This document shows positions 1-64,000 of a DNA stretch of 64,000 nt, piece by piece; position 1 is the first letter of the stretch, and each line of letters starts with the position of its first letter. The DNA is from an uncultured Psychroserpens sp. (GTDB lineage Bacteria > Bacteroidota > Bacteroidia > Flavobacteriales > Flavobacteriaceae), in contig NZ_CANMVN010000002.1 in assembly GCF_947501425.1 (NCBI RefSeq), positions 1 to 64,000 of the forward strand, given 5' to 3'. The notes under the pieces are model-generated. The model was given only the letters and a program-made list of their open reading frames with translations. It searched no databases and had not been told where the DNA came from. The translations under genes and the position numbers were made by a program.

Positions 1-26
1 TAAGTACTTTATCACTTAAGCGGGTG

Positions 27-57
27 CAAATATAAAACCCTTTTTTTTATCCCACAA
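27..57 (-). promoter_or_regulatory. Left-pointing promoter, proximal copy
   Basis: Read on the minus strand this is TTG (57-55), a 20-nt spacer and TATATTTG (34-27), the Bacteroidota -33/-7 pattern. It is followed by CACCCGCT. The 16-mer AGCGGGTGCAAATATA (plus strand, 19-34) recurs exactly at 145-160. The same TATATTTGCACCC string precedes the tRNA-Lys gene at 24364, so the downstream unit beyond the left edge may be a stable RNA or another highly expressed gene. That last step is inference. Confidence 0.6.
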
Positions 58-152
58 TACTTATCTGTACTTTTTTTGAAATTATTTTTAATTCAATTTA
101 ATTACTCAAAATATTGCGTTAGAACATCACTAACTTATCCCGTTAGCGGGTG

Positions 153-184
153 CAAATATACAACCACTATTTTTATACCACCAA
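153..184 (-). promoter_or_regulatory. Left-pointing promoter, distal tandem copy
   Basis: On the minus strand: TTG (184-182), a 21-nt spacer, TATATTTG (160-153), then CACCCGCTAACG. It is an exact 16-bp duplicate of the core of the promoter at 27-57. No gene or tRNA is visible between the two copies, so both seem to fire leftwards out of the window. The rest of 1-326 is AT-rich and I see nothing else in it. Confidence 0.55.
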
Positions 185-326
185 AACTTTTTTAATCTTT
201 TTTTCTATTTATTTTTTTTGTAATCCCACATCAACTATAAATGAGGGAATTAGACTACTGTAATTGTAAAAGATTTTTCTTTTCCACAAAATTATGAAGT
301 AAATAATATTATCTATTACATATATA

Positions 327-357
327 TTGTATCTGAATATTTAAGATACTATCTTTG
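327..357 (+). promoter_or_regulatory. thrS promoter
   Basis: TTG (327-329), a 20-nt spacer and TATCTTTG (350-357) match the Bacteroidota housekeeping promoter consensus. Transcription should begin near 364, leaving a leader of under 20 nt before the thrS ATG. That is far too short for a T-box or a long attenuator. Confidence 0.7.
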
Positions 358-380
358 CCAACTTAATTATACTCAATATT

Positions 381-2324
381 ATGATAGATATTACTTTACC
401 AGATGGTAGTATAAAAACTTTTGAGGCAGGAACTACTCCAATGGAAGTTGCCAAAAGTATAAGCGAAGGGTTTGCACGAAATGTTATTTCTGCAAATTTT
501 AATGATGAAGTAATAGAAACTTCTACACCTTTAAATACAGATGGATCTTTAGTACTATATACGTGGTCTAATGAAGAAGGAAAAAAAGCGTTTTGGCATT
601 CAAGCTCTCACGTCATGGCTCAAGCTTTGGAAGAGCTATATCCTGGTATTAAGCTATCAATTGGACCTGCAATTGAAAATGGATTTTATTACGATGTCGA
701 TTTTGGAGAACACTCTATATCAGAGAAAGACTTCAAAACTATCGAAAATAAAATGTTAGAGATAGCACGAGGTAAACATGATTTTAAAATGCGCTCTGTA
801 ACAAAAGCTGAGGCACTTTCACTTTATAAATCTCAAAATAACGAATATAAGGTTGAACTTATCGAGAACTTAGAAGACGGTACCATCACATTTTGTGATC
901 ATTCTACGTTTACAGATTTATGTCGTGGAGGACATATTCCAAATACTGGAATAATCAAAGCTATTAAGCTTATGTCTGTTGCTGGAGCATATTGGAGAGG
1001 TGACGAGAACAACAAGCAACTTACCAGAGTTTATGGCATCTCATTTCCGAAGCAAAAAGAATTAACCGAATATTTACAATTATTAGAAGAAGCAAAAAAA
1101 CGTGACCACAGAAAATTAGGAAAAGAGTTAGAACTATTTACATTTTCACAAAAAGTAGGTCAAGGGCTCCCTCTATGGCTTCCAAAAGGTGCCGCATTAA
1201 GGGAAAGACTTGAAAATTTTTTGAAGGCCGCTCAGAAAAAAGCTGGATATGAAATGGTAATTTCTCCACATATTGGACAAAAAGAACTGTATGTAACCTC
1301 TGGTCATTTTGCAAAATATGGTGAAGATAGTTTTCAACCTATAAACACACCTGCTGAAGGCGAGGAATTCTTATTAAAGCCAATGAATTGTCCACATCAT
1401 TGTGAAATATACAATTCAAGACCTTTTTCATATAAAGAATTACCTAAGAGATATGCCGAATTTGGCACAGTTTACAGATATGAACAAAGTGGAGAACTTC
1501 ATGGTCTAACCAGAGTAAGAGGGTTTACTCAAGACGATGCCCATATATTCTGTACTCCAGATCAATTAGATGCTGAGTTTAAAGAGGTAATAGATCTTGT
1601 ATTGTATGTCTTTGGTTCTTTAGGATTTGAAAACTTTAAAGCTCAGGTATCACTTAGGGATCCCGAAAATCCTGATAAATATATAGGTAGCGATGAAAAT
1701 TGGAAAAAAGCTGAAGATGCTATTTTAAATGCAGCGATTGACAAGGGTCTAGATTATGTTGTAGAAACAGGTGAAGCTGCATTCTATGGTCCAAAATTAG
1801 ATTTCATGGTTAAGGATGCTTTAGGTAGAAACTGGCAACTTGGTACAATTCAGGTGGATTACAATTTACCAGAACGATTTGAATTAACCTATAAAGGAAG
1901 TGACAATGAACTTCATAGACCTGTGATGATTCATCGCGCACCTTTTGGAAGTATGGAGCGTTTCATTGCCATTTTATTAGAACACACTGGTGGTAATTTC
2001 CCATTATGGCTCATGCCTGAACAGGTAATTGTACTATCATTGAGCGAGAAATATGAAAAATACTCGGAAAAAGTTTTAAATTTGCTAGAAAATCACGAAA
2101 TTCGCGCCCTCGCAGATAATAGAAATGAGACCATAGGTAAGAAAATCCGTGAAGCGGAAATGAATAAAATACCTTTCATGATTATTATTGGTGAAAACGA
2201 AGAGAAAGAAAACAAGATATCTGTTCGTCAACATGGTGGAGAAGATTTAGGCATGATTAGTGTAGATAAATTTTCAGAGATTGTTGAAAATGAAATAAAT
2301 AAGACATTAAAAACATTCAAATAA
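381..2324 (+). CDS. thrS: Threonine--tRNA ligase
   Basis: Charges tRNA-Thr with threonine using ATP, in the cytoplasm. The 647-residue protein has the normal full-length layout: an N-terminal TGS domain (about residues 1-60), the editing domain with HSSSH near residue 73 and CRGGH near 184, the class II catalytic core with the zinc-site MNCPHHCE segment, and a C-terminal anticodon-binding domain. It is first in a translation operon, 26 nt ahead of infC and followed by rpmI and rplT, an arrangement common in bacteria. A clean -33/-7 promoter lies just upstream and gives a very short leader. Confidence 0.97.
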
Positions 2325-2350
2325 ATAAGTTTAATTAAAATATATAAGTC

Positions 2351-2902
2351 ATAGCAATACGTAGAAGACACAACTCAAGAAGAGTAGTAAAAGAAGATCA
2401 ACACAAAATTAACTCTAAAATTAGAGCTGAGAAGGTAAGACTTGTTGGTGATAATGTAGAAGTTGGTATTTATTCAACAAAGGAAGCATTAGCCATTGCC
2501 GATGAGCAAGGGTTAGACCTTGTTGAAATTTCGCCAAAAGCTGATCCTCCAGTCTGTAAAGTTATGGACTATAAAAAGTTTCTTTACGAACAAAAGAAAC
2601 GTGAAAAAGCGCTTAAAGCTAAAGCTTCTAAGGTGACTATAAAAGAAATTCGTTTTGGACCTCAAACTGATGACCATGATTACGAGTTTAAAAAGAAACA
2701 CGCTGAGAAGTTTTTAAAAGATGGTGCAAAACTTAAAGCCTTTGTATTTTTCAAAGGACGTTCAATTATATTTAAAGAACAAGGTCAAATCTTATTATTA
2801 AGATTAGCTCAAGATCTTGAAGAATTAGGTAAAGTTGAACAAATGCCTCGTTTGGAAGGTAAGCGTATGACGATGTTCATTGCGCCAAAAAAACCAAAAT
2901 AA
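2351..2902 (+). CDS. infC: Translation initiation factor IF-3, AUA start
   Basis: Binds the 30S subunit and polices start-codon and initiator-tRNA choice. The first in-frame ATG is at 2564, but the reading frame upstream encodes an unmistakable IF-3 N-terminal domain ([18 protein letters not shown] and so on), so starting at 2564 would delete about 70 residues. The frame is closed by TAA at 2345. The only sensible start is ATA at 2351, giving [11 protein letters not shown], the N-terminus I know from flavobacterial IF-3, and a normal 183-residue protein. Rare start codons on infC are a known autoregulatory device (AUU in E. coli), because IF-3 itself rejects them. AUA here is read from sequence; the regulation is inferred from that precedent. 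Confidence 0.9.
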
Positions 2903-2958
2903 ACCTTCGCCAAAGCTTCGGTTTATGTAATAATGAATAACTGCTGAAAAGTTCAGCA
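2899..2958 (+). promoter_or_regulatory. Two hairpins between infC and rpmI
   Basis: ATAAACC (2899-2905) pairs perfectly with GGTTTAT (2920-2926) across a 14-nt loop. TGCTGAA (2942-2948) pairs with TTCAGCA (2952-2958) across AAG. Neither is followed by a U-run, so they are not ordinary terminators. They may be processing or translational control elements ahead of rpmI, which itself has an unusually good AGGAG ribosome-binding site. Confidence 0.4.
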
Positions 2959-2997
2959 TTAAGATAATAAGCGAAACGTAAATAAAACTAGGAGACA

Positions 2998-3195
2998 ATG
3001 CCTAAAATGAAAACAAAATCAAGTGCTAAGAAACGTTTTAAACTAACTGGCACTGGTAAGATTAAAAGAAAGCACGCTTTTAAGAGTCATATTTTGACAA
3101 AAAAATCTAAAAAGCGTAAGTTAGCTTTAACTCATGACACTTTGGTACACAAAGCAGATGAGAACAATATTAAAACAATGTTACGTTTAAAGTAA
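2998..3195 (+). CDS. rpmI: 50S ribosomal protein L35
   Basis: Small, very basic large-subunit protein of 65 residues, the normal length. It opens [20 protein letters not shown], the conserved L35 N-terminus. The start is supported by AGGAG nine bases upstream, which is noteworthy because most genes in this window lack a Shine-Dalgarno sequence. It lies between infC and rplT in the standard order and is probably translated from the thrS-infC transcript. Confidence 0.96.
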
Positions 3196-3199
3196 TACG

Positions 3200-3280
3200 G
3201 TTTTAATCGGTTAAAACAAATTATAAACCCTGGAGTTAGGCAAAAGTATTTAGCAAGTGTCAATTTTTTGACCGCCTACT
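3200..3280 (+). ncRNA. Structured RNA between rpmI and rplT (candidate L20 control element)
   Basis: Three perfect or near-perfect stems fit in this gap. GTTTTAA (3200-3206) pairs with TTAAAAC (3211-3217) over a TCGG loop. AGTTAGGC (3234-3241) pairs with GCCTACT (3274-3280) with one bulged T. Enclosed by that stem, GTCAA (3259-3263) pairs with TTGAC (3268-3272). L20 autoregulates its own operon through RNA structures in other phyla. Whether this element does so here is inference from position and structure only. Confidence 0.4.
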
Positions 3281-3300
3281 ACAAAAAAACAATTTAAAAA

Positions 3301-3645
3301 ATGCCAAGATCAGTAAATTCAGTAGCGAAAAGAGCCAGAAGAAAAAAGGTTCTTAAGCAAGCAAAAGGTTACTTCGGAAGACGTAAAAACGTTTGGACAG
3401 TAGCTAAAAATGCGGTTGATAAAGCGATGCAATATTCGTACAGAGACCGTAGAAATAAAAAAAGAACATTCCGCTCACTTTGGATCATGCGTATCAACGC
3501 AGGAGCTAGACAACACGGAATGAGCTATTCTAAGTTTATGGGAAAACTCAAAGCTAACAACATCGAATTGAACCGTAAGGTTCTTGCAGATTTAGCAATG
3601 AATAACCCAGAAGCTTTTGAAGCAATAGTAAACAAAGTAAAATAG
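3301..3645 (+). CDS. rplT: 50S ribosomal protein L20
   Basis: Large-subunit assembly protein that binds 23S rRNA. The 114 residues are of family length and contain the typical RAKGYFGRR-type segment ([13 protein letters not shown]) and the downstream [10 protein letters not shown] block. It is last in thrS-infC-rpmI-rplT and is followed by a strong intrinsic terminator. The 105-nt gap before it is structured and could carry translational feedback by L20. Confidence 0.97.
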
Positions 3646-3680
3646 GGCTTTCGCCTAAACAATAACAACAATTCGCTTAT

Positions 3681-3711
3681 AAAACCGATTCAGAAATGAA
3701 TCGGTTTTTTT
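3681..3711 (+). terminator. Terminator of the thrS-rplT operon
   Basis: AAAACCGATTC (3681-3691), loop AGAAAT, GAATCGGTTTT (3698-3708) then further T residues: a 9-bp GC-containing stem with flanking A/T pairs and a U-tract. Confidence 0.9.
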
Positions 3712-3797
3712 ATGTTCTTATTTTAATTTCTCAAAGTCAAAATCACACGACATTTCATTTTTTATAATTAACTTACAAATCAATTAAAACAAATCCT

Positions 3798-6700
3798 ATG
3801 AAGCGTATTCAACTCATTGCAACCCTCACTCTACTTGTCACGTTCAACATATTTAGCCAAGAAAAAAAGAAAGAAAAGTCTTGGGACGTTTCTAACCCTG
3901 AAGGTAATTGGGACTTTAAAGAACTAAAACTATCAACTAATGAAGGTACATGGATGAATTTAGATGTGAGTCCGGATGGTCAATCTATTGTTTTCGATCT
4001 CCTTGGAGATATTTATAAGTTAGATATCTATGGTGGAAAAGCTAAAATACTAAGAGAGGGGTTGCCTTTTGAAATCCAACCACGTTTTAGTCCAGATGGA
4101 GAACATATTTCTTTCACTAGTGATGCAGGTGGTGGTGATAATATTTGGATTATGAATAGTGACGGATCTGATGCCAAACAAATCACGAAAGAAAATTTCA
4201 GATTATTAAACAATGCGATATGGACTCCAGATGGAAATTATATCATTGCCAGAAAACACTTTACTTCAGGTCGTTCGTTAGGAGCTGGAGAGCTATGGAT
4301 GTATCACAAAACTGGAGGTAGTGGTATTCAACTTACTAAAAAGAAAAATGATCAACAAGACGTCAATGAGCCATCACTTTCTCCCGATGGTAAATACCTA
4401 TATTATAGTGAAGACATGTATCCTGGTGGCTTTTTTCAGTATAATAAAGATCCTAATAAACAAATCTATGTCATTAATAGATATGATATGGACACTGGTA
4501 AAACTGATAGAATTACAGGCGGTCCAGGTGGCGCAGCACGTCCTCAAATTTCAAGAGATGGAAAAAAACTAGCCTTTGTTAAACGTGTTCGTACTAAATC
4601 TGTGCTTTATATTCATGATCTGGATACTGGTGAAGAATGGCCTATCTATGACCAGCTAAATAAAGACCAACAGGAGGCTTGGGCTATATTTGGAGTGTAT
4701 ACAAATTTCAATTGGATGCCAAATGATGAAGACATCGTTATTTGGTCTGGTGGAAAAATAAAGAAGATTAATATCAATTCACTCAATGTTTCTGAAATCC
4801 CTTTTCAAGTGGATGCTACGATTAAAATGGCTAAAGCAATTGAGTTTGACACACCTGTAGCACCAAAAACCTTTGATGCAAAAGTAATTCGTCATGTAGT
4901 GACATCTCCTGATGGCAAATCAATTGTATTTAACGCCTTAGGCTATTTGCACACACAAAAATTACCTAACGGAAAAGCAGAACGTTTAACTACTGGAAGC
5001 GATTTTGAATTTGAACCTACCTTCTCTCCTGACGGAAAAACAATTACCTATGTGACATGGAATGATGAAAATCTGGGAGCTATCTATTCTGTTCCTGTAA
5101 CAGGAGGAACTCCTACTAGACTATCTTCTGAAAAAGGAATTTACAGAAATCCGTCATACTCACATAATGGGAAACATATTGTTTATCGTAAAGAAGGCGG
5201 TAATAATGAACAAGGAAGAACCTATACAAAGAAGACAGGTCTATATCTTATGAATGCTGATGGATCAAATCCAAAACGTGTGAGTAAAGAAGGTGATTAT
5301 CCAATATTCAATACTGATGATACGAGAATTATTTATCAAAAGGGTGGACAATTTTTTGGGTCCCTTACTAAAGAATTAAAAAGTGTAGATCTCAACGGTT
5401 TTGAGGAACGTATTCATGTCAAGTCTAAACACGGAAACCGTTTGGTTCCAAGTCCTGATGGCAATTGGATTGCATTTATTCATTTACATAAAGTCTATAT
5501 GGCTCCAATGCCTAAAGCAGGAAAAACGCTTGATCTTACAGATAAATCAAAGTTTGTTCCTATATCCAAACTCTCTAAAGATGCTGGTATCAATTTACAT
5601 TGGTCTAAAGACAGTAGAACCATTCATTGGACATTGGGTCATATGTACTATTCGGCACAAGCTTCAGAAGATACTAAGCTCGTTGAGAAAGGCACTAAGA
5701 TAAATCTGGAAGCAAAAACCGATATACCTGATGGAAAGATTGCTTTAAAAGGTGCTCGAATTATCACTATGGAAGGTAATGAAGTTATAGAGAATGGAAC
5801 AATCATTATTACAAATAACAAAATAGATCGTATTGGTAATTCTTCAGAAATAACCATACCATCAGATGCAAAGGTTTATGATGTTTCCGGAAAAACTATT
5901 ATGCCTGGAATGGTTGATGCCCATGCACATATAGGTGGATTCCGTTACGGGCTGACCACACAAAAGCATTGGCAATTCTATGCAAATCTAGCGTATGGTG
6001 TCACCACTGCTCATGACCCTTCTGCTCATTCTGAAACTGTTTTCGCACTTTCCGAATTACAAAAAAATGGAACACTAGTTGGTCCACGCCTCTACTCTAC
6101 TGGATTTATACTTTATGGTGCTGATGGTGATTTTAAAGCAGTTATCAATAATCTGGAAGATGCTCGCTCATCCATAAGACGTACTAAAGCATTTGGCGCC
6201 TTGTCTGTAAAAAGTTATAATCAACCTAGACGTGAACAACGACAGCAAGTATTACAAGCGGCAAGAGAAGAAGGTATTTTTGTTGTTCCAGAAGGAGGAT
6301 CGACTTTTTATCATAACATTACTATGGTTATGGATGGACATACAGGTGTTGAGCATAATATTCCGGTAGCTCCTGTTTATAAAGACGTTTTAGAACTTTG
6401 GGGACAAAGTAATGTTGGGTACACACCTACACTAATTGTAAATTATGGAGGTATGAACGGTGAAATGTTTTGGTATCAAAATACTAATGTGTGGGAAAAT
6501 GAAAAGTTACTCAAGTTTACACCAAGAAGTATTATTGATGCACGTTCAAGACATCGTATTATGATTCCAGATGAAGAATATGACAATGGACACATATTGG
6601 TTTCAAAAACCTGTAAAGCACTTAACGACGCTGGTGTTAAAGTAAATCTTGGTGCACACGGACAATTACAAGGCCTAGGAGCGCATTGGGAATTGTGGTT

Positions 6701-7055
6701 GCTCCAACAAGGAGGCATGTCAAATCATGAGGCTTTAAAAGCTGCTACCATCAATGGTGCCAATTATATTGGAGCTGCAAATGATATTGGTTCATTAAAA
6801 GAAGGAAAACTTGCAGATCTGATTGTAATGGATAAGAATCCCCTAGACGATATCAGAAACTCGGAAAGCATTATTTACACCATGATTAATGGTCGTATGT
6901 ATGATACTGAGACTATGAATGAAATTGGAAACCACCCTAAAGAACGTAGTAAATTCTATTGGGAAAATTCTAAATATAACCAAGCGTTTCCTTGGCATGA
7001 AGACTCACAGAGTTTTACAAGAAGTGGTTGCGGTTGTCATGTAGGATCTCACTAA
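3798..7055 (+). CDS. Secreted propeller-amidohydrolase fusion
   Basis: The 1085-residue protein starts with a signal peptide (about residues 1-20) and then has two parts. Residues of roughly 40-640 carry many SPDG-containing blades typical of TolB/Tricorn-like WD40 propellers. From about residue 650 an amidohydrolase-superfamily domain follows, with the metal-binding VDAHAHIG motif near residue 709 and the late GSLKEGKLADLIVMD segment. Family knowledge says such proteins are exported metal-dependent hydrolases, often guessed to act on peptides or cyclic amides; the substrate here is unknown. The C-terminus ends in a Cys/His-rich tail (SGCGCHVGSH), unusual for this superfamily. It is a single-gene unit flanked by terminators. 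Confidence 0.85.
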   Translation: MKRIQLIATLTLLVTFNIFSQEKKKEKSWDVSNPEGNWDFKELKLSTNEGTWMNLDVSPDGQSIVFDLLGDIYKLDIYGGKAKILREGLPFEIQPRFSPDGEHISFTSDAGGGDNIWIMNSDGSDAKQITKENFRLLNNAIWTPDGNYIIARKHFTSGRSLGAGELWMYHKTGGSGIQLTKKKNDQQDVNEPSLSPDGKYLYYSEDMYPGGFFQYNKDPNKQIYVINRYDMDTGKTDRITGGPGGAARPQISRDGKKLAFVKRVRTKSVLYIHDLDTGEEWPIYDQLNKDQQEAWAIFGVYTNFNWMPNDEDIVIWSGGKIKKININSLNVSEIPFQVDATIKMAKAIEFDTPVAPKTFDAKVIRHVVTSPDGKSIVFNALGYLHTQKLPNGKAERLTTGSDFEFEPTFSPDGKTITYVTWNDENLGAIYSVPVTGGTPTRLSSEKGIYRNPSYSHNGKHIVYRKEGGNNEQGRTYTKKTGLYLMNADGSNPKRVSKEGDYPIFNTDDTRIIYQKGGQFFGSLTKELKSVDLNGFEERIHVKSKHGNRLVPSPDGNWIAFIHLHKVYMAPMPKAGKTLDLTDKSKFVPISKLSKDAGINLHWSKDSRTIHWTLGHMYYSAQASEDTKLVEKGTKINLEAKTDIPDGKIALKGARIITMEGNEVIENGTIIITNNKIDRIGNSSEITIPSDAKVYDVSGKTIMPGMVDAHAHIGGFRYGLTTQKHWQFYANLAYGVTTAHDPSAHSETVFALSELQKNGTLVGPRLYSTGFILYGADGDFKAVINNLEDARSSIRRTKAFGALSVKSYNQPRREQRQQVLQAAREEGIFVVPEGGSTFYHNITMVMDGHTGVEHNIPVAPVYKDVLELWGQSNVGYTPTLIVNYGGMNGEMFWYQNTNVWENEKLLKFTPRSIIDARSRHRIMIPDEEYDNGHILVSKTCKALNDAGVKVNLGAHGQLQGLGAHWELWLLQQGGMSNHEALKAATINGANYIGAANDIGSLKEGKLADLIVMDKNPLDDIRNSESIIYTMINGRMYDTETMNEIGNHPKERSKFYWENSKYNQAFPWHEDSQSFTRSGCGCHVGSH

Positions 7056-7064
7056 AAATAAAAC

Positions 7065-7095
7065 AATCCAATTCATATAGAATTGGATTTTTTTA
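7065..7095. terminator. Bidirectional terminator
   Basis: AATCCAATTC (7065-7074), loop ATATA, GAATTGGATT (7080-7089) and a T-run. It closes the propeller-amidohydrolase on the plus strand. It also overlaps the stop codon of the cyclase gene arriving on the minus strand. Confidence 0.85.
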
Positions 7096-8166
7096 TGCGT
7101 TGATAATATATACTTTGAGCTTTTTTTGTTTTCCTTTTAGCGTAACATCTTCATCTATTTCCTCATAGTTAATTAGGTTACTATTGAGTTTTGCTAACAC
7201 TGTTTTAGAGATGATAAGCGAAGCGTTGTAATTTTTACACAAGCCTTGAATTCTGGATGCTGAGTTAATCACATCGCCATGAAAAGCCAATTCTTTTTTA
7301 ACAGTTCCAACTTCAGCAATCATAATTGTGCCAAAATGCACTCCTGCTTTAAATACTGGTGTATGCTCATATTCAGATTGATAATACTGTGACTTTTCAA
7401 GCAATGATTTTTGAAATGCAAAAAACAGCTTTGTGCAGTTATTATTTTTAAATCCCCTTTTCTCAGTCCAGTTAATAACAGCTTCGTCACCAACATACTG
7501 ATAGACTTCTGCTTCATATTTCCGAAGTAAGTTATTTAAATCTTTAAAACAGTCTTGTATGAATCGACTATATTTTTCGTGACCTAAATGTTCTGCTATC
7601 TTAGTAGAATCTTTAAGGTCTAGAAACATTAGAACTCGTTTCTCTTCTTTTGGTTTTTTATATTTACCAAGAAGCATATTTAAAAACACGCCTCGCCCAA
7701 ACTTATCATTAGCTATACGTATAAGTGAAAATACTACTGATGAAATGATAAAGAAAATAACTGTGTTCCAAAAGAAAGGGTCTTCGCGCCACCAGCCTCT
7801 TTCATTAGGTAAATCTATATCTATACTGTCCTCAATTAAAAAAGATATAGAACTTAACAAGATAACTATAAGTACAAAATAGATTATTGATTTAATAAGA
7901 ATTGTTGCTCCTAAAATTAGTTTTTTGCTGATATAGATATCAAATAAAAATTCTATAATAGCATATACAAACCCCATAATTGCACCAACTAAAATTGCGA
8001 ATTCAAAATAAGCTCTTATGGGCAAATACAACACATCGTCTGTAAATATTTTGAGTTCCTCCTCTAATCCATTGTAGCGAATTGTTGTAAAGAATATGAA
8101 GGCTAATACCCAGTAAATTACTGAGGAGAATTGTAATAAAAAGAATTCCTTAACTCTATTATTCAT
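7093..8166 (-). CDS. Membrane-bound class III adenylate/guanylate cyclase
   Basis: Likely makes cAMP or cGMP from the triphosphate. The N-terminal half (about residues 8-155) contains four hydrophobic segments. The C-terminal half (about 178-335) is a class III cyclase domain: FLDLKDST supplies the first metal-binding Asp, YVGDEAV the second, and AFHGDVINSASRIQ the conserved late motif. The stop lies inside a shared terminator. A Crp/Fnr-family regulator is encoded about 24 kb away, but nothing shows it senses this cyclase's product. Nucleotide specificity cannot be read with confidence. Confidence 0.85.
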   Translation of the reverse strand: MNNRVKEFFLLQFSSVIYWVLAFIFFTTIRYNGLEEELKIFTDDVLYLPIRAYFEFAILVGAIMGFVYAIIEFLFDIYISKKLILGATILIKSIIYFVLIVILLSSISFLIEDSIDIDLPNERGWWREDPFFWNTVIFFIISSVVFSLIRIANDKFGRGVFLNMLLGKYKKPKEEKRVLMFLDLKDSTKIAEHLGHEKYSRFIQDCFKDLNNLLRKYEAEVYQYVGDEAVINWTEKRGFKNNNCTKLFFAFQKSLLEKSQYYQSEYEHTPVFKAGVHFGTIMIAEVGTVKKELAFHGDVINSASRIQGLCKNYNASLIISKTVLAKLNSNLINYEEIDEDVTLKGKQKKLKVYIINA

Positions 8167-8185
8167 CTAGCTGAAATAAAGTTTT

Positions 8186-9445
8186 TTATGTTTTTTGCTT
8201 TTTCTTTTTTGCTGCTGGAAAGAGCACATTATTTAAAATTAATCGGTAACCTGGTGATGTAGGATGAAGATCCAGTTCTGTTTTTGGGTCTCCTACTTTG
8301 TGTGTATAATCTTCCGGATCATGTCCTCCATAAAAGGTAAAAAATCCTTTTCCTTTTATTCCATGTATGTATTTTGCCTCACCATTGGTTTTATTTTCAC
8401 CCATAATCAGAACATTAGATTTTATTTCATCACGTGTAAATGATGTTGTTTGCCCCATAAATCCTTTAACTAAAGCCGTATGGTTTTGGCACAACATTGA
8501 AGGTATTGGATCCCATTTCGCCGAAAACTCCATCAGAGAAAAATAATCTGTAGTCATAGGAATACGACGCTTTCTAGTCATATCAATTGATGAAAACTCG
8601 TATACATTTGGACTTCTTTCCAGTAAGAAATCTTTAAATGCGAATGTTTTACTGTAATCTATTTTATTTTGATAACCAGCATCACTACCATCACCATCAA
8701 ACATAGGCTCGCAAATATCTACACCATCAGCAGATAAGGCAATATCAAAACTATCTGTTGCACTACACATAGCAAACATAAATCCGCCTCCTATAACATA
8801 TTCTCTAATTTTTTTGGCTACTGCTAATTTCTCTTCGGAGACTTTAGCGTATCCTAATCTTGCTGCTAATTCTTCTGCTTCTTTCTTTTCTTGAATATAC
8901 CAAGATGCAGAACGATAGGCTCTGTAGAACTTTCCGTATTGTCCAGTAAAATCTTCATGATGTAAATGTAACCAATCGTATAAAAGCAAAGCATCATTTA
9001 AAACTTCTTCATCATATACTGTTTCATAAGGAATTTCAGCATAAGTCAATACCATAGTTACAGCATCATCCCAAGGCTGCAAACCTTTTGGCGTGTATAC
9101 TGCAATTTTAGGAGCTTTCTCTAAAACAACAGCTTCCATATTTTGAGATGGACTGGCAATCATATTTAGAATCTCCTCTGCTTTAGCATTTGAAATGACT
9201 TCAAAACTCACGCCTCTTATTTGACATTCACGTTGAATTTCTTCAGAATCGGGTAGTAAAAATGAGCCACCTTTATAGTTGAGCAACCACTTTACTTTGA
9301 GTTGCTTTTCGAGCGTCCAAAAAGTAACACCATAAGCTTTAAGGTGATTATCTTGACCCTCCGCATCCATAGGAATTAAAATATATGATGCATATGAAGG
9401 TAAAGCAACCAACATTAGAAAGAGTAAAACAATTATCTTTTTCAT
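8186..9445 (-). CDS. Conserved secreted protein often labelled asparagine synthetase B
   Basis: A 419-residue protein with a signal peptide (MKKIIVLLFLMLVALPSYA) that is highly conserved in Flavobacteriia. Databases frequently call it asparagine synthetase B, but I see neither the N-terminal catalytic Cys of a class II glutamine amidotransferase nor the SGGxDS ATP-pyrophosphatase loop. A signal peptide also makes no sense for that enzyme. Visible conserved features are GGFMFAMCSATDSFD, CEPMFDGDGSD and GGHDPEDY, which resemble a secreted or membrane-associated Rossmann-like glutamine-amidotransferase-type fold. The function is unknown. It lies 19 nt upstream of the cyclase gene in the same direction. 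Confidence 0.8.
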   Translation of the reverse strand: MKKIIVLLFLMLVALPSYASYILIPMDAEGQDNHLKAYGVTFWTLEKQLKVKWLLNYKGGSFLLPDSEEIQRECQIRGVSFEVISNAKAEEILNMIASPSQNMEAVVLEKAPKIAVYTPKGLQPWDDAVTMVLTYAEIPYETVYDEEVLNDALLLYDWLHLHHEDFTGQYGKFYRAYRSASWYIQEKKEAEELAARLGYAKVSEEKLAVAKKIREYVIGGGFMFAMCSATDSFDIALSADGVDICEPMFDGDGSDAGYQNKIDYSKTFAFKDFLLERSPNVYEFSSIDMTRKRRIPMTTDYFSLMEFSAKWDPIPSMLCQNHTALVKGFMGQTTSFTRDEIKSNVLIMGENKTNGEAKYIHGIKGKGFFTFYGGHDPEDYTHKVGDPKTELDLHPTSPGYRLILNNVLFPAAKKKKQKT

Positions 9446-9544
9446 TTGAAATTTATCTTTTTACTATTGAAATATACTTAAAAAATAATGCTAAGCGATA
9501 CGCTTTAATATAGTTTTATGTTTTTTTAGCTGAAATACACGTTT

Positions 9545-10276
9545 TCAAGATAACGCTAGCTTTTGTAGTTGATTGTAGTAAGGTTGACATTCGTTTAACA
9601 AGGGTATCAGATGCTGCGGAAATGGATCTGTTTTAGGCGTATAAGTCGAGAACCCAGAAGACTTATGCACATTAGTGTACCAATATTTTGCCCAGACACC
9701 ATCCTCTGGACGTTTGGCTGGAGTCCAGTTAAGCATGTGCTTGTCGAAAGAAATTCCAACATGTTCACATAACTGTTTGAGTACACCTTCAGGATTTAAT
9801 AATACATTCTTAGCGTCTAAAACCACATAGTCGATATCTTGTTTTTCAAATTCGTTTAATAAATCAATATGTAGTTTGTAACCAACATCATCAATGGTAG
9901 GATTTTTAATCACTTTATCAAAAGAGGGTAACATTTCTTTCGGATCTCTGGTCAAAATCACATTGGTAAGCTGTTTCATGAAACTACGATCGAGATCAAG
10001 TATATGATGTGTCATATTTTTAAAAAATAAGACTGGTTTCTCCGAGTAGTTGAGCATCATTTCTACAACTGCACTGCCATCGTTTTCCATAGTTCTCAAA
10101 ATCTCCTCAGCTCCTGGATGGTAAGTTTTTGCACTGCTATTATTAAGATAATAGGCATATAAAGGTTCATCAAATACTCGTGTATCCTGTCGTTGAGCAA
10201 AGCTATACATCAATGCTGTAGAAATATTTCGAGGTCCTGACCATACCGAAATTCGTTTTATCGTATCAGTTCCCAT
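9545..10276 (-). CDS. Sulfotransferase-family protein
   Basis: A 243-residue P-loop sulfotransferase-like protein. RISVWSGPRNISTALMYSF near the N-terminus is the PAPS 5'-phosphate-binding loop type, and ILTRDPKEML near residue 108 is the 3'-phosphate-binding type motif. Its start overlaps the end of the upstream class IV aminotransferase by 11 nt, implying translational coupling. From memory, plant proteins called branched-chain aminotransferase-like combine these two domains in one chain, which supports a shared pathway. The substrate is unknown. Confidence 0.8.
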   Translation of the reverse strand: MGTDTIKRISVWSGPRNISTALMYSFAQRQDTRVFDEPLYAYYLNNSSAKTYHPGAEEILRTMENDGSAVVEMMLNYSEKPVLFFKNMTHHILDLDRSFMKQLTNVILTRDPKEMLPSFDKVIKNPTIDDVGYKLHIDLLNEFEKQDIDYVVLDAKNVLLNPEGVLKQLCEHVGISFDKHMLNWTPAKRPEDGVWAKYWYTNVHKSSGFSTYTPKTDPFPQHLIPLLNECQPYYNQLQKLALS

Positions 10277-11186
10277 GGCTCACCGCTTCTTTGATAAGGT
10301 CTTGATATAAACCACTAAGCGTTCTGGTCATATCTCCAAAAGACTTGGTTCCAATTTGTCGGCCATCAATTTTGGTCACAGGCGTTAATCCACCAAAAGT
10401 TCCAGTAACAAAGGCTTCATCTGCACCATAAACATCAAATAGTGAGAAGTTTTTTTGGTGGCATACAATACCGTTTCGAGAACATGCTTCAATTACCTTT
10501 GCTCTTGTGATACCATTCATACAGTACTGGCCTGTAGAGGTCCAAACTTCTTCATTTTTTATCATAAAGAAATTGGTAGCATTACAAGTTGATACAAATC
10601 CGTTGATATCCAACATTAATGCTTCATCTGCTCCAGCTTCTATAGCTTGAATGAGTGCTTGAACTTCGTGCAATTTACTATGACAATTGAGTCGTGGGTC
10701 TAAATAATCTGGTGCTCCTCGTCTAATGGTGCTTGTAAATAAGGTGATGCCTTTCTCTTTACTTGTTTCAGAAGCTTTTTTATATTCAGGAATGATTACA
10801 ATATTTGGCCCATAAATAGTTAATCTTGGATCTTGTGATGGTGTTTTTTTAACACCACGTGTGATCATAACTCTGACGTGCACATGATCGGTCATATTGT
10901 TCTCATTGAGAACGTTCCAGATGGTTTGGGTCAATTCTTCTTTTGAAAACGGAAATGTCATTCCAACCGTTGCAGCTGCTGTCCACAAACGTTCCAAATG
11001 ATCCTCAAGAAATACTAAAACACCTTGATGTAAGCGCATAGCTTCCCAGATGCCATCACCTACTAAATAACCACTATCAAATACTGAAATCTTAGCGTCT
11101 TCGCGTTTAAAAAATTCACCGTTAATGTAGATTTTAATGTCTTTATTTCTGTCGTCACTGACAGCATTATGCGTTCCATGAACCAT
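10266..11186 (-). CDS. Class IV PLP-dependent aminotransferase
   Basis: A 306-residue member of the branched-chain / D-amino-acid aminotransferase and aminodeoxychorismate lyase fold. The PLP lysine is probably in NCHSKLHEVQA, and GFVSTCNATNFFMI is the phosphate-binding segment after it. The motifs do not let me choose between IlvE, D-amino-acid transaminase and PabC. The 11-nt overlap with the sulfotransferase gene suggests a dedicated two-step or complex function rather than a general IlvE role. The first 12 residues precede the fold, so a slightly later start is possible. Confidence 0.85.
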   Translation of the reverse strand: MVHGTHNAVSDDRNKDIKIYINGEFFKREDAKISVFDSGYLVGDGIWEAMRLHQGVLVFLEDHLERLWTAAATVGMTFPFSKEELTQTIWNVLNENNMTDHVHVRVMITRGVKKTPSQDPRLTIYGPNIVIIPEYKKASETSKEKGITLFTSTIRRGAPDYLDPRLNCHSKLHEVQALIQAIEAGADEALMLDINGFVSTCNATNFFMIKNEEVWTSTGQYCMNGITRAKVIEACSRNGIVCHQKNFSLFDVYGADEAFVTGTFGGLTPVTKIDGRQIGTKSFGDMTRTLSGLYQDLIKEAVSHGN

Positions 11187-11244
11187 TTTTAAAAAAGTTT
11201 AAATATGATTCTAGAAAGATAATTAAAAAACCAGAGTTGTCAAT

Positions 11245-12291
11245 CTATTTTTTGAGTGGTTTAATACTACGCTCAGGTCCGGAAAGTAATGATGCAATGA
11301 CTTTGGTTTCCTGAAATTGCTCAAGAATGATTTTGACAAATACAGTAATTGGAATAGCCATAATCAAACCAGGTATGCCCCAAATAAAACCCCAAAGCAT
11401 AAGCATTATTAAAACAGTGATCACATTTATTGAGAAGGATTTCCCCATAAAAATAGGCTCCAAAATGGCACCAAATAATACCTGTACTCCTGATATGGAA
11501 ACAATAAAGAAGAATAAGGTGCTTGTAGGATCTAACTCTACAAATGCAAATATTGACAATAAGATCACAGAAATAAAAGATCCTACCATTTGTACAAAGT
11601 TGATTAGAAATGCAAATAGTCCCCAAAAAATAGGAAAACTCACATCAAAGAATACACATGCCAGACCTGTAAATATTCCAGTAAGTAAACTCACTAAAAA
11701 TTTCACTTTAATAAATTTAATCAAGTCTTTTTCAATTTTCATGAAAGTCTTTATCGAAGTATGCTTTCGTTTAAGAATAGTATTATTCATTACCTTATGC
11801 ATATTGATAGATTCTGACAACCACAAAATTGTAAAAAAAGTAATCATCAATATATTAGTGAGGAATTTTCTTATAAAATCAAATGTTGACCCTAAATTCT
11901 CTTGTTGAAAAAATTGGGCAAAGAAGTTACCTTCAGTATTGTATTCCAAACCAAATTCCTGTTGCAAATAGGTCATTAAATCATTGATCTTTACTTCAGC
12001 TTTACTAAGAAATTCAACATTATTGGACATGATTTGCTTACTAGATAATTGCACCAATTCGATACCAATAAAAACACCAATAGCTACAAGACTAATGACA
12101 ATAATAATACTAATCAATCTTGGTACATTTCGTCGTCCCAACCAGCGCATTAATGGTAAGAATAACAACGCAATGAACATTGACGAAATTAACGGAATAA
12201 AAATAAACGATAAGATCTTAAGTAAATAAAATATCAACGGAATCACAATGACCAACAATAAAATATTAGTCGTACGTCTTTGGTCTAACAT
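11245..12291 (-). CDS. AI-2E (PerM/YdiK) family permease
   Basis: Inner-membrane protein of 348 residues with about seven to eight hydrophobic segments, two at the N-terminus and a C-terminal cluster ending in the family's PGLIMAIPI block (residues about 308-316). Members are variously implicated in autoinducer-2 or small-molecule export, or Na+/H+ exchange, so the name should not be read as proof of quorum signalling. It is 58 nt upstream of the aminotransferase-sulfotransferase pair, on the same strand. Confidence 0.85.
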   Translation of the reverse strand: MLDQRRTTNILLLVIVIPLIFYLLKILSFIFIPLISSMFIALLFLPLMRWLGRRNVPRLISIIIVISLVAIGVFIGIELVQLSSKQIMSNNVEFLSKAEVKINDLMTYLQQEFGLEYNTEGNFFAQFFQQENLGSTFDFIRKFLTNILMITFFTILWLSESINMHKVMNNTILKRKHTSIKTFMKIEKDLIKFIKVKFLVSLLTGIFTGLACVFFDVSFPIFWGLFAFLINFVQMVGSFISVILLSIFAFVELDPTSTLFFFIVSISGVQVLFGAILEPIFMGKSFSINVITVLIMLMLWGFIWGIPGLIMAIPITVFVKIILEQFQETKVIASLLSGPERSIKPLKK

Positions 12292-12360
12292 GAGGCAATC
12301 TTTTCCTTAGCTGAATTAGCAAATTTAGGGTATTAAGTTGTTAAATTTTCCCAAAAAAAC

Positions 12361-13902
12361 TTAAAATGGCACATCATTATCATCATCACCTTCTGGTGCA
12401 TCGAAAGCATCAGCTGCTGATGGGAAATTATCAGGTTTGAATGTGTCATCATTAGCCGCTGCATTCATTTTAGAATGGAACTCTCCAAATGGTGTATCAA
12501 AATCGTCGAGATTATCAAACTTACCTAAATGACCAATAAATTTGAGTCGGATATTTTCTAAACCACCATTTCTGTGTTTAGCAACAATAAACTCTCCCTG
12601 ACCTTCAGTAGGAGAACGTTCTTCGTCATCCCATTCATCAATTTTATAATATTCGGGTCTGTAAATAAAACTTACAATATCGGCATCCTGCTCAATGGCT
12701 CCAGACTCACGTAAATCGGATAAGAGTGGTCGTTTACTACCACCACGTGTTTCTACAGCACGTGATAACTGAGACAGTGCAATAACAGGAACGTTCAGTT
12801 CTTTTGCTAAAGCTTTTAAGTTACGAGAGATCATAGATATCTCCTGCTCACGGTTTCCACCTTTCTGACTTCCACCTGCTGTCATTAATTGCAGGTAATC
12901 AATCATAATCATTTTGATACCATACTGCGATGCTAATCGACGAGCTTTTGCTCTAAGATCGAAAATGGACAATGAAGGTGTATCATCAATAAACAGTGGT
13001 GCTTTCTCTAGAGTTTTAACCTTGACATTTAACTGCTCCCACTCGTGCTTCTCTAATTTTCCTGTTCTTAATTTTTCCGAAGATAATCCAGTTTCAGAGG
13101 AGATCAAACGTGTGATCAATTGTACTGAGGACATCTCTAATGAGAAAAATGCTACTGGAATATTGGTGTTTACAGCAATATTTCTTGCCATAGTCAAGGT
13201 TAAAGCAGTTTTACCCATACCAGGACGTGCAGCTACAATAATCAAATCACTAGGTTGCCAACCAGAAGTTAACTTATCTAATTTTGTGAATCCAGTAGGA
13301 ATTCCACTCAAGCCCTCTTTATTTGAAATCTCTTCAATTTTCTTTTTGGCCTGAATTACTAGACTCTGAGCAGTTTCTGTTGATTTTTTGACGTTACCTT
13401 GAGTAACTTCATAGAGTTTAGCTTCAGCATTATCTAAAAGATCAAAAACATCTTTAGTTTCATCGTAAGCTTCTTCAATAATTTCGTTTGAAATTTTAAT
13501 TAAACTACGTTGGATATATTTCTGAAGAATGATACGAGCATGAAACTCAATATGTGCTGAAGAGGACACACGTTGGGTCAATGATATGAGGTAAAAATCA
13601 CCTCCAACCAAATCTAGTTTCGAATCCTTTTTTAGTTGACTAGAAACCGTTAATAAATCGACAGGCTCACTATTTTCAAATAATTTGAAAATAGCTTCAA
13701 AGATATGTTTATGTGCATCTTTATAAAAAGCGTCTGGGCTTAAAATATCAATAACCTCATCAACACCTTTTTTATCTATCATCATTGCCCCAAGCACAAC
13801 TTCTTCTAAATCAATAGCTTGCGGAGGAATTTTTCCTTTCTCTAGGCTTATAATCGTGCTCTTATCAACTTGATAACCTTTTATTTGGTTGGGTTGTTTC
13901 AT
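12361..13902 (-). CDS. dnaB: Replicative DNA helicase
   Basis: Hexameric helicase that unwinds DNA at the replication fork. The 513-residue protein has the N-terminal DnaB domain (about residues 20-125) and a RecA-like C-terminal domain with Walker A ARPGMGKTALT near residue 232. MIMIDYLQLM is Walker B, and LSQLSRAVETRG is the helicase H4 region. No intein interrupts it. The tail after residue 455 is acidic and rich in Asp. It is apparently transcribed alone; the region upstream (13903-14013) is AT-rich with several GTTAAC-like repeats. Confidence 0.97.
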   Translation of the reverse strand: MKQPNQIKGYQVDKSTIISLEKGKIPPQAIDLEEVVLGAMMIDKKGVDEVIDILSPDAFYKDAHKHIFEAIFKLFENSEPVDLLTVSSQLKKDSKLDLVGGDFYLISLTQRVSSSAHIEFHARIILQKYIQRSLIKISNEIIEEAYDETKDVFDLLDNAEAKLYEVTQGNVKKSTETAQSLVIQAKKKIEEISNKEGLSGIPTGFTKLDKLTSGWQPSDLIIVAARPGMGKTALTLTMARNIAVNTNIPVAFFSLEMSSVQLITRLISSETGLSSEKLRTGKLEKHEWEQLNVKVKTLEKAPLFIDDTPSLSIFDLRAKARRLASQYGIKMIMIDYLQLMTAGGSQKGGNREQEISMISRNLKALAKELNVPVIALSQLSRAVETRGGSKRPLLSDLRESGAIEQDADIVSFIYRPEYYKIDEWDDEERSPTEGQGEFIVAKHRNGGLENIRLKFIGHLGKFDNLDDFDTPFGEFHSKMNAAANDDTFKPDNFPSAADAFDAPEGDDDNDVPF

Positions 13903-14013
13903 ATCTGCGAATGTAAATAAATTGTTACCTAAAATTGAATTTACATTATTTTCAATCTCAACAGTTCGTTAACAATTTAACTGTTAATAACTTAAATATA
14001 TTGTTAATAGTGA

Positions 14014-14048
14014 TAAAAAAAACCGAAACCAATGGTTTCAGTTTTTTT
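14014..14048 (-). terminator. accA terminator
   Basis: GAAACC (14025-14030), AAT, GGTTTC (14034-14039), extended outward by C-G and A-T pairs past one mismatch, with a run of A residues on the plus strand that becomes the U-tract in the minus-strand transcript. Confidence 0.8.
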
Positions 14049-14068
14049 AATCCGTTATTTTATAAGGA

Positions 14069-15022
14069 TTAGCCTTTAAAAACTCCCATTGCTAAGTATT
14101 TATCCATACGTTGGTTTACTAAATCTTTTGGTGATAAGTTTTTTAGCTCCTCATAATTTTTTTCGATGGCTGTTTTAACAGCAAGAAAAGTTGCTTCTCT
14201 ATCTGTATGAGCTCCACCTAATGGTTCTTTAATAATAATATCTACCAGCTTCAGTTTTTTCATATCTGGTGCTGTCAATTTTAATGCTTCGGCGGCTTGT
14301 TCTTTGTATTCCCAGCTTCTCCAAAGTATTGAAGAGCATGATTCTGGTGAAATAACAGAGTACCATGTATTCTCTAACATGAGTACTTTATCACCAACAC
14401 CTATTCCTAAAGCTCCACCTGATGCGCCTTCACCAATAATGACAGTAATGATAGGCACTTTAAGACGTGTCATCTCTAAGATATTTCTGGCAATCGCTTC
14501 TCCTTGTCCGCGTTCTTCAGCTTCCAAACCTGGATAAGCTCCTGGTGTATCGATTAGTGTTACCACAGGAATTCCAAATTTCTCTGCCGATTTCATTAAA
14601 CGCAATGCTTTACGATAGCCTTCTGGATTTGACATTCCAAAGTTTCTATACTGACGTGTTTTGGTATTAAATCCTTTTTGCTGACCAATAAACATATAGG
14701 TTTGGTCACCAATTTTACCCAATCCACCAATCATGGCTTTGTCATCTTTGACATTTCGATCACCATGCAATTCTAAAAATGAATCACCACAAAGTGCTTT
14801 GATGTGGTCTAATGTGTAAGGTCTATCAGGATGCCTAGATAGTTGAACACGTTGCCAAGCGGTTAGGTTTTTATAAATCTCCTTTTTAGTTTCTAAGAGT
14901 TTCTTTTCAATTTTTTTACAGGTTTGAGTAACGTCTACATCACTCTCCTCGCCTATTAATTGACATTTCTCTAGTTGATCCTGGAGTTCTTTTATGGGTA
15001 GTTCAAAATCTAAATATTCCAT
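14069..15022 (-). CDS. accA: Acetyl-CoA carboxylase carboxyltransferase subunit alpha
   Basis: Transfers the carboxyl group from carboxybiotin to acetyl-CoA in the first step of fatty acid synthesis, as part of the AccA2AccD2 complex. The 317 residues are of normal length. The carboxyltransferase core is evident in [19 protein letters not shown] near residue 156 and [17 protein letters not shown] near 191. The gene stands alone between a terminator and an AT-rich gap. The other acc genes are not in the window. Confidence 0.97.
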
Positions 15023-15081
15023 TGAAATTTTGATTTAGTTCTTAATTAGTTTCTTAGTTAGTCACTGCAAATATAAAAACT

Positions 15082-15996
15082 TTAATTGGGTTTGTTCACT
15101 ATGGATTTACGCTTTTTAATACTCTTTCTGTTTTTGAGGATACCATCGGCTAAAACAGTAGCTAAGACTAGGAAGGCTCCATAATAAAATTGAGTACTCA
15201 TGGTTTCGGTTTCAGGAAATAACAATAGTGCTAAAGCTATACCATACAAGGGTTCTAAATTATAGGTAAGTACTACAGTATACGGACTTATATAACGCAT
15301 AACCTTTACTGATCCAATAAAAGCATAGGCTGTGCAAACAGATGCCAGTATAAGTATGTAGATCCAATCTGAAGTTTTTAAACTGAAAAACGCTATAGAA
15401 AATCCATCGTTAAAAATCAAAATGAATAAAGACAAGAAAATAACACCACTTATAAATTCATAAAATGAAATCACAGTAGCTCTGTGTTGTTCAATAAATC
15501 GTCCGTTGATTACAGCAAATAAAGTAGAAAACAAAGCTGAAGATATCCCTAGTAAAATACCATTAAGGTATTTTATTTCGCTTTGCGTAATCAAAAACAC
15601 TCCTAGTATAACAATTATTCCGAAGAGAATTTCATACCAGATAATCTTTCGTTTATAAATTAATGGCTCGATAAAAGAAGCAAAAAATGCACCTGTTGAA
15701 AACATGGCCAATGTTATAGATACATTAGATTGGTTAATGGCTTCAAAAAAAGTAATCCAATGTAAAGCAATAATGATTCCTGCGCCAAAAAATTGCAATT
15801 TGGTTTTAGCAGATACCTGAATTTTAAGCTTAATAATTTTTATGTAAGTAAACATCAGTACACCAGCAATAAGCATACGATACCATACTAAGGCTGTGGA
15901 ACCAATCGAAATCAATTCACCTAAAATAGCTGTAAATCCAGCAATAAAAACCAGAAAATGTAAATGAAAATAATTCTTGAGCTTAGCGTTTGGCAT
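15082..15996 (-). CDS. EamA/DMT-family transporter
   Basis: Inner-membrane protein of 304 residues with about ten hydrophobic segments in two EamA halves, the classic drug/metabolite transporter layout. The second half carries SVCTAYAFIGSVKVM and YNLEPLYGIALA, typical of the family. The substrate cannot be told. The start overlaps the end of the LptG-like gene by 14 nt, so the two are probably co-transcribed, perhaps with tgt upstream. Confidence 0.85.
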   Translation of the reverse strand: MPNAKLKNYFHLHFLVFIAGFTAILGELISIGSTALVWYRMLIAGVLMFTYIKIIKLKIQVSAKTKLQFFGAGIIIALHWITFFEAINQSNVSITLAMFSTGAFFASFIEPLIYKRKIIWYEILFGIIVILGVFLITQSEIKYLNGILLGISSALFSTLFAVINGRFIEQHRATVISFYEFISGVIFLSLFILIFNDGFSIAFFSLKTSDWIYILILASVCTAYAFIGSVKVMRYISPYTVVLTYNLEPLYGIALALLLFPETETMSTQFYYGAFLVLATVLADGILKNRKSIKKRKSIVNKPN

Positions 15997-17053
15997 TGAA
16001 CAGCAGATAAGCAGCTAAGATACCAAAAACGATATTAGGAAACCATACAGCAACAATTGGTGAGAAGCTAGACTGTTCTGCCATTACACCAAAAACTTTA
16101 TCAAAGAACACAAAAACCATAGCAATTGTAATCCCAAAAGCGAGATTTACTCCCATACCACCACGACGTTTAATAGACGACACTGAAACTGCTATAATGG
16201 TAAGAATGAAAACAGATATAGGTAAACTCCATTTTTTATACTTCACGACTTGATAGCGACCAATATTTGAAGAACCTCTTTTTCTTTCTTTTTCTATAAA
16301 TCGAACAAGTTCTCCATATTGAAGTGTTTCTGCAATATATTCTTCTGGAGTTAAATCTTCGGCATCAAACTCAAAAATCATATCCTTTCGTCTTTCAGTT
16401 TCAATGATATCTTCATTTTCTCCAAAAATTCGTTTTGAATAATTATTGAGTCTATACATACTATCGTTGTCTTTAATTGATTTAGCCGTTATTTTATAGA
16501 CGAGTTTATTACCTTCAAAATGTTCTAATTGAAAATCTCTTCCTCTTTTAGTTACCGGATTAAAACTACTTAGATAGATGTAATCGTTATCATTGATTTG
16601 CTTGTAAATGTTTTTTGTTTGAACAACATTAGCATTATTTTTTAAATACTTGTATTTAAATTCATTGAACCCTTTACTGGCTTTTGGCGCTAGATACAGT
16701 CCCATTATTAAAGCAAAACTTGCAATAATGGTTGCACCTATCATATAAGGTCTCAAAAACCTCCAAAATGACACTCCTGAACTTAAAAAAGCAACAATTT
16801 CGGTATTGTTTGCCAATTTTGAAGTAAACCATATAACTGAAAGGAATAAAAATATGGGAAATAATAAATTGGCAAAATAAATTGTAAAGTCTAAGTAATA
16901 TTGAGCAACAGCCCCAAAGGGCACATCACGTTCTAGTATTTTACCTATTTTCTCTGCAAGGTTTACAGTTATTCCTATGGGAATAAATAAGAGCAACATC
17001 ATCAAAAATGTAAACAAATAACGTTTTAATATGTACCAATCGAGTATTTTCAA
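15983..17053 (-). CDS. LptG/LptF-family lipopolysaccharide export permease
   Basis: A 356-residue YjgP/YjgQ-family protein: about three N-terminal membrane segments, a periplasmic beta-rich domain (about residues 120-270) and C-terminal membrane segments. The family forms the inner-membrane channel of the LptB2FG machine that extracts LPS for delivery to the outer membrane. Only one LptF/G-type gene is in the window, so I do not assign F or G firmly. It follows tgt by 2 nt and overlaps the next gene by 14 nt. Confidence 0.85.
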   Translation of the reverse strand: MKILDWYILKRYLFTFLMMLLLFIPIGITVNLAEKIGKILERDVPFGAVAQYYLDFTIYFANLLFPIFLFLSVIWFTSKLANNTEIVAFLSSGVSFWRFLRPYMIGATIIASFALIMGLYLAPKASKGFNEFKYKYLKNNANVVQTKNIYKQINDNDYIYLSSFNPVTKRGRDFQLEHFEGNKLVYKITAKSIKDNDSMYRLNNYSKRIFGENEDIIETERRKDMIFEFDAEDLTPEEYIAETLQYGELVRFIEKERKRGSSNIGRYQVVKYKKWSLPISVFILTIIAVSVSSIKRRGGMGVNLAFGITIAMVFVFFDKVFGVMAEQSSFSPIVAVWFPNIVFGILAAYLLFNAKR

Positions 17054-17055
17054 AA

Positions 17056-18186
17056 TTATAAGCGATTATCCATTTGTTTAACCATTTTATCTTTCCATGC
17101 TCTAAAATCTCCTGCTAATATATGCTTTCTGGCTTCCCTTACCAACCAAAGGTAAAATCCGAGATTATGTATGGTTGCGATTTGTTTACCCAATAATTCA
17201 TTAACTGTAAATAAATGTCTTAAATAAGCCTTGCTATATTCAGTATCAACAAATGTGATACCCATGTCATCTATGGGTGAAAAATCATCTGCCCATTTTA
17301 GATTTTTAATATTAATTGTTCCGTGGGCAGTAAATAGCATACCGTTTCTTGCATTACGCGTTGGCATAACACAATCAAACATATCTACACCAAGAGCAAT
17401 ATTTTCTAGTATGTTTATAGGTGTACCAACTCCCATGAGGTAACGTGGTTTTTCCCACGGAAGAATCTCACAAACCACATCGGTCATGGCATACATTTCT
17501 TCAGCAGGTTCTCCAACAGACAAACCACCAATCGCATTTCCCTGTGCACCAGCATTGGCAATATATTCAGCAGATTGTTGTCGTAAATCTTTATAGGTAC
17601 TTCCTTGAACTATTGGAAAAAATGTTTGTTCATAATCATACATGAACGGTGTTTTATCTAAATGCTTTAAACAACGCTCTAACCAACGATGCGTCATATG
17701 CATGGAGCGCTTGGCGTAATTGTAATCACATGGATATGGTGTACATTCATCGAATGCCATAATAATATCAGCTCCAATACTACGTTGAATTTCCATGACA
17801 TTTTCTGGTGTGAACACATGGTAGCTTCCATCGATATGCGATTTAAATTTCACACCTTCTTCTTTAATTTTTCTATTTGCAGATAATGAATATACTTGAT
17901 AACCTCCTGAATCGGTTAGAATATTTCTATCCCAATTCATGAATTTATGCAACCCTCCAGCTTTCTCCAAAATTGGTGTTTGAGGTCTTAGATATAAATG
18001 ATAGGTGTTTCCTAAAATAATATCAGGATTGATATCATTTTTAAGTTCACGCTGATGCACTCCTTTTACAGACGCAACCGTACCAACAGGCATAAATATA
18101 GGTGTCTCAATTTGTCCATGATCAGTCGTAATTACTCCTGCTCTGGCTTTACTTTGAGGATCACTTGCTTTTAATTCAAAATTCAT
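17056..18186 (-). CDS. tgt: tRNA-guanine transglycosylase, zinc cysteines not seen
   Basis: Exchanges guanine-34 for the queuosine precursor in GUN-anticodon tRNAs. The 376-residue protein has the catalytic Asp regions (DSGGYQVYS near residue 92; MPTRNARNG near 277) and the GGLSVGEP substrate motif. The C-terminal zinc site of characterised bacterial enzymes is Cys-x-Cys-xx-Cys plus His. Here the matching stretch between MPTRNARNG and YSKAYLRHL contains no Cys at all. The His of LRHL remains. I suspect this is a clade feature rather than a defect, since the rest is intact. First gene of tgt-lptG-eamA. Confidence 0.92.
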   Translation of the reverse strand: MNFELKASDPQSKARAGVITTDHGQIETPIFMPVGTVASVKGVHQRELKNDINPDIILGNTYHLYLRPQTPILEKAGGLHKFMNWDRNILTDSGGYQVYSLSANRKIKEEGVKFKSHIDGSYHVFTPENVMEIQRSIGADIIMAFDECTPYPCDYNYAKRSMHMTHRWLERCLKHLDKTPFMYDYEQTFFPIVQGSTYKDLRQQSAEYIANAGAQGNAIGGLSVGEPAEEMYAMTDVVCEILPWEKPRYLMGVGTPINILENIALGVDMFDCVMPTRNARNGMLFTAHGTINIKNLKWADDFSPIDDMGITFVDTEYSKAYLRHLFTVNELLGKQIATIHNLGFYLWLVREARKHILAGDFRAWKDKMVKQMDNRL

Positions 18187-18353
18187 AAAAAAACTTAGTC
18201 AGTGAGCAAAGATAATTATATCGGTGTATTAAGGTCTTAAACATTTAATAAAATTATGCAGAGACCAACTTAAAACAATAATGAATTATTTTAATTCTGA
18301 TTTAAATTGTTAGCAACTGACCAAAATCGTTAATAAGTGACTCGTTTCTATTT

Positions 18354-18383
18354 TTGTTTAGCCTTATGAAAACTTTATTTTTG
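18354..18383 (+). promoter_or_regulatory. Transketolase promoter
   Basis: TTG (18354-18356), exactly 19 nt, TATTTTTG (18376-18383). The expected start is near 18390, giving a leader of about 20 nt to the ATG at 18410. The divergent gap 18187-18353 also holds TATCTTTG on the minus strand (18214-18207), a plausible -7 element for tgt without an obvious -33 partner. Confidence 0.65.
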
Positions 18384-18409
18384 GTGCTGAAATTACTCAC
18401 ACTTTTTTT

Positions 18410-19255
18410 ATGCCAAACACACAACAATTAGAAGACTTAACAACACAAGTTCGTAGAGACATTTTACGAATGGTTCACAAAGTAAACTCAGGTCATCCTG
18501 GAGGCTCATTAGGATGCGCCGAATTTTTTGTCGCACTCTATCAGGAGATTATGGACAGAAAAGACACCTTTGATATGGACGGAATTGGCGAAGACCTTTT
18601 CTTCTTATCAAATGGTCATATTTCACCTGTTTTTTATAGCGTACTCGCGAGATCAGGATACTTTCCAGTTGACGAGCTGAATACTTTCAGATTGATCAAT
18701 TCCAGATTACAAGGTCATCCAACAACCCACGAAGGCTTGCCTGGAATTAGAGTGGCCTCTGGTTCTCTTGGGCAAGGTTTTAGTGTTGCTTTGGGTGCAG
18801 CAGAAACCAAAAAATTAAATAATGATAACCATTTAATATACAGCTTACATGGAGATGGCGAATTGCAAGAAGGGCAAAACTGGGAAGCCATCATGTATGC
18901 TGCTGCTAATAATGTAGATAATATTATTTCTACTATTGATCTTAACGGACAACAAATAGATGGAGCTACTGATGATGTGTTACCAATGGGAAGTGTTCGA
19001 GCTAAATTTGAAGCTTTTGGTTGGACCGTTGTAGATATTGAAGAGGGGAATAATATAGATGCTATCCTTAAAGGAATGGCTGAAGCAAAATCTTTAACTG
19101 GTAAAGGAAAACCTGTTTGTGTTTTACTTAAAACAGTTATGGGTAATGGTGTAGACTTTATGATGCATACACATGCATGGCATGGGAAAGCACCAAATGA
19201 CGAACAATTGGAAATTGGTTTATCTCAAAATGCTGAAACTTTAGGTGACTATTAA
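18410..19255 (+). CDS. Transketolase, N-terminal (TPP-binding) subunit
   Basis: Together with the subunit at 19961 it transfers two-carbon ketol units in the pentose phosphate pathway. The 281 residues contain the thiamine-diphosphate signature GDGELQEGQNWEA (about residue 145 onward) and the HPGGSLG entry motif near residue 29. A split transketolase is normal in many Bacteroidota and is not a frameshift. The other half is displaced by about 0.7 kb because another gene sits between them. Confidence 0.95.
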   Translation: MPNTQQLEDLTTQVRRDILRMVHKVNSGHPGGSLGCAEFFVALYQEIMDRKDTFDMDGIGEDLFFLSNGHISPVFYSVLARSGYFPVDELNTFRLINSRLQGHPTTHEGLPGIRVASGSLGQGFSVALGAAETKKLNNDNHLIYSLHGDGELQEGQNWEAIMYAAANNVDNIISTIDLNGQQIDGATDDVLPMGSVRAKFEAFGWTVVDIEEGNNIDAILKGMAEAKSLTGKGKPVCVLLKTVMGNGVDFMMHTHAWHGKAPNDEQLEIGLSQNAETLGDY

Positions 19256-19256
19256 T

Positions 19257-19964
19257 ATGAAGAAAATATATACACTTATTGTTTTACTATTTGTTGCTTT
19301 TGGTTACTCACAAGAGCAAAAAATTACCATTGACTATACTGTTGATTACATCATCCCCAACAATCGGAAGGGTACAGCAGATACAATTACTATAGGATAT
19401 TCTAAAAATGGAAAACACCTCTGGACAAACAGCGAATACCTGGCAAAAGATCTTGGTAAATCGATGTTTAAGAGTAATTCTAAAATGATGGAAAATGCTG
19501 ATTTAGATATTATTTACGATTCTGAAAACAGCATATTAATTATGCACTTTGAATCGGGTAAAAATGATATGTTTATAAATATGGATTTAGAGACATTGAT
19601 GACTAAACAAATCAGTTTTAATGAAGATGATGAATTTGAATTAATTTCAGAGAATACAAAAGAATCTATTGATGTAGCTGGTCATAAAACTACCATCTAC
19701 GATCTTTACCCATCAAATAAACCTTCAGATATAATATCGGTAGCCTTTGATGAATCGATAGAAATCCAGAATAATACACTATTTAAATCGCTTTTTGAAT
19801 TGATTTTCGCAGCTGAAGGCAGTGCTAATTTATTAGGCATGAATCTTCCAAACGGACTAATCATGAAAGCTACCAATAAAGGCAATACAATGATAGAGGC
19901 CTACAAGATTGATACAAGAAAAAAAACAATTAATATTAATTACAGTTTCAAAATCACAGAATGA
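19257..19964 (+). CDS. Secreted protein of unknown function between the transketolase halves
   Basis: A 235-residue protein starting at ATG 19257, one base after the upstream stop codon. A GTG at 19245 would add four residues ahead of the signal peptide and is less likely. MKKIYTLIVLLFVAFGYSQ is a clear signal peptide, and the rest is soluble and rich in beta-strand-like segments, resembling the loosely defined secreted DUF4412-type proteins. I do not recognise a family with certainty. Its last codon overlaps the next ATG (ATGA), so it is translationally coupled to a cytoplasmic enzyme subunit although it should be exported. That arrangement is odd. Confidence 0.8.
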   Translation: MKKIYTLIVLLFVAFGYSQEQKITIDYTVDYIIPNNRKGTADTITIGYSKNGKHLWTNSEYLAKDLGKSMFKSNSKMMENADLDIIYDSENSILIMHFESGKNDMFINMDLETLMTKQISFNEDDEFELISENTKESIDVAGHKTTIYDLYPSNKPSDIISVAFDESIEIQNNTLFKSLFELIFAAEGSANLLGMNLPNGLIMKATNKGNTMIEAYKIDTRKKTININYSFKITE

Positions 19965-20917
19965 AAACATATACTAACACAGGAAATAAAGACACACGCT
20001 CAGGTTTTGGAGCTGGATTAACAGAATTAGGAAAAACCAATGAAAATGTCGTTGCCCTTTGTGCCGACCTTATTGGTTCATTAAAAATGGACGACTTTAA
20101 AGCGAATCACCCAGAACGCTTTTTTCAAGTAGGAATTGCTGAAGCCAATATGATGGGTCTGGCTGCTGGTATGACCATTGGAGGAAAAATTCCATTTACT
20201 GGTACATTTGCCAACTTTTCTACAGGTCGTGTTTATGATCAAATCAGACAGAGTATAGCATATTCACATAAGAATGTAAAAATCTGTGCATCACATGCAG
20301 GATTAACATTAGGTGAAGATGGTGCCACACACCAAATTTTAGAAGATATTGGCTTGATGAAAATGTTACCAGGAATGACTGTAATTAACACGTGTGACTT
20401 CAACCAAACTAAGGCTGCCACTATCGCTATTGCTGAATACAACGGACCAGTTTATCTACGCTTTGGAAGACCAAAAGTAGCCAATTTCACTCCCGAAAAT
20501 CAAACCTTTGAAATTGGGAAAGCTGTTCATTTAACCGAAGGTAAAGACGTAACTATTGTTGCTACTGGGCATTTGGTTTGGGAAGCACTTGAAGCTGCTA
20601 AAACCTTAAATGAAAAAGGTATCTCTGCTGAAGTGATAAATATTCATACTATTAAACCTCTTGATGATAAAGCTATTTTAGACTCTGTTGCTAAAACTGG
20701 TTGTATTGTTACTGCTGAAGAGCACAATTATTTAGGTGGTTTAGGAGAAAGTGTGGCAAGAGTACTTGCGCAACACCAACCTACTCCTCAAGAATTTGTA
20801 GCTACACAAGACACCTTTGGTGAGTCTGGAACTCCAGCTCAATTGATGGAAAAGTATGGTCTAAATGCCAATGCCATTGTGAACGCTACTGAAACAGTAT
20901 TGAAAAGAAAAAACTAA
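19961..20917 (+). CDS. Transketolase, C-terminal subunit
   Basis: Carries the pyrimidine-binding and C-terminal domains of transketolase (318 residues). Visible motifs are FQVGIAEANMMGLAAGM with the catalytic Glu near residue 63, and GGLGESVARVLA in the C-terminal domain. It pairs with the product of 18410-19255. Start overlap ATGA with the secreted-protein gene implies translational coupling. Confidence 0.95.
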   Translation: MKTYTNTGNKDTRSGFGAGLTELGKTNENVVALCADLIGSLKMDDFKANHPERFFQVGIAEANMMGLAAGMTIGGKIPFTGTFANFSTGRVYDQIRQSIAYSHKNVKICASHAGLTLGEDGATHQILEDIGLMKMLPGMTVINTCDFNQTKAATIAIAEYNGPVYLRFGRPKVANFTPENQTFEIGKAVHLTEGKDVTIVATGHLVWEALEAAKTLNEKGISAEVINIHTIKPLDDKAILDSVAKTGCIVTAEEHNYLGGLGESVARVLAQHQPTPQEFVATQDTFGESGTPAQLMEKYGLNANAIVNATETVLKRKN

Positions 20918-21035
20918 AGTTAAAACAGTGTCTTCAAAATCTAAAGTTCAAATAAATTAGACTGATACTAAGGAAATAATTTTCGTTTGGCAACGTTTTT
21001 GATACTATACATCAAAATCACAAAAAACGAATATT

Positions 21036-21677
21036 ATGAGAATTTTCAAAAAATGTCACGAACACTTTAATAATAAAAGTACCGTGAGCAAAAGATTAGT
21101 TATTAGTACGTTTTTATTAACGCTATTTTGTTTTAGTGCCCAAGCACAAAAGGGAAATTCGTTTGGAATTAAAGGTGGATTAAATTACAATGCTAATGGC
21201 GATTATTTCCAATCTATTGGTGACAATGCACAAAACCCAGATCGTAATATCGGGTATCACATTGGTCTTTTCGGAAAGATTGGTAATGACCTCTATTTTA
21301 GACCTGAACTAGTTTACACAAGCACAAAAAGTGATTATGACAGCGACGTCTTTGATATGAAAAAAATTGACGCTCCTCTATTAGTCGGTGTTAAAGTTAT
21401 TGGCCCCTTAAGTGTGTTTGGAGGTCCGTCATTACAATACATACTCGATACTGAGTTTGAAGGTATTGATATTGATAATATTGACAATGATTTTTCTGTA
21501 GGCTTAAATTTTGGTATCGGACTTTCATTGAATAAAATTGGAATAGACTTAAGATATGAAAGAGGCTTTAGCGACAATGAAGCTACATTTATTGGTAACA
21601 ATTTAGGTGAAGGTGTCGTAAGTAGAATTGACACTAGACCAGATCAATTGATACTGAGTTTATCAGTTGCCTTTTAA
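21036..21677 (+). CDS. Outer-membrane beta-barrel protein
   Basis: A 213-residue porin-family (OmpA-barrel-like) protein of the PorT/outer membrane beta-barrel class common in Bacteroidota. A signal segment (VISTFLLTLFCFSAQAQ) is preceded by an unusually long basic N-region of about 23 residues, so the annotated start may be early. No in-frame ATG lies closer. The mature part shows alternating amphipathic strands, and the C-terminus ends in aromatic Phe as barrels do. The specific role is unknown. It ends at a shared terminator. Confidence 0.8.
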   Translation: MRIFKKCHEHFNNKSTVSKRLVISTFLLTLFCFSAQAQKGNSFGIKGGLNYNANGDYFQSIGDNAQNPDRNIGYHIGLFGKIGNDLYFRPELVYTSTKSDYDSDVFDMKKIDAPLLVGVKVIGPLSVFGGPSLQYILDTEFEGIDIDNIDNDFSVGLNFGIGLSLNKIGIDLRYERGFSDNEATFIGNNLGEGVVSRIDTRPDQLILSLSVAF

Positions 21678-21694
21678 TATAGACTTATAAAATC

Positions 21695-21727
21695 AAAAAA
21701 AGACGCCGAAAAAGCGTCTTTTTTTTG
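21695..21727. terminator. Bidirectional terminator
   Basis: AAAAAAGACGC (21695-21705), CGAAAAA loop region, GCGTCTTTTTTTT: a GC-rich stem with A and T tracts on both sides. It serves the barrel gene on the plus strand and the FKBP-like gene on the minus strand. Confidence 0.88.
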
Positions 21728-21744
21728 TATTGCGAATTATAGGT

Positions 21745-22686
21745 TTAACTATCCAGATTTGATTCCGTAGAATCCTCATCTAAATAATTTGGTATACCAT
21801 CATTATCAGAATCATCATTTGTTGGATCACCATCTTCATCAAGATCTTCATTGATCGTTAAAACACCATCACCATCATCGTCTGGATCAAAGAAGTTTGG
21901 TACATTATCCTCATCAGTATCATCATCATTGATGTTAAAATTTTCATTTAAATCTTCTAGGTGTGATAACACACCATCGTTGTCGTGATCATTAGGTTCT
22001 GCCTGATATAATTCAAACTTAAAAATAAGGTTAGAATACACCGGAACTCCAAATGGAGGGTTAGCAAAATAAGCCAGACCAGATGGCAAGAACATAACTC
22101 CAAGCCCATAACCTGAGTAGTCTACTGTACCATCTTCATTGATAATAAAATCTGATGAAGTGTTAAATTGAGGAATTACATTTCTCCATCCCTGAATTAA
22201 ACCTGTAAGATCAAATGGAATGTTAGGATTGACTGCACTATCAAAAATATCTTCGTCTTGCAAATTACCTGAATATACCAATCTAACATCATCAGTAAAA
22301 TTCGGGCTATAATCACCTTGTCCTTGATTAATTCTCAGAATGTAGTATTCATATTCAACCTCTTCATAAGTTGTTGTATAAGTCTCTACAGCATCAATTA
22401 AAAGTGTATTGTTATCTGGGTCAGGAAGTGGCAAATAATCACCATTGTCATCTTGTGGAAGTTCAGTTATTATAATTTCATCAATATTGTGGTCTGTTAC
22501 ACCATCAAAAAATGATTCATTATAATAATGTGTTTCCAGGTAGCCAATCATTGAATCACGATCAACGACTTGCTGTTCTGTTCTATCTCTATCAGGAACT
22601 AGACTCACCTCTGGATCATCTGGTTTACATGACATGATGGTCACAATCAAAAGAAGTAAAACGATAAGGTTGTTTCTTAAATTCAT
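21745..22686 (-). CDS. FKBP-like lipoprotein with C-terminal calcium-binding repeats
   Basis: A 313-residue lipoprotein (lipobox at IMSCKP, Cys20). Residues of about 90-230 match an FKBP-type peptidyl-prolyl isomerase: VRLVYSGNL, DIFDS, GLIQGWRNVIPQF and the LGVMFLPSGLAYF strand, keeping the Tyr, Phe-Asp and Trp pocket residues. After about 235 comes a string of Asp-rich DxDxDG repeats (DHDNDGVLSHLED, DDDGDGVLTINED, DSDNDGIPNYLDE), like thrombospondin type 3 repeats that bind calcium. It probably folds proteins at the cell surface or in the periplasm. FKBP-like lipoproteins are linked to gliding motility in this group; that is background, not shown here. Confidence 0.85.
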   Translation of the reverse strand: MNLRNNLIVLLLLIVTIMSCKPDDPEVSLVPDRDRTEQQVVDRDSMIGYLETHYYNESFFDGVTDHNIDEIIITELPQDDNGDYLPLPDPDNNTLLIDAVETYTTTYEEVEYEYYILRINQGQGDYSPNFTDDVRLVYSGNLQDEDIFDSAVNPNIPFDLTGLIQGWRNVIPQFNTSSDFIINEDGTVDYSGYGLGVMFLPSGLAYFANPPFGVPVYSNLIFKFELYQAEPNDHDNDGVLSHLEDLNENFNINDDDTDEDNVPNFFDPDDDGDGVLTINEDLDEDGDPTNDDSDNDGIPNYLDEDSTESNLDS

Positions 22687-22813
22687 AGTGAATACATTTT
22701 TCTTTAATTCAAATACAATTTGAATCGTTCAATATTGCTTATTTTTAGCACGCAAGATACAATAATATAATATTTTTGTGCAATACAATTAACGTCAATT
22801 TCACAGATTTAAT

Positions 22814-23194
22814 ATGCGAGTAGATAAATATCTTTGGTGCATTAGATATTGCAAAACAAGAAGCATAGCAACTAACGCTTGCAAAAAGGGTCATGTAAAG
22901 GTCAACGGCCAAGTTGTAAAACCCAGCAGAGATGTTTATGCTACAGATAAGATAGAGTTTAGAAAAGATCAAATCAACTATCAAATAATAGTTAATGATC
23001 TACCCAAAAGTAGAGTTGGCGCAAAACTGGTTGATATTTACAGAACTGATATCACTCCAAAAGATGCTTTTGAGGCTAAAGAATTACTTAAATATTCTAA
23101 AGATTATTATCGAAAAAAAGGCACTGGACGACCTACAAAAAAAGACCGAAGAGATATTGATGATTTTTATGATACTCCTGAAGAACATAACTAG
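22814..23194 (+). CDS. S4-domain RNA-binding protein (Hsp15-like)
   Basis: A 126-residue protein opening MRVDKYLWCIRYCKTRS, a textbook S4 domain, followed by a basic linker ending near residue 120. HslR/Hsp15 in E. coli rescues stalled 50S subunits carrying nascent chains. The same role here is by family analogy. A TATTTTTG -7-type element lies at 22771-22778. The next gene is a phosphoribosyltransferase 57 nt downstream. Confidence 0.88.
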   Translation: MRVDKYLWCIRYCKTRSIATNACKKGHVKVNGQVVKPSRDVYATDKIEFRKDQINYQIIVNDLPKSRVGAKLVDIYRTDITPKDAFEAKELLKYSKDYYRKKGTGRPTKKDRRDIDDFYDTPEEHN

Positions 23195-23251
23195 AGTTTA
23201 ATAGGCTCATTAAGAAAACTCTTTTTTATCTTTGAATAAATTAAATCAAGT

Positions 23252-23755
23252 ATGGACACAGAAAAAAATATCATTCTAAATCATCAGCAGATCCAGCATA
23301 AAATAAGACGAATTGCTTACCAAATCTACGAAAGTAATGTTTATGAAGACGATATCATTCTGGCTGGAATTGAAGACAACGGATATATACTTGCAAAAAA
23401 ATTAAAACAACAACTAGAAAAGATTTCCGAACTAACTCCTCAGCTTTGCAAAGTAACTATTGATAAAAAAAACCCATTAACTGAAATAAAAACATCTCTA
23501 AAAAAAGAAGATTACACAAACAAATCAATTGTCCTCATTGATGATGTACTAAACTCAGGCAGTACGTTAATATATGGTGTCAAACACTTTTTAGAAGTAC
23601 CATTAAAACAATTTAAAACAGCAGTTCTCGTCAATAGAAATCATAAAAAATATCCTGTAAAAGCCGATTTTAAAGGCATCTCATTATCAACTTCTCTTCA
23701 TGAACATGTTGAGATTGTACTTTCAGGAAAAACGCACGAAGCCTTTCTAAAATAA
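23252..23755 (+). CDS. Phosphoribosyltransferase-family protein (PyrR-like)
   Basis: A 167-residue type I phosphoribosyltransferase fold. The PRPP-binding loop is IVLIDDVLNSGSTLIYG near residue 95, with the two adjacent Asp residues. Sequences like this are often called PyrR (uracil phosphoribosyltransferase and pyr attenuator), but no pyr operon is adjacent and pyrD lies almost 40 kb away, so I give no symbol. The gene's 3' end overlaps the shikimate kinase gene tail-to-tail by 9 nt. TATCTTTG at 23227-23234 is a plausible -7 element. Confidence 0.82.
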   Translation: MDTEKNIILNHQQIQHKIRRIAYQIYESNVYEDDIILAGIEDNGYILAKKLKQQLEKISELTPQLCKVTIDKKNPLTEIKTSLKKEDYTNKSIVLIDDVLNSGSTLIYGVKHFLEVPLKQFKTAVLVNRNHKKYPVKADFKGISLSTSLHEHVEIVLSGKTHEAFLK

Positions 23756-24265
23756 TTGTAGCAAAATAGCTTTCACTAAATCTTCTACTGATCTATTATC
23801 TGTTTTTACACTAATATGTGATTGCTCATAATAAGGCGCTCTTTCAAATAAGTGCTTACCAATAAACTCATTGAGTTCTTTTACAGTAGATACATGTGAG
23901 ATCAAGGGGCGTTTTTCTCGCTCTTCAAATAGTCTTTCAGACAATGTAGGAATGTTAGCTTTGAGGTATATACTCGTGGAGTGCTTTGCCTCTAATATTG
24001 TAGCCATATTATTACCATAGCAAGGTGTTCCTCCTCCCAAAGACACAACTGTTTTAGGCAAATCTAAAACATCTCTCAGATAGTTATATTCAGCTTTTCT
24101 GAAATAAATTTCACCTTTGGTTTCAAAAATTTCCTTAATAGTTGATTGCTCCTTAGTCTCAATATAATTATCAAAGTCCAGATATTCATAATTTAAAATA
24201 TCAGCCAAAGCTTTACCTATTACTGATTTTCCAGAACCCATATATCCAATTAAAAATAAGGTCAT
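23747..24265 (-). CDS. aroK: Shikimate kinase
   Basis: Phosphorylates shikimate at the 3-hydroxyl in the chorismate pathway. At 172 residues it is a normal single-domain kinase: Walker A IGYMGSGKSVIGK (residues 6-18), the DFDNYIE shikimate-binding segment near 32, VSLGGGTPC near 75 and the LID arginines in EEREKRPLI. It is not clustered with other aro genes. It converges on the phosphoribosyltransferase gene with a short overlap. Confidence 0.93.
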   Translation of the reverse strand: MTLFLIGYMGSGKSVIGKALADILNYEYLDFDNYIETKEQSTIKEIFETKGEIYFRKAEYNYLRDVLDLPKTVVSLGGGTPCYGNNMATILEAKHSTSIYLKANIPTLSERLFEEREKRPLISHVSTVKELNEFIGKHLFERAPYYEQSHISVKTDNRSVEDLVKAILLQLF

Positions 24266-24341
24266 TTTTCTCTTATAAATTGATTATTAAAAACATAAGA
24301 TAATTTACAGCAAAAAAACAAAAAATTATCTAAAAATAGGT

Positions 24342-24371
24342 TTGGAATATTAATTAATCGTTTTATATTTG
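24342..24371 (+). promoter_or_regulatory. tRNA-Lys promoter
   Basis: TTG (24342-24344), exactly 19 nt, TATATTTG (24364-24371), followed by CACCCTCG. The same TATATTTGCACCC occurs twice on the minus strand at the left end of the window, and TTTGCACCC recurs at the TonB receptor promoter. Confidence 0.8.
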
Positions 24372-24394
24372 CACCCTCGTTAGAGAAACTTATT

Positions 24395-24467
24395 GACTTG
24401 GTAGCTCAGTTGGTAGAGCATCTCCCTTTTAAGGAGAGGGTCCTGGGTTCGAGCCCCAGCCAAGTCA
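24395..24467 (+). tRNA. tRNA-Lys (anticodon UUU)
   Basis: The 73-nt cloverleaf folds fully: acceptor GACTTGG with CCAAGTC, D arm GCTC/GAGC, anticodon stem TCTCC/GGAGA around CTTTTAA (anticodon TTT), T arm CTGGG-TTCGAGC-CCCAG, discriminator A. CCA is not encoded. It is followed at once by a hairpin terminator. Confidence 0.97.
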
Positions 24468-24471
24468 CTAC

Positions 24472-24504
24472 AAAAAAGTTAAGCACTCGCTTAACTTTTT
24501 TTTT
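24472..24504 (+). terminator. Terminator after tRNA-Lys
   Basis: AAAAAGTTAAGC (24473-24484), loop ACTC, GCTTAACTTTTT: stem of seven pairs extended by A-T pairs, then a long T-run. It separates the two tRNA genes into independent units, or at least attenuates read-through. Confidence 0.85.
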
Positions 24505-24521
24505 ATCTTTACTGAAATAAT

Positions 24522-24606
24522 GCGCACGTGGCGGAATTGGTAGACGCGCTGGCTTGAGGGGCCAGTGACCGCTTAGGTCGTGGAAGTTCGAATCTTCTCG
24601 TGCGCA
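24522..24606 (+). tRNA. tRNA-Leu (anticodon GAG)
   Basis: An 85-nt class II tRNA: acceptor GCGCACG with CGTGCGC, anticodon stem CTGGC/GCCAG around TTGAGGG (anticodon GAG), a long variable arm and T arm with GTTCGAATC, discriminator A. CCA is not encoded. A TATCTTTA element at 24504-24511 could be its own -7 box, one base off consensus. Confidence 0.96.
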
Positions 24607-24722
24607 CTTTTACTCAACTCTTATTTCCTTAATTTCCTCTACATTCAATAATATCCTTTTTTTAGAATAATAGTGATACTATTAAAAAAAACATAAAATT
24701 TAGTGTAGTCCTAAAAAAAGCT

Positions 24723-24736
24723 TATTTTTGTTTAAC
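24723..24736 (+). promoter_or_regulatory. carH-like promoter -7 element with overlapping half-operator
   Basis: TATTTTTG (24723-24730) fits the -7 consensus and would start transcription near 24737, about 15 nt before the ATG. TTGTTTAAC (24728-24736) overlaps it. The 13-mer TTGTTTAACTTTT here is identical to one in the crtI promoter (25674-25686), suggesting that the regulator controls both its own gene and the crt operon. Confidence 0.55.
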
Positions 24737-24751
24737 TTTTTTATTCTAAAA

Positions 24752-25651
24752 ATGAACAACGTAAAAAGTACTTTTAGCATCAAGGACCTAGAAAACCTTA
24801 CAGGTATCAAGGCTCATACCATAAGAATCTGGGAGAAAAGATATAATCTTTTACAACCTGAAAGAACAGATACTAATATTAGATATTACAGTTTGGGTAA
24901 TCTTCAAAAGCTACTCAATATTAGTTACCTCAACAACAATGGTTTTAAGATTTCTAAGATTGCATCTTTAGACCCTACCGAGATTACTAAATTAGTGAAA
25001 GAAGTAGCTCAAAATGACACTACGAACAATCACGCTATCGATACTTTCAAATTATCGATGCTCAACTTTGATCAAAAGTTATTTTATGACACTTATAATA
25101 GTTTACTGAAAGAAAAGAATTTCACAGATATCTTTTATGAGGACTTTATTCCTCTACTTTCAGAGATAGGGTTACTGTGGCAAACAGATACTATTACTCC
25201 GGCTCATGAGCATTTCTTAACGTCTTTAATAAGACAAAAGATATTAATAAACACAGAGCTTTTACAATCTAAAAATCCTGTTGATACAAATCAAGTATTT
25301 GTATTATATCTACCAGATAACGAAGTTCATGAATTAGGCTTAATGCTCATTAATTATGAAATTATAGCTAGAGGTCATCAAGCCATTTTCCTTGGCCAAA
25401 GTGTACCTTTAGACAGTCTTGGAGATCTCCTTAATTATTACGACGACATTACCTTTGTGTCCTATTTCACTGTAAAACCTGAAAAAGATCAAATTGCAGA
25501 CTACCTTAAACAGTTTGAAGAGAAAATGTTAGCAAATAAATCCATGAAATTATGGATTTTAGGACGAATGTTAGATGAAATTGACTTAAATTCATTACCA
25601 AAACAGATTGTTCCGTTTAGTACCATCAAAGATTTAGTTAAAAAACTCTAA
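24752..25651 (+). CDS. MerR-family regulator with CarH-type B12 photoreceptor motifs
   Basis: A 299-residue protein from ATG 24752; an upstream TTG would add eight residues. Residues 9-55 are a MerR winged helix-turn-helix (IKAHTIRIWEKRYNLLQPER). Residues of about 100-175 form the helical cap seen in CarH and carry W143-x9-E153-H154. From about 180 a Rossmann-like cobalamin-binding domain carries E191-x-H193-x-x-G196. Both signatures are those of adenosylcobalamin-dependent CarH light sensors, which as tetramers repress carotenoid genes in the dark. The residue after Trp143 is Gln, where I recall His132 in Thermus CarH, so the photochemistry may differ. The gene is immediately upstream of crtI-B-Z-Y on the same strand, and its promoter shares the presumed operator. 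Confidence 0.9.
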   Translation: MNNVKSTFSIKDLENLTGIKAHTIRIWEKRYNLLQPERTDTNIRYYSLGNLQKLLNISYLNNNGFKISKIASLDPTEITKLVKEVAQNDTTNNHAIDTFKLSMLNFDQKLFYDTYNSLLKEKNFTDIFYEDFIPLLSEIGLLWQTDTITPAHEHFLTSLIRQKILINTELLQSKNPVDTNQVFVLYLPDNEVHELGLMLINYEIIARGHQAIFLGQSVPLDSLGDLLNYYDDITFVSYFTVKPEKDQIADYLKQFEEKMLANKSMKLWILGRMLDEIDLNSLPKQIVPFSTIKDLVKKL

Positions 25652-25658
25652 AAATTTA

Positions 25659-25705
25659 TTGCTCAAGTTAAAATTGTTTAACTTTTGTATAAATTTGTTA
25701 AACAA
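25659..25705 (+). promoter_or_regulatory. crtI promoter with overlapping inverted-repeat operators
   Basis: TTG (25659-25661), 17 nt, then TAACTTTTG (25679-25687), or alternatively TAAATTTG at 25690-25697. AAGTTAAA-ATTG-TTTAACTT (25665-25684) is a perfect inverted repeat lying between the -33 and -7 elements, the usual place for MerR-family operators. TTGTTTAAC (25674-25682) also forms a perfect inverted repeat with GTTAAACAA (25697-25705), whose last base is the A of the crtI ATG. Three TTTAAC/GTTAAA half-sites in 40 bp suit binding by a tetrameric CarH-like repressor. Confidence 0.6.
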
Positions 25706-27168
25706 TGAAAAAACACATCGCCATAATCGGTTCTGGATTCTCAGCACTATCAGCATCCTGTTATTTAGCAAAAGAGGGGTATGACGTCACTATGTTTGAA
25801 AAAAACAGTACAGTTGGTGGCCGTTGCAGACAATTTAAAAAAGAAGGTTTTACATTCGATATTGGTCCGAGCTGGTATTGGATGCCTGACATTTTTGATA
25901 AGTTTTTTGGAGATTTTGGTAAAAAAACATCAGACTACTATCAACTTGATAAACTGAGTCCAGCATATAAAATTTTCTTCAAAGACGAAGTTATTACTAT
26001 AGGAGACACACTTGAAAAAATATGTGATGAATTTGAGCGTATTGAGCCAGGAAGTTCTAAACCACTCAAAAAATTTATAAATAAGGCTGCCACCAATTAT
26101 GATATCGCTATAAACAAGGTTGTTCTCAAACCAGGTATATCGCCTTTTGAACTGGTAACACCTGAAACAGCAATGCGAGTAGATCAGTTTTTTAAAACAA
26201 TTAGTAGTGATGTGAGACGCAATTTCAAAAACCCTAAATTGATATCAACACTTGAATTCCCTGTACTATTTTTAGGTGCTAAACCAAGTAATACACCATC
26301 ATTTTACAGTTTTATGAATTATGCCGACTTTGGTCTAGGAACCTGGCACCCTAAAGGTGGCATGTACGAAATCATAAAAGCTATGAGCGCTTTGGCAGAA
26401 AGCTTAGGAGTTAAAATACATACAAATAGTCCAGTTGACAAAATTAATGTTGAACAAAAAAATGCTATCTCTGTTGAGATACATGGAGAAGAAAAAATAT
26501 TTGATGTTGTATTGAGTGGCGCAGATTATCATCATACTGAAACATTACTTGACCAAAAACACCGTCAATATTCAGAAGATTACTGGGAAAATAAAACGTT
26601 TGCACCTTCCTCACTTTTATTTTATGTAGGATTTGATAAGAAACTTAAAAACATACAACACCACAACCTATTTTTTGACACCAATTTTGAGACACATGCC
26701 GAAGAGATTTATGATGATCCAAAATGGCCTGAAGACCCACTGTTCTACGCTAATTTCCCTTCAGTTACAGATGAAACCATGGCTCCAGATAACAGTGAAA
26801 CCGGATTTTTTCTAATCCCAATCGCTCCAGGTATCGAAGATACTGACGAGTTACGAGCTCAATATTTCGACATTATCATGTCCCGCTTTGAAAAATTGAC
26901 GAAGCAAAATGTAAAAAATAATATTATCTTTAAAGAGTCCTTCTGTGTTAAGGATTTTATAAAAGAGTACAATTCATACAAAGGAAATGCCTATGGAATG
27001 GCCAACACACTATCCCAGACTGCGTTTCTAAGACCTAAACTAAAAAGTAAAAAAGTAAACAACCTTTATTTTACAGGTCAGTTAACTGTTCCAGGACCAG
27101 GAGTACCTCCTTCATTAATTTCTGGTAAGTTAGTCTCAGAATTAATAAAAAAACACCACAAAAACTAA
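25705..27168 (+). CDS. crtI: Phytoene desaturase (lycopene-forming type)
   Basis: FAD-dependent desaturase that turns phytoene into lycopene. The 487-residue length is typical. The N-terminal dinucleotide-binding motif is IIGSGFSALSASCYLAKEG (residues 7-25), followed by the GGRCRQFKKEGFTFDIGPSW segment common to CrtI. The C-terminus has the carotenoid desaturase FTGQLTVPGPGVPPSLISG signature. First gene of crtI-crtB-crtZ-crtY, with gaps of 1 to 15 nt, so one transcript is expected, under control of the overlapping operator and the adjacent CarH-like regulator. Confidence 0.96.
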   Translation: MKKHIAIIGSGFSALSASCYLAKEGYDVTMFEKNSTVGGRCRQFKKEGFTFDIGPSWYWMPDIFDKFFGDFGKKTSDYYQLDKLSPAYKIFFKDEVITIGDTLEKICDEFERIEPGSSKPLKKFINKAATNYDIAINKVVLKPGISPFELVTPETAMRVDQFFKTISSDVRRNFKNPKLISTLEFPVLFLGAKPSNTPSFYSFMNYADFGLGTWHPKGGMYEIIKAMSALAESLGVKIHTNSPVDKINVEQKNAISVEIHGEEKIFDVVLSGADYHHTETLLDQKHRQYSEDYWENKTFAPSSLLFYVGFDKKLKNIQHHNLFFDTNFETHAEEIYDDPKWPEDPLFYANFPSVTDETMAPDNSETGFFLIPIAPGIEDTDELRAQYFDIIMSRFEKLTKQNVKNNIIFKESFCVKDFIKEYNSYKGNAYGMANTLSQTAFLRPKLKSKKVNNLYFTGQLTVPGPGVPPSLISGKLVSELIKKHHKN

Positions 27169-27169
27169 T

Positions 27170-28009
27170 ATGAAAGCTATTTTTGATACCGTTTCAAACC
27201 AATGTAGTAAGACAGTTACCAAATCTTACAGTACTTCTTTTTCGTTAGCCACCAAAATGTTATCCAATTCTATACGCCAGGATATATATAATATTTATGG
27301 TTTTGTAAGATTTGCAGATGAAATTGTAGATACATTTCATGATTACGATAAAGAATTATTATTTAATAATTTTACTAAAGATCTAGAACTAGCTCTCGAA
27401 CACAAAATAAGTCTCAATCCAATATTAAACTCATTTCAGGAAACATTTCACAAATATGAAATCGATATGGAATTAGTCAATGCTTTTATGAAAAGTATGC
27501 GACTGGATTTACACAAACAAGACTACCTTACAGATGCTGAATACAAAGAGTATATCTATGGTTCTGCGGATGTAGTAGGTTTAATGTGTTTAAAAGTTTT
27601 TGTTAAAGGTGATAACGAAAAATATGAATCGCTTAAAGACTCAGCAATGAGTTTAGGCTCGGCATTTCAGAAGGTGAATTTTTTAAGAGATCTAAAGGCT
27701 GATTTTGAAGATCTGAGTAGAACTTACTTTCCTAATACAGACCTCAATCAATTAGATGAAGCATCTAAGCAAGCCATTATTGACGATATTGAAAATGATT
27801 TTGCCAAAGGACTTCATGGTATTAAAAAACTACCTATTGAAGCTAAGTTTGGTGTGTTTATGGCCTACAGGTATTACAGCCAATTACTCAAAAAGCTAAA
27901 AAAGACACCAGCTCTTGAAATAAAATCAACCAGAATAAGAGTACCAAACTATAAAAAGTTTGAGTTACTCACACGTAGTTATGTAAAGTATCAACTTAAT
28001 TTATTATAA
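27170..28009 (+). CDS. crtB: Phytoene synthase
   Basis: Condenses two geranylgeranyl diphosphates to phytoene. The 279-residue protein has the two Asp-rich metal-diphosphate motifs of the squalene/phytoene synthase family: ADEIVDTFHDYD (near residue 50) and RDLKADFEDL (near residue 174). It starts one base after the crtI stop. No GGPP synthase gene is in the window, so the precursor enzyme is encoded elsewhere. Confidence 0.96.
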   Translation: MKAIFDTVSNQCSKTVTKSYSTSFSLATKMLSNSIRQDIYNIYGFVRFADEIVDTFHDYDKELLFNNFTKDLELALEHKISLNPILNSFQETFHKYEIDMELVNAFMKSMRLDLHKQDYLTDAEYKEYIYGSADVVGLMCLKVFVKGDNEKYESLKDSAMSLGSAFQKVNFLRDLKADFEDLSRTYFPNTDLNQLDEASKQAIIDDIENDFAKGLHGIKKLPIEAKFGVFMAYRYYSQLLKKLKKTPALEIKSTRIRVPNYKKFELLTRSYVKYQLNLL

Positions 28010-28012
28010 AAC

Positions 28013-28462
28013 ATGCAAACTGTATTTTGGATTCTTATTTTTTTAGGTGTGTTCTGCACTATGGAATTTATGGCTTGGTTTACCCATAAGTATGTCATGC
28101 ATGGCTTTTTATGGAGTTTACACAAAGATCACCATCATAAAGATCATAAAAGTTGGTTTGAAAGGAACGATGCCTTTTTTATATTCTATGCTGTTGTCAG
28201 CATGATTTGCTTCTATCTCTGGAGCTATGAAGATATCTGGTATTGTTTACCCATTGGTTTAGGAATTATGGCTTATGGAGCTACTTATTTCTTAGTTCAT
28301 GATATTTTTATCCACCAACGTTTCAAACTGTTCAGAAATGCGAATAATTGGTATGCAAAAGGTGTTCGAAGAGCACACAAAATTCATCATAAGCATCTTG
28401 GTAAAAGTGACGGTGAATGCTTCGGAATGTTATTTGTTCCATTAAAATATTTTAAAAAATAG
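28013..28462 (+). CDS. crtZ: Beta-carotene hydroxylase
   Basis: A di-iron membrane hydroxylase that adds 3-hydroxyls to the beta-ionone rings, turning beta-carotene into zeaxanthin. The 149 residues include about four membrane segments and the four histidine clusters of the fatty-acid-hydroxylase superfamily: HKYVMHG, HKDHHHKDH, HDIFIHQR and HKIHHKH. It follows crtB by 3 nt. Because no crtW ketolase is present here, zeaxanthin is the expected end product. Confidence 0.95.
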   Translation: MQTVFWILIFLGVFCTMEFMAWFTHKYVMHGFLWSLHKDHHHKDHKSWFERNDAFFIFYAVVSMICFYLWSYEDIWYCLPIGLGIMAYGATYFLVHDIFIHQRFKLFRNANNWYAKGVRRAHKIHHKHLGKSDGECFGMLFVPLKYFKK

Positions 28463-28477
28463 TTTTTTCGAGCATCT

Positions 28478-29623
28478 ATGACTGATTCTTCCCATTTCGA
28501 TTATATCATTATAGGAAATGGTTTAGCTGGTTTACAACTGGCTTTAAAACTTGCTTCAGATCCGTATTTTGATAAGCACTCGATCGCTCTAATTGATCCT
28601 TCAGAAAAAAACACCAACGATAAAACCTGGAGTTTTTGGGAAACCCAACCGTCTCAATGGACATCAATTATCCATAAATCCTGGAATAAAGCTGCTATAT
28701 TAACATCAGATAACTCTATTGAGCTCGACCTCAAACCTTACAGTTACAATACCATTCGTGCTATAGACTTTTATAGAGAAGCTAAAACTAAACTCAAGCA
28801 GCATGACAACATTCATTTTATTCTTGAACACGTTACAACAGTTTCAGAAAAAAGCCCCGTTACTGTAACCACAAATAGAAATAGTTACTCTGCTACTCAT
28901 GTATTTGACAGTCGAGTACCTGAGACATTTTCTAAAGCATCAAAAAACAGTATCTCAATCATTCAGCATTTTAAAGGCTGGATAATCAAAACAGAAAAAG
29001 ATAGTTTTGACGAAAACAAGGTAATCATGATGGATTATCGCTTAAAAGATGGAGACCAAACCACATTTACCTACGTCCTCCCCTTTTCTAAAAGAGAAGC
29101 ATTGGTAGAGTTTACTTATTTCACTGAACATACGGTCAAAGAAGGGGTTTATGATAGTTTTATTAAGACCTATATCAAAGATTATTTAAATATAGACACC
29201 TACAGTATTGTTGAAACTGAAATGGGTCAGATACCAATGTCTAACTACAACTTTTCAAAATTCAACACTAAGTACATTACCAAAATTGGTACAGGTGGTG
29301 GCTGGGTTAAAGGATCAACAGGATATTCGTTTAAACATACTGAAAAGAAAGTTTCTAAAATCATTGAGAATTTAAAAACCGATAAAATACCATCACATCA
29401 ACTTTTTAAAAGTAAATATCGATTCTACGATAAAGTCTTTCTAAAAGTTCTTAAAGATGAAAATCATAAAGGCGAATGGATCTTTCAGCAATTTTATGAC
29501 AAAAACAGCGTACAAACCATGTTTCGCTTTTTAGATGAAGAATCCATGTTTTCAGAAGAACTTAAAATTATGATGTCATTATTTTCCTGGAGTTTTATCA
29601 AAGCATTTTTCAAAACGCTTTAA
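28478..29623 (+). CDS. crtY: Lycopene beta-cyclase
   Basis: Flavoprotein that closes the two beta rings of lycopene to give beta-carotene. The 381 residues begin with a dinucleotide-binding segment (YIIIGNGLAGLQLALKL), and NDKTWSFWE is the hallmark of CrtY-type cyclases. It comes after crtZ by 15 nt, last in the operon, and its end overlaps the convergent TlpA-like gene by 14 nt. Cyclisation precedes hydroxylation in the pathway although crtZ is transcribed first. Confidence 0.94.
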   Translation: MTDSSHFDYIIIGNGLAGLQLALKLASDPYFDKHSIALIDPSEKNTNDKTWSFWETQPSQWTSIIHKSWNKAAILTSDNSIELDLKPYSYNTIRAIDFYREAKTKLKQHDNIHFILEHVTTVSEKSPVTVTTNRNSYSATHVFDSRVPETFSKASKNSISIIQHFKGWIIKTEKDSFDENKVIMMDYRLKDGDQTTFTYVLPFSKREALVEFTYFTEHTVKEGVYDSFIKTYIKDYLNIDTYSIVETEMGQIPMSNYNFSKFNTKYITKIGTGGGWVKGSTGYSFKHTEKKVSKIIENLKTDKIPSHQLFKSKYRFYDKVFLKVLKDENHKGEWIFQQFYDKNSVQTMFRFLDEESMFSEELKIMMSLFSWSFIKAFFKTL

Positions 29624-30188
29624 GTGCTTGATCAATAGCATTTCTAACACGCTCACTATTCCAATCTGCGGCACCTGTTTTATCAATAACAATTTCACCC
29701 TTTTTATTAATTATAAATGTTCTCGGTATTGAAGACACATTAAAAACCTTAGGATAATCACTTAAAGATTGATAGACTTGAAAACTATAACTATTATGAG
29801 TCATAAATTCATATAATAGCTCTTTATCTTCATTAGACACAAATAAGAATACCACATCGTCATTTGGTATATAATGTTGATACAGCTCATTAAGACTTGG
29901 CATTTCTGCAATACATGGTGGACACCAGGTAGCCCAAAAATTAATAATGACAACTTTACCTTCTGCGTAATGAAAATCAAAATCATTTCCTGAAACATCT
30001 TTTAATATCCAATCATAATTAGAAAGTGTTTGTCGTTCCGAAGCATCAATTACCGAAGGTTTCACAATAGCTGCAATAGCTTTATTCAAAAATATCTGTA
30101 TAGGCTGTCGTGTTTGTGGAATTAGCAATAGAACTAAAGCTACAATAAAGATAAGATTTGAAATGTTTACTTTTTTGGATCTAGCCAT
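29610..30188 (-). CDS. TlpA-family membrane-anchored thioredoxin
   Basis: Periplasm-facing thiol-disulfide protein. I start it at ATG 30188 (192 residues). An upstream ATG at 30218 would add ten residues ahead of the membrane anchor. The N-terminus has one hydrophobic segment (LIFIVALVLLLI), then a redoxin domain with the active-site NFWATWCPPCIAEMP. Members reduce cytochrome c apoproteins or outer-membrane partners. The exact partner is unknown. It converges on crtY with a 14-nt overlap, which is probably chance. Confidence 0.88.
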   Translation of the reverse strand: MARSKKVNISNLIFIVALVLLLIPQTRQPIQIFLNKAIAAIVKPSVIDASERQTLSNYDWILKDVSGNDFDFHYAEGKVVIINFWATWCPPCIAEMPSLNELYQHYIPNDDVVFLFVSNEDKELLYEFMTHNSYSFQVYQSLSDYPKVFNVSSIPRTFIINKKGEIVIDKTGAADWNSERVRNAIDQALKAF

Positions 30189-30280
30189 ATCGTTATTAAT
30201 GAAGAAACGCATTACCATAGTCGGTAACGCGCTTCAAATCTAACAACAAAACTTTAATTTTTGTGTTTCTATTAACTTAA

Positions 30281-31348
30281 TTAGTTTCTTGTAACAGTAA
30301 TTGAGTTTGACAAGTGGAAAGTCCCAGTTAAGTCGTTAGCATTAGTCACTGTAGAAATATTAGTATCATCTTCGTATCGTAAATACCAGATCAAACAAAC
30401 TCCAGTTCCAGCAGCATCAAAATCCACGCCTTCTACAGCGGCTAAGGTTGGTGGAGTTCCTAAGATCATTCCAGCATCATCGGTAATAACCCAAGTTGCA
30501 TTGGTTCCAACTCTATTATCTGGATTCTCAAATCCAATTCCACTTACCATATCTGGAGTACCATCTACTGTGAAATTAAATGGACCTCCAGTAAGTACAT
30601 CTGCATTAGGACCCCTTTCTACCCTTATAGAATTAGACAGGTCAAAGCTTCCTGTCAAATCTGCAGCATTAGTTACTGTAGCAATATTTGTATCATCTTC
30701 ATAACGCAAATACCAAATTAAGCACACACCACGCCCTGCACCATCAAAATCAACACCTTCTAACATCTCTAATGTACCAGGTGTTCCTAAAATATTTAAG
30801 TTAATATCTGTAATTACAAAAGTTCTATTAGTCCCTACAGCATTAGGGTCTGTAGAAATTCCGCTTACCATATCTGCTGTTCCATCTACGATAAAATTGA
30901 ATGGTCCGCCAGACAATGTACCAGCGTCTGGAGCTCCAAGTCTATTTACGGTAATCGAATTTGATAAATCAAAATTTCCTTGAAGATCATTTGCGTTTTG
31001 ACCTTCTTCTAAACCTTGTAATCCATTTTCATATCGTAGGTACCATATCAAACAAGTTCCTACACCAGCACCATCAAAATTCACACCTTGAAGCGCCTCA
31101 TTAGTTGGTGGAAGTCCTAAGATATTTCCTTGATCATCGGTTACTACGAACGTTCTGTTTGTACCTACTGCATTGGGATCGGTTGTGATTCCACTTACAA
31201 AATCTGGAGTTCCATCAACCACAAATGTAAAAGGTCCTCCACTCAATGTTCCTGCGTTAGGAACAATAGCTTGCACTGCGTCATCATCATTACTACATGA
31301 TGTTATTAAACTTAGTGCTAATACTGCTAAAAACATTTTTTTAATCAT
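30281..31348 (-). CDS. Lipoprotein made of three 110-residue tandem repeats
   Basis: A 355-residue lipoprotein (lipobox ITSCSN, Cys18). Apart from a short linker the mature protein is three copies of one module, near residues 31-137, 141-246 and 249-355. Landmarks repeat with a strict 110-residue period: CLIWYLRYE starts at 99, 209 and 319. Each module also has LxGGPFxFxVDGTxDxVSGI, VGTNxTxVxTD, GVxFDxAG and LxGxFxLSNSIxV. The single Cys per module sits in the same strand. I know similar modules from secreted Bacteroidota surface proteins but no established name or function. It is a likely surface-exposed beta-sandwich array. Confidence 0.85.
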   Translation of the reverse strand: MIKKMFLAVLALSLITSCSNDDDAVQAIVPNAGTLSGGPFTFVVDGTPDFVSGITTDPNAVGTNRTFVVTDDQGNILGLPPTNEALQGVNFDGAGVGTCLIWYLRYENGLQGLEEGQNANDLQGNFDLSNSITVNRLGAPDAGTLSGGPFNFIVDGTADMVSGISTDPNAVGTNRTFVITDINLNILGTPGTLEMLEGVDFDGAGRGVCLIWYLRYEDDTNIATVTNAADLTGSFDLSNSIRVERGPNADVLTGGPFNFTVDGTPDMVSGIGFENPDNRVGTNATWVITDDAGMILGTPPTLAAVEGVDFDAAGTGVCLIWYLRYEDDTNISTVTNANDLTGTFHLSNSITVTRN

Positions 31349-31436
31349 TACTTTATAATTTTAAAATTTATACTTCAAAATTATAACTAGTAATTCTCAT
31401 AAAATGTTAGCTACCTAACACAACTGAAAAAAAAAA

Positions 31437-32108
31437 TTATGCGGAATGTTTTAGGATTCTGATTTCTCTTCTATTAAAATCAATATAATTCTCCTCTTTA
31501 AGTTCATTGAGTAATATATTAAGTGTAGGTCTTGAGGTTCCAATTAGGGAAGCAATATCCTTTTGCGTGTATGGATGTTTGATAACATGATCTCCAGTTT
31601 TCGGGCAATCATATCCATAATCTGAGCAGAGTTCATCCAGAAATTCAACGAGACGTGTCTTAGTATCTTTAAACAATAATAACTGAAGTCGGCGTTCTAA
31701 CTTTTTAAATTTGAATCCTATAAACTTATAGACTTTAAAACTAAACGTTTGATTATCTCGCATGAGATCGTGCATGGTGCTTACACCTATTGGACAGATA
31801 GAAGTTGTATTATCAATGGATTGCGCAAACTCATCACGCTTACTATCACCTAATATTGCTTTCTCACCAAACAATTCGCCTTTTGATAGAATAGCTTTTA
31901 CAATCTCATCTCCATTTTCATTATAATACCCAATTTTCACTTTACCTTTTTCTATAAGATAAACTTTGTTTGCAGAATCATCTTCAAAGTAGATATAGTC
32001 TTTTTTTTTGTAAGCATCAAAATCATGATCTTTCTTATATGCTTTGAATTTATGAGGACAAAGCACCTTGAACAGGTTGACATCATCAAAGAACCAGAGT
32101 GACTGCAT
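31437..32108 (-). CDS. Crp/Fnr-family transcriptional regulator
   Basis: A 223-residue regulator with an N-terminal cyclic-nucleotide-binding-type beta barrel (about residues 20-125, including GELFGEKAIL) and a C-terminal Crp-type winged helix (about 150-220; TQKDIASLIGTSRPTLNILLNEL is the recognition region). No Cys cluster for an iron-sulfur centre of the Fnr type is visible near the N-terminus. The effector is unknown. A membrane class III cyclase is encoded at 7093-8166, so cAMP or cGMP is possible. Confidence 0.9.
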   Translation of the reverse strand: MQSLWFFDDVNLFKVLCPHKFKAYKKDHDFDAYKKKDYIYFEDDSANKVYLIEKGKVKIGYYNENGDEIVKAILSKGELFGEKAILGDSKRDEFAQSIDNTTSICPIGVSTMHDLMRDNQTFSFKVYKFIGFKFKKLERRLQLLLFKDTKTRLVEFLDELCSDYGYDCPKTGDHVIKHPYTQKDIASLIGTSRPTLNILLNELKEENYIDFNRREIRILKHSA

Positions 32109-32175
32109 TTGGGTGAGTTTTTTTGTTAGATACTTAAAAAGTCGCAGTAACTCATTAATACTTACATCTTAAGAC

Positions 32176-32208
32176 AAAAAAAGCTCCTGATTTCTCAGAA
32201 GCTTTTTT
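32176..32208 (-). terminator. Aconitase terminator
   Basis: AAGCTCCTGA (32181-32190), TTTC, TCAGAAGCTT (32195-32204): stem of nine pairs with one mismatch, with A and T tracts on both flanks. On the minus strand it lies just past the aconitase stop; it could also act in the other direction. Confidence 0.8.
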
Positions 32209-32229
32209 CTATGCATTTTGAAACTACTG

Positions 32230-34500
32230 TTAAGCAGCATTTTCCTTTTTGATCAAGTTCAATGCAGATCCTTCATTATACCAATCGATCTGAGATTGGT
32301 TATATGTATGATTTACTTTGATGGTGTCTTTACTTCCATCTGCATGAACAACTTCAATTGTTAATTGCTTATCTGGAGCAAACTCATTTAAATCTAAGAA
32401 GTTAAATGTATCATCTTCTTGGATAAGATCGTAATCATTTTCGTTAGCAAATGTCAATCCTAACATCCCTTGCTTTTTAAGGTTTGTTTCGTGAATACGT
32501 GCAAACGATTTTACGATCACAGCAGCAACACCTAAATGACGTGGTTGCATTGCAGCATGCTCACGAGATGAACCTTCACCATAGTTATGATCACCAACAA
32601 CAATAGATTTAATTCCAGCAGCTTTATAAGCTCTGGCAGTATCTGGTACTCCACCATACTCACCAGTTAATTGATTTTTAACAAAGTTTGTTTTCTTTCC
32701 GAAGGCATTTACAGCTCCAATTAATGTATTGTTTGAAATGTTATCTAAGTGACCTCTAAAACGTAACCAAGGTCCAGCCATAGAGATGTGATCTGTAGTA
32801 CATTTTCCAAACGCTTTAATCAATAGTTTAGCACCTGTTATTGAATCTCCTAATGGCTCAAAAGGTGTTAATAATTGAAGTCTTTCAGAATCTGTAGCAA
32901 CTTTAACTTCAACACCACTTCCATCTTCCATTGGCTCTAAGTATCCGTTATCATCAACATCAAAACCTTTAGGTGGTAATTCCCATCCTGTTGGTTCGTC
33001 TAACATCACTTCTTCTCCATTCTCATTGATCAACTTATCTGTAAGTGGATTAAAATCCAAACGACCAGCAATAGCAATAGCTGCTGTCAATTCTGGTGAT
33101 GCCACAAAGGCATGTGTGTTAGGATTTCCGTCGGCACGCTTAGCAAAGTTTCTATTAAACGAGTGAACGATACTGTTCTTAGGTGCATTTTTAGGATCTT
33201 CATAACGTGCCCACTGACCAATACATGGTCCGCAAGCATTTGTAAAAATCTTAGCATCTAACTTTTCGAATATTTCTAATATCCCATCTCTTTCGGTAGT
33301 ATATCTAACCATTTCAGAACCTGGATTAATTCCAAATTCAGCTTTAGTTTTTAAGCCTTTATCTAAAGCCTGTTGAGCAACCGAAGATGCACGAGATAGA
33401 TCTTCGTAAGAAGAATTGGTGCAAGACCCAATAAGTCCCCATTCTACTTTTAAAGGCCAATCATTAGCTTTAGCTTTTTCTGTCATTGTAGAGCCAACTG
33501 GTGTGGAAAGATCTGGAGTAAATGGTCCGTTTAATAATGGTCCTAGCTCAGATAAATTAATATCAATCACTTGATCAAAATACTGTTCTGGATTAGCATA
33601 TACTTCAGGATCAGCAGTAAGATACTCCTTGACTTCATTAGCTGCATCTGCAACATCTGGTCTATCTGTTGCACGTAGGTAGCGCTCCATTGATTCGTCA
33701 TAACCAAATGTAGATGTTGTAGCACCAATTTCGGCTCCCATATTACAAATGGTTCCTTTACCAGTACAAGACATAGCAGTAGCACCAGGTCCAAAATATT
33801 CTACAATAGCTCCAGTACCACCTTTAACAGTTAGTATATCAGCTACTTTTAAAATCACATCTTTTGGTGCAGTCCATCCAGATAATTTACCTGTTAATCT
33901 AACACCTATTAACTTCGGAAATTTCAACTCCCAAGCCATACCTGCCATTACATCCACTGCATCTGCTCCACCAACACCAATAGCAACCATTCCTAGTCCT
34001 CCAGCGTTTACTGTATGAGAATCGGTACCAATCATCATACCTCCTGGAAATGCGTAGTTTTCTAGAACCACCTGATGGATAATACCAGCACCAGGTTTCC
34101 AAAAACCGATACCGTATTTATTAGATACAGACTCTAAAAAATTGAATACTTCATTACTGGTATTGATTGCATGCTGTAAATCTTGAGTAGCTCCAAGTTT
34201 TGCCTGGATTAAGTGATCACAATGTACTGTAGTTGGCACAGCTACCTTATGCTTTCCAGCTTGCATAAACTGTAATAAAGCCATTTGAGCAGTTGCATCC
34301 TGACATGCTACTCTATCTGGTGCAAAATCTACATAATCCTTACCTCTGGTAAATGCCTTAGTAGGAGTTCCATCCCAAAGATGTGAGTATAATATTTTTT
34401 CAGAAAGCGTTAGAGGTTTACCAACAACATCACGAGCAGCGTCAACACGCTCAGACATATTTGCATAAACCTTTTTAATCATGTCTATATCAAAAGCCAT
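32230..34500 (-). CDS. Aconitate hydratase
   Basis: Iron-sulfur enzyme of the TCA cycle interconverting citrate and isocitrate. The 756-residue length and opening resemble the mitochondrial-type aconitase common in Bacteroidota. The [4Fe-4S] ligands are visible as one Cys in [10 protein letters not shown] (near residue 357) and two in ACGPCIGQW (near 422). [15 protein letters not shown] near 654 belongs to the C-terminal swivel domain. The gene appears monocistronic. TATTTTTG on the minus strand at 34549-34542 is a possible -7 element. The gap 34501-34690 is AT-rich, and I see nothing else in it. Confidence 0.96.
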
Positions 34501-34690
34501 ATGTATTATTTAAAGGGTTAATTATCATTTTTAAAGTCCTGCAAAAATACAAATTATATAGCAAATTTGAAAATGTGTAACAAATAGCTAAAAACATTGA
34601 ATATAAATCAGTAAACAGCACTTTTTTTAGACTAAAAATGAAAAATTAGTAAAAAAAATATAATATAATTATTAAATTAACAGTTTAATC

Positions 34691-35827
34691 TTATTTAAAA
34701 TGATTCTTAATTTTCTTCGAATCCCTCAGATTAGTCATTGGTCTTTCAAAAATCACATAAAGTATGTAGGACAGCACTATCGTAATAATAAAATAGATCA
34801 CTAAATAGACTATTAGTATTGAGGTTGGCAATCCTTCCGTAGGAAAAAAGTATTTCATGATTTGCATGACTACCGAATAGTGAATTAAATACATCGAATA
34901 GGATATCAGGCTGATGATTGTTACTGGAACTAAAATTAATTTTGGAGCAGATTTGATTTGAGATAATACTGGCAATGTAAATGCAATTGCTAATGAATTT
35001 ATTGGTAAATACAGTACATTCCAGAACAAAGGATGTGTCTCAATAAAGATCTGCTTTACAGGTATTACAACATTTAATCCAAGAAGCATTAAACCTCCAA
35101 TACCCAAGAAGACATAACGATAGGTCTTCCAGAAGTGTTGCCATACAATTGAGATATAAGCTGCCAGTACACCATAGTAAATGGCATCAATTCTATATAT
35201 GCTTATAGCTTTGAGGTTGACATTCCAAAACATCATATTCGTTTCTGTATAAAAATGATTGTACATCACCTTTGTTCCTAGGAAAAAGAAAATAATCAGG
35301 CAGGTCACCATCAAAAACAGCTTAGATCTACTGATCTTCAATTTTAAAAATAAAACTAAATACAATAATAACGGACCAATGATATAAGCAAACTCTTCAA
35401 TAGGTAAACTCCATGATTCGCCAAAAAATAAAGGCATTTCCCAAGCAAAATTTTGTATAAAGAAAAAATACTGCCATAAATTATCAGGTAATGAAACACC
35501 TAAAATTAATGCCAGAAGAACATTAAAAATTAAAATCAAATAATAATTGGGTAAGGTTCTAAACCAACGTCTGACCCAAAAATAATTCACATCCTTAAAA
35601 CTAAAATCTGGAGCTGTAAACAACTTATAAATGAGTCGTCCGATTAGAAATCCACTGAGTACAAAAAAAATCTCCACTCCTAAAACACCTGCAATACTCA
35701 TAAGGTCAGTCATGACATTTTTGGTTCTTGGGAAAATCCACACGGCATGAGAGGACACAACTAACAAGATAGCCATAGCACGCATAATGTCTAAACCAAA
35801 AATTCGTTTTGAAAAATCTATTCGCAT
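34691..35827 (-). CDS. Acyltransferase-3 (OafA/NodX) family membrane protein
   Basis: A 378-residue integral membrane protein with about ten hydrophobic segments and the family's N-terminal FGLDIMRAMAILLVVSSHA, in which the His is probably catalytic, then FFVLSGFLIGRLIY. Members O-acylate exported carbohydrates such as O-antigen or exopolysaccharide. No glycan cluster surrounds it, so the substrate is unknown. It is divergent from the copper-type protein at 35890, with only 62 nt between. Confidence 0.88.
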   Translation of the reverse strand: MRIDFSKRIFGLDIMRAMAILLVVSSHAVWIFPRTKNVMTDLMSIAGVLGVEIFFVLSGFLIGRLIYKLFTAPDFSFKDVNYFWVRRWFRTLPNYYLILIFNVLLALILGVSLPDNLWQYFFFIQNFAWEMPLFFGESWSLPIEEFAYIIGPLLLYLVLFLKLKISRSKLFLMVTCLIIFFFLGTKVMYNHFYTETNMMFWNVNLKAISIYRIDAIYYGVLAAYISIVWQHFWKTYRYVFLGIGGLMLLGLNVVIPVKQIFIETHPLFWNVLYLPINSLAIAFTLPVLSQIKSAPKLILVPVTIISLISYSMYLIHYSVVMQIMKYFFPTEGLPTSILIVYLVIYFIITIVLSYILYVIFERPMTNLRDSKKIKNHFK

Positions 35828-35889
35828 TGTTATCTCACAATTTTTTTAATCATTAAGGTTTCATTATTTTTGATTACATACATTGTATT

Positions 35890-37032
35890 ATGCGTCGGAA
35901 GTTTAAATTTATACTAATTTTTCTGGTTTTAATTCTTGGAGCTGGATTTATTTATTTTAAATCTCTCAAGACAAGACATCAGGAATTGATAAAATCAAAG
36001 ATCTATTACGCCCTAAATTTAGTAGATTCTGAATGGAAAAAAGATCTAGACAATAACAAAGTAGTCTTTACGTCTCCCACTTTTGTTATTAGTAATATTT
36101 ACAAGTCTATGGAAGGTCCAAAATCTGATCAATATGTAGTGATAGACGATTCAAAAGAAGAATTATTATACTTAACCTCATTTAAAACTAATGCGGTTTC
36201 CTCTGATGAATCTCGACAACTTTCTAATGATTTTGTTTGCCATACCAACTTTGAATATCGTGATGCTGAGCATTACAACCGCTGGAATATGACTAATCGA
36301 ATCAATTCTCAATATCCAAGAATTACCTCAATTAGTAATGGTGTTGAAGATTTTGAATTGCCTGATGGTTTTGGTTTTCCTGTATTTTCAAATGAGCGAT
36401 TATTTATCAATGCACAAGCATTGAACCACAATGTTACAGATTCAACCTTCAATATCAAACACAAAATCGAAATAGGATTTACAAAGCATCGTGATAAACC
36501 ATTAATTCCATTACAGCCAAAAACAGTTTTCATGATGTTTCCTTACGATCCAAATGATCCATTTAAGGGACCAACTGAACAAATTCCGAATGCCTGCATT
36601 CCTGTTGAAACTAAAAATCATTCATATCTGGATACAGAAGGTAACGCCCTGTCTGGTCACTGGATCATATCACCAGGTAAACACAGATATTCTTATGATG
36701 CCTCGTCTCAGTTAAACATTACAGACAGTATTAGGTTGCATCAAATCACATCACATTTACATCCATTTGCTAATCGTTTTCTTTTGAAAGATAAAACCAC
36801 AAATACAATTATTTATGATTGTAAAAGTGAGAATTTCACCAATAAGATAGGTTTAAAGAACACACCTTCATTTGCCAGTCAAAAAGGCATATGGATGTAT
36901 GAAGACCACATTTACGAAATGCATTTAGACATTGACAATACCACAGATAAAGATCAGGAAATGATGGCAAGCATGGCTATTTTTTACTATGATGGTGAGA
37001 TGAAGGACAAAATTAGCGAACTCAAATTGTAG
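35890..37032 (+). CDS. Membrane-anchored protein, probable copper type II monooxygenase-like fold
   Basis: A 380-residue protein with one N-terminal membrane anchor (LIFLVLILGAGFIYF) and an exported body. The C-terminal part resembles the second domain of peptidylglycine/dopamine-type copper monooxygenases: an HLH pair in ITSHLHPFANRF (near residue 296), then HIYEMHLDIDNTT and the QEMMASMAIFYYD segment, which can supply the third His/His/Met-type ligand set. An earlier CHTNFEYRD and HNV may serve the first domain. This assignment is inferred from motifs. It is directly followed by a SCO1-like copper protein, 4 nt downstream, which supports a copper role. Confidence 0.6.
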   Translation: MRRKFKFILIFLVLILGAGFIYFKSLKTRHQELIKSKIYYALNLVDSEWKKDLDNNKVVFTSPTFVISNIYKSMEGPKSDQYVVIDDSKEELLYLTSFKTNAVSSDESRQLSNDFVCHTNFEYRDAEHYNRWNMTNRINSQYPRITSISNGVEDFELPDGFGFPVFSNERLFINAQALNHNVTDSTFNIKHKIEIGFTKHRDKPLIPLQPKTVFMMFPYDPNDPFKGPTEQIPNACIPVETKNHSYLDTEGNALSGHWIISPGKHRYSYDASSQLNITDSIRLHQITSHLHPFANRFLLKDKTTNTIIYDCKSENFTNKIGLKNTPSFASQKGIWMYEDHIYEMHLDIDNTTDKDQEMMASMAIFYYDGEMKDKISELKL

Positions 37033-37036
37033 TGTT

Positions 37037-37639
37037 TTGAAACTAAAAATAGTTTGTATTTTTTTTATTATTTCTACAGCGTGTAAATCTACTACATCAG
37101 AACTTCCTATATTAAGCTATAATTATATCGACGGAAAAAAGGAACTCTACAAAATAGATGGATTTGAATTTATAAATCAAGATGGAGACACTATTAGTTC
37201 TACAAATACTGAAGGGAAAATCCATACTATGAATTTCTTCTTTACGACTTGCCCATCTATTTGTCCGCCAATGCGAATCAAACAATCAGAAATAGCAAAA
37301 ACCTTTTCTAGTTATCCTAGTTTCAGACAATACTCAATATCAATTGATTTTAAAAGAGATACATTAGCACAATTGCAATATTACTCGAAATTACATGATA
37401 TAAATTCAGAACAATGGCAGCTGTTAAGAGCACCTTCCGAAGCACAACTTAATGCTATCGCTACACTCTTAAAAAGCAACTTTGAGCCTAATGAAGATGG
37501 TACCGATTTTTACCACTCAAGCTATTTAGCTTTGATAGACAACCATCAACACATAAGAGGGTTTTACGATATTCTTAAAGACGAAGAAATCGTACTTTTG
37601 AAAAAAGACATTACTGTTTTACTGAATCAATTAGAATAA
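37037..37639 (+). CDS. SCO1/SenC-family lipoprotein, TTG start
   Basis: A 200-residue copper-binding thioredoxin-fold protein of the type that metallates cytochrome oxidase CuA and other copper enzymes. FTTCPSICPPM contains the CxxxC ligand pair, and FYHSSYLALID supplies the conserved His. The N-terminus is a lipoprotein signal (IISTACKS). The only reasonable start is TTG 37037, 4 nt after the preceding stop. Tight spacing with the copper-monooxygenase-like gene suggests this SCO serves that partner rather than the respiratory oxidase; that is inference. Confidence 0.87.
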   Translation: MKLKIVCIFFIISTACKSTTSELPILSYNYIDGKKELYKIDGFEFINQDGDTISSTNTEGKIHTMNFFFTTCPSICPPMRIKQSEIAKTFSSYPSFRQYSISIDFKRDTLAQLQYYSKLHDINSEQWQLLRAPSEAQLNAIATLLKSNFEPNEDGTDFYHSSYLALIDNHQHIRGFYDILKDEEIVLLKKDITVLLNQLE

Positions 37640-38584
37640 GCTTTTGATGATTTGCTCATCACTAATACCTTCAGCTTCAGCTTTATAATTTTTAATGATT
37701 CTATGTCGAAGAATTCCCGATGCCACTGCTTGTACATTTTCGATATCAGGAGAAAACTTTCCATTAATTGCAGCATGAGTCTTAGCAGCTAGCACTAAAT
37801 TTTGTGATGCTCTAGGTCCTGCTCCCCAATCTACAAACTCAGAAACCAATTCAGAAGCTGTTGATGCATTTGGTCTGGTTCTACTTACCATTTTCACTGC
37901 GTATTCTATCACATTATCTGGCACAGGAATACGACGAATAACATGTTGATAATCCATGATTTCCTGGGCAGTAAATAAAGCGTTTACTGTAGCCTGAACA
38001 TCTGTAGTTGTTGTTTTAACAACCTGTACTTCTTCATCAAATGTAGGATACTCTAAATTGATAGCAAACATGAAACGGTCAAGTTGAGCTTCTGGCAATG
38101 GATAGGTACCTTCTTGCTCTATTGGGTTTTGTGTTGCCAACACAAAATAAGGTAAACTTAATTTATAATGATGTCCAGAGACAGTAACTGCTCTCTCCTG
38201 CATAGCTTCCAGTAATGCAGCTTGAGTTTTAGGTGGAGTACGGTTGATCTCATCTGCTAAAATAATGTTGGCAAATATAGGTCCCTTTATAAATTTAAAG
38301 TGCCTGTTTTCATCTAAAATCTCACTACCTAATATATCACTAGGCATTAAATCTGGAGTAAATTGGATACGTTTAAAATCTAGACCCAATGCTTGCGCTA
38401 TGGTATTTACCATTAAGGTTTTTGCTAAACCAGGAACACCGATTAGTAGTGAATGTCCGCCAGAGAAAATAGAGATCAGAATCTGATTGACTACCTCATC
38501 CTGACCAACAATAACTTTGGCAACTTCGGTTCTTAGGGCTTTATATTTTTTTACAAACTGTTCTATTGCAGCTACGTCAGACAT
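37631..38584 (-). CDS. MoxR-family AAA+ ATPase
   Basis: A 317-residue MoxR ATPase: Walker A LIGVPGLAKT (near residue 56), Walker B ILADEINR, and sensor-1 FVLATQNPIEQEGTYPLPEAQLDRF-type region. MoxR proteins usually act with VWA-domain partners to insert cofactors or fold enzymes. No VWA or DUF58 gene follows here, because the next gene is convergent (9-nt overlap with the SCO gene). It lies just downstream of the PpiC/SurA trio, an arrangement I have seen in other Flavobacteriia. Confidence 0.9.
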   Translation of the reverse strand: MSDVAAIEQFVKKYKALRTEVAKVIVGQDEVVNQILISIFSGGHSLLIGVPGLAKTLMVNTIAQALGLDFKRIQFTPDLMPSDILGSEILDENRHFKFIKGPIFANIILADEINRTPPKTQAALLEAMQERAVTVSGHHYKLSLPYFVLATQNPIEQEGTYPLPEAQLDRFMFAINLEYPTFDEEVQVVKTTTTDVQATVNALFTAQEIMDYQHVIRRIPVPDNVIEYAVKMVSRTRPNASTASELVSEFVDWGAGPRASQNLVLAAKTHAAINGKFSPDIENVQAVASGILRHRIIKNYKAEAEGISDEQIIKSLF

Positions 38585-38585
38585 A

Positions 38586-40040
38586 TTATTCTTTTTCAGT
38601 TTTTAACCAGTTACTATTGAACTCACAAGCTTTATAATCTTCACTTATCTTAATATAAGTGTCAAAAATCTTTTCTTCTTGCCATTCTTGAATTACCTTG
38701 TATTGCTTGTCTTGTAAAGCTAAAGCTTTGATTTTAAGATAATCACGAGCAAAATCAGCTTCATGCTCATTAATTCTATCAGTAACTGTTAATATTTTAA
38801 ATTTAATAGGATTGATTCTATCCTGATCTTCTAAAACTAAAGTAACTTCACCATCTTTTAGATCTTGTATTTGTCCGTAAAGTTCTGGATCCATTTTAGT
38901 TAGTTCCATTTTAGAGTCTTGAGTATAAGGATTAATCAATTTACCACCTTCATACTTTGTTTCTTCCTCGTCACTAAACTCGCGAGCAGCTTCTCCAAAC
39001 TCAAGATCTCCAGCAATAATACGTTCTCGCACTTTAGTTATTTCTTCTTTAGCAGCAAGAACAGATGCTTCTGTAATTTCAGGACGAATTAAAATATGTC
39101 TTACATCATACTCCTGACCTCTAATCTTTTCTAATAAAATGATGTGGTATCCAAAATCGGTTTCGAATGGCTCAGAGATTTCTCCTTCCTGAAGAGAGAA
39201 TGCTACATCACGAAACTCTTTAACCATTTGAGGACGTTTTCTGTTCAAAGTATACGCACCACCTTTTCCACGAGCAGCTTTATCATCAGAATAAAATACA
39301 GCTTTTGTTGTAAAGCTTGCACCATTCTCAATCACATCTGCTTTAAATTCTTTTAACTTATCAATAGCTGCTTGCTTAGCTTCTTCGGTAACTTCTGGTA
39401 TCACTACAATTTGAGCAACTTCTAACTCAGTACCAAAGGTAGGGCGTTCATCTTTTGGAATACTATTATAATATGCTCGAACCTCTTCTGGAGTCACTTC
39501 AACATCAGAAACAATTTTTCGCTGCATATCACTTGCCAGCTTATTGTTTTTGTTAAGCTCAAACATTTCTTCACGTAAGCTTTGTTCGCTGTCTTTATTA
39601 TAGAATTCCAATAGTTCTTGCATGGTTCCTTTTTGTTCTAAAAAGGCATCTATTTGTTGTTCAATATTTGAACGAATTTCTAGTTCATTTACAGTGATAC
39701 TATCTTGAATGGCATGATGCGCATATAACTTATCTTCGAGGAGTTTTCCAAATAATTGACATCTTGTGATTTCTCGTATGGAAACACCTCTGTTTTGAAG
39801 TTGAATGTATTCTTTATCAATATCAGAATCTAAAACTACAAAGTCGCCAACTACAGCAGCAACACCATCAACTTTTTTTCGACCGTTAGATTGCGTAGTA
39901 TCCATAGTCTTTTTTGAAGCATCTTCCACATCTGGAATGATCTCTTGTGCTGCTGAGAGATTTATAGCAAACACACACAATAAACTAGTTATGATTGTGG
40001 ATTTAATTGTAGATTTCAAATTGTTTGTTTTTAATTGCAT
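38586..40040 (-). CDS. SurA-like periplasmic peptidyl-prolyl isomerase
   Basis: Periplasmic chaperone/isomerase for outer-membrane proteins. I prefer ATG 40040 (484 residues, MQLKTNN), which directly precedes the signal peptide TIITSLLCVFAINLSAA; ATG 40061 would add seven residues. An N-terminal SurA-type domain (about residues 40-170) is followed by two parvulin modules, the first with GAYTLNRKRPQMVKEF and DFGYHIILLEK, the second with DVRHILIRPEI. Its start overlaps the end of the preceding PpiC-like gene by 38 nt and its stop is 1 nt before the MoxR start, so the block looks like an operon. Confidence 0.9.
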   Translation of the reverse strand: MQLKTNNLKSTIKSTIITSLLCVFAINLSAAQEIIPDVEDASKKTMDTTQSNGRKKVDGVAAVVGDFVVLDSDIDKEYIQLQNRGVSIREITRCQLFGKLLEDKLYAHHAIQDSITVNELEIRSNIEQQIDAFLEQKGTMQELLEFYNKDSEQSLREEMFELNKNNKLASDMQRKIVSDVEVTPEEVRAYYNSIPKDERPTFGTELEVAQIVVIPEVTEEAKQAAIDKLKEFKADVIENGASFTTKAVFYSDDKAARGKGGAYTLNRKRPQMVKEFRDVAFSLQEGEISEPFETDFGYHIILLEKIRGQEYDVRHILIRPEITEASVLAAKEEITKVRERIIAGDLEFGEAAREFSDEEETKYEGGKLINPYTQDSKMELTKMDPELYGQIQDLKDGEVTLVLEDQDRINPIKFKILTVTDRINEHEADFARDYLKIKALALQDKQYKVIQEWQEEKIFDTYIKISEDYKACEFNSNWLKTEKE

Positions 40041-40854
40041 CTTTGGTAATATCTTTTTCAAGTTGCTTGATCAACTCTAATTTTCTTTTGTTTATTATGA
40101 TCTGTCTAATTGTAGGTTTAACGTACTCTAAAGGTGCAAGATCATTTTGCTTTAGTACATCATTTATTTGCATCAAATATAGGTCTAATGAATCTTTGAG
40201 CTGTACATAATTAGATTTTTTTAACAGTTCTTTTTTGTTTTCAGAATTAAGAACAGAAATTTTCTCAGTGATCTGTGACGCTTTGATCCATATAGAATCG
40301 TTAAGTGAATAGCCTTTAAACTGAACAGATATTGAATCTAAGTAGGCTTTATCTTCATTATCAAACCTTTTGAAACGCTCTTTAATTTCATCTTCGTTGA
40401 TTGCGTTTTGTGGAATCGTAATGTATCTAAATTTGACCAGTTCTTCGTTAAGTTTGAACGTCTCTTTGTTAGTCTCATAAACTTCATTTGCCTGATCATC
40501 TTCTATAATAGTATCTATACTTTTTTTGACCAACGCCTCTAGGTAGGCTTTAGTATATAAATCGTTCTTGTATTGATCTACCAACTTATTGAAATCCTCT
40601 TGTTTGTTTTCTGGCAAGTTTCGCTCTGCGCCATCCAGTAAGAGTTGCTGTGTAGCCCAACGATTGATGAAGCTATTCACTATTTGTGTACTATCATCAC
40701 TGGGAGTACCTTCAGCAACAAGATCGTTGATATCCTCTTCGTATAGGTATGTTACTCCCACTCTAGCTACAGGAATCCTATCGTCTGATCTTTTAAAAAA
40801 ATCACAAGATACCAGAGTAATGATACAAGAAAGAATAACAACTATACGTCTCAA
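40003..40854 (-). CDS. PpiC/SurA-related lipoprotein without a clear parvulin domain
   Basis: A 283-residue lipoprotein (lipobox LVSCDF, Cys18) that resembles the chaperone domain of the SurA/PrsA family: it starts with IPVARVGVTYLYEEDI, is highly charged and alpha-helical, and lacks the HILV and GYHI motifs of an active isomerase. It is probably a chaperone or co-factor to its two neighbours rather than an enzyme. It sits between two full PpiC genes, 1 nt after one and overlapping the next. Confidence 0.82.
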   Translation of the reverse strand: MRRIVVILSCIITLVSCDFFKRSDDRIPVARVGVTYLYEEDINDLVAEGTPSDDSTQIVNSFINRWATQQLLLDGAERNLPENKQEDFNKLVDQYKNDLYTKAYLEALVKKSIDTIIEDDQANEVYETNKETFKLNEELVKFRYITIPQNAINEDEIKERFKRFDNEDKAYLDSISVQFKGYSLNDSIWIKASQITEKISVLNSENKKELLKKSNYVQLKDSLDLYLMQINDVLKQNDLAPLEYVKPTIRQIIINKRKLELIKQLEKDITKDAIKNKQFEIYN

Positions 40855-40855
40855 A

Positions 40856-42799
40856 CTATTGCTTTTGAATTTGTTTTTTTACACGCTTTAAAACTGATGG
40901 ATTGATCTTTACTTTAAATCGGTTGTTTAAATCTTTTACCCAATTGGTTTCAATATAATTTTGATAATCACTAACGACTTTACCTCTGGCCTCTTCTAGT
41001 GTTTTATTACCAGCTGGTAAAATAGCATTTACCTTAACAACGTGGAATGCATCATTATGATTATAGATTTCAGAAACACCTTCTTTGAATTTAAAATTAT
41101 TAGGTAACGTTGAATTTCCGTCTTCAAAAACATCAGCAGTTGGCAAGACATTTAACTCTCCGCCTGTATTCATCGCAGTCATTATATTCTCAACAGAACT
41201 TCCGTTCTCAAGTTCACTTTTCACCTTTTCGATATCCTGTTTCGAAGCTGAGGAAATAATTACAGCATCTGCTCTATCTTTCCATACATAGTTAGATCTA
41301 TTTTTATCAAAAAACTCTTGAAGTCCTACAGAATCTTTAGAAGCCGCATTCCAAACTTCTTTTTCCATAAGATCAAAAAGTAGAAGACCGTCTCTGTATT
41401 CTTTGAGCACAAAAGCAAAGTCTTCATTTTCAAATTCAAGATTATCTTCGTGATATTTTAGAACCTGAGCTTCATATAAAGCCTTATACTCTTTATTTAA
41501 AACAGCTTTAAGGTCTGGTCTTCTGTTGTAATAATTTCGTTGATTTTTCATTAAATGAGCCAAAAAATCTTTGTAAGTTACTGTGGTATCACCAATACCA
41601 ATTAGTACTCCATCGTTATTGAAATCCTCAGGTGCCTTCCATGCCTGTTTGAAATAGCTATCGTTAAGTATTGATTGAAAATAAGCCAATCCTTCTTCAT
41701 GTTCCTTAACATTATATTTGGCTGCTAACTTTTTAACCAAAGCAGAATTAATAAGTTTAGATCTTGAATCACGTTTTACTCTATTTTGCAACTCTGCTTT
41801 AACTTCTTCAAAAGGTTGTATTCCTTTTTTGCGAATCAATTTAATGATATGCCATCCATAATCTGTTTTGAATGGTTTTGAAATATCACCACCATTTTCG
41901 AGAGAAAAAGCCATGTCCTCAAATGCTCTCGAACTCAGTTGGCCTCCAGTAAAAGGTGATAAGAGCCCTCCTTTTTTTGATGAACTTTTATCATCAGAAA
42001 ATTGTTTAGCTAAAGACTCAAACTTTTCCCCTTGTTGGATTTTTTTGTAAATCTGATTGATTCTAGTTTCAGGATTTAAGGTACTATCTTTTTGTTTATT
42101 TGACACCATGATATGAGCCACAGTAACTTCTCCCAATGATTTACGTTTTTCAAAGACCTTGACAATATGATATCCAAAACGCGTTCTAAATGGCATAGAC
42201 ACTTCACCAACAGGAGTGCTAAACGCAGCTGTTTCAAATGGATAAACCATTTTAAATCCGCCAAAGTAACCAAGATCTTCAGCAAAAATAGTTTTTCCGT
42301 TATGTACATCTTTTTGAACAGCTTCATAGCCTTCATTAATCACACGTTCACGTAATTCAAGTAATTGATTATACACTTCTAATGTATCGGCTTGGGTTTC
42401 ATCTAATCGAACTAAAATATGAGACGCTTTAACATCATTGGTAGTTCGCTCATAAGCTTCTTTTACCAAAGCATCTGTAACTTTACTATCAGACATATAA
42501 TTCTTTGTGAGCTGTCTTTTGTAATTATTGAACTCTCTTAGATATTTAGGGTCTTTATCTAACTCTAAACGACGTGCTTCTTTGACCTTCAGTTGGTAGT
42601 TTACAAAAAGATCCAGATAGGCATCAACGTCTTTTTGTGTTTCATCTTTAACCAAGTCTAAGTTTTTGTTATATACCCTTATAAATTCAGAAGCCATTAC
42701 GGGTTCGTCATCCACAGTAAATAACACATCGTTATCTTTAACTTGTGCTTGTAAAAACACAGTAAAACAGAGAAAAACAGTAGTTACTAATAATTTCAT
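40856..42799 (-). CDS. PpiC-type peptidyl-prolyl isomerase with two parvulin domains
   Basis: A 647-residue exported chaperone with signal peptide MKLLVTTVFLCFTVFLQAQ. Two parvulin modules follow: KASHILVRLD to FGYHIVKVFEKRKS (about residues 125-215) and TVAHIMVSN to YGWHIIKLIRKKG (about 225-320). After them comes a long helical C-terminal half (about 350-640) of unknown structure. First gene of the PPIase-PPIase-PPIase-MoxR block on the minus strand. The trio presumably handles outer-membrane and T9SS cargo in transit. Confidence 0.92.
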   Translation of the reverse strand: MKLLVTTVFLCFTVFLQAQVKDNDVLFTVDDEPVMASEFIRVYNKNLDLVKDETQKDVDAYLDLFVNYQLKVKEARRLELDKDPKYLREFNNYKRQLTKNYMSDSKVTDALVKEAYERTTNDVKASHILVRLDETQADTLEVYNQLLELRERVINEGYEAVQKDVHNGKTIFAEDLGYFGGFKMVYPFETAAFSTPVGEVSMPFRTRFGYHIVKVFEKRKSLGEVTVAHIMVSNKQKDSTLNPETRINQIYKKIQQGEKFESLAKQFSDDKSSSKKGGLLSPFTGGQLSSRAFEDMAFSLENGGDISKPFKTDYGWHIIKLIRKKGIQPFEEVKAELQNRVKRDSRSKLINSALVKKLAAKYNVKEHEEGLAYFQSILNDSYFKQAWKAPEDFNNDGVLIGIGDTTVTYKDFLAHLMKNQRNYYNRRPDLKAVLNKEYKALYEAQVLKYHEDNLEFENEDFAFVLKEYRDGLLLFDLMEKEVWNAASKDSVGLQEFFDKNRSNYVWKDRADAVIISSASKQDIEKVKSELENGSSVENIMTAMNTGGELNVLPTADVFEDGNSTLPNNFKFKEGVSEIYNHNDAFHVVKVNAILPAGNKTLEEARGKVVSDYQNYIETNWVKDLNNRFKVKINPSVLKRVKKQIQKQ

Positions 42800-43106
42800 A
42801 TTGAATATTAAATTTTATATTTAATGGTATGTTGCATCCATTATGCCAAAACCTTATTAAACAAGATATTTCGGTTTTAACTTGTTGTTATTCTTGAACT
42901 CATCAAGTTCAGCAAAAATAATACAATTACCATATAAAACAAGGTGTTTTTTAAACACCACATACGAGATTACACATTCGTAAATTACAGCATACTCATG
43001 AACCTGGCATTGATAAAGCGGAAAAACTTATAAACACGAAAACGTTATAGTTTCTGGTAAATTTTATGACTTACAAGAGAATTTAGTATTTTTCAAAAAA
43101 AAATAC
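42800..43106. other. 307-bp intergenic region
   Basis: Non-coding and AT-rich between divergent genes. It contains two dyads: TGAACT (42895-42900) with AGTTCA (42906-42911), and GGTGTTT (42943-42949) with AAACACC (42953-42959). Neither is followed by a proper T-run. TATTTTTC near the 43107 start is one base from the -7 consensus. I see no tRNA, small RNA family or ORF here. Confidence 0.4.
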
Positions 43107-43844
43107 ATGAAACATATTTACTTATTCACATTACTGACAATTTTCTCTTTACCGCTTTTTGCACAGGAAACTGTAACATTTTCTGGCTATAATGGTTCAG
43201 GAAGCATCTTATCGGTTAATGCAACTTCTAATGTTAACCAAACCATTACAATTGTGTTCGAAGACACAGATATTATACAAAATTTTTATACCCAGTTTCA
43301 GAACTCAATATTTATGTACGGAGGTTTAGATACTGATGCTGGAGGGTTTCAAGGTGCGCCCGATTTTAATGATTTATCCAATCAGCCTGAACTAGTATTA
43401 ATTGATGCAGATAACAATGCACAACCAAACACCTATAGCATCACTATAAATCTTGCTCAACATTATGCTAGTGTACCAAATGGCACTACAGTTTATGGGC
43501 TTAATTTATTATTTCAGAATCAGTTTGGTGGTGGAGGAAACAACCAAACTTTAGACTTATATATTGATCTAGCTGATGCTCCAAAAGATGATACATTGAG
43601 TGTTTCTGAAGTTTTGGATTCAAATACAGTGTCGTATTTCAACAATACACTTACTTTGAATAATTTTCAGGGACCTACAGTAATTAGTGTATATGATGTT
43701 TCTGGTAAACGTGTAAAAAAGATAAACACTTTAAGTGATATGCAAAGGCAAACCATAAATCTGGAACTTCCAAATCCAGGGCTTTATATTGTTACGGTTG
43801 CCTCAGAATTCTCAACACAAACCTTAAAAATAATTTCGCGTTAA
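43107..43844 (+). CDS. Secreted protein with T9SS sorting domain
   Basis: A 245-residue protein with signal peptide MKHIYLFTLLTIFSLPLFAQ, a central beta-rich region of unknown fold (about residues 21-165) and a type A T9SS C-terminal domain (about 170-245) with VISVYDVSGKRVKKI, PNPGLYIVTV and TLKIISR. It should cross the outer membrane by the type IX system and be surface-attached or released. The cargo domain is unrecognised. A terminator follows. Confidence 0.82.
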   Translation: MKHIYLFTLLTIFSLPLFAQETVTFSGYNGSGSILSVNATSNVNQTITIVFEDTDIIQNFYTQFQNSIFMYGGLDTDAGGFQGAPDFNDLSNQPELVLIDADNNAQPNTYSITINLAQHYASVPNGTTVYGLNLLFQNQFGGGGNNQTLDLYIDLADAPKDDTLSVSEVLDSNTVSYFNNTLTLNNFQGPTVISVYDVSGKRVKKINTLSDMQRQTINLELPNPGLYIVTVASEFSTQTLKIISR

Positions 43845-43873
43845 TGTTAAAAAATAACCACTCAACTAAAATT

Positions 43874-43904
43874 ATGGCGATTGAACTTTCAATCGCCATT
43901 TTAT
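43874..43904 (+). terminator. Terminator after the T9SS cargo gene
   Basis: ATGGCGATTGAA (43874-43885), CT, TTCAATCGCCAT (43888-43899), then TTTATTTT. It is a long perfect stem; the hairpin loop must open beyond the two central bases. Confidence 0.8.
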
Positions 43905-43953
43905 TTTGAAAAACAATTATCTTTAAAATTGAATTATCCCTCTAAATTCAGAA

Positions 43954-44409
43954 ATGAAATATACTACAGAAATAAAGGTCAATGTTCCTTTGGACGAATT
44001 CATTAAAAAAATGGATAACGTTGAGAACTTAAAACATTGGCAGCGCGGACTCGTATCTGCTGAGCATATCTCAGGTGATCCTGGAGAACTAGGTGCTAAA
44101 ATGAAACTGTCTTATAAATTTGGTAAACGTAAAATGGAGCTTATTGAAACAATCACTAAACGAAACTTCCCAAATGAATTCCATGCCAATTACACCAGTA
44201 AGAGCGTGCATAATATTCAACAGAATTATTTTGAAAAAACAAATGATGGGTTTACAAAGTGGACATCTAACAGTGAATTTTTACCGCTTAATCTAGTCAT
44301 GCGAATCCTGCTTTTTCTAATGCCAGGAACTTTTAAAAAACAATCTTTAAAATACATGCAGGATTTTAAGAACTTTGCTGAAAACGGAACCTCAGTTAAT
44401 AATGCGTAA
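43954..44409 (+). CDS. SRPBCC (START/Bet v 1-like) family protein
   Basis: A 151-residue cytoplasmic protein with the SRPBCC helix-grip pattern: an N-terminal strand TEIKVNVPLDEFIKKM, WQRGLVSAEHISGDPGELG in the loop region, and a long C-terminal helix containing FKKQSLKYMQDFKNFAE. Family members bind hydrophobic ligands in a central cavity. No ligand can be named. It overlaps the next small gene by 8 nt. Confidence 0.82.
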   Translation: MKYTTEIKVNVPLDEFIKKMDNVENLKHWQRGLVSAEHISGDPGELGAKMKLSYKFGKRKMELIETITKRNFPNEFHANYTSKSVHNIQQNYFEKTNDGFTKWTSNSEFLPLNLVMRILLFLMPGTFKKQSLKYMQDFKNFAENGTSVNNA

Positions 44410-44638
44410 ACTAAAACTTATATGGGACTTTAGAGGTCCTGATGCTCTCAAAATTGCAGAGCACCACGAAAAGCATCTCAAAGACTATATTGCTATCGAG
44501 AATACAAACCTCAATATTACTGGATTTGAACAACTTAATGAACTACACAGCATTGCATTTATGGTGGTCACAGATGATGAAATGAAACCGATAAGAGATG
44601 CACTGAAACCTCATCGCGGACAATTATTTACGGAGTAA
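44402..44638 (+). CDS. Small conserved protein of unknown function
   Basis: A 78-residue protein from ATG 44402, inside the end of the SRPBCC gene. A longer frame from 44375 would add nine unconvincing residues. It begins MRKLKLIWDFRGPDALKIAEHH and ends ALKPHRGQLFTE, a pattern I recall from other flavobacterial hypothetical proteins. The length and fold are consistent with a small ferredoxin-like alpha/beta domain. Overlap suggests co-translation with the SRPBCC protein. Function is not known. Confidence 0.75.
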   Translation: MRKLKLIWDFRGPDALKIAEHHEKHLKDYIAIENTNLNITGFEQLNELHSIAFMVVTDDEMKPIRDALKPHRGQLFTE

Positions 44639-44771
44639 AACCGAACTGTTTTTTACCTTTAGTTGTCTGATACAGTGAATTGACATACTCACATGTACAA
44701 AAACAACTAAAAATCAAACCATTAACAGTTTGGCAAAACATTGTTAATTTAAATTGTCTTAAAATTGATGT

Positions 44772-45167
44772 ATGAATAAACCTTTCTCACTCATATTTTT
44801 CGGGTTTCTTGCTGTAATAATGAGCATTGGTACAAATGACAATGAACTTATTCCTTCAGAAATAAAACTCATATTTGGAGTTGTACTTATAGTTTACGGC
44901 ATCTACTTTATGAGCGTATCTTCTAATCAAAACACGACAACAAAATCGTTGCCTAAATCACTCAAAAAAAGTGGACGCTCATACATTTTTATGGCTTTAG
45001 GAATCCTGTTGCTTAAATCTCCAACTTTTCTCTATCCAGATGAATCCTATGCATGGAATATTGTTGTCATCTGCGTAACTATATTAGGCTTTGCATTTTT
45101 GTTTTATGGCTTAAACTTATTTCTGAAGGGTAAAAAAGATAAACGAGAAAGTGGTTCGATAGAATGA
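44772..45167 (+). CDS. Small membrane protein of unknown function
   Basis: A 131-residue protein with four hydrophobic segments (starting near residues 5, 33, 71 and 97) separated by short loops and ending in a basic/acidic tail. I do not recognise a family. It is separated by 133 nt from the gene before and 191 nt from the next. The latter gap includes a dyad at 45241-45257. Confidence 0.65.
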   Translation: MNKPFSLIFFGFLAVIMSIGTNDNELIPSEIKLIFGVVLIVYGIYFMSVSSNQNTTTKSLPKSLKKSGRSYIFMALGILLLKSPTFLYPDESYAWNIVVICVTILGFAFLFYGLNLFLKGKKDKRESGSIE

Positions 45168-45240
45168 AAATCCATACATACATACTAACTAATCTTACAC
45201 TATAACCTCCATCATTGTCGTAAAAATTTCACAAACCTAG

Positions 45241-45257
45241 TTGATGTATCACATCAA
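45241..45257. promoter_or_regulatory. Dyad TTGATGT-ATC-ACATCAA
   Basis: A perfect 7-bp inverted repeat with a 3-bp centre lies about 100 bp upstream of the gene at 45359. It resembles palindromes bound by Crp/Fnr-type dimers but has three extra central bases compared with TTGAT-N4-ATCAA. It could equally be a weak hairpin after the upstream gene. No T-run follows. Confidence 0.3.
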
Positions 45258-45358
45258 AAAACTATGCAACTTAGATTTAATTAATAACCAAGAATCTTGC
45301 GAACTCCGTTTCTTTTGCTAATTTTAGTTGCTCAGACACTTCAATAGGTACTCAACAT

Positions 45359-45811
45359 ATGAAAAGCATACTCTATACAATATTATTATTCATATGTTAC
45401 AATTGTTCAAGCCAAAATAAATCAATGACCGAAAAAGAATACTTAGAACACGGAAGATATATCTGGCAACACTATGTTCCAAAATCTGGGCAATCAGAGT
45501 TTGTACAGGGAGAACTACTGAGAGCTATAGAGAAATTACGTGATGAAGCGCACAGAAATGGAAATATAAACTTTAATGAAAAGTGCCATAGGATTCTCAT
45601 TTCATATTTAAGAGAAAAATTAACCGATGAACACTTATTTGACAACGCTACAATAAAAAAAATCAATAAAGATTTAGACCGATTAAGCATTGAAGATCAA
45701 CCCTATACTTACGATGATATTTATGACAGGATTGATAATCGAATTGTAGATTGGTATCTGTATTATGGAAACGACATCAAGCATGAGACAAACACTGATT
45801 TATACTGCTAA
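45359..45811 (+). CDS. Putative lipoprotein of unknown function
   Basis: A 150-residue protein with a lipoprotein-like N-terminus (LLLFICYNCSSQ). The mature part is strongly helical and charged, with no recognised motif. In sequence character it resembles its neighbour at 45822, and its stop lies 11 nt before that gene's start, so they are probably co-transcribed. Confidence 0.65.
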   Translation: MKSILYTILLFICYNCSSQNKSMTEKEYLEHGRYIWQHYVPKSGQSEFVQGELLRAIEKLRDEAHRNGNINFNEKCHRILISYLREKLTDEHLFDNATIKKINKDLDRLSIEDQPYTYDDIYDRIDNRIVDWYLYYGNDIKHETNTDLYC

Positions 45812-45821
45812 AAACAGATTT

Positions 45822-46526
45822 ATGAAACGAATTTTATGTCTTCTGATATTGATTTCAAACTCACTGAGTGCCCAAGAACTAAATGATAAATTATCCTCAG
45901 ATTATTGTCACTGCTTTAATAAAGGATCATTAGAGATTAACGGTGAAATCAATTACCAACTTCTTGAAGAGTGTTTGGTGTATGGATTAAAAAACAATGC
46001 CAAAGCTCTTGAACAAGTTGTACTTAAAGATGTTGACACCACTGGCTTTGACGAAGAGACCTACTACAAGTATGGTTACAAATATGGACGTGACTTGTTT
46101 GGCAACCTACAGGAACAACTCATAGACCAATGCGATTCGTATTATGAGTACGCTAAAAAACTGAATGCTACAATGCGACAAAGTTTTGTAAGGGATGCCT
46201 CAAAAAAAGCTTTAGATTCATTATCTGCATTAGTCGATAAAAACACAAGCAGTTTAGAATTACGAATGGAGCGTGGTTCTCAGCATTTGGGATTAAATGA
46301 TTTTAAATCGGCTAAAACTGATTTTAAACAATGTTTAGAACAAAATCCTGATTATTTTCCTGCACAATTCTTTCTGGCCTACACATATGATCTTGATGAA
46401 GATTTTGACAATGCTATTAAGGGTTATCAAGACATACTAGACAATGTGATTGACGTTGGAGCACTTAAAGATATGACCAAAATATATTTGGCAATTGTCA
46501 AACGTAAAAAGAAAGAACAAGACTAA
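45822..46526 (+). CDS. Secreted TPR-like protein
   Basis: A 234-residue protein from ATG 45822 (MKRILCLLILISNSLSAQ signal peptide). A longer frame from 45765 would put 19 residues ahead of the signal and overlap the upstream gene. The C-terminal third (about residues 150-225) looks like tetratricopeptide repeats: LELRMERGSQHLGLNDFKSA and YFPAQFFLAYTYDLDEDFDN. Several Cys residues (SDYCHCFNK, EECL, DQCDSY) lie in the first half. Function unknown. Confidence 0.72.
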   Translation: MKRILCLLILISNSLSAQELNDKLSSDYCHCFNKGSLEINGEINYQLLEECLVYGLKNNAKALEQVVLKDVDTTGFDEETYYKYGYKYGRDLFGNLQEQLIDQCDSYYEYAKKLNATMRQSFVRDASKKALDSLSALVDKNTSSLELRMERGSQHLGLNDFKSAKTDFKQCLEQNPDYFPAQFFLAYTYDLDEDFDNAIKGYQDILDNVIDVGALKDMTKIYLAIVKRKKKEQD

Positions 46527-46552
46527 ACTATACACATCTAACTAAAACTAAT

Positions 46553-47176
46553 ATGAGCTTAGAGCAAAAGCGTTTATCGAATTGTCCGAACTGTGGAAGT
46601 GAAGAACAACTTACATTTTATTCAAGTGTCAATGTTACCATTCAACCAGAATTGAAAACAAAAGTCATCAAAGGACAATTGAATGACAATACCTGTTCAA
46701 ATTGTAAAAAAAATATCAATGTTGTTTCTGGTTTTCTCTATCATGACATGCAAAATCAAATCATGATAAACTTTAAAACTGAAGACACAAACGACGACTC
46801 TGAAGGAATCTCTGGTTCAGAAATACTCAAAGACCTAAAAGATAAAGGCTATATCTATAGAGAGGTTTTTTCATATCCGAAACTTGTAGAAAAAATTCAA
46901 ATCTTCGATCTAAAATTAAACGATCAAATCATAGATAAAACTGCTGAAGGTCTAAAACTTATGCTTTCAGAATCGTTAAAGGCTACAGTGGAAGATCCTG
47001 AAGACTACAAAGTTAACATTCTGTTTAATTCAATTAAAAAAGGACTATTTAAAAAGAAGATCCAATACTACTTTTTTACACACCCAAGCCAGATGATGCA
47101 GATAGAATATGACTTTAAAAATTTAACCAAAGAGGATAGAATTAAATTATTTCAATTTGATAGCCTTAGAGATTAA
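46553..47176 (+). CDS. CpXC-domain protein
   Basis: A 207-residue cytoplasmic protein whose N-terminal part (residues 10-70) is a CpXC zinc-ribbon-like domain: CPNCGSEEQLTFYSSVNV with a second pair NTCSNCKK near residue 47. The remainder is an alpha/beta region with no motif I can name. CpXC proteins are widespread and uncharacterised. It belongs to the run of small plus-strand genes at 44-52 kb. Confidence 0.78.
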   Translation: MSLEQKRLSNCPNCGSEEQLTFYSSVNVTIQPELKTKVIKGQLNDNTCSNCKKNINVVSGFLYHDMQNQIMINFKTEDTNDDSEGISGSEILKDLKDKGYIYREVFSYPKLVEKIQIFDLKLNDQIIDKTAEGLKLMLSESLKATVEDPEDYKVNILFNSIKKGLFKKKIQYYFFTHPSQMMQIEYDFKNLTKEDRIKLFQFDSLRD

Positions 47177-47218
47177 TCATTTGATCAACAAAATCACTAA
47201 CTAAATACAATAATCATT

Positions 47219-47638
47219 ATGAATCCGATTCTTAAAAACATAATAGCAGTCGTTTTGGGCTGGTTTATTGGCAGTGTTGTCAATATGGGACTTATAGTTC
47301 TTGGTCATAGTATTTTTCCCATTGAAGGTGTAGATATTAATGACACAGCAGCACTTTCTGAAGTCATGCCAACTTTAGAGTATAACTATTTTATTTTTCC
47401 TTTTCTCGCTCATGCCTTAGGTACTTTTGTTGGCGCAACCATTGCTGGTATGATAGCTGCAAATCGTAAAATGACATTTGCAATGGTCATTGGTGGCTTA
47501 TTTTTTATCTTCGGAATAATAGCGCATAATATGATCTCAGGTCCAACATGGTTTACAGTCTTTGATCTCGTAGCAGCTTATATCCCAATGGCATGGCTTG
47601 GTGGAAAACTGGCCTTAAAACTGTCAAAAAAAGACTAA
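47219..47638 (+). CDS. Small membrane protein
   Basis: A 139-residue protein with four hydrophobic segments (starting near residues 6, 53, 82 and 107). GWFIGSVVNMGLI at the N-terminus and GTFVGATIAGMIAANR in the middle are Gly-rich helices typical of this uncharacterised family, which I know from other Bacteroidota without a defined function. It is 19 nt upstream of the SIMPL-domain gene. Confidence 0.72.
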   Translation: MNPILKNIIAVVLGWFIGSVVNMGLIVLGHSIFPIEGVDINDTAALSEVMPTLEYNYFIFPFLAHALGTFVGATIAGMIAANRKMTFAMVIGGLFFIFGIIAHNMISGPTWFTVFDLVAAYIPMAWLGGKLALKLSKKD

Positions 47639-47657
47639 TCTTAAACTACATACATTT

Positions 47658-48359
47658 ATGAGAGCACTATTTTTAATTATTTCAATTTTACTCTTTTCGG
47701 TAAGTCATTCACAAAACGAGATACAAAAAGAGCAACCGTTTATTGAAGTTATTGGTACAGCACAACAAGAGGTCATTCCAGATAAAATCTATATCGAAAT
47801 TATATTATCTGAAAAGGTCGTTAACAGAAAAAGTTACACTGTTGTTGAACAGGAAAACAATCTTAAAGCTAAACTAAACGCTCTAAATATTAGCTTGGAT
47901 CAATTAGCCTTATCTGACTCAAACTCTGAAATATTAAGACGACGTAGACGACAAACTGGTGTTAAGATTACTAAAGAGTATGTACTTTTGGTAAACACTT
48001 CCGAAGAGGTTTCCAATGTGTTTAGAGCACTTAAAAATATCAATATCAACGAGGCATCTATCTTAAAAACTGAGAATTCAAAAATTACAGATATCAGACG
48101 CGAAGTTCGTATAGCCGCTATAAAAGCAGCTAAAGAGAAAGCCGCTTACTTACTGGAGGCTATTGATGAAGAATTAGGACAACCTATGGAAGTTAGAGAA
48201 TACAATGTGAGTAATGGTAATAGAAGTAATTCTTCCATTATGGCGCAAAGTAATATCGCTCGATTTCAAAATACTAGTGATAGTTTTTTTGAAAATGATA
48301 TTGCCTTTGAAACCTTTACGGTTAAGTTTTCCTATTATATCAAATATGCCATAAAATAA
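47658..48359 (+). CDS. Secreted SIMPL-domain (DUF541) protein
   Basis: A 233-residue protein with signal peptide MRALFLIISILLFSVSHSQ. It continues FIEVIGTAQQEVIPDKIYIEI, the usual start of SIMPL/DUF541 periplasmic proteins (YggE/BP26 family), which tend to form ring-like oligomers and are linked loosely to oxidative stress. No function can be stated here. It is followed 2 nt later by the ketopantoate-reductase-like gene. Confidence 0.82.
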   Translation: MRALFLIISILLFSVSHSQNEIQKEQPFIEVIGTAQQEVIPDKIYIEIILSEKVVNRKSYTVVEQENNLKAKLNALNISLDQLALSDSNSEILRRRRRQTGVKITKEYVLLVNTSEEVSNVFRALKNININEASILKTENSKITDIRREVRIAAIKAAKEKAAYLLEAIDEELGQPMEVREYNVSNGNRSNSSIMAQSNIARFQNTSDSFFENDIAFETFTVKFSYYIKYAIK

Positions 48360-48361
48360 TT

Positions 48362-49258
48362 ATGAGTCCAAGAACTAAAATCGGTGTTTTAGGGATTGGA
48401 GCTATTGGTACAGTAATGGCTTATCAGCTACAGCGATTACCTTCACATGACATGTTCTATTTCAGTAGAACTAAAAAGAAGACTCTAAAACTAATAGTTG
48501 AAAGTCAACCTTTTGACATTCCTGTTGTAAGTAAAACAACTTCGGAAACTTTAAAACTCGATTGGTTGTTCATTTGTATTAAAGAGCATCAGTATCAAGA
48601 AGCTAAACATTGGTTTTCAAAACTCATCTCTCCTTCAACCAAAGTTGTCGTTATTAGAAACGGACTTAATTTAAAAGAACCCTTGCTTGATTTTTCAAAT
48701 GAAGATCAAATTCTAGAATGTCTGATCGATTGTCCTACTGAGCGGGATAAAAAGGGTTATTATAATTGCATCAAAATGCCAAAATTAATAGTTCCAAAAA
48801 GTGATCTAGCTTCAGAGTTCGAAACCCTCTTTAATCGCTCAGGAATAGAAATAACCCAATCCAATGATTTTAAAACAGATGCTTGGAAAAAGCTATTAGA
48901 AAGTGCAACCTTAGGTGCTGTTTTGTGTATTTATAATCGTACTTGTGAGATCTTCCAACTTAGCATAGCGAAACATCTTTATAGGAATCTAATGGAAGAA
49001 TCTATTAAAGTTGCAAAAGCCGATGGTGCAAAAATAGAAGAGAATTTCACTGATAAAATGATTAACAAATTAATGAATTACCCTAAAACCAAAGGGAGTT
49101 CTATGCTAACAGATTTGCGACAAGGCAAGCCGCTCGAGCTTGGTGCCAAAAACGGTATCATCTCCAAACTAGGAAAACAATATGGCATTGAAACTAGTAT
49201 AAATGACTGGATGATTAGAATTCTTGCAAAAACAAAAATAGAATCAAACTTATCTTAA
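48362..49258 (+). CDS. Ketopantoate reductase (PanE/ApbA) family protein
   Basis: A 298-residue NADP-binding protein: GVLGIGAIGTVMAYQL gives the GxGxxG Rossmann motif at residues 10-15, AWKKLLESATLGAV holds the conserved Lys near residue 178, and KGSSMLTDLRQGKPLEL is the signature in the C-terminal domain. PanE reduces 2-dehydropantoate to pantoate for CoA synthesis. Paralogues with other substrates are frequent and no other pan gene is nearby, so I withhold the symbol. Confidence 0.85.
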   Translation: MSPRTKIGVLGIGAIGTVMAYQLQRLPSHDMFYFSRTKKKTLKLIVESQPFDIPVVSKTTSETLKLDWLFICIKEHQYQEAKHWFSKLISPSTKVVVIRNGLNLKEPLLDFSNEDQILECLIDCPTERDKKGYYNCIKMPKLIVPKSDLASEFETLFNRSGIEITQSNDFKTDAWKKLLESATLGAVLCIYNRTCEIFQLSIAKHLYRNLMEESIKVAKADGAKIEENFTDKMINKLMNYPKTKGSSMLTDLRQGKPLELGAKNGIISKLGKQYGIETSINDWMIRILAKTKIESNLS

Positions 49259-49304
49259 CAATAAATCTTAACTTGGATACATCTAAATCATCAAAATAGT
49301 AGAT

Positions 49305-49688
49305 ATGAAATCTATAATTATTCTTTTTTCGCTTTTAATAAGTATAACGTCACCATTTAAAGATCAGGAACCTAATATTGATTTAGATCTTTTATGTTCT
49401 GGGAAGTGGAATATGGCATATGTCATTATGCAAAATGAGCGAATGGATTTGCCATCAGAAGGCGATCAGATTAGCTGGATGATATTTCATAAAGACGGAA
49501 AACATGAAGTTATGTCGTTTGGACGAAAGTTTGTTGGTAGTTGGGAATACCTCAAAGAAAGTAACGAAATTAGAATGACTGATCCTGGTGGTAGTGTAGA
49601 TCAGAAAGTAAAGAAGCTTACAAAAACCGAACTCATATTCATGTATAACTTGGGAGGTAGCGACGATATTATCGGACTAAAAAAATAG
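49305..49688 (+). CDS. Secreted lipocalin-like protein
   Basis: A 127-residue protein with a signal peptide (IIILFSLLISITSPFKDQ). The body has the pattern of lipocalin-like small proteins in Bacteroidota: LCSGKWNMAYVIM, then GSWEYLKESNEIRMTD and a final strand LIFMYNLGGSDD. It is a likely single beta-barrel with an unknown ligand. It ends 9 nt before the glycosyltransferase gene. Confidence 0.68.
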   Translation: MKSIIILFSLLISITSPFKDQEPNIDLDLLCSGKWNMAYVIMQNERMDLPSEGDQISWMIFHKDGKHEVMSFGRKFVGSWEYLKESNEIRMTDPGGSVDQKVKKLTKTELIFMYNLGGSDDIIGLKK

Positions 49689-49697
49689 CTGTTTACA

Positions 49698-51185
49698 ATG
49701 AAAAAATATCTTCCTATAATCCTCATACTCTCTCTTTTAAAATTCATTATACAATGGCTAGGCAATAGAAATTATGGTTTTCATCGTGACGAATTATTAC
49801 ACCTCTCTGTAAGCGAGCATATGGATTGGGGATATATGGAGTTTCCCCCACTAATTGCCGTATTTGGAAAACTATCCTATTGGTTGTTTGACTATTCATT
49901 GGTTGGTGTACGATTATTTCCAACATTAGCTGGAATTACAATTCTCATACTATGTTGTGCTATGGCAAAAGAACTTGGCGGAAAGTCGAAAGCTATCTTA
50001 CTTTCTGGTATTTGCGTATTGGCTTTTTTACCATTTTACAGAAATCACACCTTGTTTCAACCTGTTGCATTCGATCAACTCTTTTGGGCTTTAGGCTTTT
50101 ATTTCCTAATCAAATACATCAATACCAAACATAAAAAATTTCTGTTCCTGATTGGTCTTACACTCGGACTCGGACTCCTAAACAAATACACCATGTTTGT
50201 CTGGGCCTTTGGAATATTTATAAGCCTGTTCTTCTATCAAAAAGGAAATCTACTCAAAAGTAAATGGCTCTATATCTCCGCTGGCATTGGATTACTAGTG
50301 TTTTTACCAAATCTCATCTGGCAGATGCAACATGATTTTCCCTTGTTAAGTCATTTAGAAGCACTCAACGAAAACCAATTGGATGATATCAATCCGATGG
50401 ATTTTGCTCTAGACCAGTTAGAATTACCATTCACACTACTTATAAGCTTGATTGGTATTGCAGCACTATTAACAGATAAGTATTTAAAAAAATACAGAAG
50501 TATTGCTATAGCTGCTTTGGTAATTTTCTTTACCATGTGGATTTTAAATTCGAAATCGTATTATCTTTTTGCCATCTATCCTGTACTTTTTGCTGCTGGA
50601 GCTGTAAAAATCGAAGCCTTGCTCCACAAAAAACCTGTATGGATGTATGTGGTTTCTGCTAGTGTTATTCTCCCTGTACTCTATTTTATTCCAGACCTAA
50701 CACCTATTTTGCCTATTGAAACCTATGTGAGCTATGCGGATTTGGAAGAGAAAGATGGGCGAATCGAATTAACAGGTGATTACGCCGATATGTTTGGCTG
50801 GGAAGAACAAGTTAAACTAGTTGATAGTGTCTACCGGTCGTTGAGTGAGAAAGAGCAAAAAAATTGTGTGCTATGGGCAGAAAACTACGGTGAAGCTGGA
50901 GCCCTGAAGATTTTAGGAAAATCATATAACCTTCCTGATCCAATTAGTAGACATGGAAGTTTTTGGACTTGGGGATATGGCAATGAGAATGCTCATGTAT
51001 GGATTAGTTTAGGTAATGAAGAACCATCTGTAAACTATGTATTTGAAGAGGTAGAACTTGTTAAAATAATCACGCACAAATATGCCATTGGCGAAGAAAA
51101 TGGTATTCCTTTATATATCTGCCGAAAACCAAAAGTTGATATCAAACAATGGTGGAAAGATTATGAAGCTCATATATTTGATTAG
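49698..51185 (+). CDS. GT39/ArnT-type membrane glycosyltransferase
   Basis: A 495-residue integral membrane protein of the PMT/ArnT (GT39/GT83, PMT_2) superfamily. The N-terminal loop GFHRDELLHLSVSEHMDWGY carries the catalytic acidic residue expected after the first membrane helix, followed by about ten more segments and a soluble C-terminal domain from residue 340. Members use polyprenyl-phosphate sugars as donors. The acceptor is unknown here since no glycan locus is adjacent. Confidence 0.85.
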   Translation: MKKYLPIILILSLLKFIIQWLGNRNYGFHRDELLHLSVSEHMDWGYMEFPPLIAVFGKLSYWLFDYSLVGVRLFPTLAGITILILCCAMAKELGGKSKAILLSGICVLAFLPFYRNHTLFQPVAFDQLFWALGFYFLIKYINTKHKKFLFLIGLTLGLGLLNKYTMFVWAFGIFISLFFYQKGNLLKSKWLYISAGIGLLVFLPNLIWQMQHDFPLLSHLEALNENQLDDINPMDFALDQLELPFTLLISLIGIAALLTDKYLKKYRSIAIAALVIFFTMWILNSKSYYLFAIYPVLFAAGAVKIEALLHKKPVWMYVVSASVILPVLYFIPDLTPILPIETYVSYADLEEKDGRIELTGDYADMFGWEEQVKLVDSVYRSLSEKEQKNCVLWAENYGEAGALKILGKSYNLPDPISRHGSFWTWGYGNENAHVWISLGNEEPSVNYVFEEVELVKIITHKYAIGEENGIPLYICRKPKVDIKQWWKDYEAHIFD

Positions 51186-51211
51186 AACCAAACGTAATTT
51201 AAAATCAATTC

Positions 51212-51877
51212 ATGTTCAATTTATTTAAAAAGAAAGTACTCACGCGAAAAGAGCAAACCGAAAAGTTTCTCAAAAAAAAGGGAGTAAAGATCAATTATAA
51301 CCTTCCGCATATAGAATCAGATGAAGACACAACAATTAGATCCCCAAAGGACATTGCTCAAAGAGTCACAGTTCTGGCGGTTACTAATCTTGTTGCATTT
51401 AGTGCAATGACAGGAGATCAAGCCATAGAATATCTTAAGAGATATGACCTATGGAACTATGTAACTCCGGACGAAATAGAATTTTTAAATGATCCTACTG
51501 ATGAGAAAAAAAATCAGGAGTCATGGAAATGTGAAGGCATCTGGACCTTGTTATGGGCACTTAATGTTATAGATGACTTGGGTTTTCCGAATGAAATGTG
51601 TGATCTTAATACTATTCCGATAGAACACTATCCTATCAAACCTGATGAAGACCCTAATTTATTTATCAATGCCGCAAAAACCTCCAGAGCTAAAAAAGAA
51701 ATATTAGATGCCAACGATTTGTATTATCGTTTAGACTGGACCTGTGTGGATGCCAGAATAAATGGCTACGAATTAAAAGCGGTCAATCCTGGAGTTGTTT
51801 ATGAAAGGCATTATGCCTTGAATTGGCTTATTAACTATATGAATCAGGAATGGGATGATATTTCTTGCGACACTTAA
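51212..51877 (+). CDS. DUF4272-domain protein
   Basis: A 221-residue protein that I recognise as DUF4272 by the arrangement RSPKDIAQRVTVLAVTNLVAF, ESWKCEGIWTLLWALNVID and YYRLDWTCVDARINGYEL with a final VVYERHYALNWL. It is cytoplasmic with no signal and a basic N-terminus. Function is unknown in the family. It lies 26 nt after the glycosyltransferase gene. Confidence 0.8.
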   Translation: MFNLFKKKVLTRKEQTEKFLKKKGVKINYNLPHIESDEDTTIRSPKDIAQRVTVLAVTNLVAFSAMTGDQAIEYLKRYDLWNYVTPDEIEFLNDPTDEKKNQESWKCEGIWTLLWALNVIDDLGFPNEMCDLNTIPIEHYPIKPDEDPNLFINAAKTSRAKKEILDANDLYYRLDWTCVDARINGYELKAVNPGVVYERHYALNWLINYMNQEWDDISCDT

Positions 51878-51914
51878 ATAAAAAACTATCGTCAAATTAA
51901 TACAAAACTAGACC

Positions 51915-52439
51915 ATGACCAAACGAGATTTTTTCCGAATACTTATAAAGCTATTCGCTTTGTATTCCTTGATTCTGACAGTCTTTTACTGGATACCTTC
52001 AAACTATATCTATACCATTTATGAATTTGAATTACTACCTGTTTTAAGTCTTTTACTGTTTACTTTACTTGCTGTTTTGTTCTATTATGCTCTAATAAAA
52101 TATACAGATAACATCATAAATCTGACTAAGGTTGATAAGGGATTTGATGACGAATTTATTAAACTTGGAGACCTTAAAACCAAACAAATACTAATGCTAG
52201 GTATTATTCTGATTGGAGGATTTCTGCTTATTACAAATCTAACCGACTTTATACAGTATACATTTCTGGCATTTAAAGATAAAGTTTCCGCAAAAAGTGA
52301 TTACCTTTTTAGTATAACAGAGGAATTTGGATCGCCTGATGACTACTTTAATTGGACCTATTCTGCCATGAATATTATATTGGGTTATCTGTTGCTAACA
52401 AATCACAATCGCATTTCTAATTGGCTTGAAAAAAAATAA
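51915..52439 (+). CDS. Membrane protein of unknown function
   Basis: A 174-residue protein with about four hydrophobic segments (residues about 8-27, 38-62, 92-113 and 150-165). It has no motif I can tie to a named family. Last of the plus-strand run. The 125-nt gap after it (52440-52564) holds no feature I can name. Confidence 0.65.
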   Translation: MTKRDFFRILIKLFALYSLILTVFYWIPSNYIYTIYEFELLPVLSLLLFTLLAVLFYYALIKYTDNIINLTKVDKGFDDEFIKLGDLKTKQILMLGIILIGGFLLITNLTDFIQYTFLAFKDKVSAKSDYLFSITEEFGSPDDYFNWTYSAMNIILGYLLLTNHNRISNWLEKK

Positions 52440-52564
52440 TAACATATTAGTTAATTCCAAGTTCATCTAGATAAAGAAAACCTATAAAAGCTGCCACAAT
52501 TAGAAGTTTCCGAAGAAGGATACCATTTATTCAAATAATACATGAGCCTTCACTCAGCAGCATA

Positions 52565-54037
52565 TTATCTCGAATAATTAGGAGCTTCCTTAGTAATGGT
52601 TACGTCATGCGGATGACTTTCATTAATACCAGAGGCCGTTATTTTTACAAATTTACCTGTGGCTTTTAATGTCGCAATATCTTTAGAACCACAATATCCC
52701 ATTCCTGCTCGTAAGCCTCCAATAAATTGGTGGATACTTTCTACTAATTCACCTTTGTATGGTACACGACCAACAATACCTTCGGGAACCAGTTTTTTAA
52801 TATCATCTTCAACATCTTGAAAATAACGATCTTTACTCCCTTGCTTCATAGCTTCTACAGATCCCATACCTCGATAAGATTTGAATTTCCTACCTTCATA
52901 GATGATTGTTTCTCCTGGACTTTCCTTGGTTCCAGCTAAAAGTGAACCTAACATCACACTATCAGCACCAGCAGCAATAGCTTTTGGAATATCACCAGTA
53001 TATCGAATTCCTCCATCAGCAATCACTGGAACACCAGATCCTTTAATGGCTTCGGCGACTTCCAATACTGCGGAAAACTGCGGAAATCCAACACCAGCGA
53101 CCACTCTGGTTGTACAAATCGATCCAGGACCAATTCCAACTTTAACAGCATCGGCTCCAGCTTCAACCAAATATTTAGCAGCTTCACCAGTGGCGATATT
53201 TCCGACGATAACTTCAAGGTTAGGAAATTTCTCTTTAATGGCTTTTAAAACCATCACCACACCTTTGGTATGACCATGAGCTGTATCAATAATCACAGCA
53301 TCTACACCTGCTTTCACCAAAGCTGAAGCTCTATCAACCGCATCACCTGTGACACCAATTGCAGCTGCAACACGCAATCGTCCATAGGTATCTTTATTAG
53401 CATTAGGCTTTTGAGTAACTTTAGTAATATCTCTAAAGGTGATGAGTCCAACCAGTTTATAGTTATCATCAACAATTAGTAATTTTTCAATTTTATTTTG
53501 CTGAAGGATTTTTTCTGCATCCTTCAATGAAGTGCCTTGAGCAGAAGTGACTAGATTTTCTGAGGTCATGACCTCAACAATAGGTCTATCATTTTGATGT
53601 TCAAAACGAAGATCACGATTGGTAACAATACCTTTTAAGGTTCCAGACTCATCAACAATTGGAATACCACCAATCTTATGCTCTGCCATGTTCTGTTTAG
53701 CATCAGCCACAGTTGCAGTAAGCGGAAGCGTTACTGGATCTATGATCATACCGCTTTCAGCACGTTTAACACGTCTTACTTTATCAGCTTGCTGTTCGAT
53801 GGTCATATTTTTATGCAACACACCAATACCACCTTCCTGAGCCATAGCAATAGCCATTTTACTCTCAGTTACAGTATCCATAGCAGCTGAAACTACAGGA
53901 ATATTAATTGTAATGTTACGTGTGAATTTTGTTTGGATATTTACCTCTCTTGGTAAAACTTCTGAAAATGCTGGAACTAATAGAACGTCGTCATAGGTAA
54001 GTCCTTCCCCAACAATTTTGTTTTCGTGTGCTGTCAT
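52565..54037 (-). CDS. guaB: Inosine-5'-monophosphate dehydrogenase
   Basis: Oxidises IMP to XMP, the committed step of GMP synthesis. The 490-residue protein shows the catalytic loop [15 protein letters not shown] with the nucleophilic Cys near residue 305, the flap region [15 protein letters not shown], and a pair of CBS domains inserted at about 95-205 ([18 protein letters not shown]). Length is normal. Its start is preceded, one base upstream, by a perfect 9-bp inverted repeat overlapping the expected transcript start, so hairpin-mediated or repressor control is possible. Confidence 0.97.
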
Positions 54038-54038
54038 G

Positions 54039-54071
54039 ATGCAATTACAGTTATAATTGCATGCAAATCTA
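54039..54071 (-). promoter_or_regulatory. guaB promoter element and inverted-repeat leader
   Basis: On the minus strand TAGATTTG (54071-54064) is a -7 element. Immediately downstream lies the perfect inverted repeat ATGCAATTA (54039-54047), CAGTTA, TAATTGCAT (54054-54062), which ends one base before the guaB ATG. The transcript start should fall inside the repeat. I see no clear -33 TTG. Confidence 0.5.
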
Positions 54072-54176
54072 CGGATTTTTTTCCCATTAATGTTAACTTA
54101 ATTAGGGAATACTCTAAAGTCTATGTTAAATCTGAATATGTAGAAAATAAAAATCAGTTTTTGAAGATATTGTTAC

Positions 54177-54320
54177 TTATAAACGTGGACAACGTCTACA
54201 GTTGGACTTTCCCTTTTTCTTATACTTTTTACAACACTTTGTCTTCTTATTGATATCACAATAGACAATACAGGAGGTAATGATTATAGGTGTCGGTTCT
54301 TGAGTAAAATCTGACTTCAT
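54177..54320 (-). CDS. 47-residue cysteine-rich small protein
   Basis: A short, probably real gene. The product opens MKSDFTQEPTPIIITSC and has six Cys in 47 residues (17, 21, 29, 30, 41, 44). The basic second half carries KCCKKYKKKGK followed by NCRRCPRL. I recall the CCKKYKKKGK-x-C pattern recurring at the C-terminus of small flavobacterial proteins. The Cys spacing could bind a metal or form disulfides. Its promoter has TAAATTTG (minus, 54353-54346), and the expected start lies inside a 16-bp dyad (54328-54343) that is repeated exactly before the TonB receptor, so shared, perhaps iron-dependent, control is likely. Confidence 0.6.
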   Translation of the reverse strand: MKSDFTQEPTPIIITSCIVYCDINKKTKCCKKYKKKGKSNCRRCPRL

Positions 54321-54327
54321 TATTTTA

Positions 54328-54353
54328 ATTTATTCTAAATAAATACAAATTTA
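54328..54353 (-). promoter_or_regulatory. Promoter and Fur-like box of the Cys-rich gene
   Basis: The 16-mer ATTTATTCTAAATAAA (54328-54343) contains the dyad TTTATT-CTA-AATAAA and lies where transcription should start, 7 bp after TAAATTTG (minus, 54353-54346). An identical 16-mer occurs at 55054-55069. Its position would block RNA polymerase, as expected of a repressor site. Naming it Fur-type is inference from the ferritin and receptor next door. Confidence 0.6.
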
Positions 54354-54354
54354 T

Positions 54355-54382
54355 AAAAAAAAGATACCTATTAGGTATCTTT
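54355..54382 (-). terminator. Ferritin terminator
   Basis: AAAGATACC (54360-54368), TATTA, GGTATCTTT (54374-54382): nine perfect pairs. The preceding A-run on the plus strand gives a U-tract for the minus-strand transcript. Confidence 0.82.
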
Positions 54383-54407
54383 AGATAAATAATTATTAAC
54401 AAATCAT

Positions 54408-54911
54408 CTATTCATTTTCATGAGCAGCAGCAATGGTATTGATATCACGATCAAATAAATAATGACCAGACTTATCTGCTCCAATAATGTTTAATTTATC
54501 AAGTAATGTTCTCGCCATCGCTTCTTCTTCTAGTTGCTCTGTAACATACCATTGCATGAAATTATGAACATTATAATCTTTGTGCTGTAAACATTCAAAA
54601 ATGACGTGATTGATCTGCTCTGTCACAAACATTTCACTATCTAAAAACTTTTCAAACAACTCATTTAATCCCTTAAATGCTGGTTTTGGCTTATCTAATT
54701 CAGGTATGATTACATTACCGCCTCTCTCATTGACAAACTTGATTAATTTGGTCATATGCAAGCGCTCTTCTTCAGACTGACTATAAAAAAAATCAGCAAC
54801 ACCGTTATAGCCTTCAGCATCAGCCCAAGATGCCATGGCTAAGTATTGCATTGATGCCTGAGCTTCATATTTAATCTGTGCATTTAAAAGTTGTTCTATA
54901 GTTGAATTCAT
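54408..54911 (-). CDS. Ferritin
   Basis: Iron-storage protein forming a 24-mer shell with a ferroxidase centre. From ATG 54911 it has 167 residues, the usual length of bacterial non-haem ferritins; an earlier ATG at 54959 would add 16 residues. Ferroxidase ligands are visible: Glu in IKYEAQASMQYLAM, E-x-x-H in SQSEEERLHMTKL, and Glu in TEQLEEEAMARTLLDKL. It lacks the haem-binding Met of bacterioferritin. It sits between the Cys-rich small gene and the TonB-dependent receptor, forming an apparent iron locus. Confidence 0.94.
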   Translation of the reverse strand: MNSTIEQLLNAQIKYEAQASMQYLAMASWADAEGYNGVADFFYSQSEEERLHMTKLIKFVNERGGNVIIPELDKPKPAFKGLNELFEKFLDSEMFVTEQINHVIFECLQHKDYNVHNFMQWYVTEQLEEEAMARTLLDKLNIIGADKSGHYLFDRDINTIAAAHENE

Positions 54912-55053
54912 AGCTGAAAATTTAAAATTTAATACCACTAAATTAAGCATTCTAATCAAGATTTAAGCGTTAATAAGCAAACAATAATTAGTCGTATTAA
55001 AAAAAATAGATTCGAAGCTTATTGAAAACCAAATTGTTATAAATTTTATTTTT

Positions 55054-55140
55054 ATTTATTCTAAATAAACTTTGTTCAAGTAAAAATCATGCTTAAATTT
55101 GCACCCGAAAAATCACTTATTTTAAACCAGTCTAAATAAA
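55054..55140 (+). promoter_or_regulatory. TonB receptor promoter with Fur-like box
   Basis: ATTTATTCTAAATAAA (55054-55069) ends two bases before a -33 TTG (55072-55074), followed by exactly 19 nt and TAAATTTG (55094-55101) then CACCC. The half-site TCTAAATAAA recurs at 55131-55140, touching the start codon. So one full and one half copy of the box flank the promoter. Confidence 0.65.
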
Positions 55141-57366
55141 ATGAAGACAAAAACTGTATTATTATTCCTACTTATTGTTGGGATTGCAAAAGCTCAGAAT
55201 AATCCGCAAACAACACCACAAGATTCTATTCAGAAATTAGATGAAGTCTTATTAAAAACCAGTGTCATTTTTGGTAATAAATACCAGGCCAAGAATCGAA
55301 CAGGTTCATCGTATTATATATCGCCTAAAGAATTAGCTAAATTTAATTATACAGATATTAATCGTGTACTTCGAACTGTTCCTGGAGTTAATATTTACGA
55401 GGAAGATGGCTTTGGATTACGTCCAAATATTAGCTTAAGAGGAACATCTCCACAACGAAGCGCTAAAATTTCTATTATGGAAGATGGTGTTCTCATTGCA
55501 CCTGCTCCTTACAGTGCTCCTGCTGCTTATTATTTTCCTTCAGTAGCAAGAATGGATGCAGTAGAAATTTTAAAAGGAAGTAGCCAGGTTCAATATGGTC
55601 CTTTTACTTCTGGAGGTGCAATAAACTTCGTCTCAAGTCAAATTCCAGAATCATTTACTGGTCGTTTGAAAGCAAGTACAGGTAGTTTTAATACCAGCCA
55701 ATTACATGCCAAAATTGGAGATCAAAAAGGACGTGTTGGTTATAGTATTGAGTACTTAAACTTTAACTCTGACGGATTTAAAAATCTACCAGACAATAGC
55801 AATACCGGATTTGACAAAAACGATGTGGTTGCCAAATTTAGAATAAATAGTAAAGCAAGTAAAACATTTGAGCAAGCTCTAGATTTTAAATTTCAATATT
55901 CTGATGAAGTCTCTAACGAAACTTATTTAGGTTTGAGTCAGAACGACTTTAACACCAACCCTTTTGATAGGTATGCTGCGTCTCAAGAAGATGTTATGAC
56001 TAATGATCATATCCAATTTATGATAAACCATCAAATGGATTTTAATCAGAAATTAAGAATTACAACCACAGGATATTACAACGGGTTCTCAAGAAACTGG
56101 TACAAACTTAATGATGTTGTTGTTAACGGAACTAAGGTTGGTATTGCTGATATTCTTGAACGTCCTGATGAATTTTCAAATTATATCGATATTGTTAATG
56201 GATCAGTAAATTCAGATGCTGATGCGCTACTTGTAAAAGCTAATAATAGAGATTATACCTCTAAAGGGATTCAGACCAAATTGGATTATCATTGGTCTGG
56301 TGAGCAGGTTTTTCATGATCTGGAGATTGGTTTACGCTACCATTATGATGAAGAAGATCGTTTCCAATGGAAAGATGGCTACAGCATCATTGATGGTGAA
56401 ATGATTCAAACAACGGCTGCAACTCCAGGTACTGATGCTAATAGAATTAGTAGTGCTAATGCTTTCGCATCTTACCTTATGTACAAGCTGAAATATAAAA
56501 AACTGACTGTAACTCCTGGACTTCGCTATGAAAACATTGTGTTACGTAGAGAAAATTTTGGTACTGATGATCCTAACAGAACAGGCTCAAATGTATCAAC
56601 CCGAGAAAACAAAGTAGACATCTTTATTCCTGGAATGGGATTCAACTACAAATTCAATAACGATGTTTCTCTTTTTGGAGGTGTACACAAAGGGTTCTCC
56701 CCTCCTAGTAATCAAGAAGGTCAAAAAGCAGAAGAAAGTATTAACTACGAACTAGGTACACGTTTTAATTTTAAAGGTATTAGAGGTGAACTTGTAGCTT
56801 ACTACAATGATTATAGCAACCTACTAGGTAGCGACTTAGCTGCTACTGGTGGCACAGGATCTCTTGAGCAATTCAATGCTGGTGAAGTTAGCGTTAGAGG
56901 AATAGAGTTATTATTAAACTACAATCTAATGGATAATCACCCAAAATTTGCTTTACCTATTACTTTTGGATATACATTTACTGATACCGAATTCCTAAAT
57001 AGTTTTGGTAGTACAGATAATCTATGGGGAGAAGTAAACAAAGGTGATGAGCTTCCTTACATTGCAAAACATCAGTTTAATACGTCAATTTCATTAGAAC
57101 ATGAAAAGTTCGAACTGAACTTAAACGGACGTTTTAATGGTGCTTTTAGAACTACAGCTGGAACAGAGACTATTACAGATGCTAATGGTGTGACCTCTAA
57201 TTTTATTATTGATTTTTCAGGTAAATACCACCTCTCTAAATATTTAAGTATTACAGGAAACATTATTAATCTTTTAGACGAAACCTATGCAGTATCTAGA
57301 GTACCTGCAGGATTACGACCTGGTCATCCTTTTGGAGCTTATGCTGGATTAGAAGTTCGATTCTAA
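55141..57366 (+). CDS. TonB-dependent outer-membrane receptor
   Basis: A 741-residue receptor with signal peptide MKTKTVLLFLLIVGIAKAQ. The plug domain spans about 30-170 (INRVLRTVPGVNIYEEDGFGLRPNISLRG is split around the TonB-dependent signature), then the 22-strand barrel ending in AYAGLEVRF. It has no CarboxypepD-like N-terminal extension typical of SusC, so it is a classical small-ligand receptor. VQYGPFTSGGAINFVSSQIP-type wording and the adjacent ferritin and dyad favour ferric-siderophore or related iron uptake; the ligand is unproven. A terminator follows. Confidence 0.9.
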   Translation: MKTKTVLLFLLIVGIAKAQNNPQTTPQDSIQKLDEVLLKTSVIFGNKYQAKNRTGSSYYISPKELAKFNYTDINRVLRTVPGVNIYEEDGFGLRPNISLRGTSPQRSAKISIMEDGVLIAPAPYSAPAAYYFPSVARMDAVEILKGSSQVQYGPFTSGGAINFVSSQIPESFTGRLKASTGSFNTSQLHAKIGDQKGRVGYSIEYLNFNSDGFKNLPDNSNTGFDKNDVVAKFRINSKASKTFEQALDFKFQYSDEVSNETYLGLSQNDFNTNPFDRYAASQEDVMTNDHIQFMINHQMDFNQKLRITTTGYYNGFSRNWYKLNDVVVNGTKVGIADILERPDEFSNYIDIVNGSVNSDADALLVKANNRDYTSKGIQTKLDYHWSGEQVFHDLEIGLRYHYDEEDRFQWKDGYSIIDGEMIQTTAATPGTDANRISSANAFASYLMYKLKYKKLTVTPGLRYENIVLRRENFGTDDPNRTGSNVSTRENKVDIFIPGMGFNYKFNNDVSLFGGVHKGFSPPSNQEGQKAEESINYELGTRFNFKGIRGELVAYYNDYSNLLGSDLAATGGTGSLEQFNAGEVSVRGIELLLNYNLMDNHPKFALPITFGYTFTDTEFLNSFGSTDNLWGEVNKGDELPYIAKHQFNTSISLEHEKFELNLNGRFNGAFRTTAGTETITDANGVTSNFIIDFSGKYHLSKYLSITGNIINLLDETYAVSRVPAGLRPGHPFGAYAGLEVRF

Positions 57367-57384
57367 AACCAATTAATTATTTTG

Positions 57385-57416
57385 AAAGAGTCATTATGAG
57401 AATAATGGCTCTTTTA
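57385..57416. terminator. Terminator between receptor and HMG-CoA lyase genes
   Basis: AAAGAGTCATTAT (57385-57397), GAGA, ATAATGGCTCTTTT (57402-57415): a twelve-pair stem including one G-T pair, then T-rich sequence. It serves the receptor gene and probably also the minus-strand lyase gene. Confidence 0.78.
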
Positions 57417-57418
57417 TT

Positions 57419-58282
57419 TTAGTGGTATTTCGTAAAGATTTTTGTAGCTTCATTATATGCGCTTTCAAAACTCATCGCATTTAAATTATTATTCTTGTTA
57501 GATGTGAAATAAGATAGTAATTTTTCTGTAGGCATGTTTCCTGTGAGTTCATCTTTTGCCATAGGACATCCACCAAAACCTTGGATAGCACCATCAAATC
57601 GTCTACATCCTGCTTTGAATGCAGCATCAATTTTTTCAAACCATGTGGAAGGTGTGGTATGCAAATGTGCACCAAACTCAATGTCAGGATATTTCGTAAT
57701 TAAATTTGAGAATAAATAATCAATACTTTCAGGATTAGAACTTCCAATAGTATCACTAAGTGACAATATCTTTACGCCCATTTTACTTAAACGTTCGGTC
57801 CATGCTCCAACAATATCCACATTCCATGGATCACCATAAGGATTCCCAAATCCCATTGATATATAAACCACAACTTCCTTTTGATGTGTATCTGCTAACT
57901 CTAAAATTTCAGATAAAGTCACTACAGATTGTGCAATGGTTTTATGTGTATTACGCATTTGAAAATTTTCTGAAATAGAAAACGGATAACCTAAATAATC
58001 AATTTCAGGATGTTTACAAGCATCGTTTGCGCCTCGTGTATTGGCTATGATAGCTAGCAACTTACTTGTAGTCTGACTTAAATCCAGTTGCGCTAAAACT
58101 TCGGCTGTATCAACCATTTGTGGAATAGCCTTTGGTGAGACAAAACTTCCAAAATCGATAGTATCAAACCCAACCCTCAATAAAGATTGAATGTATTGTA
58201 CTTTCTTTTCCGTAGGAATAAAGTCCTTAATACCTTGCATGGCATCACGCGGACATTCGATTATTTTTAGAGGTTTGTTCAT
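57419..58282 (-). CDS. Hydroxymethylglutaryl-CoA lyase
   Basis: Cleaves HMG-CoA to acetyl-CoA and acetoacetate, chiefly in leucine breakdown. I start at ATG 58282 (287 residues, MNKPLKIIECPRDAMQGI). A frame running up to 58381 would add 33 residues with no homology to the family. The catalytic Arg-Asp lies in ECPRDAMQ, the metal-binding His pair in GAHLHTTP, and the active-site Cys in GFGGCPMAKDELTGNMPTE. No other leucine-degradation gene is adjacent. Confidence 0.93.
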   Translation of the reverse strand: MNKPLKIIECPRDAMQGIKDFIPTEKKVQYIQSLLRVGFDTIDFGSFVSPKAIPQMVDTAEVLAQLDLSQTTSKLLAIIANTRGANDACKHPEIDYLGYPFSISENFQMRNTHKTIAQSVVTLSEILELADTHQKEVVVYISMGFGNPYGDPWNVDIVGAWTERLSKMGVKILSLSDTIGSSNPESIDYLFSNLITKYPDIEFGAHLHTTPSTWFEKIDAAFKAGCRRFDGAIQGFGGCPMAKDELTGNMPTEKLLSYFTSNKNNNLNAMSFESAYNEATKIFTKYH

Positions 58283-58320
58283 CTTCTTCAAAGATAATAA
58301 TTCAGATGATTTTTCAGAGG

Positions 58321-58920
58321 CTATTTTTCCGAAGTAAAAATGATGATTGCAATACCAACAAAGACAATAATTTGCAACCATTTAAAATACAATCCAACAC
58401 GCTTATTTGCCTTTGTATATTCTGAAATGGATCCAGCTAAAATAGCAATAGTCGAAAATATAATGGTAGAAACTAACATAAACAATAATCCCAATACATA
58501 AAATTGGACGACAGTACTTAGTGTTTTGCTAAATAAAAACCCTGGAAAAAACGCTAAAAAGAAAATAGAGACCTTTGGGTTCAAGACATTCATAATAAAC
58601 CCTTGTTTAAAAAGTTGAGGCATGCTTTTTTTTGGGACATCTTCAGAGCCTAAATGCAATTCGGCATTTGAAATGTAAACCTTATACGCCAGAAATAGTA
58701 AGTATAATGCACCAAATAATTTAATAATGAAGAAAATGGTGTCATTCTCCTTAATAATAGCAGAGACTCCAAAAGCAACTAATGTGGTATGAACCAGACA
58801 TCCTGAGATCAAACCAGCTACAGTTGCCAATCCAAATTTTTTGCCATGGACCATGCTTTGCATTAGTACATATATATTATCTGGACCTGGTGAAATTGCC
58901 AAAGCAGAGGTAGCTAACAC
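58321..58920 (-). CDS. LysE/RhtB-family exporter, no canonical full-length start codon
   Basis: Inner-membrane amino-acid or metabolite exporter of the LysE family: SPGPDNIYVLMQS with the conserved PGP, then GLISGCLVHT and MNVLNPKVSIFFLAFFPGF. The GTG at 58920 gives 199 residues but cuts the first membrane helix in half. The open frame continues upstream, encoding IDLLNYELLISF before VLATSALAISPGPD, which looks like true N-terminal sequence. No ATG, GTG or TTG exists there up to the in-frame stop at 58974-58972; only ATT (58956) or CTG (58947) could serve. A non-standard start, a lost start or a sequencing error are all open. Confidence 0.82.
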   Translation of the reverse strand: MLATSALAISPGPDNIYVLMQSMVHGKKFGLATVAGLISGCLVHTTLVAFGVSAIIKENDTIFFIIKLFGALYLLFLAYKVYISNAELHLGSEDVPKKSMPQLFKQGFIMNVLNPKVSIFFLAFFPGFLFSKTLSTVVQFYVLGLLFMLVSTIIFSTIAILAGSISEYTKANKRVGLYFKWLQIIVFVGIAIIIFTSEK

Positions 58921-59039
58921 AAATGATATAAGGAGTTCGTAATTCAGTAGATCAATTTTTTGTAAAAATAATTAAAAATTACTGTAAGCATTTGAATTAC
59001 TATTACGACTGATATGTTTTAAACTTAATCCATAACCAC

Positions 59040-59978
59040 ATGAAAAACATTACTTTAGTTTTAAAACCTCTAATCTACCTATCATTATTATGCTTTGTAA
59101 CTACTGTAATGGCTCAATCAACAGCTAGCTACAATATTACATTTAGTAGTGATTGGGAAAACGAAACTGTAGATCCTGTAAAAGGTAATAGTACAGCGCC
59201 AATTCCAGGAAATGCTCATTGGTCTAATTTAGTTGGAACTACTCATAACAGTGATTACACTATGGTGAGAATGGGAATGTTAGCTTCTACAGGAATTAAA
59301 AATGTAGCTGAAGCGGGAAACAACACCGCATTAATGAATGAAATCAATAGTACTGGAGATGCCAACCAATGGCTCCAGCAAGGCTTTTCTCCTTTTGCTG
59401 CCATAAGTTCAGCAACATTAAGTAATGTTGTTGTAAGTACCGATTACCCCTTGTTAAGTCTGGTATCTATGATCGCTCCCAGTCCTGATTGGATGATTGC
59501 TATCGATGCTATTAACCTAAGAGATGGAAACACTTGGAGAAACGAGATCATCATTCCTCTATTTCCTTATGACGCTGGAACTGACAGTGGTACAATGTAT
59601 GGTTCACCAAATCAAGTAACAACTCCATTTCAGCCTATTTCAGTTTTGATCAATCAAGGTCCATTTAATGATAAACCAATTGGTACGATGACCATTACAC
59701 TAAATCAGGTACTTAGTGTGGATGAGCAAAGTTTAACTGAAGTTGCCGTATATCCAAATCCGACAAATGGTATTCTTAATATTCGCACTTCTAATGCAAA
59801 CCCTTTAAAAATGGCATCAATTTATGATGTTCTTGGAAAACAAGTAGTTAGTCTGCAAAATACAAATTCAAGAATTGAAAACAACTTAGACCTAACCGCT
59901 TTAAACAAAGGAGTTTACTTAGTTAGAATTGAGTTTCAAGATGGATCTTCTTCTACAAAAAAGGTGATTCTAAACTAA
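59040..59978 (+). CDS. Secreted spondin-domain protein with T9SS sorting domain
   Basis: A 312-residue protein with a signal peptide ending near TTVMAQ. Residues of about 28-222 match a spondin domain (SYNITFSSDWENETVDP, GNAHWSNLVGTTHNS, SPDWMIAIDAINLRDGNTW), a fold known from animal extracellular matrix proteins and found in secreted bacterial proteins. Residues of about 235-312 are a type A T9SS sorting domain (VAVYPNPTNGILNI, IYDVLGKQVV, NKGVYLVRIEF). It should be displayed on or released from the surface, perhaps for adhesion. It lies 105 nt before another T9SS cargo gene. Confidence 0.88.
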   Translation: MKNITLVLKPLIYLSLLCFVTTVMAQSTASYNITFSSDWENETVDPVKGNSTAPIPGNAHWSNLVGTTHNSDYTMVRMGMLASTGIKNVAEAGNNTALMNEINSTGDANQWLQQGFSPFAAISSATLSNVVVSTDYPLLSLVSMIAPSPDWMIAIDAINLRDGNTWRNEIIIPLFPYDAGTDSGTMYGSPNQVTTPFQPISVLINQGPFNDKPIGTMTITLNQVLSVDEQSLTEVAVYPNPTNGILNIRTSNANPLKMASIYDVLGKQVVSLQNTNSRIENNLDLTALNKGVYLVRIEFQDGSSSTKKVILN

Positions 59979-60083
59979 GTTTAATGTGTATTTCATCGAT
60001 TTATTGAGTATTTTATCGGATTTTTTATTATGTTTACATCCTAAATTTTTTTGACATAACATATTCAATAAACGATAAGCCCC

Positions 60084-61808
60084 ATGAAAAAGACTTTACT
60101 CCTACTAACATTATTGTGTAGTTTCATCATGTTACCAGCACAAAATGAACCACAGTGTGGTTTCGTACAAACTGCTGAATCTGAAGAATATTTCAATAAT
60201 CTAATGCCGCAACTTAAACGTTATGAGCAGGAATTTTACCAAATCAGAACTCAAAGACGTTCTTCAACCGCAATAAGCTCTGTACCTATCAAAGCTCATA
60301 TTATTAGAGATGATAGTGGAAATGGCGGACTTACAGAAGCTGAACTTAACAATGCTATTGCGATTATGAATTCCTACTATGCTAATGCATATTTGGAGTT
60401 TTTCCTATGTGATGGTATCAATTTCATTGACAGCTCTACATATTACGATTTCGAAACTGATGAGCAAACTGCTATGACAGACACCTATAATGTCAATAAT
60501 GTTATTAATATTTATTTTGCTAACTCTGTAGTTAGTAGTTCATCTGGTGGTGGATTATGTGGATATGCTTATTTCCCTGGTGGTCCTGAAGTTATTTTAA
60601 TGGATAATTCTTGTGCTACCAATGGAAGTACATTATCTCACGAAATGGGACACTTCTTTGCATTGTCGCATACGCATGGAGGAATAAATGGAACATTAAC
60701 TGACGAATTAGTAGATGGTTCAAATTGTGATTCAGCAGGAGATTTTATTTGTGATACACCAGCCGACCCACAATTGAGTTTTAGTAACGTATCATTCTCT
60801 TGTTCATATACAGGATCGACCACAGATTCTAATGGAGATACATTTGCCCCAAACCCCTTAAATATCATGTCGTATTCTCGTAAAGCTTGTCGTACTGAAT
60901 TTTCGCAAGGACAATATGCCAGAATTTACAGCGTATATCAAGCTTCACGAGCTGTTATGGCGTGCCCAAGCTTTAACGTAGACATTGCCGCAAATTACAC
61001 GCAAGACTGTAGCACTTCTGTTGATGTTGCTTTTACCGATAATAGTGTAGGTGCAACCTCATGGCAATGGGATGTTGATGGTGACGATATAATTGATTAC
61101 ACCATTCAAAATCCAACACATACCTATACGAGTTCTGGAGATTATGATGTGACTTTAACCATATCTAATGGTTCAAGTTCTTTAACCAAAGTCTATCAGG
61201 AGTTTGTTGGAGTTGGCGCAAACGAAATCAATACAACGCAGATTAATCTTGAATTAACTACTGATAATTACCCTGGGGAAATTGCATGGACTTTAAAGAA
61301 CAGTGCTGGAACAACATTATATTCAAGCCCTGGATATTCAACTGCTGGAGAAACTGTTACAGAAAACTTCATAGTAGCAACAAATGATTGTTACACATTT
61401 GAAATTACAGATGGATTTGGCGATGGTATTTGCTGCGGACAAGGACTAGGATCATACCGATTATCAACTCTAGAAGGTGCTACTATCAAAACAGGTGGTG
61501 ATTATGGAACTGGAGAAACTGTATTTATGTCTAATGCTTTATTGGGTGTTGATGACTATTTTGTGAATAATCCAATTTCAGTATATCCAAATCCGACTAA
61601 AGACATTTTAAATATCAAATTATCCAACACAAGTGATCTTCCTGATGCTTACACAGTTTACAATGTGCTTGGTCAAGTGATTACAAGTAAAATAATTCAA
61701 CAAGATGACGATTTAAGCATTGATGCTCAGAATTTGAGTGAAGGTATTTACTACGTGAAAATTTCTAAAGGAAATAACTCTAGTACAGTATCATTTATTA
61801 AAAACTAA
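60084..61808 (+). CDS. Secreted M43-like zinc metalloprotease with PKD and T9SS domains
   Basis: A 574-residue protein with a signal peptide (to about residue 20). The zinc site H186-E-M-G-H190-x5-H196 (HExxHxxxxxH) and the Met-turn region NIMSYSRKACRTEFS place it among metzincins, most like M43 (cytophagalysin/pappalysin). A PKD domain (about 305-375; WQWDVDGDD, PTHTYTSSGDYDVTL), a Cys-containing module with GFGDGICCGQGLGSY (about 380-480) and a type A T9SS domain (about 495-574; VYPNPTKDILNI) follow. Residues 21-90 are probably a propeptide. It is an extracellular peptidase; the substrate is unknown. Confidence 0.9.
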   Translation: MKKTLLLLTLLCSFIMLPAQNEPQCGFVQTAESEEYFNNLMPQLKRYEQEFYQIRTQRRSSTAISSVPIKAHIIRDDSGNGGLTEAELNNAIAIMNSYYANAYLEFFLCDGINFIDSSTYYDFETDEQTAMTDTYNVNNVINIYFANSVVSSSSGGGLCGYAYFPGGPEVILMDNSCATNGSTLSHEMGHFFALSHTHGGINGTLTDELVDGSNCDSAGDFICDTPADPQLSFSNVSFSCSYTGSTTDSNGDTFAPNPLNIMSYSRKACRTEFSQGQYARIYSVYQASRAVMACPSFNVDIAANYTQDCSTSVDVAFTDNSVGATSWQWDVDGDDIIDYTIQNPTHTYTSSGDYDVTLTISNGSSSLTKVYQEFVGVGANEINTTQINLELTTDNYPGEIAWTLKNSAGTTLYSSPGYSTAGETVTENFIVATNDCYTFEITDGFGDGICCGQGLGSYRLSTLEGATIKTGGDYGTGETVFMSNALLGVDDYFVNNPISVYPNPTKDILNIKLSNTSDLPDAYTVYNVLGQVITSKIIQQDDDLSIDAQNLSEGIYYVKISKGNNSSTVSFIKN

Positions 61809-61827
61809 TACTGAGATAAGTTTAAAC

Positions 61828-61866
61828 AAAAAGCGAATTGATAGTTATCAATTCGCTTTTTTTATA
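61828..61866. terminator. Bidirectional terminator between protease and pyrD genes
   Basis: AAAAAGCGAATTGATA (61828-61843), GT, TATCAATTCGCTTTTT (61846-61861): a long perfect stem with A and T tracts on either side. The pyrD stop codon (61850-61848) lies inside it. Confidence 0.9.
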
Positions 61867-62885
61867 AGTGCTTTGTTGATGTCTTTAATGAGTTTAGGTC
61901 CTTGGTAGATAAAACCTGTATAGATTTGAACCAGATCTGCTCCTGCTTCAATCTTTTCCAACGCATCTTCAGCAGAGTGTATACCGCCTACTCCAATAAT
62001 TGGAAACGCTTTCCGACTCTTATCAGCCAGATATTTAATCACTTTCGTTGATTTAGCTTTAATTGGCTGACCGCTAAGTCCGCCATTTCCTATTTCGGCT
62101 AAACGTTCCTCAGAGGCTTTCAAACCAGTTCTATCTACAGAAGTATTGCTGGCTATTACACCATCTAAATGCGTTTCTGCGATAAGCTCTATAATTTCGT
62201 CTAATTGATTTGTATTTAAATCTGGAGCAATTTTAAGCAAGATTGGTTTTTGCTGAGTAAATGTATTATTAGCTTTTTGTACTTCGGAAATAAGCTCTAA
62301 CAAGTAGTCTTTGTCATTCAATTTTGCATGACTACCAACATTAGGACAACTGACATTGAGAACAAAGTAATCCACATAAGGATGCAATGCGTTAAAGCAT
62401 TCTAAATAATCTTTTGTGTAATCCTCAGGTGCTGTAGCAGTATTTTTACCAATATTTCCACCAATAATCAATTTCCCTTTATTCTTTTTTAACTGTGCAA
62501 TAGCAGCTTGTAGTCCTTCATTATTAAAACCCATTCTATTGATGATACCTTTATCATCTTTAAGCCTGAATAAGCGCTTCTTAGGATTGCCAACCTGACC
62601 TTTTGGAGTTACGGTTCCTATTTCTATAAATCCAAAACCAAAATTTGCTAATTCGTTGTACAGCACCGCATTTTTATCAAAACCAGCAGCTAATCCAACT
62701 GGATTCTTGAATTTAAGTCCGAAAAGTTCTCGCTCTAAAGCCTTGTCATTTACCTGGTACAAACTTCTAAAAAGTGATGGTATTCCTGGTATTTTAGACA
62801 CATTACGAATAAGTGAGAATGTAAAGTGATGTACTTTTTCAGGGTCAAAACAAAATAAAATTGGTCTCAATAAAAGGGTATACAT
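61848..62885 (-). CDS. pyrD: Dihydroorotate dehydrogenase (quinone), class 2
   Basis: Membrane-associated flavoprotein that oxidises dihydroorotate to orotate in pyrimidine synthesis, passing electrons to quinone. The 345 residues match class 2 enzymes: an N-terminal helical extension (residues 1-40), [11 protein letters not shown] near residue 62, [12 protein letters not shown] with the catalytic Ser region near 173, and [14 protein letters not shown] near 266. Its last codons and stop sit inside the terminator stem. TATTTTTG on the minus strand (62911-62904) is a plausible -7 element. Confidence 0.95.
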
Positions 62886-62946
62886 GCAAAATCTTTTCTA
62901 GTGCAAAAATAACATTCATTTGATTAAAATCGCTAACTTTCATGCC

Positions 62947-62963
62947 AAAACCTTGCAGGTTTT
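62947..62963. promoter_or_regulatory. Small dyad in the pyrD-pepT divergent region
   Basis: AAAACCT-TGC-AGGTTTT is a perfect 7-bp inverted repeat in the 125-bp gap between the divergent pyrD and pepT genes. It could be an operator for either gene. A terminator role is unlikely between divergent genes. Confidence 0.3.
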
Positions 62964-63010
62964 AATTTTATATCACTCAAACTCTTATTACACTTATAAC
63001 CGCATACAAT

Positions 63011-64000
63011 ATGATTACCAAAGAAGACATTATAAAACGTTTCATTAGTTACGTTACTGTAGATACAGAATCAGATCCAGAAAGTGACACGACACCTAGT
63101 ACTGCAAAACAATGGGACTTAGCTAATGCATTGGTTGCAGAATTAAAGTCTATTGGAATGAGCGATGTTAGCATTGATGAGAATGCCTATATCATGGCAA
63201 CGCTTCCTAGTAATGTGGATCATGAGGTTCCAACCATCGGTTTTATTTCTCATTTTGATACCACTCCAGATTTTACTGGTGCAAACGTAAAACCTCAAAT
63301 TATTGAGAATTACGACGGAAAAGATATTGTATTAAATGCAGCTGAAAACATTATTTTATCTCCTGATTATTTTGAAGATTTATTGTTATACAAAGGAAAA
63401 ACCTTAATCACAACTGATGGAACTACACTTCTTGGTGCAGATGACAAAGCAGGAATTGCCGAAATTGTTTCAGCCATGGAATACTTGATTCAGCATCCAG
63501 AGATTAAACACGGAACAATAAGAGTTGGGTTTACTCCAGACGAAGAAATTGGTCGTGGTGCACATAAATTTGATGTTGAAAAATTTGGAGCAGACTGGGC
63601 TTACACAATGGATGGAAGTCAGATTGGTGAACTCGAATATGAAAACTTTAATGCTGCAGGAGCAAAAGTAACTGTAAAAGGTAAAATTGTTCATCCAGGT
63701 TATGCCAAAGGAAAAATGGTAAACTCCATGTATATTGCTACAGAGTTTATCAATTCATTACCTCGAATGGAAACTCCTGAACATACCGAAGGCTATCAAG
63801 GTTTTTTTCATTTATATAGTATTGATGGCAAAGTAGAAGAAACCATTTTACAATACATCATCAGAGATCATGACAAAGGTCATTTTGAAGCACGAAAAGA
63901 CGTCATGCAAAAACTCACCAACGAAATCAACACACAATACGGAAGAGAGGTTATCGCTATAGAGATTAAGGATCAGTACTTTAATATGAAAGAAAAGGTA
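63011..64000 (+). CDS. pepT: Peptidase T (tripeptide aminopeptidase), 3' end beyond window
   Basis: Di-zinc M20-family exopeptidase that removes the N-terminal residue of tripeptides in the cytoplasm. Starting at ATG 63011 the frame stays open for 330 codons to the window edge; PepT proteins are about 410 residues, so about 80 are missing. Metal and catalytic motifs are visible: [11 protein letters not shown] (His-x-Asp), [30 protein letters not shown] with the catalytic Glu pair, and [19 protein letters not shown], a PepT hallmark. Confidence 0.94.

Follow-up and report, generated by a model that had tools for sequence, protein, structure and literature searches.

A CarH-like regulator and an inverted repeat shared by carotenoid, proteorhodopsin and folE loci: a candidate B12-dependent light switch in marine flavobacteria

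Organization of the locus

The window, i.e. the whole stretch of 64,000 nucleotides that was analyzed, contains a gene for a MerR-family regulator, followed on the same strand by a carotenoid operon. The genes are listed below, along with the promoter elements and candidate operators.

24723..24730, + strand: -7 box TATTTTTG (TAnnTTTG) of the regulator gene, after the consensus of PMC9723704
24728..24759, + strand: candidate operator O1, TTGTTTAA-N16-ATGAACAA, its second half-site being the start codon region
24752..25651, + strand: CarH/LitR-like MerR regulator, 299 aa (ORF translation, Pfam, PDB match, homologue alignment, model)
25674..25705, + strand: candidate operator O2, a perfect inverted repeat TTGTTTAA-N16-TTAAACAA in the regulator-crtI gap, its last base being the A of the crtI ATG
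25690..25697, + strand: -7 box TAAATTTG, adjoining the second half-site of O2
25705..27168, + strand: crtI, phytoene desaturase (NCBIfam CrtID, 728 bits, cut-off 640)
27170..28009, + strand: crtB, phytoene synthase (SQS_PSY, 9.9e-48)
28013..28462, + strand: putative crtZ, carotene hydroxylase (name based on its place and His boxes)
28478..29623, + strand: crtY, lycopene cyclase (Lycopene_cycl, 1.8e-52)

Two tRNA genes (Lys and Leu) are found upstream of the regulator on the same strand, which suggests that the regulator begins a transcription unit of its own. A sequence-only reading of this DNA had named crtI-B-Z-Y as the genes directly downstream, and the assignment is borne out for crtI, crtB and crtY, which are recognized by family models; for 28013-28462 no Pfam or NCBIfam family was matched, and the name crtZ goes by place and His boxes. 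The CrtID model is that of a "bifunctional phytoene desaturase/3,4-desaturase"; as crtI scores above its cut-off, the end product is possibly not zeaxanthin alone.

Linkage to crtI is common: the gene lies within 200 nt downstream of the regulator in 118 of 138 loci, own included, and crtB takes this place in 6. A MerR gene found together with a crt cluster, or heading it, is already in print for Sediminicola YIK13 (PMC4732338), Flavobacterium TH167 (PMC5887021) and Nonlabens spongiae (PMC11855829); for the light-induced carotenoid of a Chryseobacterium, a CarA/LitR-like gene has been speculated upon (PMC7064467). In two Arenibacter loci, L138 and L141, the regulator occurs without crt genes in the DNA fetched. 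A copy of the palindrome described below, with one mismatch, lies there ahead of the next gene (9272-9303 and 9125-9156, respectively); in L138 it is followed by a TetR-like gene, an ABC1/UbiB-like kinase and an SDR-like gene, all named by eye.

Domains and predicted fold of the regulator

In a DNA alignment of 11 regions, conservation supports the ATG at 24752 as the start; a TTG at 24728 would give a longer frame. The sequence-only reading had described the product as a MerR-family protein with both motifs of B12 light sensors. This is confirmed by the translation, where W143, Q144, E153, H154, E191, H193 and G196 are all found at these positions, and by the homologue conservation reported below. 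The domain order is MerR wHTH, helical cap (W143-x9-E153-H154) and Rossmann-like domain (E191-x-H193-x-x-G196). The recognition helix, of the RxWERRY type, reads R25-I-W27-E28-K29-R30-Y31; its R, W, E, R and Y are present in 136 of 137 homologues, the remaining one having a gap.

Pfam recognizes MerR_1 (2e-15) and the helical B12-binding_2 (2.1e-8). The PF02310 model is not reached by the Rossmann half of the regulator, nor by any of 17 members examined; a PF02310 profile search of the whole genome returned three other proteins, of mutase/MetH-like sizes, and not the regulator. By sequence, the closest PDB entry is that of Thermus CarH (3whp/5c8d; E about 1e-13), W143, Q144 and H193 being aligned to Thermus W131, H132 and H177 (numbering of PMC10442372 and PMC11796333). 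H193 is thereby placed on the His that is the lower axial ligand in Thermus, and by alignment the same role is predicted for it here.

Structure prediction likewise gives a CarH fold. For an AlphaFold2 model built on 17 sequences (mean pLDDT 85.7), the best Foldseek match is full-length Thermus thermophilus CarH (TtCarH) 5c8f, with an E of 4.2e-13; 5c8f, 5c8e and 5c8d are at the top (from 4e-13), and further matches include TtCarH cobalamin domains and CtMerR (8jbs, E 1.3e-7). The closest five named relatives of the regulator are from Psychroserpens, at 82-85% identity.

Conservation of the B12-sensor motifs

Of the family's 149 genomes, the own one counted, 120 have a homologue; a phylum-level search reached 252 of 395 genomes at E <= 0.001, many of them by a match to just the HTH or just the cap. 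Conservation was counted over 137 homologues, query excluded. G140, W143, E153, E191 and H193 are present in all of them, H154 in 124 (R in 11, S in 2) and G196 in 130. When the 215 C-terminal positions are ranked over 154 sequences with at least 42% identity, the first five residues are joint 1st, G196 is 26th and H154 39th. In some of the 137 homologues identity goes down to 31-37%, with W143, E153, E191 and H193 unchanged; among 69 more distant sequences, E153 is retained in 100%, W143 in 94%, H154 in 93%, H193 in 88% and E191 in 72%. A consistent absence of the His and Trp-Glu-His residues from close homologues, which the sequence-only reading had named as evidence against itself, is therefore not what these counts show.

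Departures from the CarH pattern, overlooked by that reading, are found elsewhere in the domain. The nucleotide-pocket motif x41-SxT/V-x22-27-GG is altered (x40, S237-Y-F239, G271-R272), its second Gly being unconserved. Of the SignatureFinder set, GxxW, EH and GxxxP are present; the glycine of GxxH is replaced by N190 (Asn in 102 of the 137 homologues, Gly in 14). The NCBIfam CarH equivalog model NF052513 gives the regulator 73.3 bits, against a cut-off of 400. Because of these three features the name "CarH-like" is used here, rather than CarH; the altered SxT/V...GG motif, together with the missed PF02310 match, indicates a cofactor pocket that is possibly different or weak.

The same pocket features favor an alternative, in which the regulator binds the repeat described below and controls the crt, proteorhodopsin and folE genes, its B12 fold being a leftover and the light cue being supplied by a partner protein, or by oxidative stress, in the manner of CarA or of class II LitR, the latter providing a precedent (PMC9758184). 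This alternative is considered unlikely. It has to account for four residues kept invariant in 137 homologues despite the divergence of some of them, and for the Trp of the cap, which CarA lost (PMC9304148) and which is kept here. Moreover, CarH-like paralogues from other Bacteroidota families (L200, L203, L206, L211, L220), possibly CarA-like B12-independent regulators, have lost several of the B12-motif residues: the fold permits their loss and does not by itself force their retention. The regulator is, in our view, likely to be a CarH-like B12 sensor.

Glutamine at the position of His132

At position 144, corresponding to TtCarH His132, the sequence-only reading had noted a Gln, taken as a possible variant of the light-state chemistry. 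The Gln is present, and it is the norm of the clade, not a local variant: 122 of the 137 homologues have Gln and 3 have His, a residue that many CarH proteins share at this position, though not every one. Gln is found in 97% of the 154 sequences with at least 42% identity, versus 19% of the 69 more distant ones. Lack of the His132-type ligand thus characterizes the clade, and the state after photolysis could not be bis-His through this residue, unlike in Thermus.

The TtCarH variant H132A keeps its photochemistry and stays mostly tetrameric in the light, earlier work having seen disassembly (PMC10442372); a Gln protein might therefore fail to release DNA. Both the hampered release of H132A and the loss of the known light-state ligand speak for a sensor of B12 status rather than of light, which would repress when bound to AdoCbl and be inactive as apoprotein, the carotenoid and rhodopsin genes following the vitamin supply. 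Against it stand SasPcob and CtMerR, with Gln and Arg, respectively, at the His132 position and both light-responsive (PMC11796333), as well as the light-related nature of the recurrent targets reported below. A role limited to B12 status thus appears quite improbable; AdoCbl being photolabile in any case, the two roles are not mutually exclusive.

An inverted repeat at the regulator and crtI promoters

The TnnACA half-sites of the inverted repeat are of CarH type, and the two dyads overlap the -7 boxes of both the regulator gene and crtI. The second half-site of O1, ATGAACAA, is formed by the start codon and codons 2-3. In the 64-kb window, no exact dyad match occurs beyond 24728-24759 and 25674-25705. 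An 8-mer agrees with the TnnACA core by chance in an estimated few per cent of cases, so that a link to CarH drawn from this agreement is only suggestive. When direct 11-bp TnnACA repeats, in the style of Thermus and Bacillus CarH, were looked for by eye, no conserved arrangement was seen; the inverted one is conserved. TnnACA is the known core of CarH half-sites (PMC9304148), and TAnnTTTG has been located at -12 to -5 in Flavobacterium psychrophilum (PMC9723704). A perfect palindrome, AATAGT-GAT-ACTATT, is also present upstream of the regulator promoter (24669-24683), in some, not all, of 11 aligned regions.

Conservation of the repeat was evaluated after removal of identical proteins or upstream stretches from repeat, offset and codon counts, and of the truncated locus L114 from upstream-region counts; since the sequences are related, the counts do not represent independent events. 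With sites anchored on TAnnTTTG alone, TTTA follows the box directly at 105 of 129 sites upstream of the regulator, versus 2 of 273 upstream of the other genes in these loci; no strongly conserved column was seen at the -33 element upstream of the regulator. TTGTTTA is found within 60 nt of the regulator ATG in 112 of 154 loci: at distance 24 in 92, at 21 in 9, elsewhere in 11. The promoter repeat is not universal, which counts against the reading proposed below. Of the 92 loci with the distance of 24, 90 have TnnACA at offset 25; in the nine loci where the ATG is 3 nt closer, seven retain TnnACA at the same offset, using different codons. Codon 2 of the regulator is AAC in 99 and AAT in 5 of the 154 loci, versus 20 and 59 in 1141 other ORFs. 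The codon bias, and the offset kept by different codons, indicate that selection acts on the DNA.

Downstream of the regulator, gaps of 30-120 nt to the first long open ATG frame (not always crtI) contain the inverted repeat in 83 of 105 cases, where shuffles lead to expect 3.4; the offset is 24 in 79 of them. When offsets from 17 to 32 are compared, 24 is dominant (104 and 106 matches; next highest 26 and 13). Allowing one mismatch at most, 118 of 153 loci have O1 and 83 have O2.

On these alignments, the repeat is probably the docking site of the regulator. It might instead belong to another factor, or to a special promoter type, the regulator acting elsewhere. The fusion of the first O1 half-site to the TAnnTTTG box points this way; the frequency of the repeat at the regulator's own promoter, the CarH type of its half-sites and the absence of the TTTA extension from 271 of the 273 TAnnTTTG boxes of other genes point to the regulator, and another owner of the repeat is held to be very unlikely.

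H154 is replaced in a subgroup of 14 loci (Arg 11, Ser 2, Gln 1: L078, L080, L081, L084, L085, L090, L096, L100-L103, L105, L111, L172). Of its members 2 keep O1, versus 116 of the 139 others, and 12 keep O2. These loci, which may represent few evolutionary events, could have changed sensing or lost autoregulation; they are a point in favor of B12-independent action.

Recurrence of the repeat at other light-related genes

The own genome has 13 exact dyad places. In an AT-rich genome an exact match is weak evidence, and weight is therefore put on recurrence at the same genes. The dyad, at one mismatch at most, is not enriched genome-wide (113, versus 114 for a control pattern), and exact copies elsewhere amount to 10 sites in 2.5 Mb of loci, one strand being counted. 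One exact dyad of the own genome is located between a rhodopsin gene (PF01036, 1.3e-40) and a divergent blh (TIGR03753, 8e-54); another lies between a cryptochrome/photolyase gene (PF03441, 1.1e-63) and a 116-aa ORF, DUF2805 and folE. The remaining exact matches of this genome at L287, L288 and L291-L296 are not claimed as targets, the one-mismatch list being mostly noise; nor is the site 299 nt upstream of katG (L290), from which it is separated by what looks, by eye, like a terminator hairpin.

The proteorhodopsin scan covered all genomes with a match among the 149, giving 30 loci, 29 of them with upstream DNA (L333 has none). Two degenerate forms of the pattern were allowed, in the shuffles likewise. 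Upstream of the 29 genes, own included, the dyad is found with 0 mismatches in 10, with 1 in 7, with 2 in 5 and with 3 in 7; no shuffle gave 0 mismatches, and 1.8% gave one. The dyad accompanies proteorhodopsin in 15 of 23 genomes with the regulator versus 2 of 6 without, a difference in the expected direction, not significant (p=0.20). The two latter genomes, G079 and G147 (81% and 73% complete), where the repeat is kept and the regulator was not detected, favor its attribution to another factor.

For the folE cluster, the 30 best DUF2805 loci, from 83 genomes with a match, were analyzed. The 16-base palindrome, with two mismatches at most, is present in 26 of these 30, versus 2.1% of shuffles. 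In 25 it has a fixed place, 476-517 nt before DUF2805 and ahead of the 116-aa gene; in L354 it is located at another place. Of the four loci without it, L360 has a 3-mismatch copy at the usual place, and the other three lack the 116-aa gene. The palindrome is usually followed by a -7-like box, lying upstream of the box and not on it, an arrangement that argues against a special promoter type. Within 1.5-kb flanks of the 30 best loci, folE is found in 23 and a cryptochrome gene in 14. The 116-aa ORF itself (L297, 1643-1993), the first gene after the repeat in the DUF2805-folE cluster, has no Pfam or NCBIfam match; tblastn matches it in 27 of the 30 best DUF2805 loci, own included.

Cofactor supply

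Many marine bacteria require the import of B12. An adenosyltransferase is encoded in the own genome, and the regulator is present in 116 of 137 genomes with a PF01923 adenosyltransferase, versus 4 of 12 without (p=2.4e-4, uncorrected for relatedness or completeness). This co-occurrence would suit a sensor of B12 status as well. The 4 regulator-bearing genomes, of 120, that have no PF01923, two of them 99% complete, count instead for B12-independent action. G064 (L072, L317; 1.7 Mb, 99% complete) carries the regulator, crt genes and proteorhodopsin with a 1-mismatch repeat; no PF01923 adenosyltransferase was found in it, and its sole PF02310 protein is MetH-like in size, which speaks against the reading given below.

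Proposed mechanism

Motifs, predicted fold, conservation of the repeat and its recurrence at the same genes form the basis of the following reading, which we regard as rather probable: the regulator is a CarH-like AdoCbl photoreceptor-repressor, keeping carotenoid, proteorhodopsin/retinal and photorepair genes off in the dark. Among the CarH/LitR photoreceptor-repressors that use adenosylcobalamin, it would be a Bacteroidota variant. In the dark, AdoCbl would sit on H193, its adenosyl group beneath W143, E153 and H154, and the regulator would occupy the TnnACA dyad (TTGTTTAA-N16-TTAAACAA) overlapping or adjoining the -7 box; its own gene, crtI-B-Z-Y, the divergent proteorhodopsin/blh pair and the cryptochrome-linked folE operon would thus be repressed, rather than activated. 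In the light, the Co-C bond would be broken and the regulator released from DNA, and carotenoid, retinal, proteorhodopsin and photorepair genes would be switched on jointly. Binding of AdoCbl and of the repeat by the regulator, repression and release by light are what we infer.

The sequence-only reading had predicted light-induced zeaxanthin synthesis through B12 photolysis. Of this interpretation the CarH-type architecture, the crt linkage and a light-related predicted regulon are retained; zeaxanthin as the sole target is given up, the repeat being found also at proteorhodopsin/blh and at the folE cluster. For Dokdonia MED134, a light response of proteorhodopsin, retinal biosynthesis, cryptochrome and DNA photolyase is on record (PMC9040609); a cited title on constitutive proteorhodopsin expression in a related strain, PRO95 (PMC3587595), counts against the reading.

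Comparison to known systems

The closest known system is Thermus thermophilus CarH (class I LitR; 5c8d/5c8e/5c8f), which has the same order of MerR wHTH, four-helix cap and Rossmann domain, the Trp, Glu-His and ExHxxG motifs at matching places, a TnnACA core and control over carotenoid genes. The differences are the identity (about 20% in the fold match), Gln for His132, the altered SxT/V...GG motif, the predicted targets, which here include proteorhodopsin/blh, and the operator, made here of inverted half-sites 24 bp apart and in CarH of tandem 11-bp direct repeats (PMC9304148). CtMerR from Chloracidobacterium (8jbs/8jbt) and SasPcob are light-responsive CBDs of the SignatureFinder work, with Arg and Gln at 132 (PMC11796333); CtMerR matches the regulator weakly in fold, at 12-15% identity, and SasPcob is likened by description.

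The class II LitR proteins PmlR2/PplR1 of Pseudomonas also have two TnnACA-type half-sites per operator, and a regulon of photolyase, cryptochrome and folE (PMC9758184). Their operator is TGTACA-N12-TGTACA, 18 bp start to start; they have a four-helix B12 domain only, and a LOV partner senses the light (PMC9758184). Unlike them, the regulator has ExHxxG and a modelled Rossmann-like domain. Myxococcus CarA, a CarH-like, B12-independent crt repressor, is without the Trp of Wx9EH (PMC9304148), here found in 137 of 137 homologues.

Among flavobacteria, proteorhodopsin and blh are neighbors in YIK13 and TH167, and divergently oriented in the latter (PMC4732338, PMC5887021). The available parts of the YIK13, TH167 and N. 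spongiae papers name no B12 motif, operator or regulator-proteorhodopsin link, and these systems are likened by description. Bizionia MliR (PMC9478572), taken up as a possible ortholog, was set aside: CarH, cobalamin and crtI were not found in the text available.

Implications

In the open-licence full-text literature searched, as far as its available text goes, no regulator is named for the light-responsive expression of proteorhodopsin described for some flavobacteria (PMC9040609), and a link of the crt-associated MerR gene to B12 and proteorhodopsin is new within the same limits. The data suggest that a CarH-like regulator commands proteorhodopsin as well as carotenoids, via a shared dyad. 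We give about even chances to the broader view, that a single CarH-like B12 photoreceptor-repressor with its own operator geometry gates proteorhodopsin phototrophy across marine flavobacteria, the expression of carotenoid, retinal, proteorhodopsin and cryptochrome/folE genes being coupled to light and B12 supply through a Gln-based light state that takes the place of bis-His.

By occurring at the regulator gene, at the crt operon and at the proteorhodopsin/blh promoter, the repeat points to a specific candidate and supplies a set of DNA probes, and the clade offers a natural Gln variant for the study of CarH-type sensing without His132. If the reading is true, vitamin B12 would be the light antenna that switches on phototrophy.
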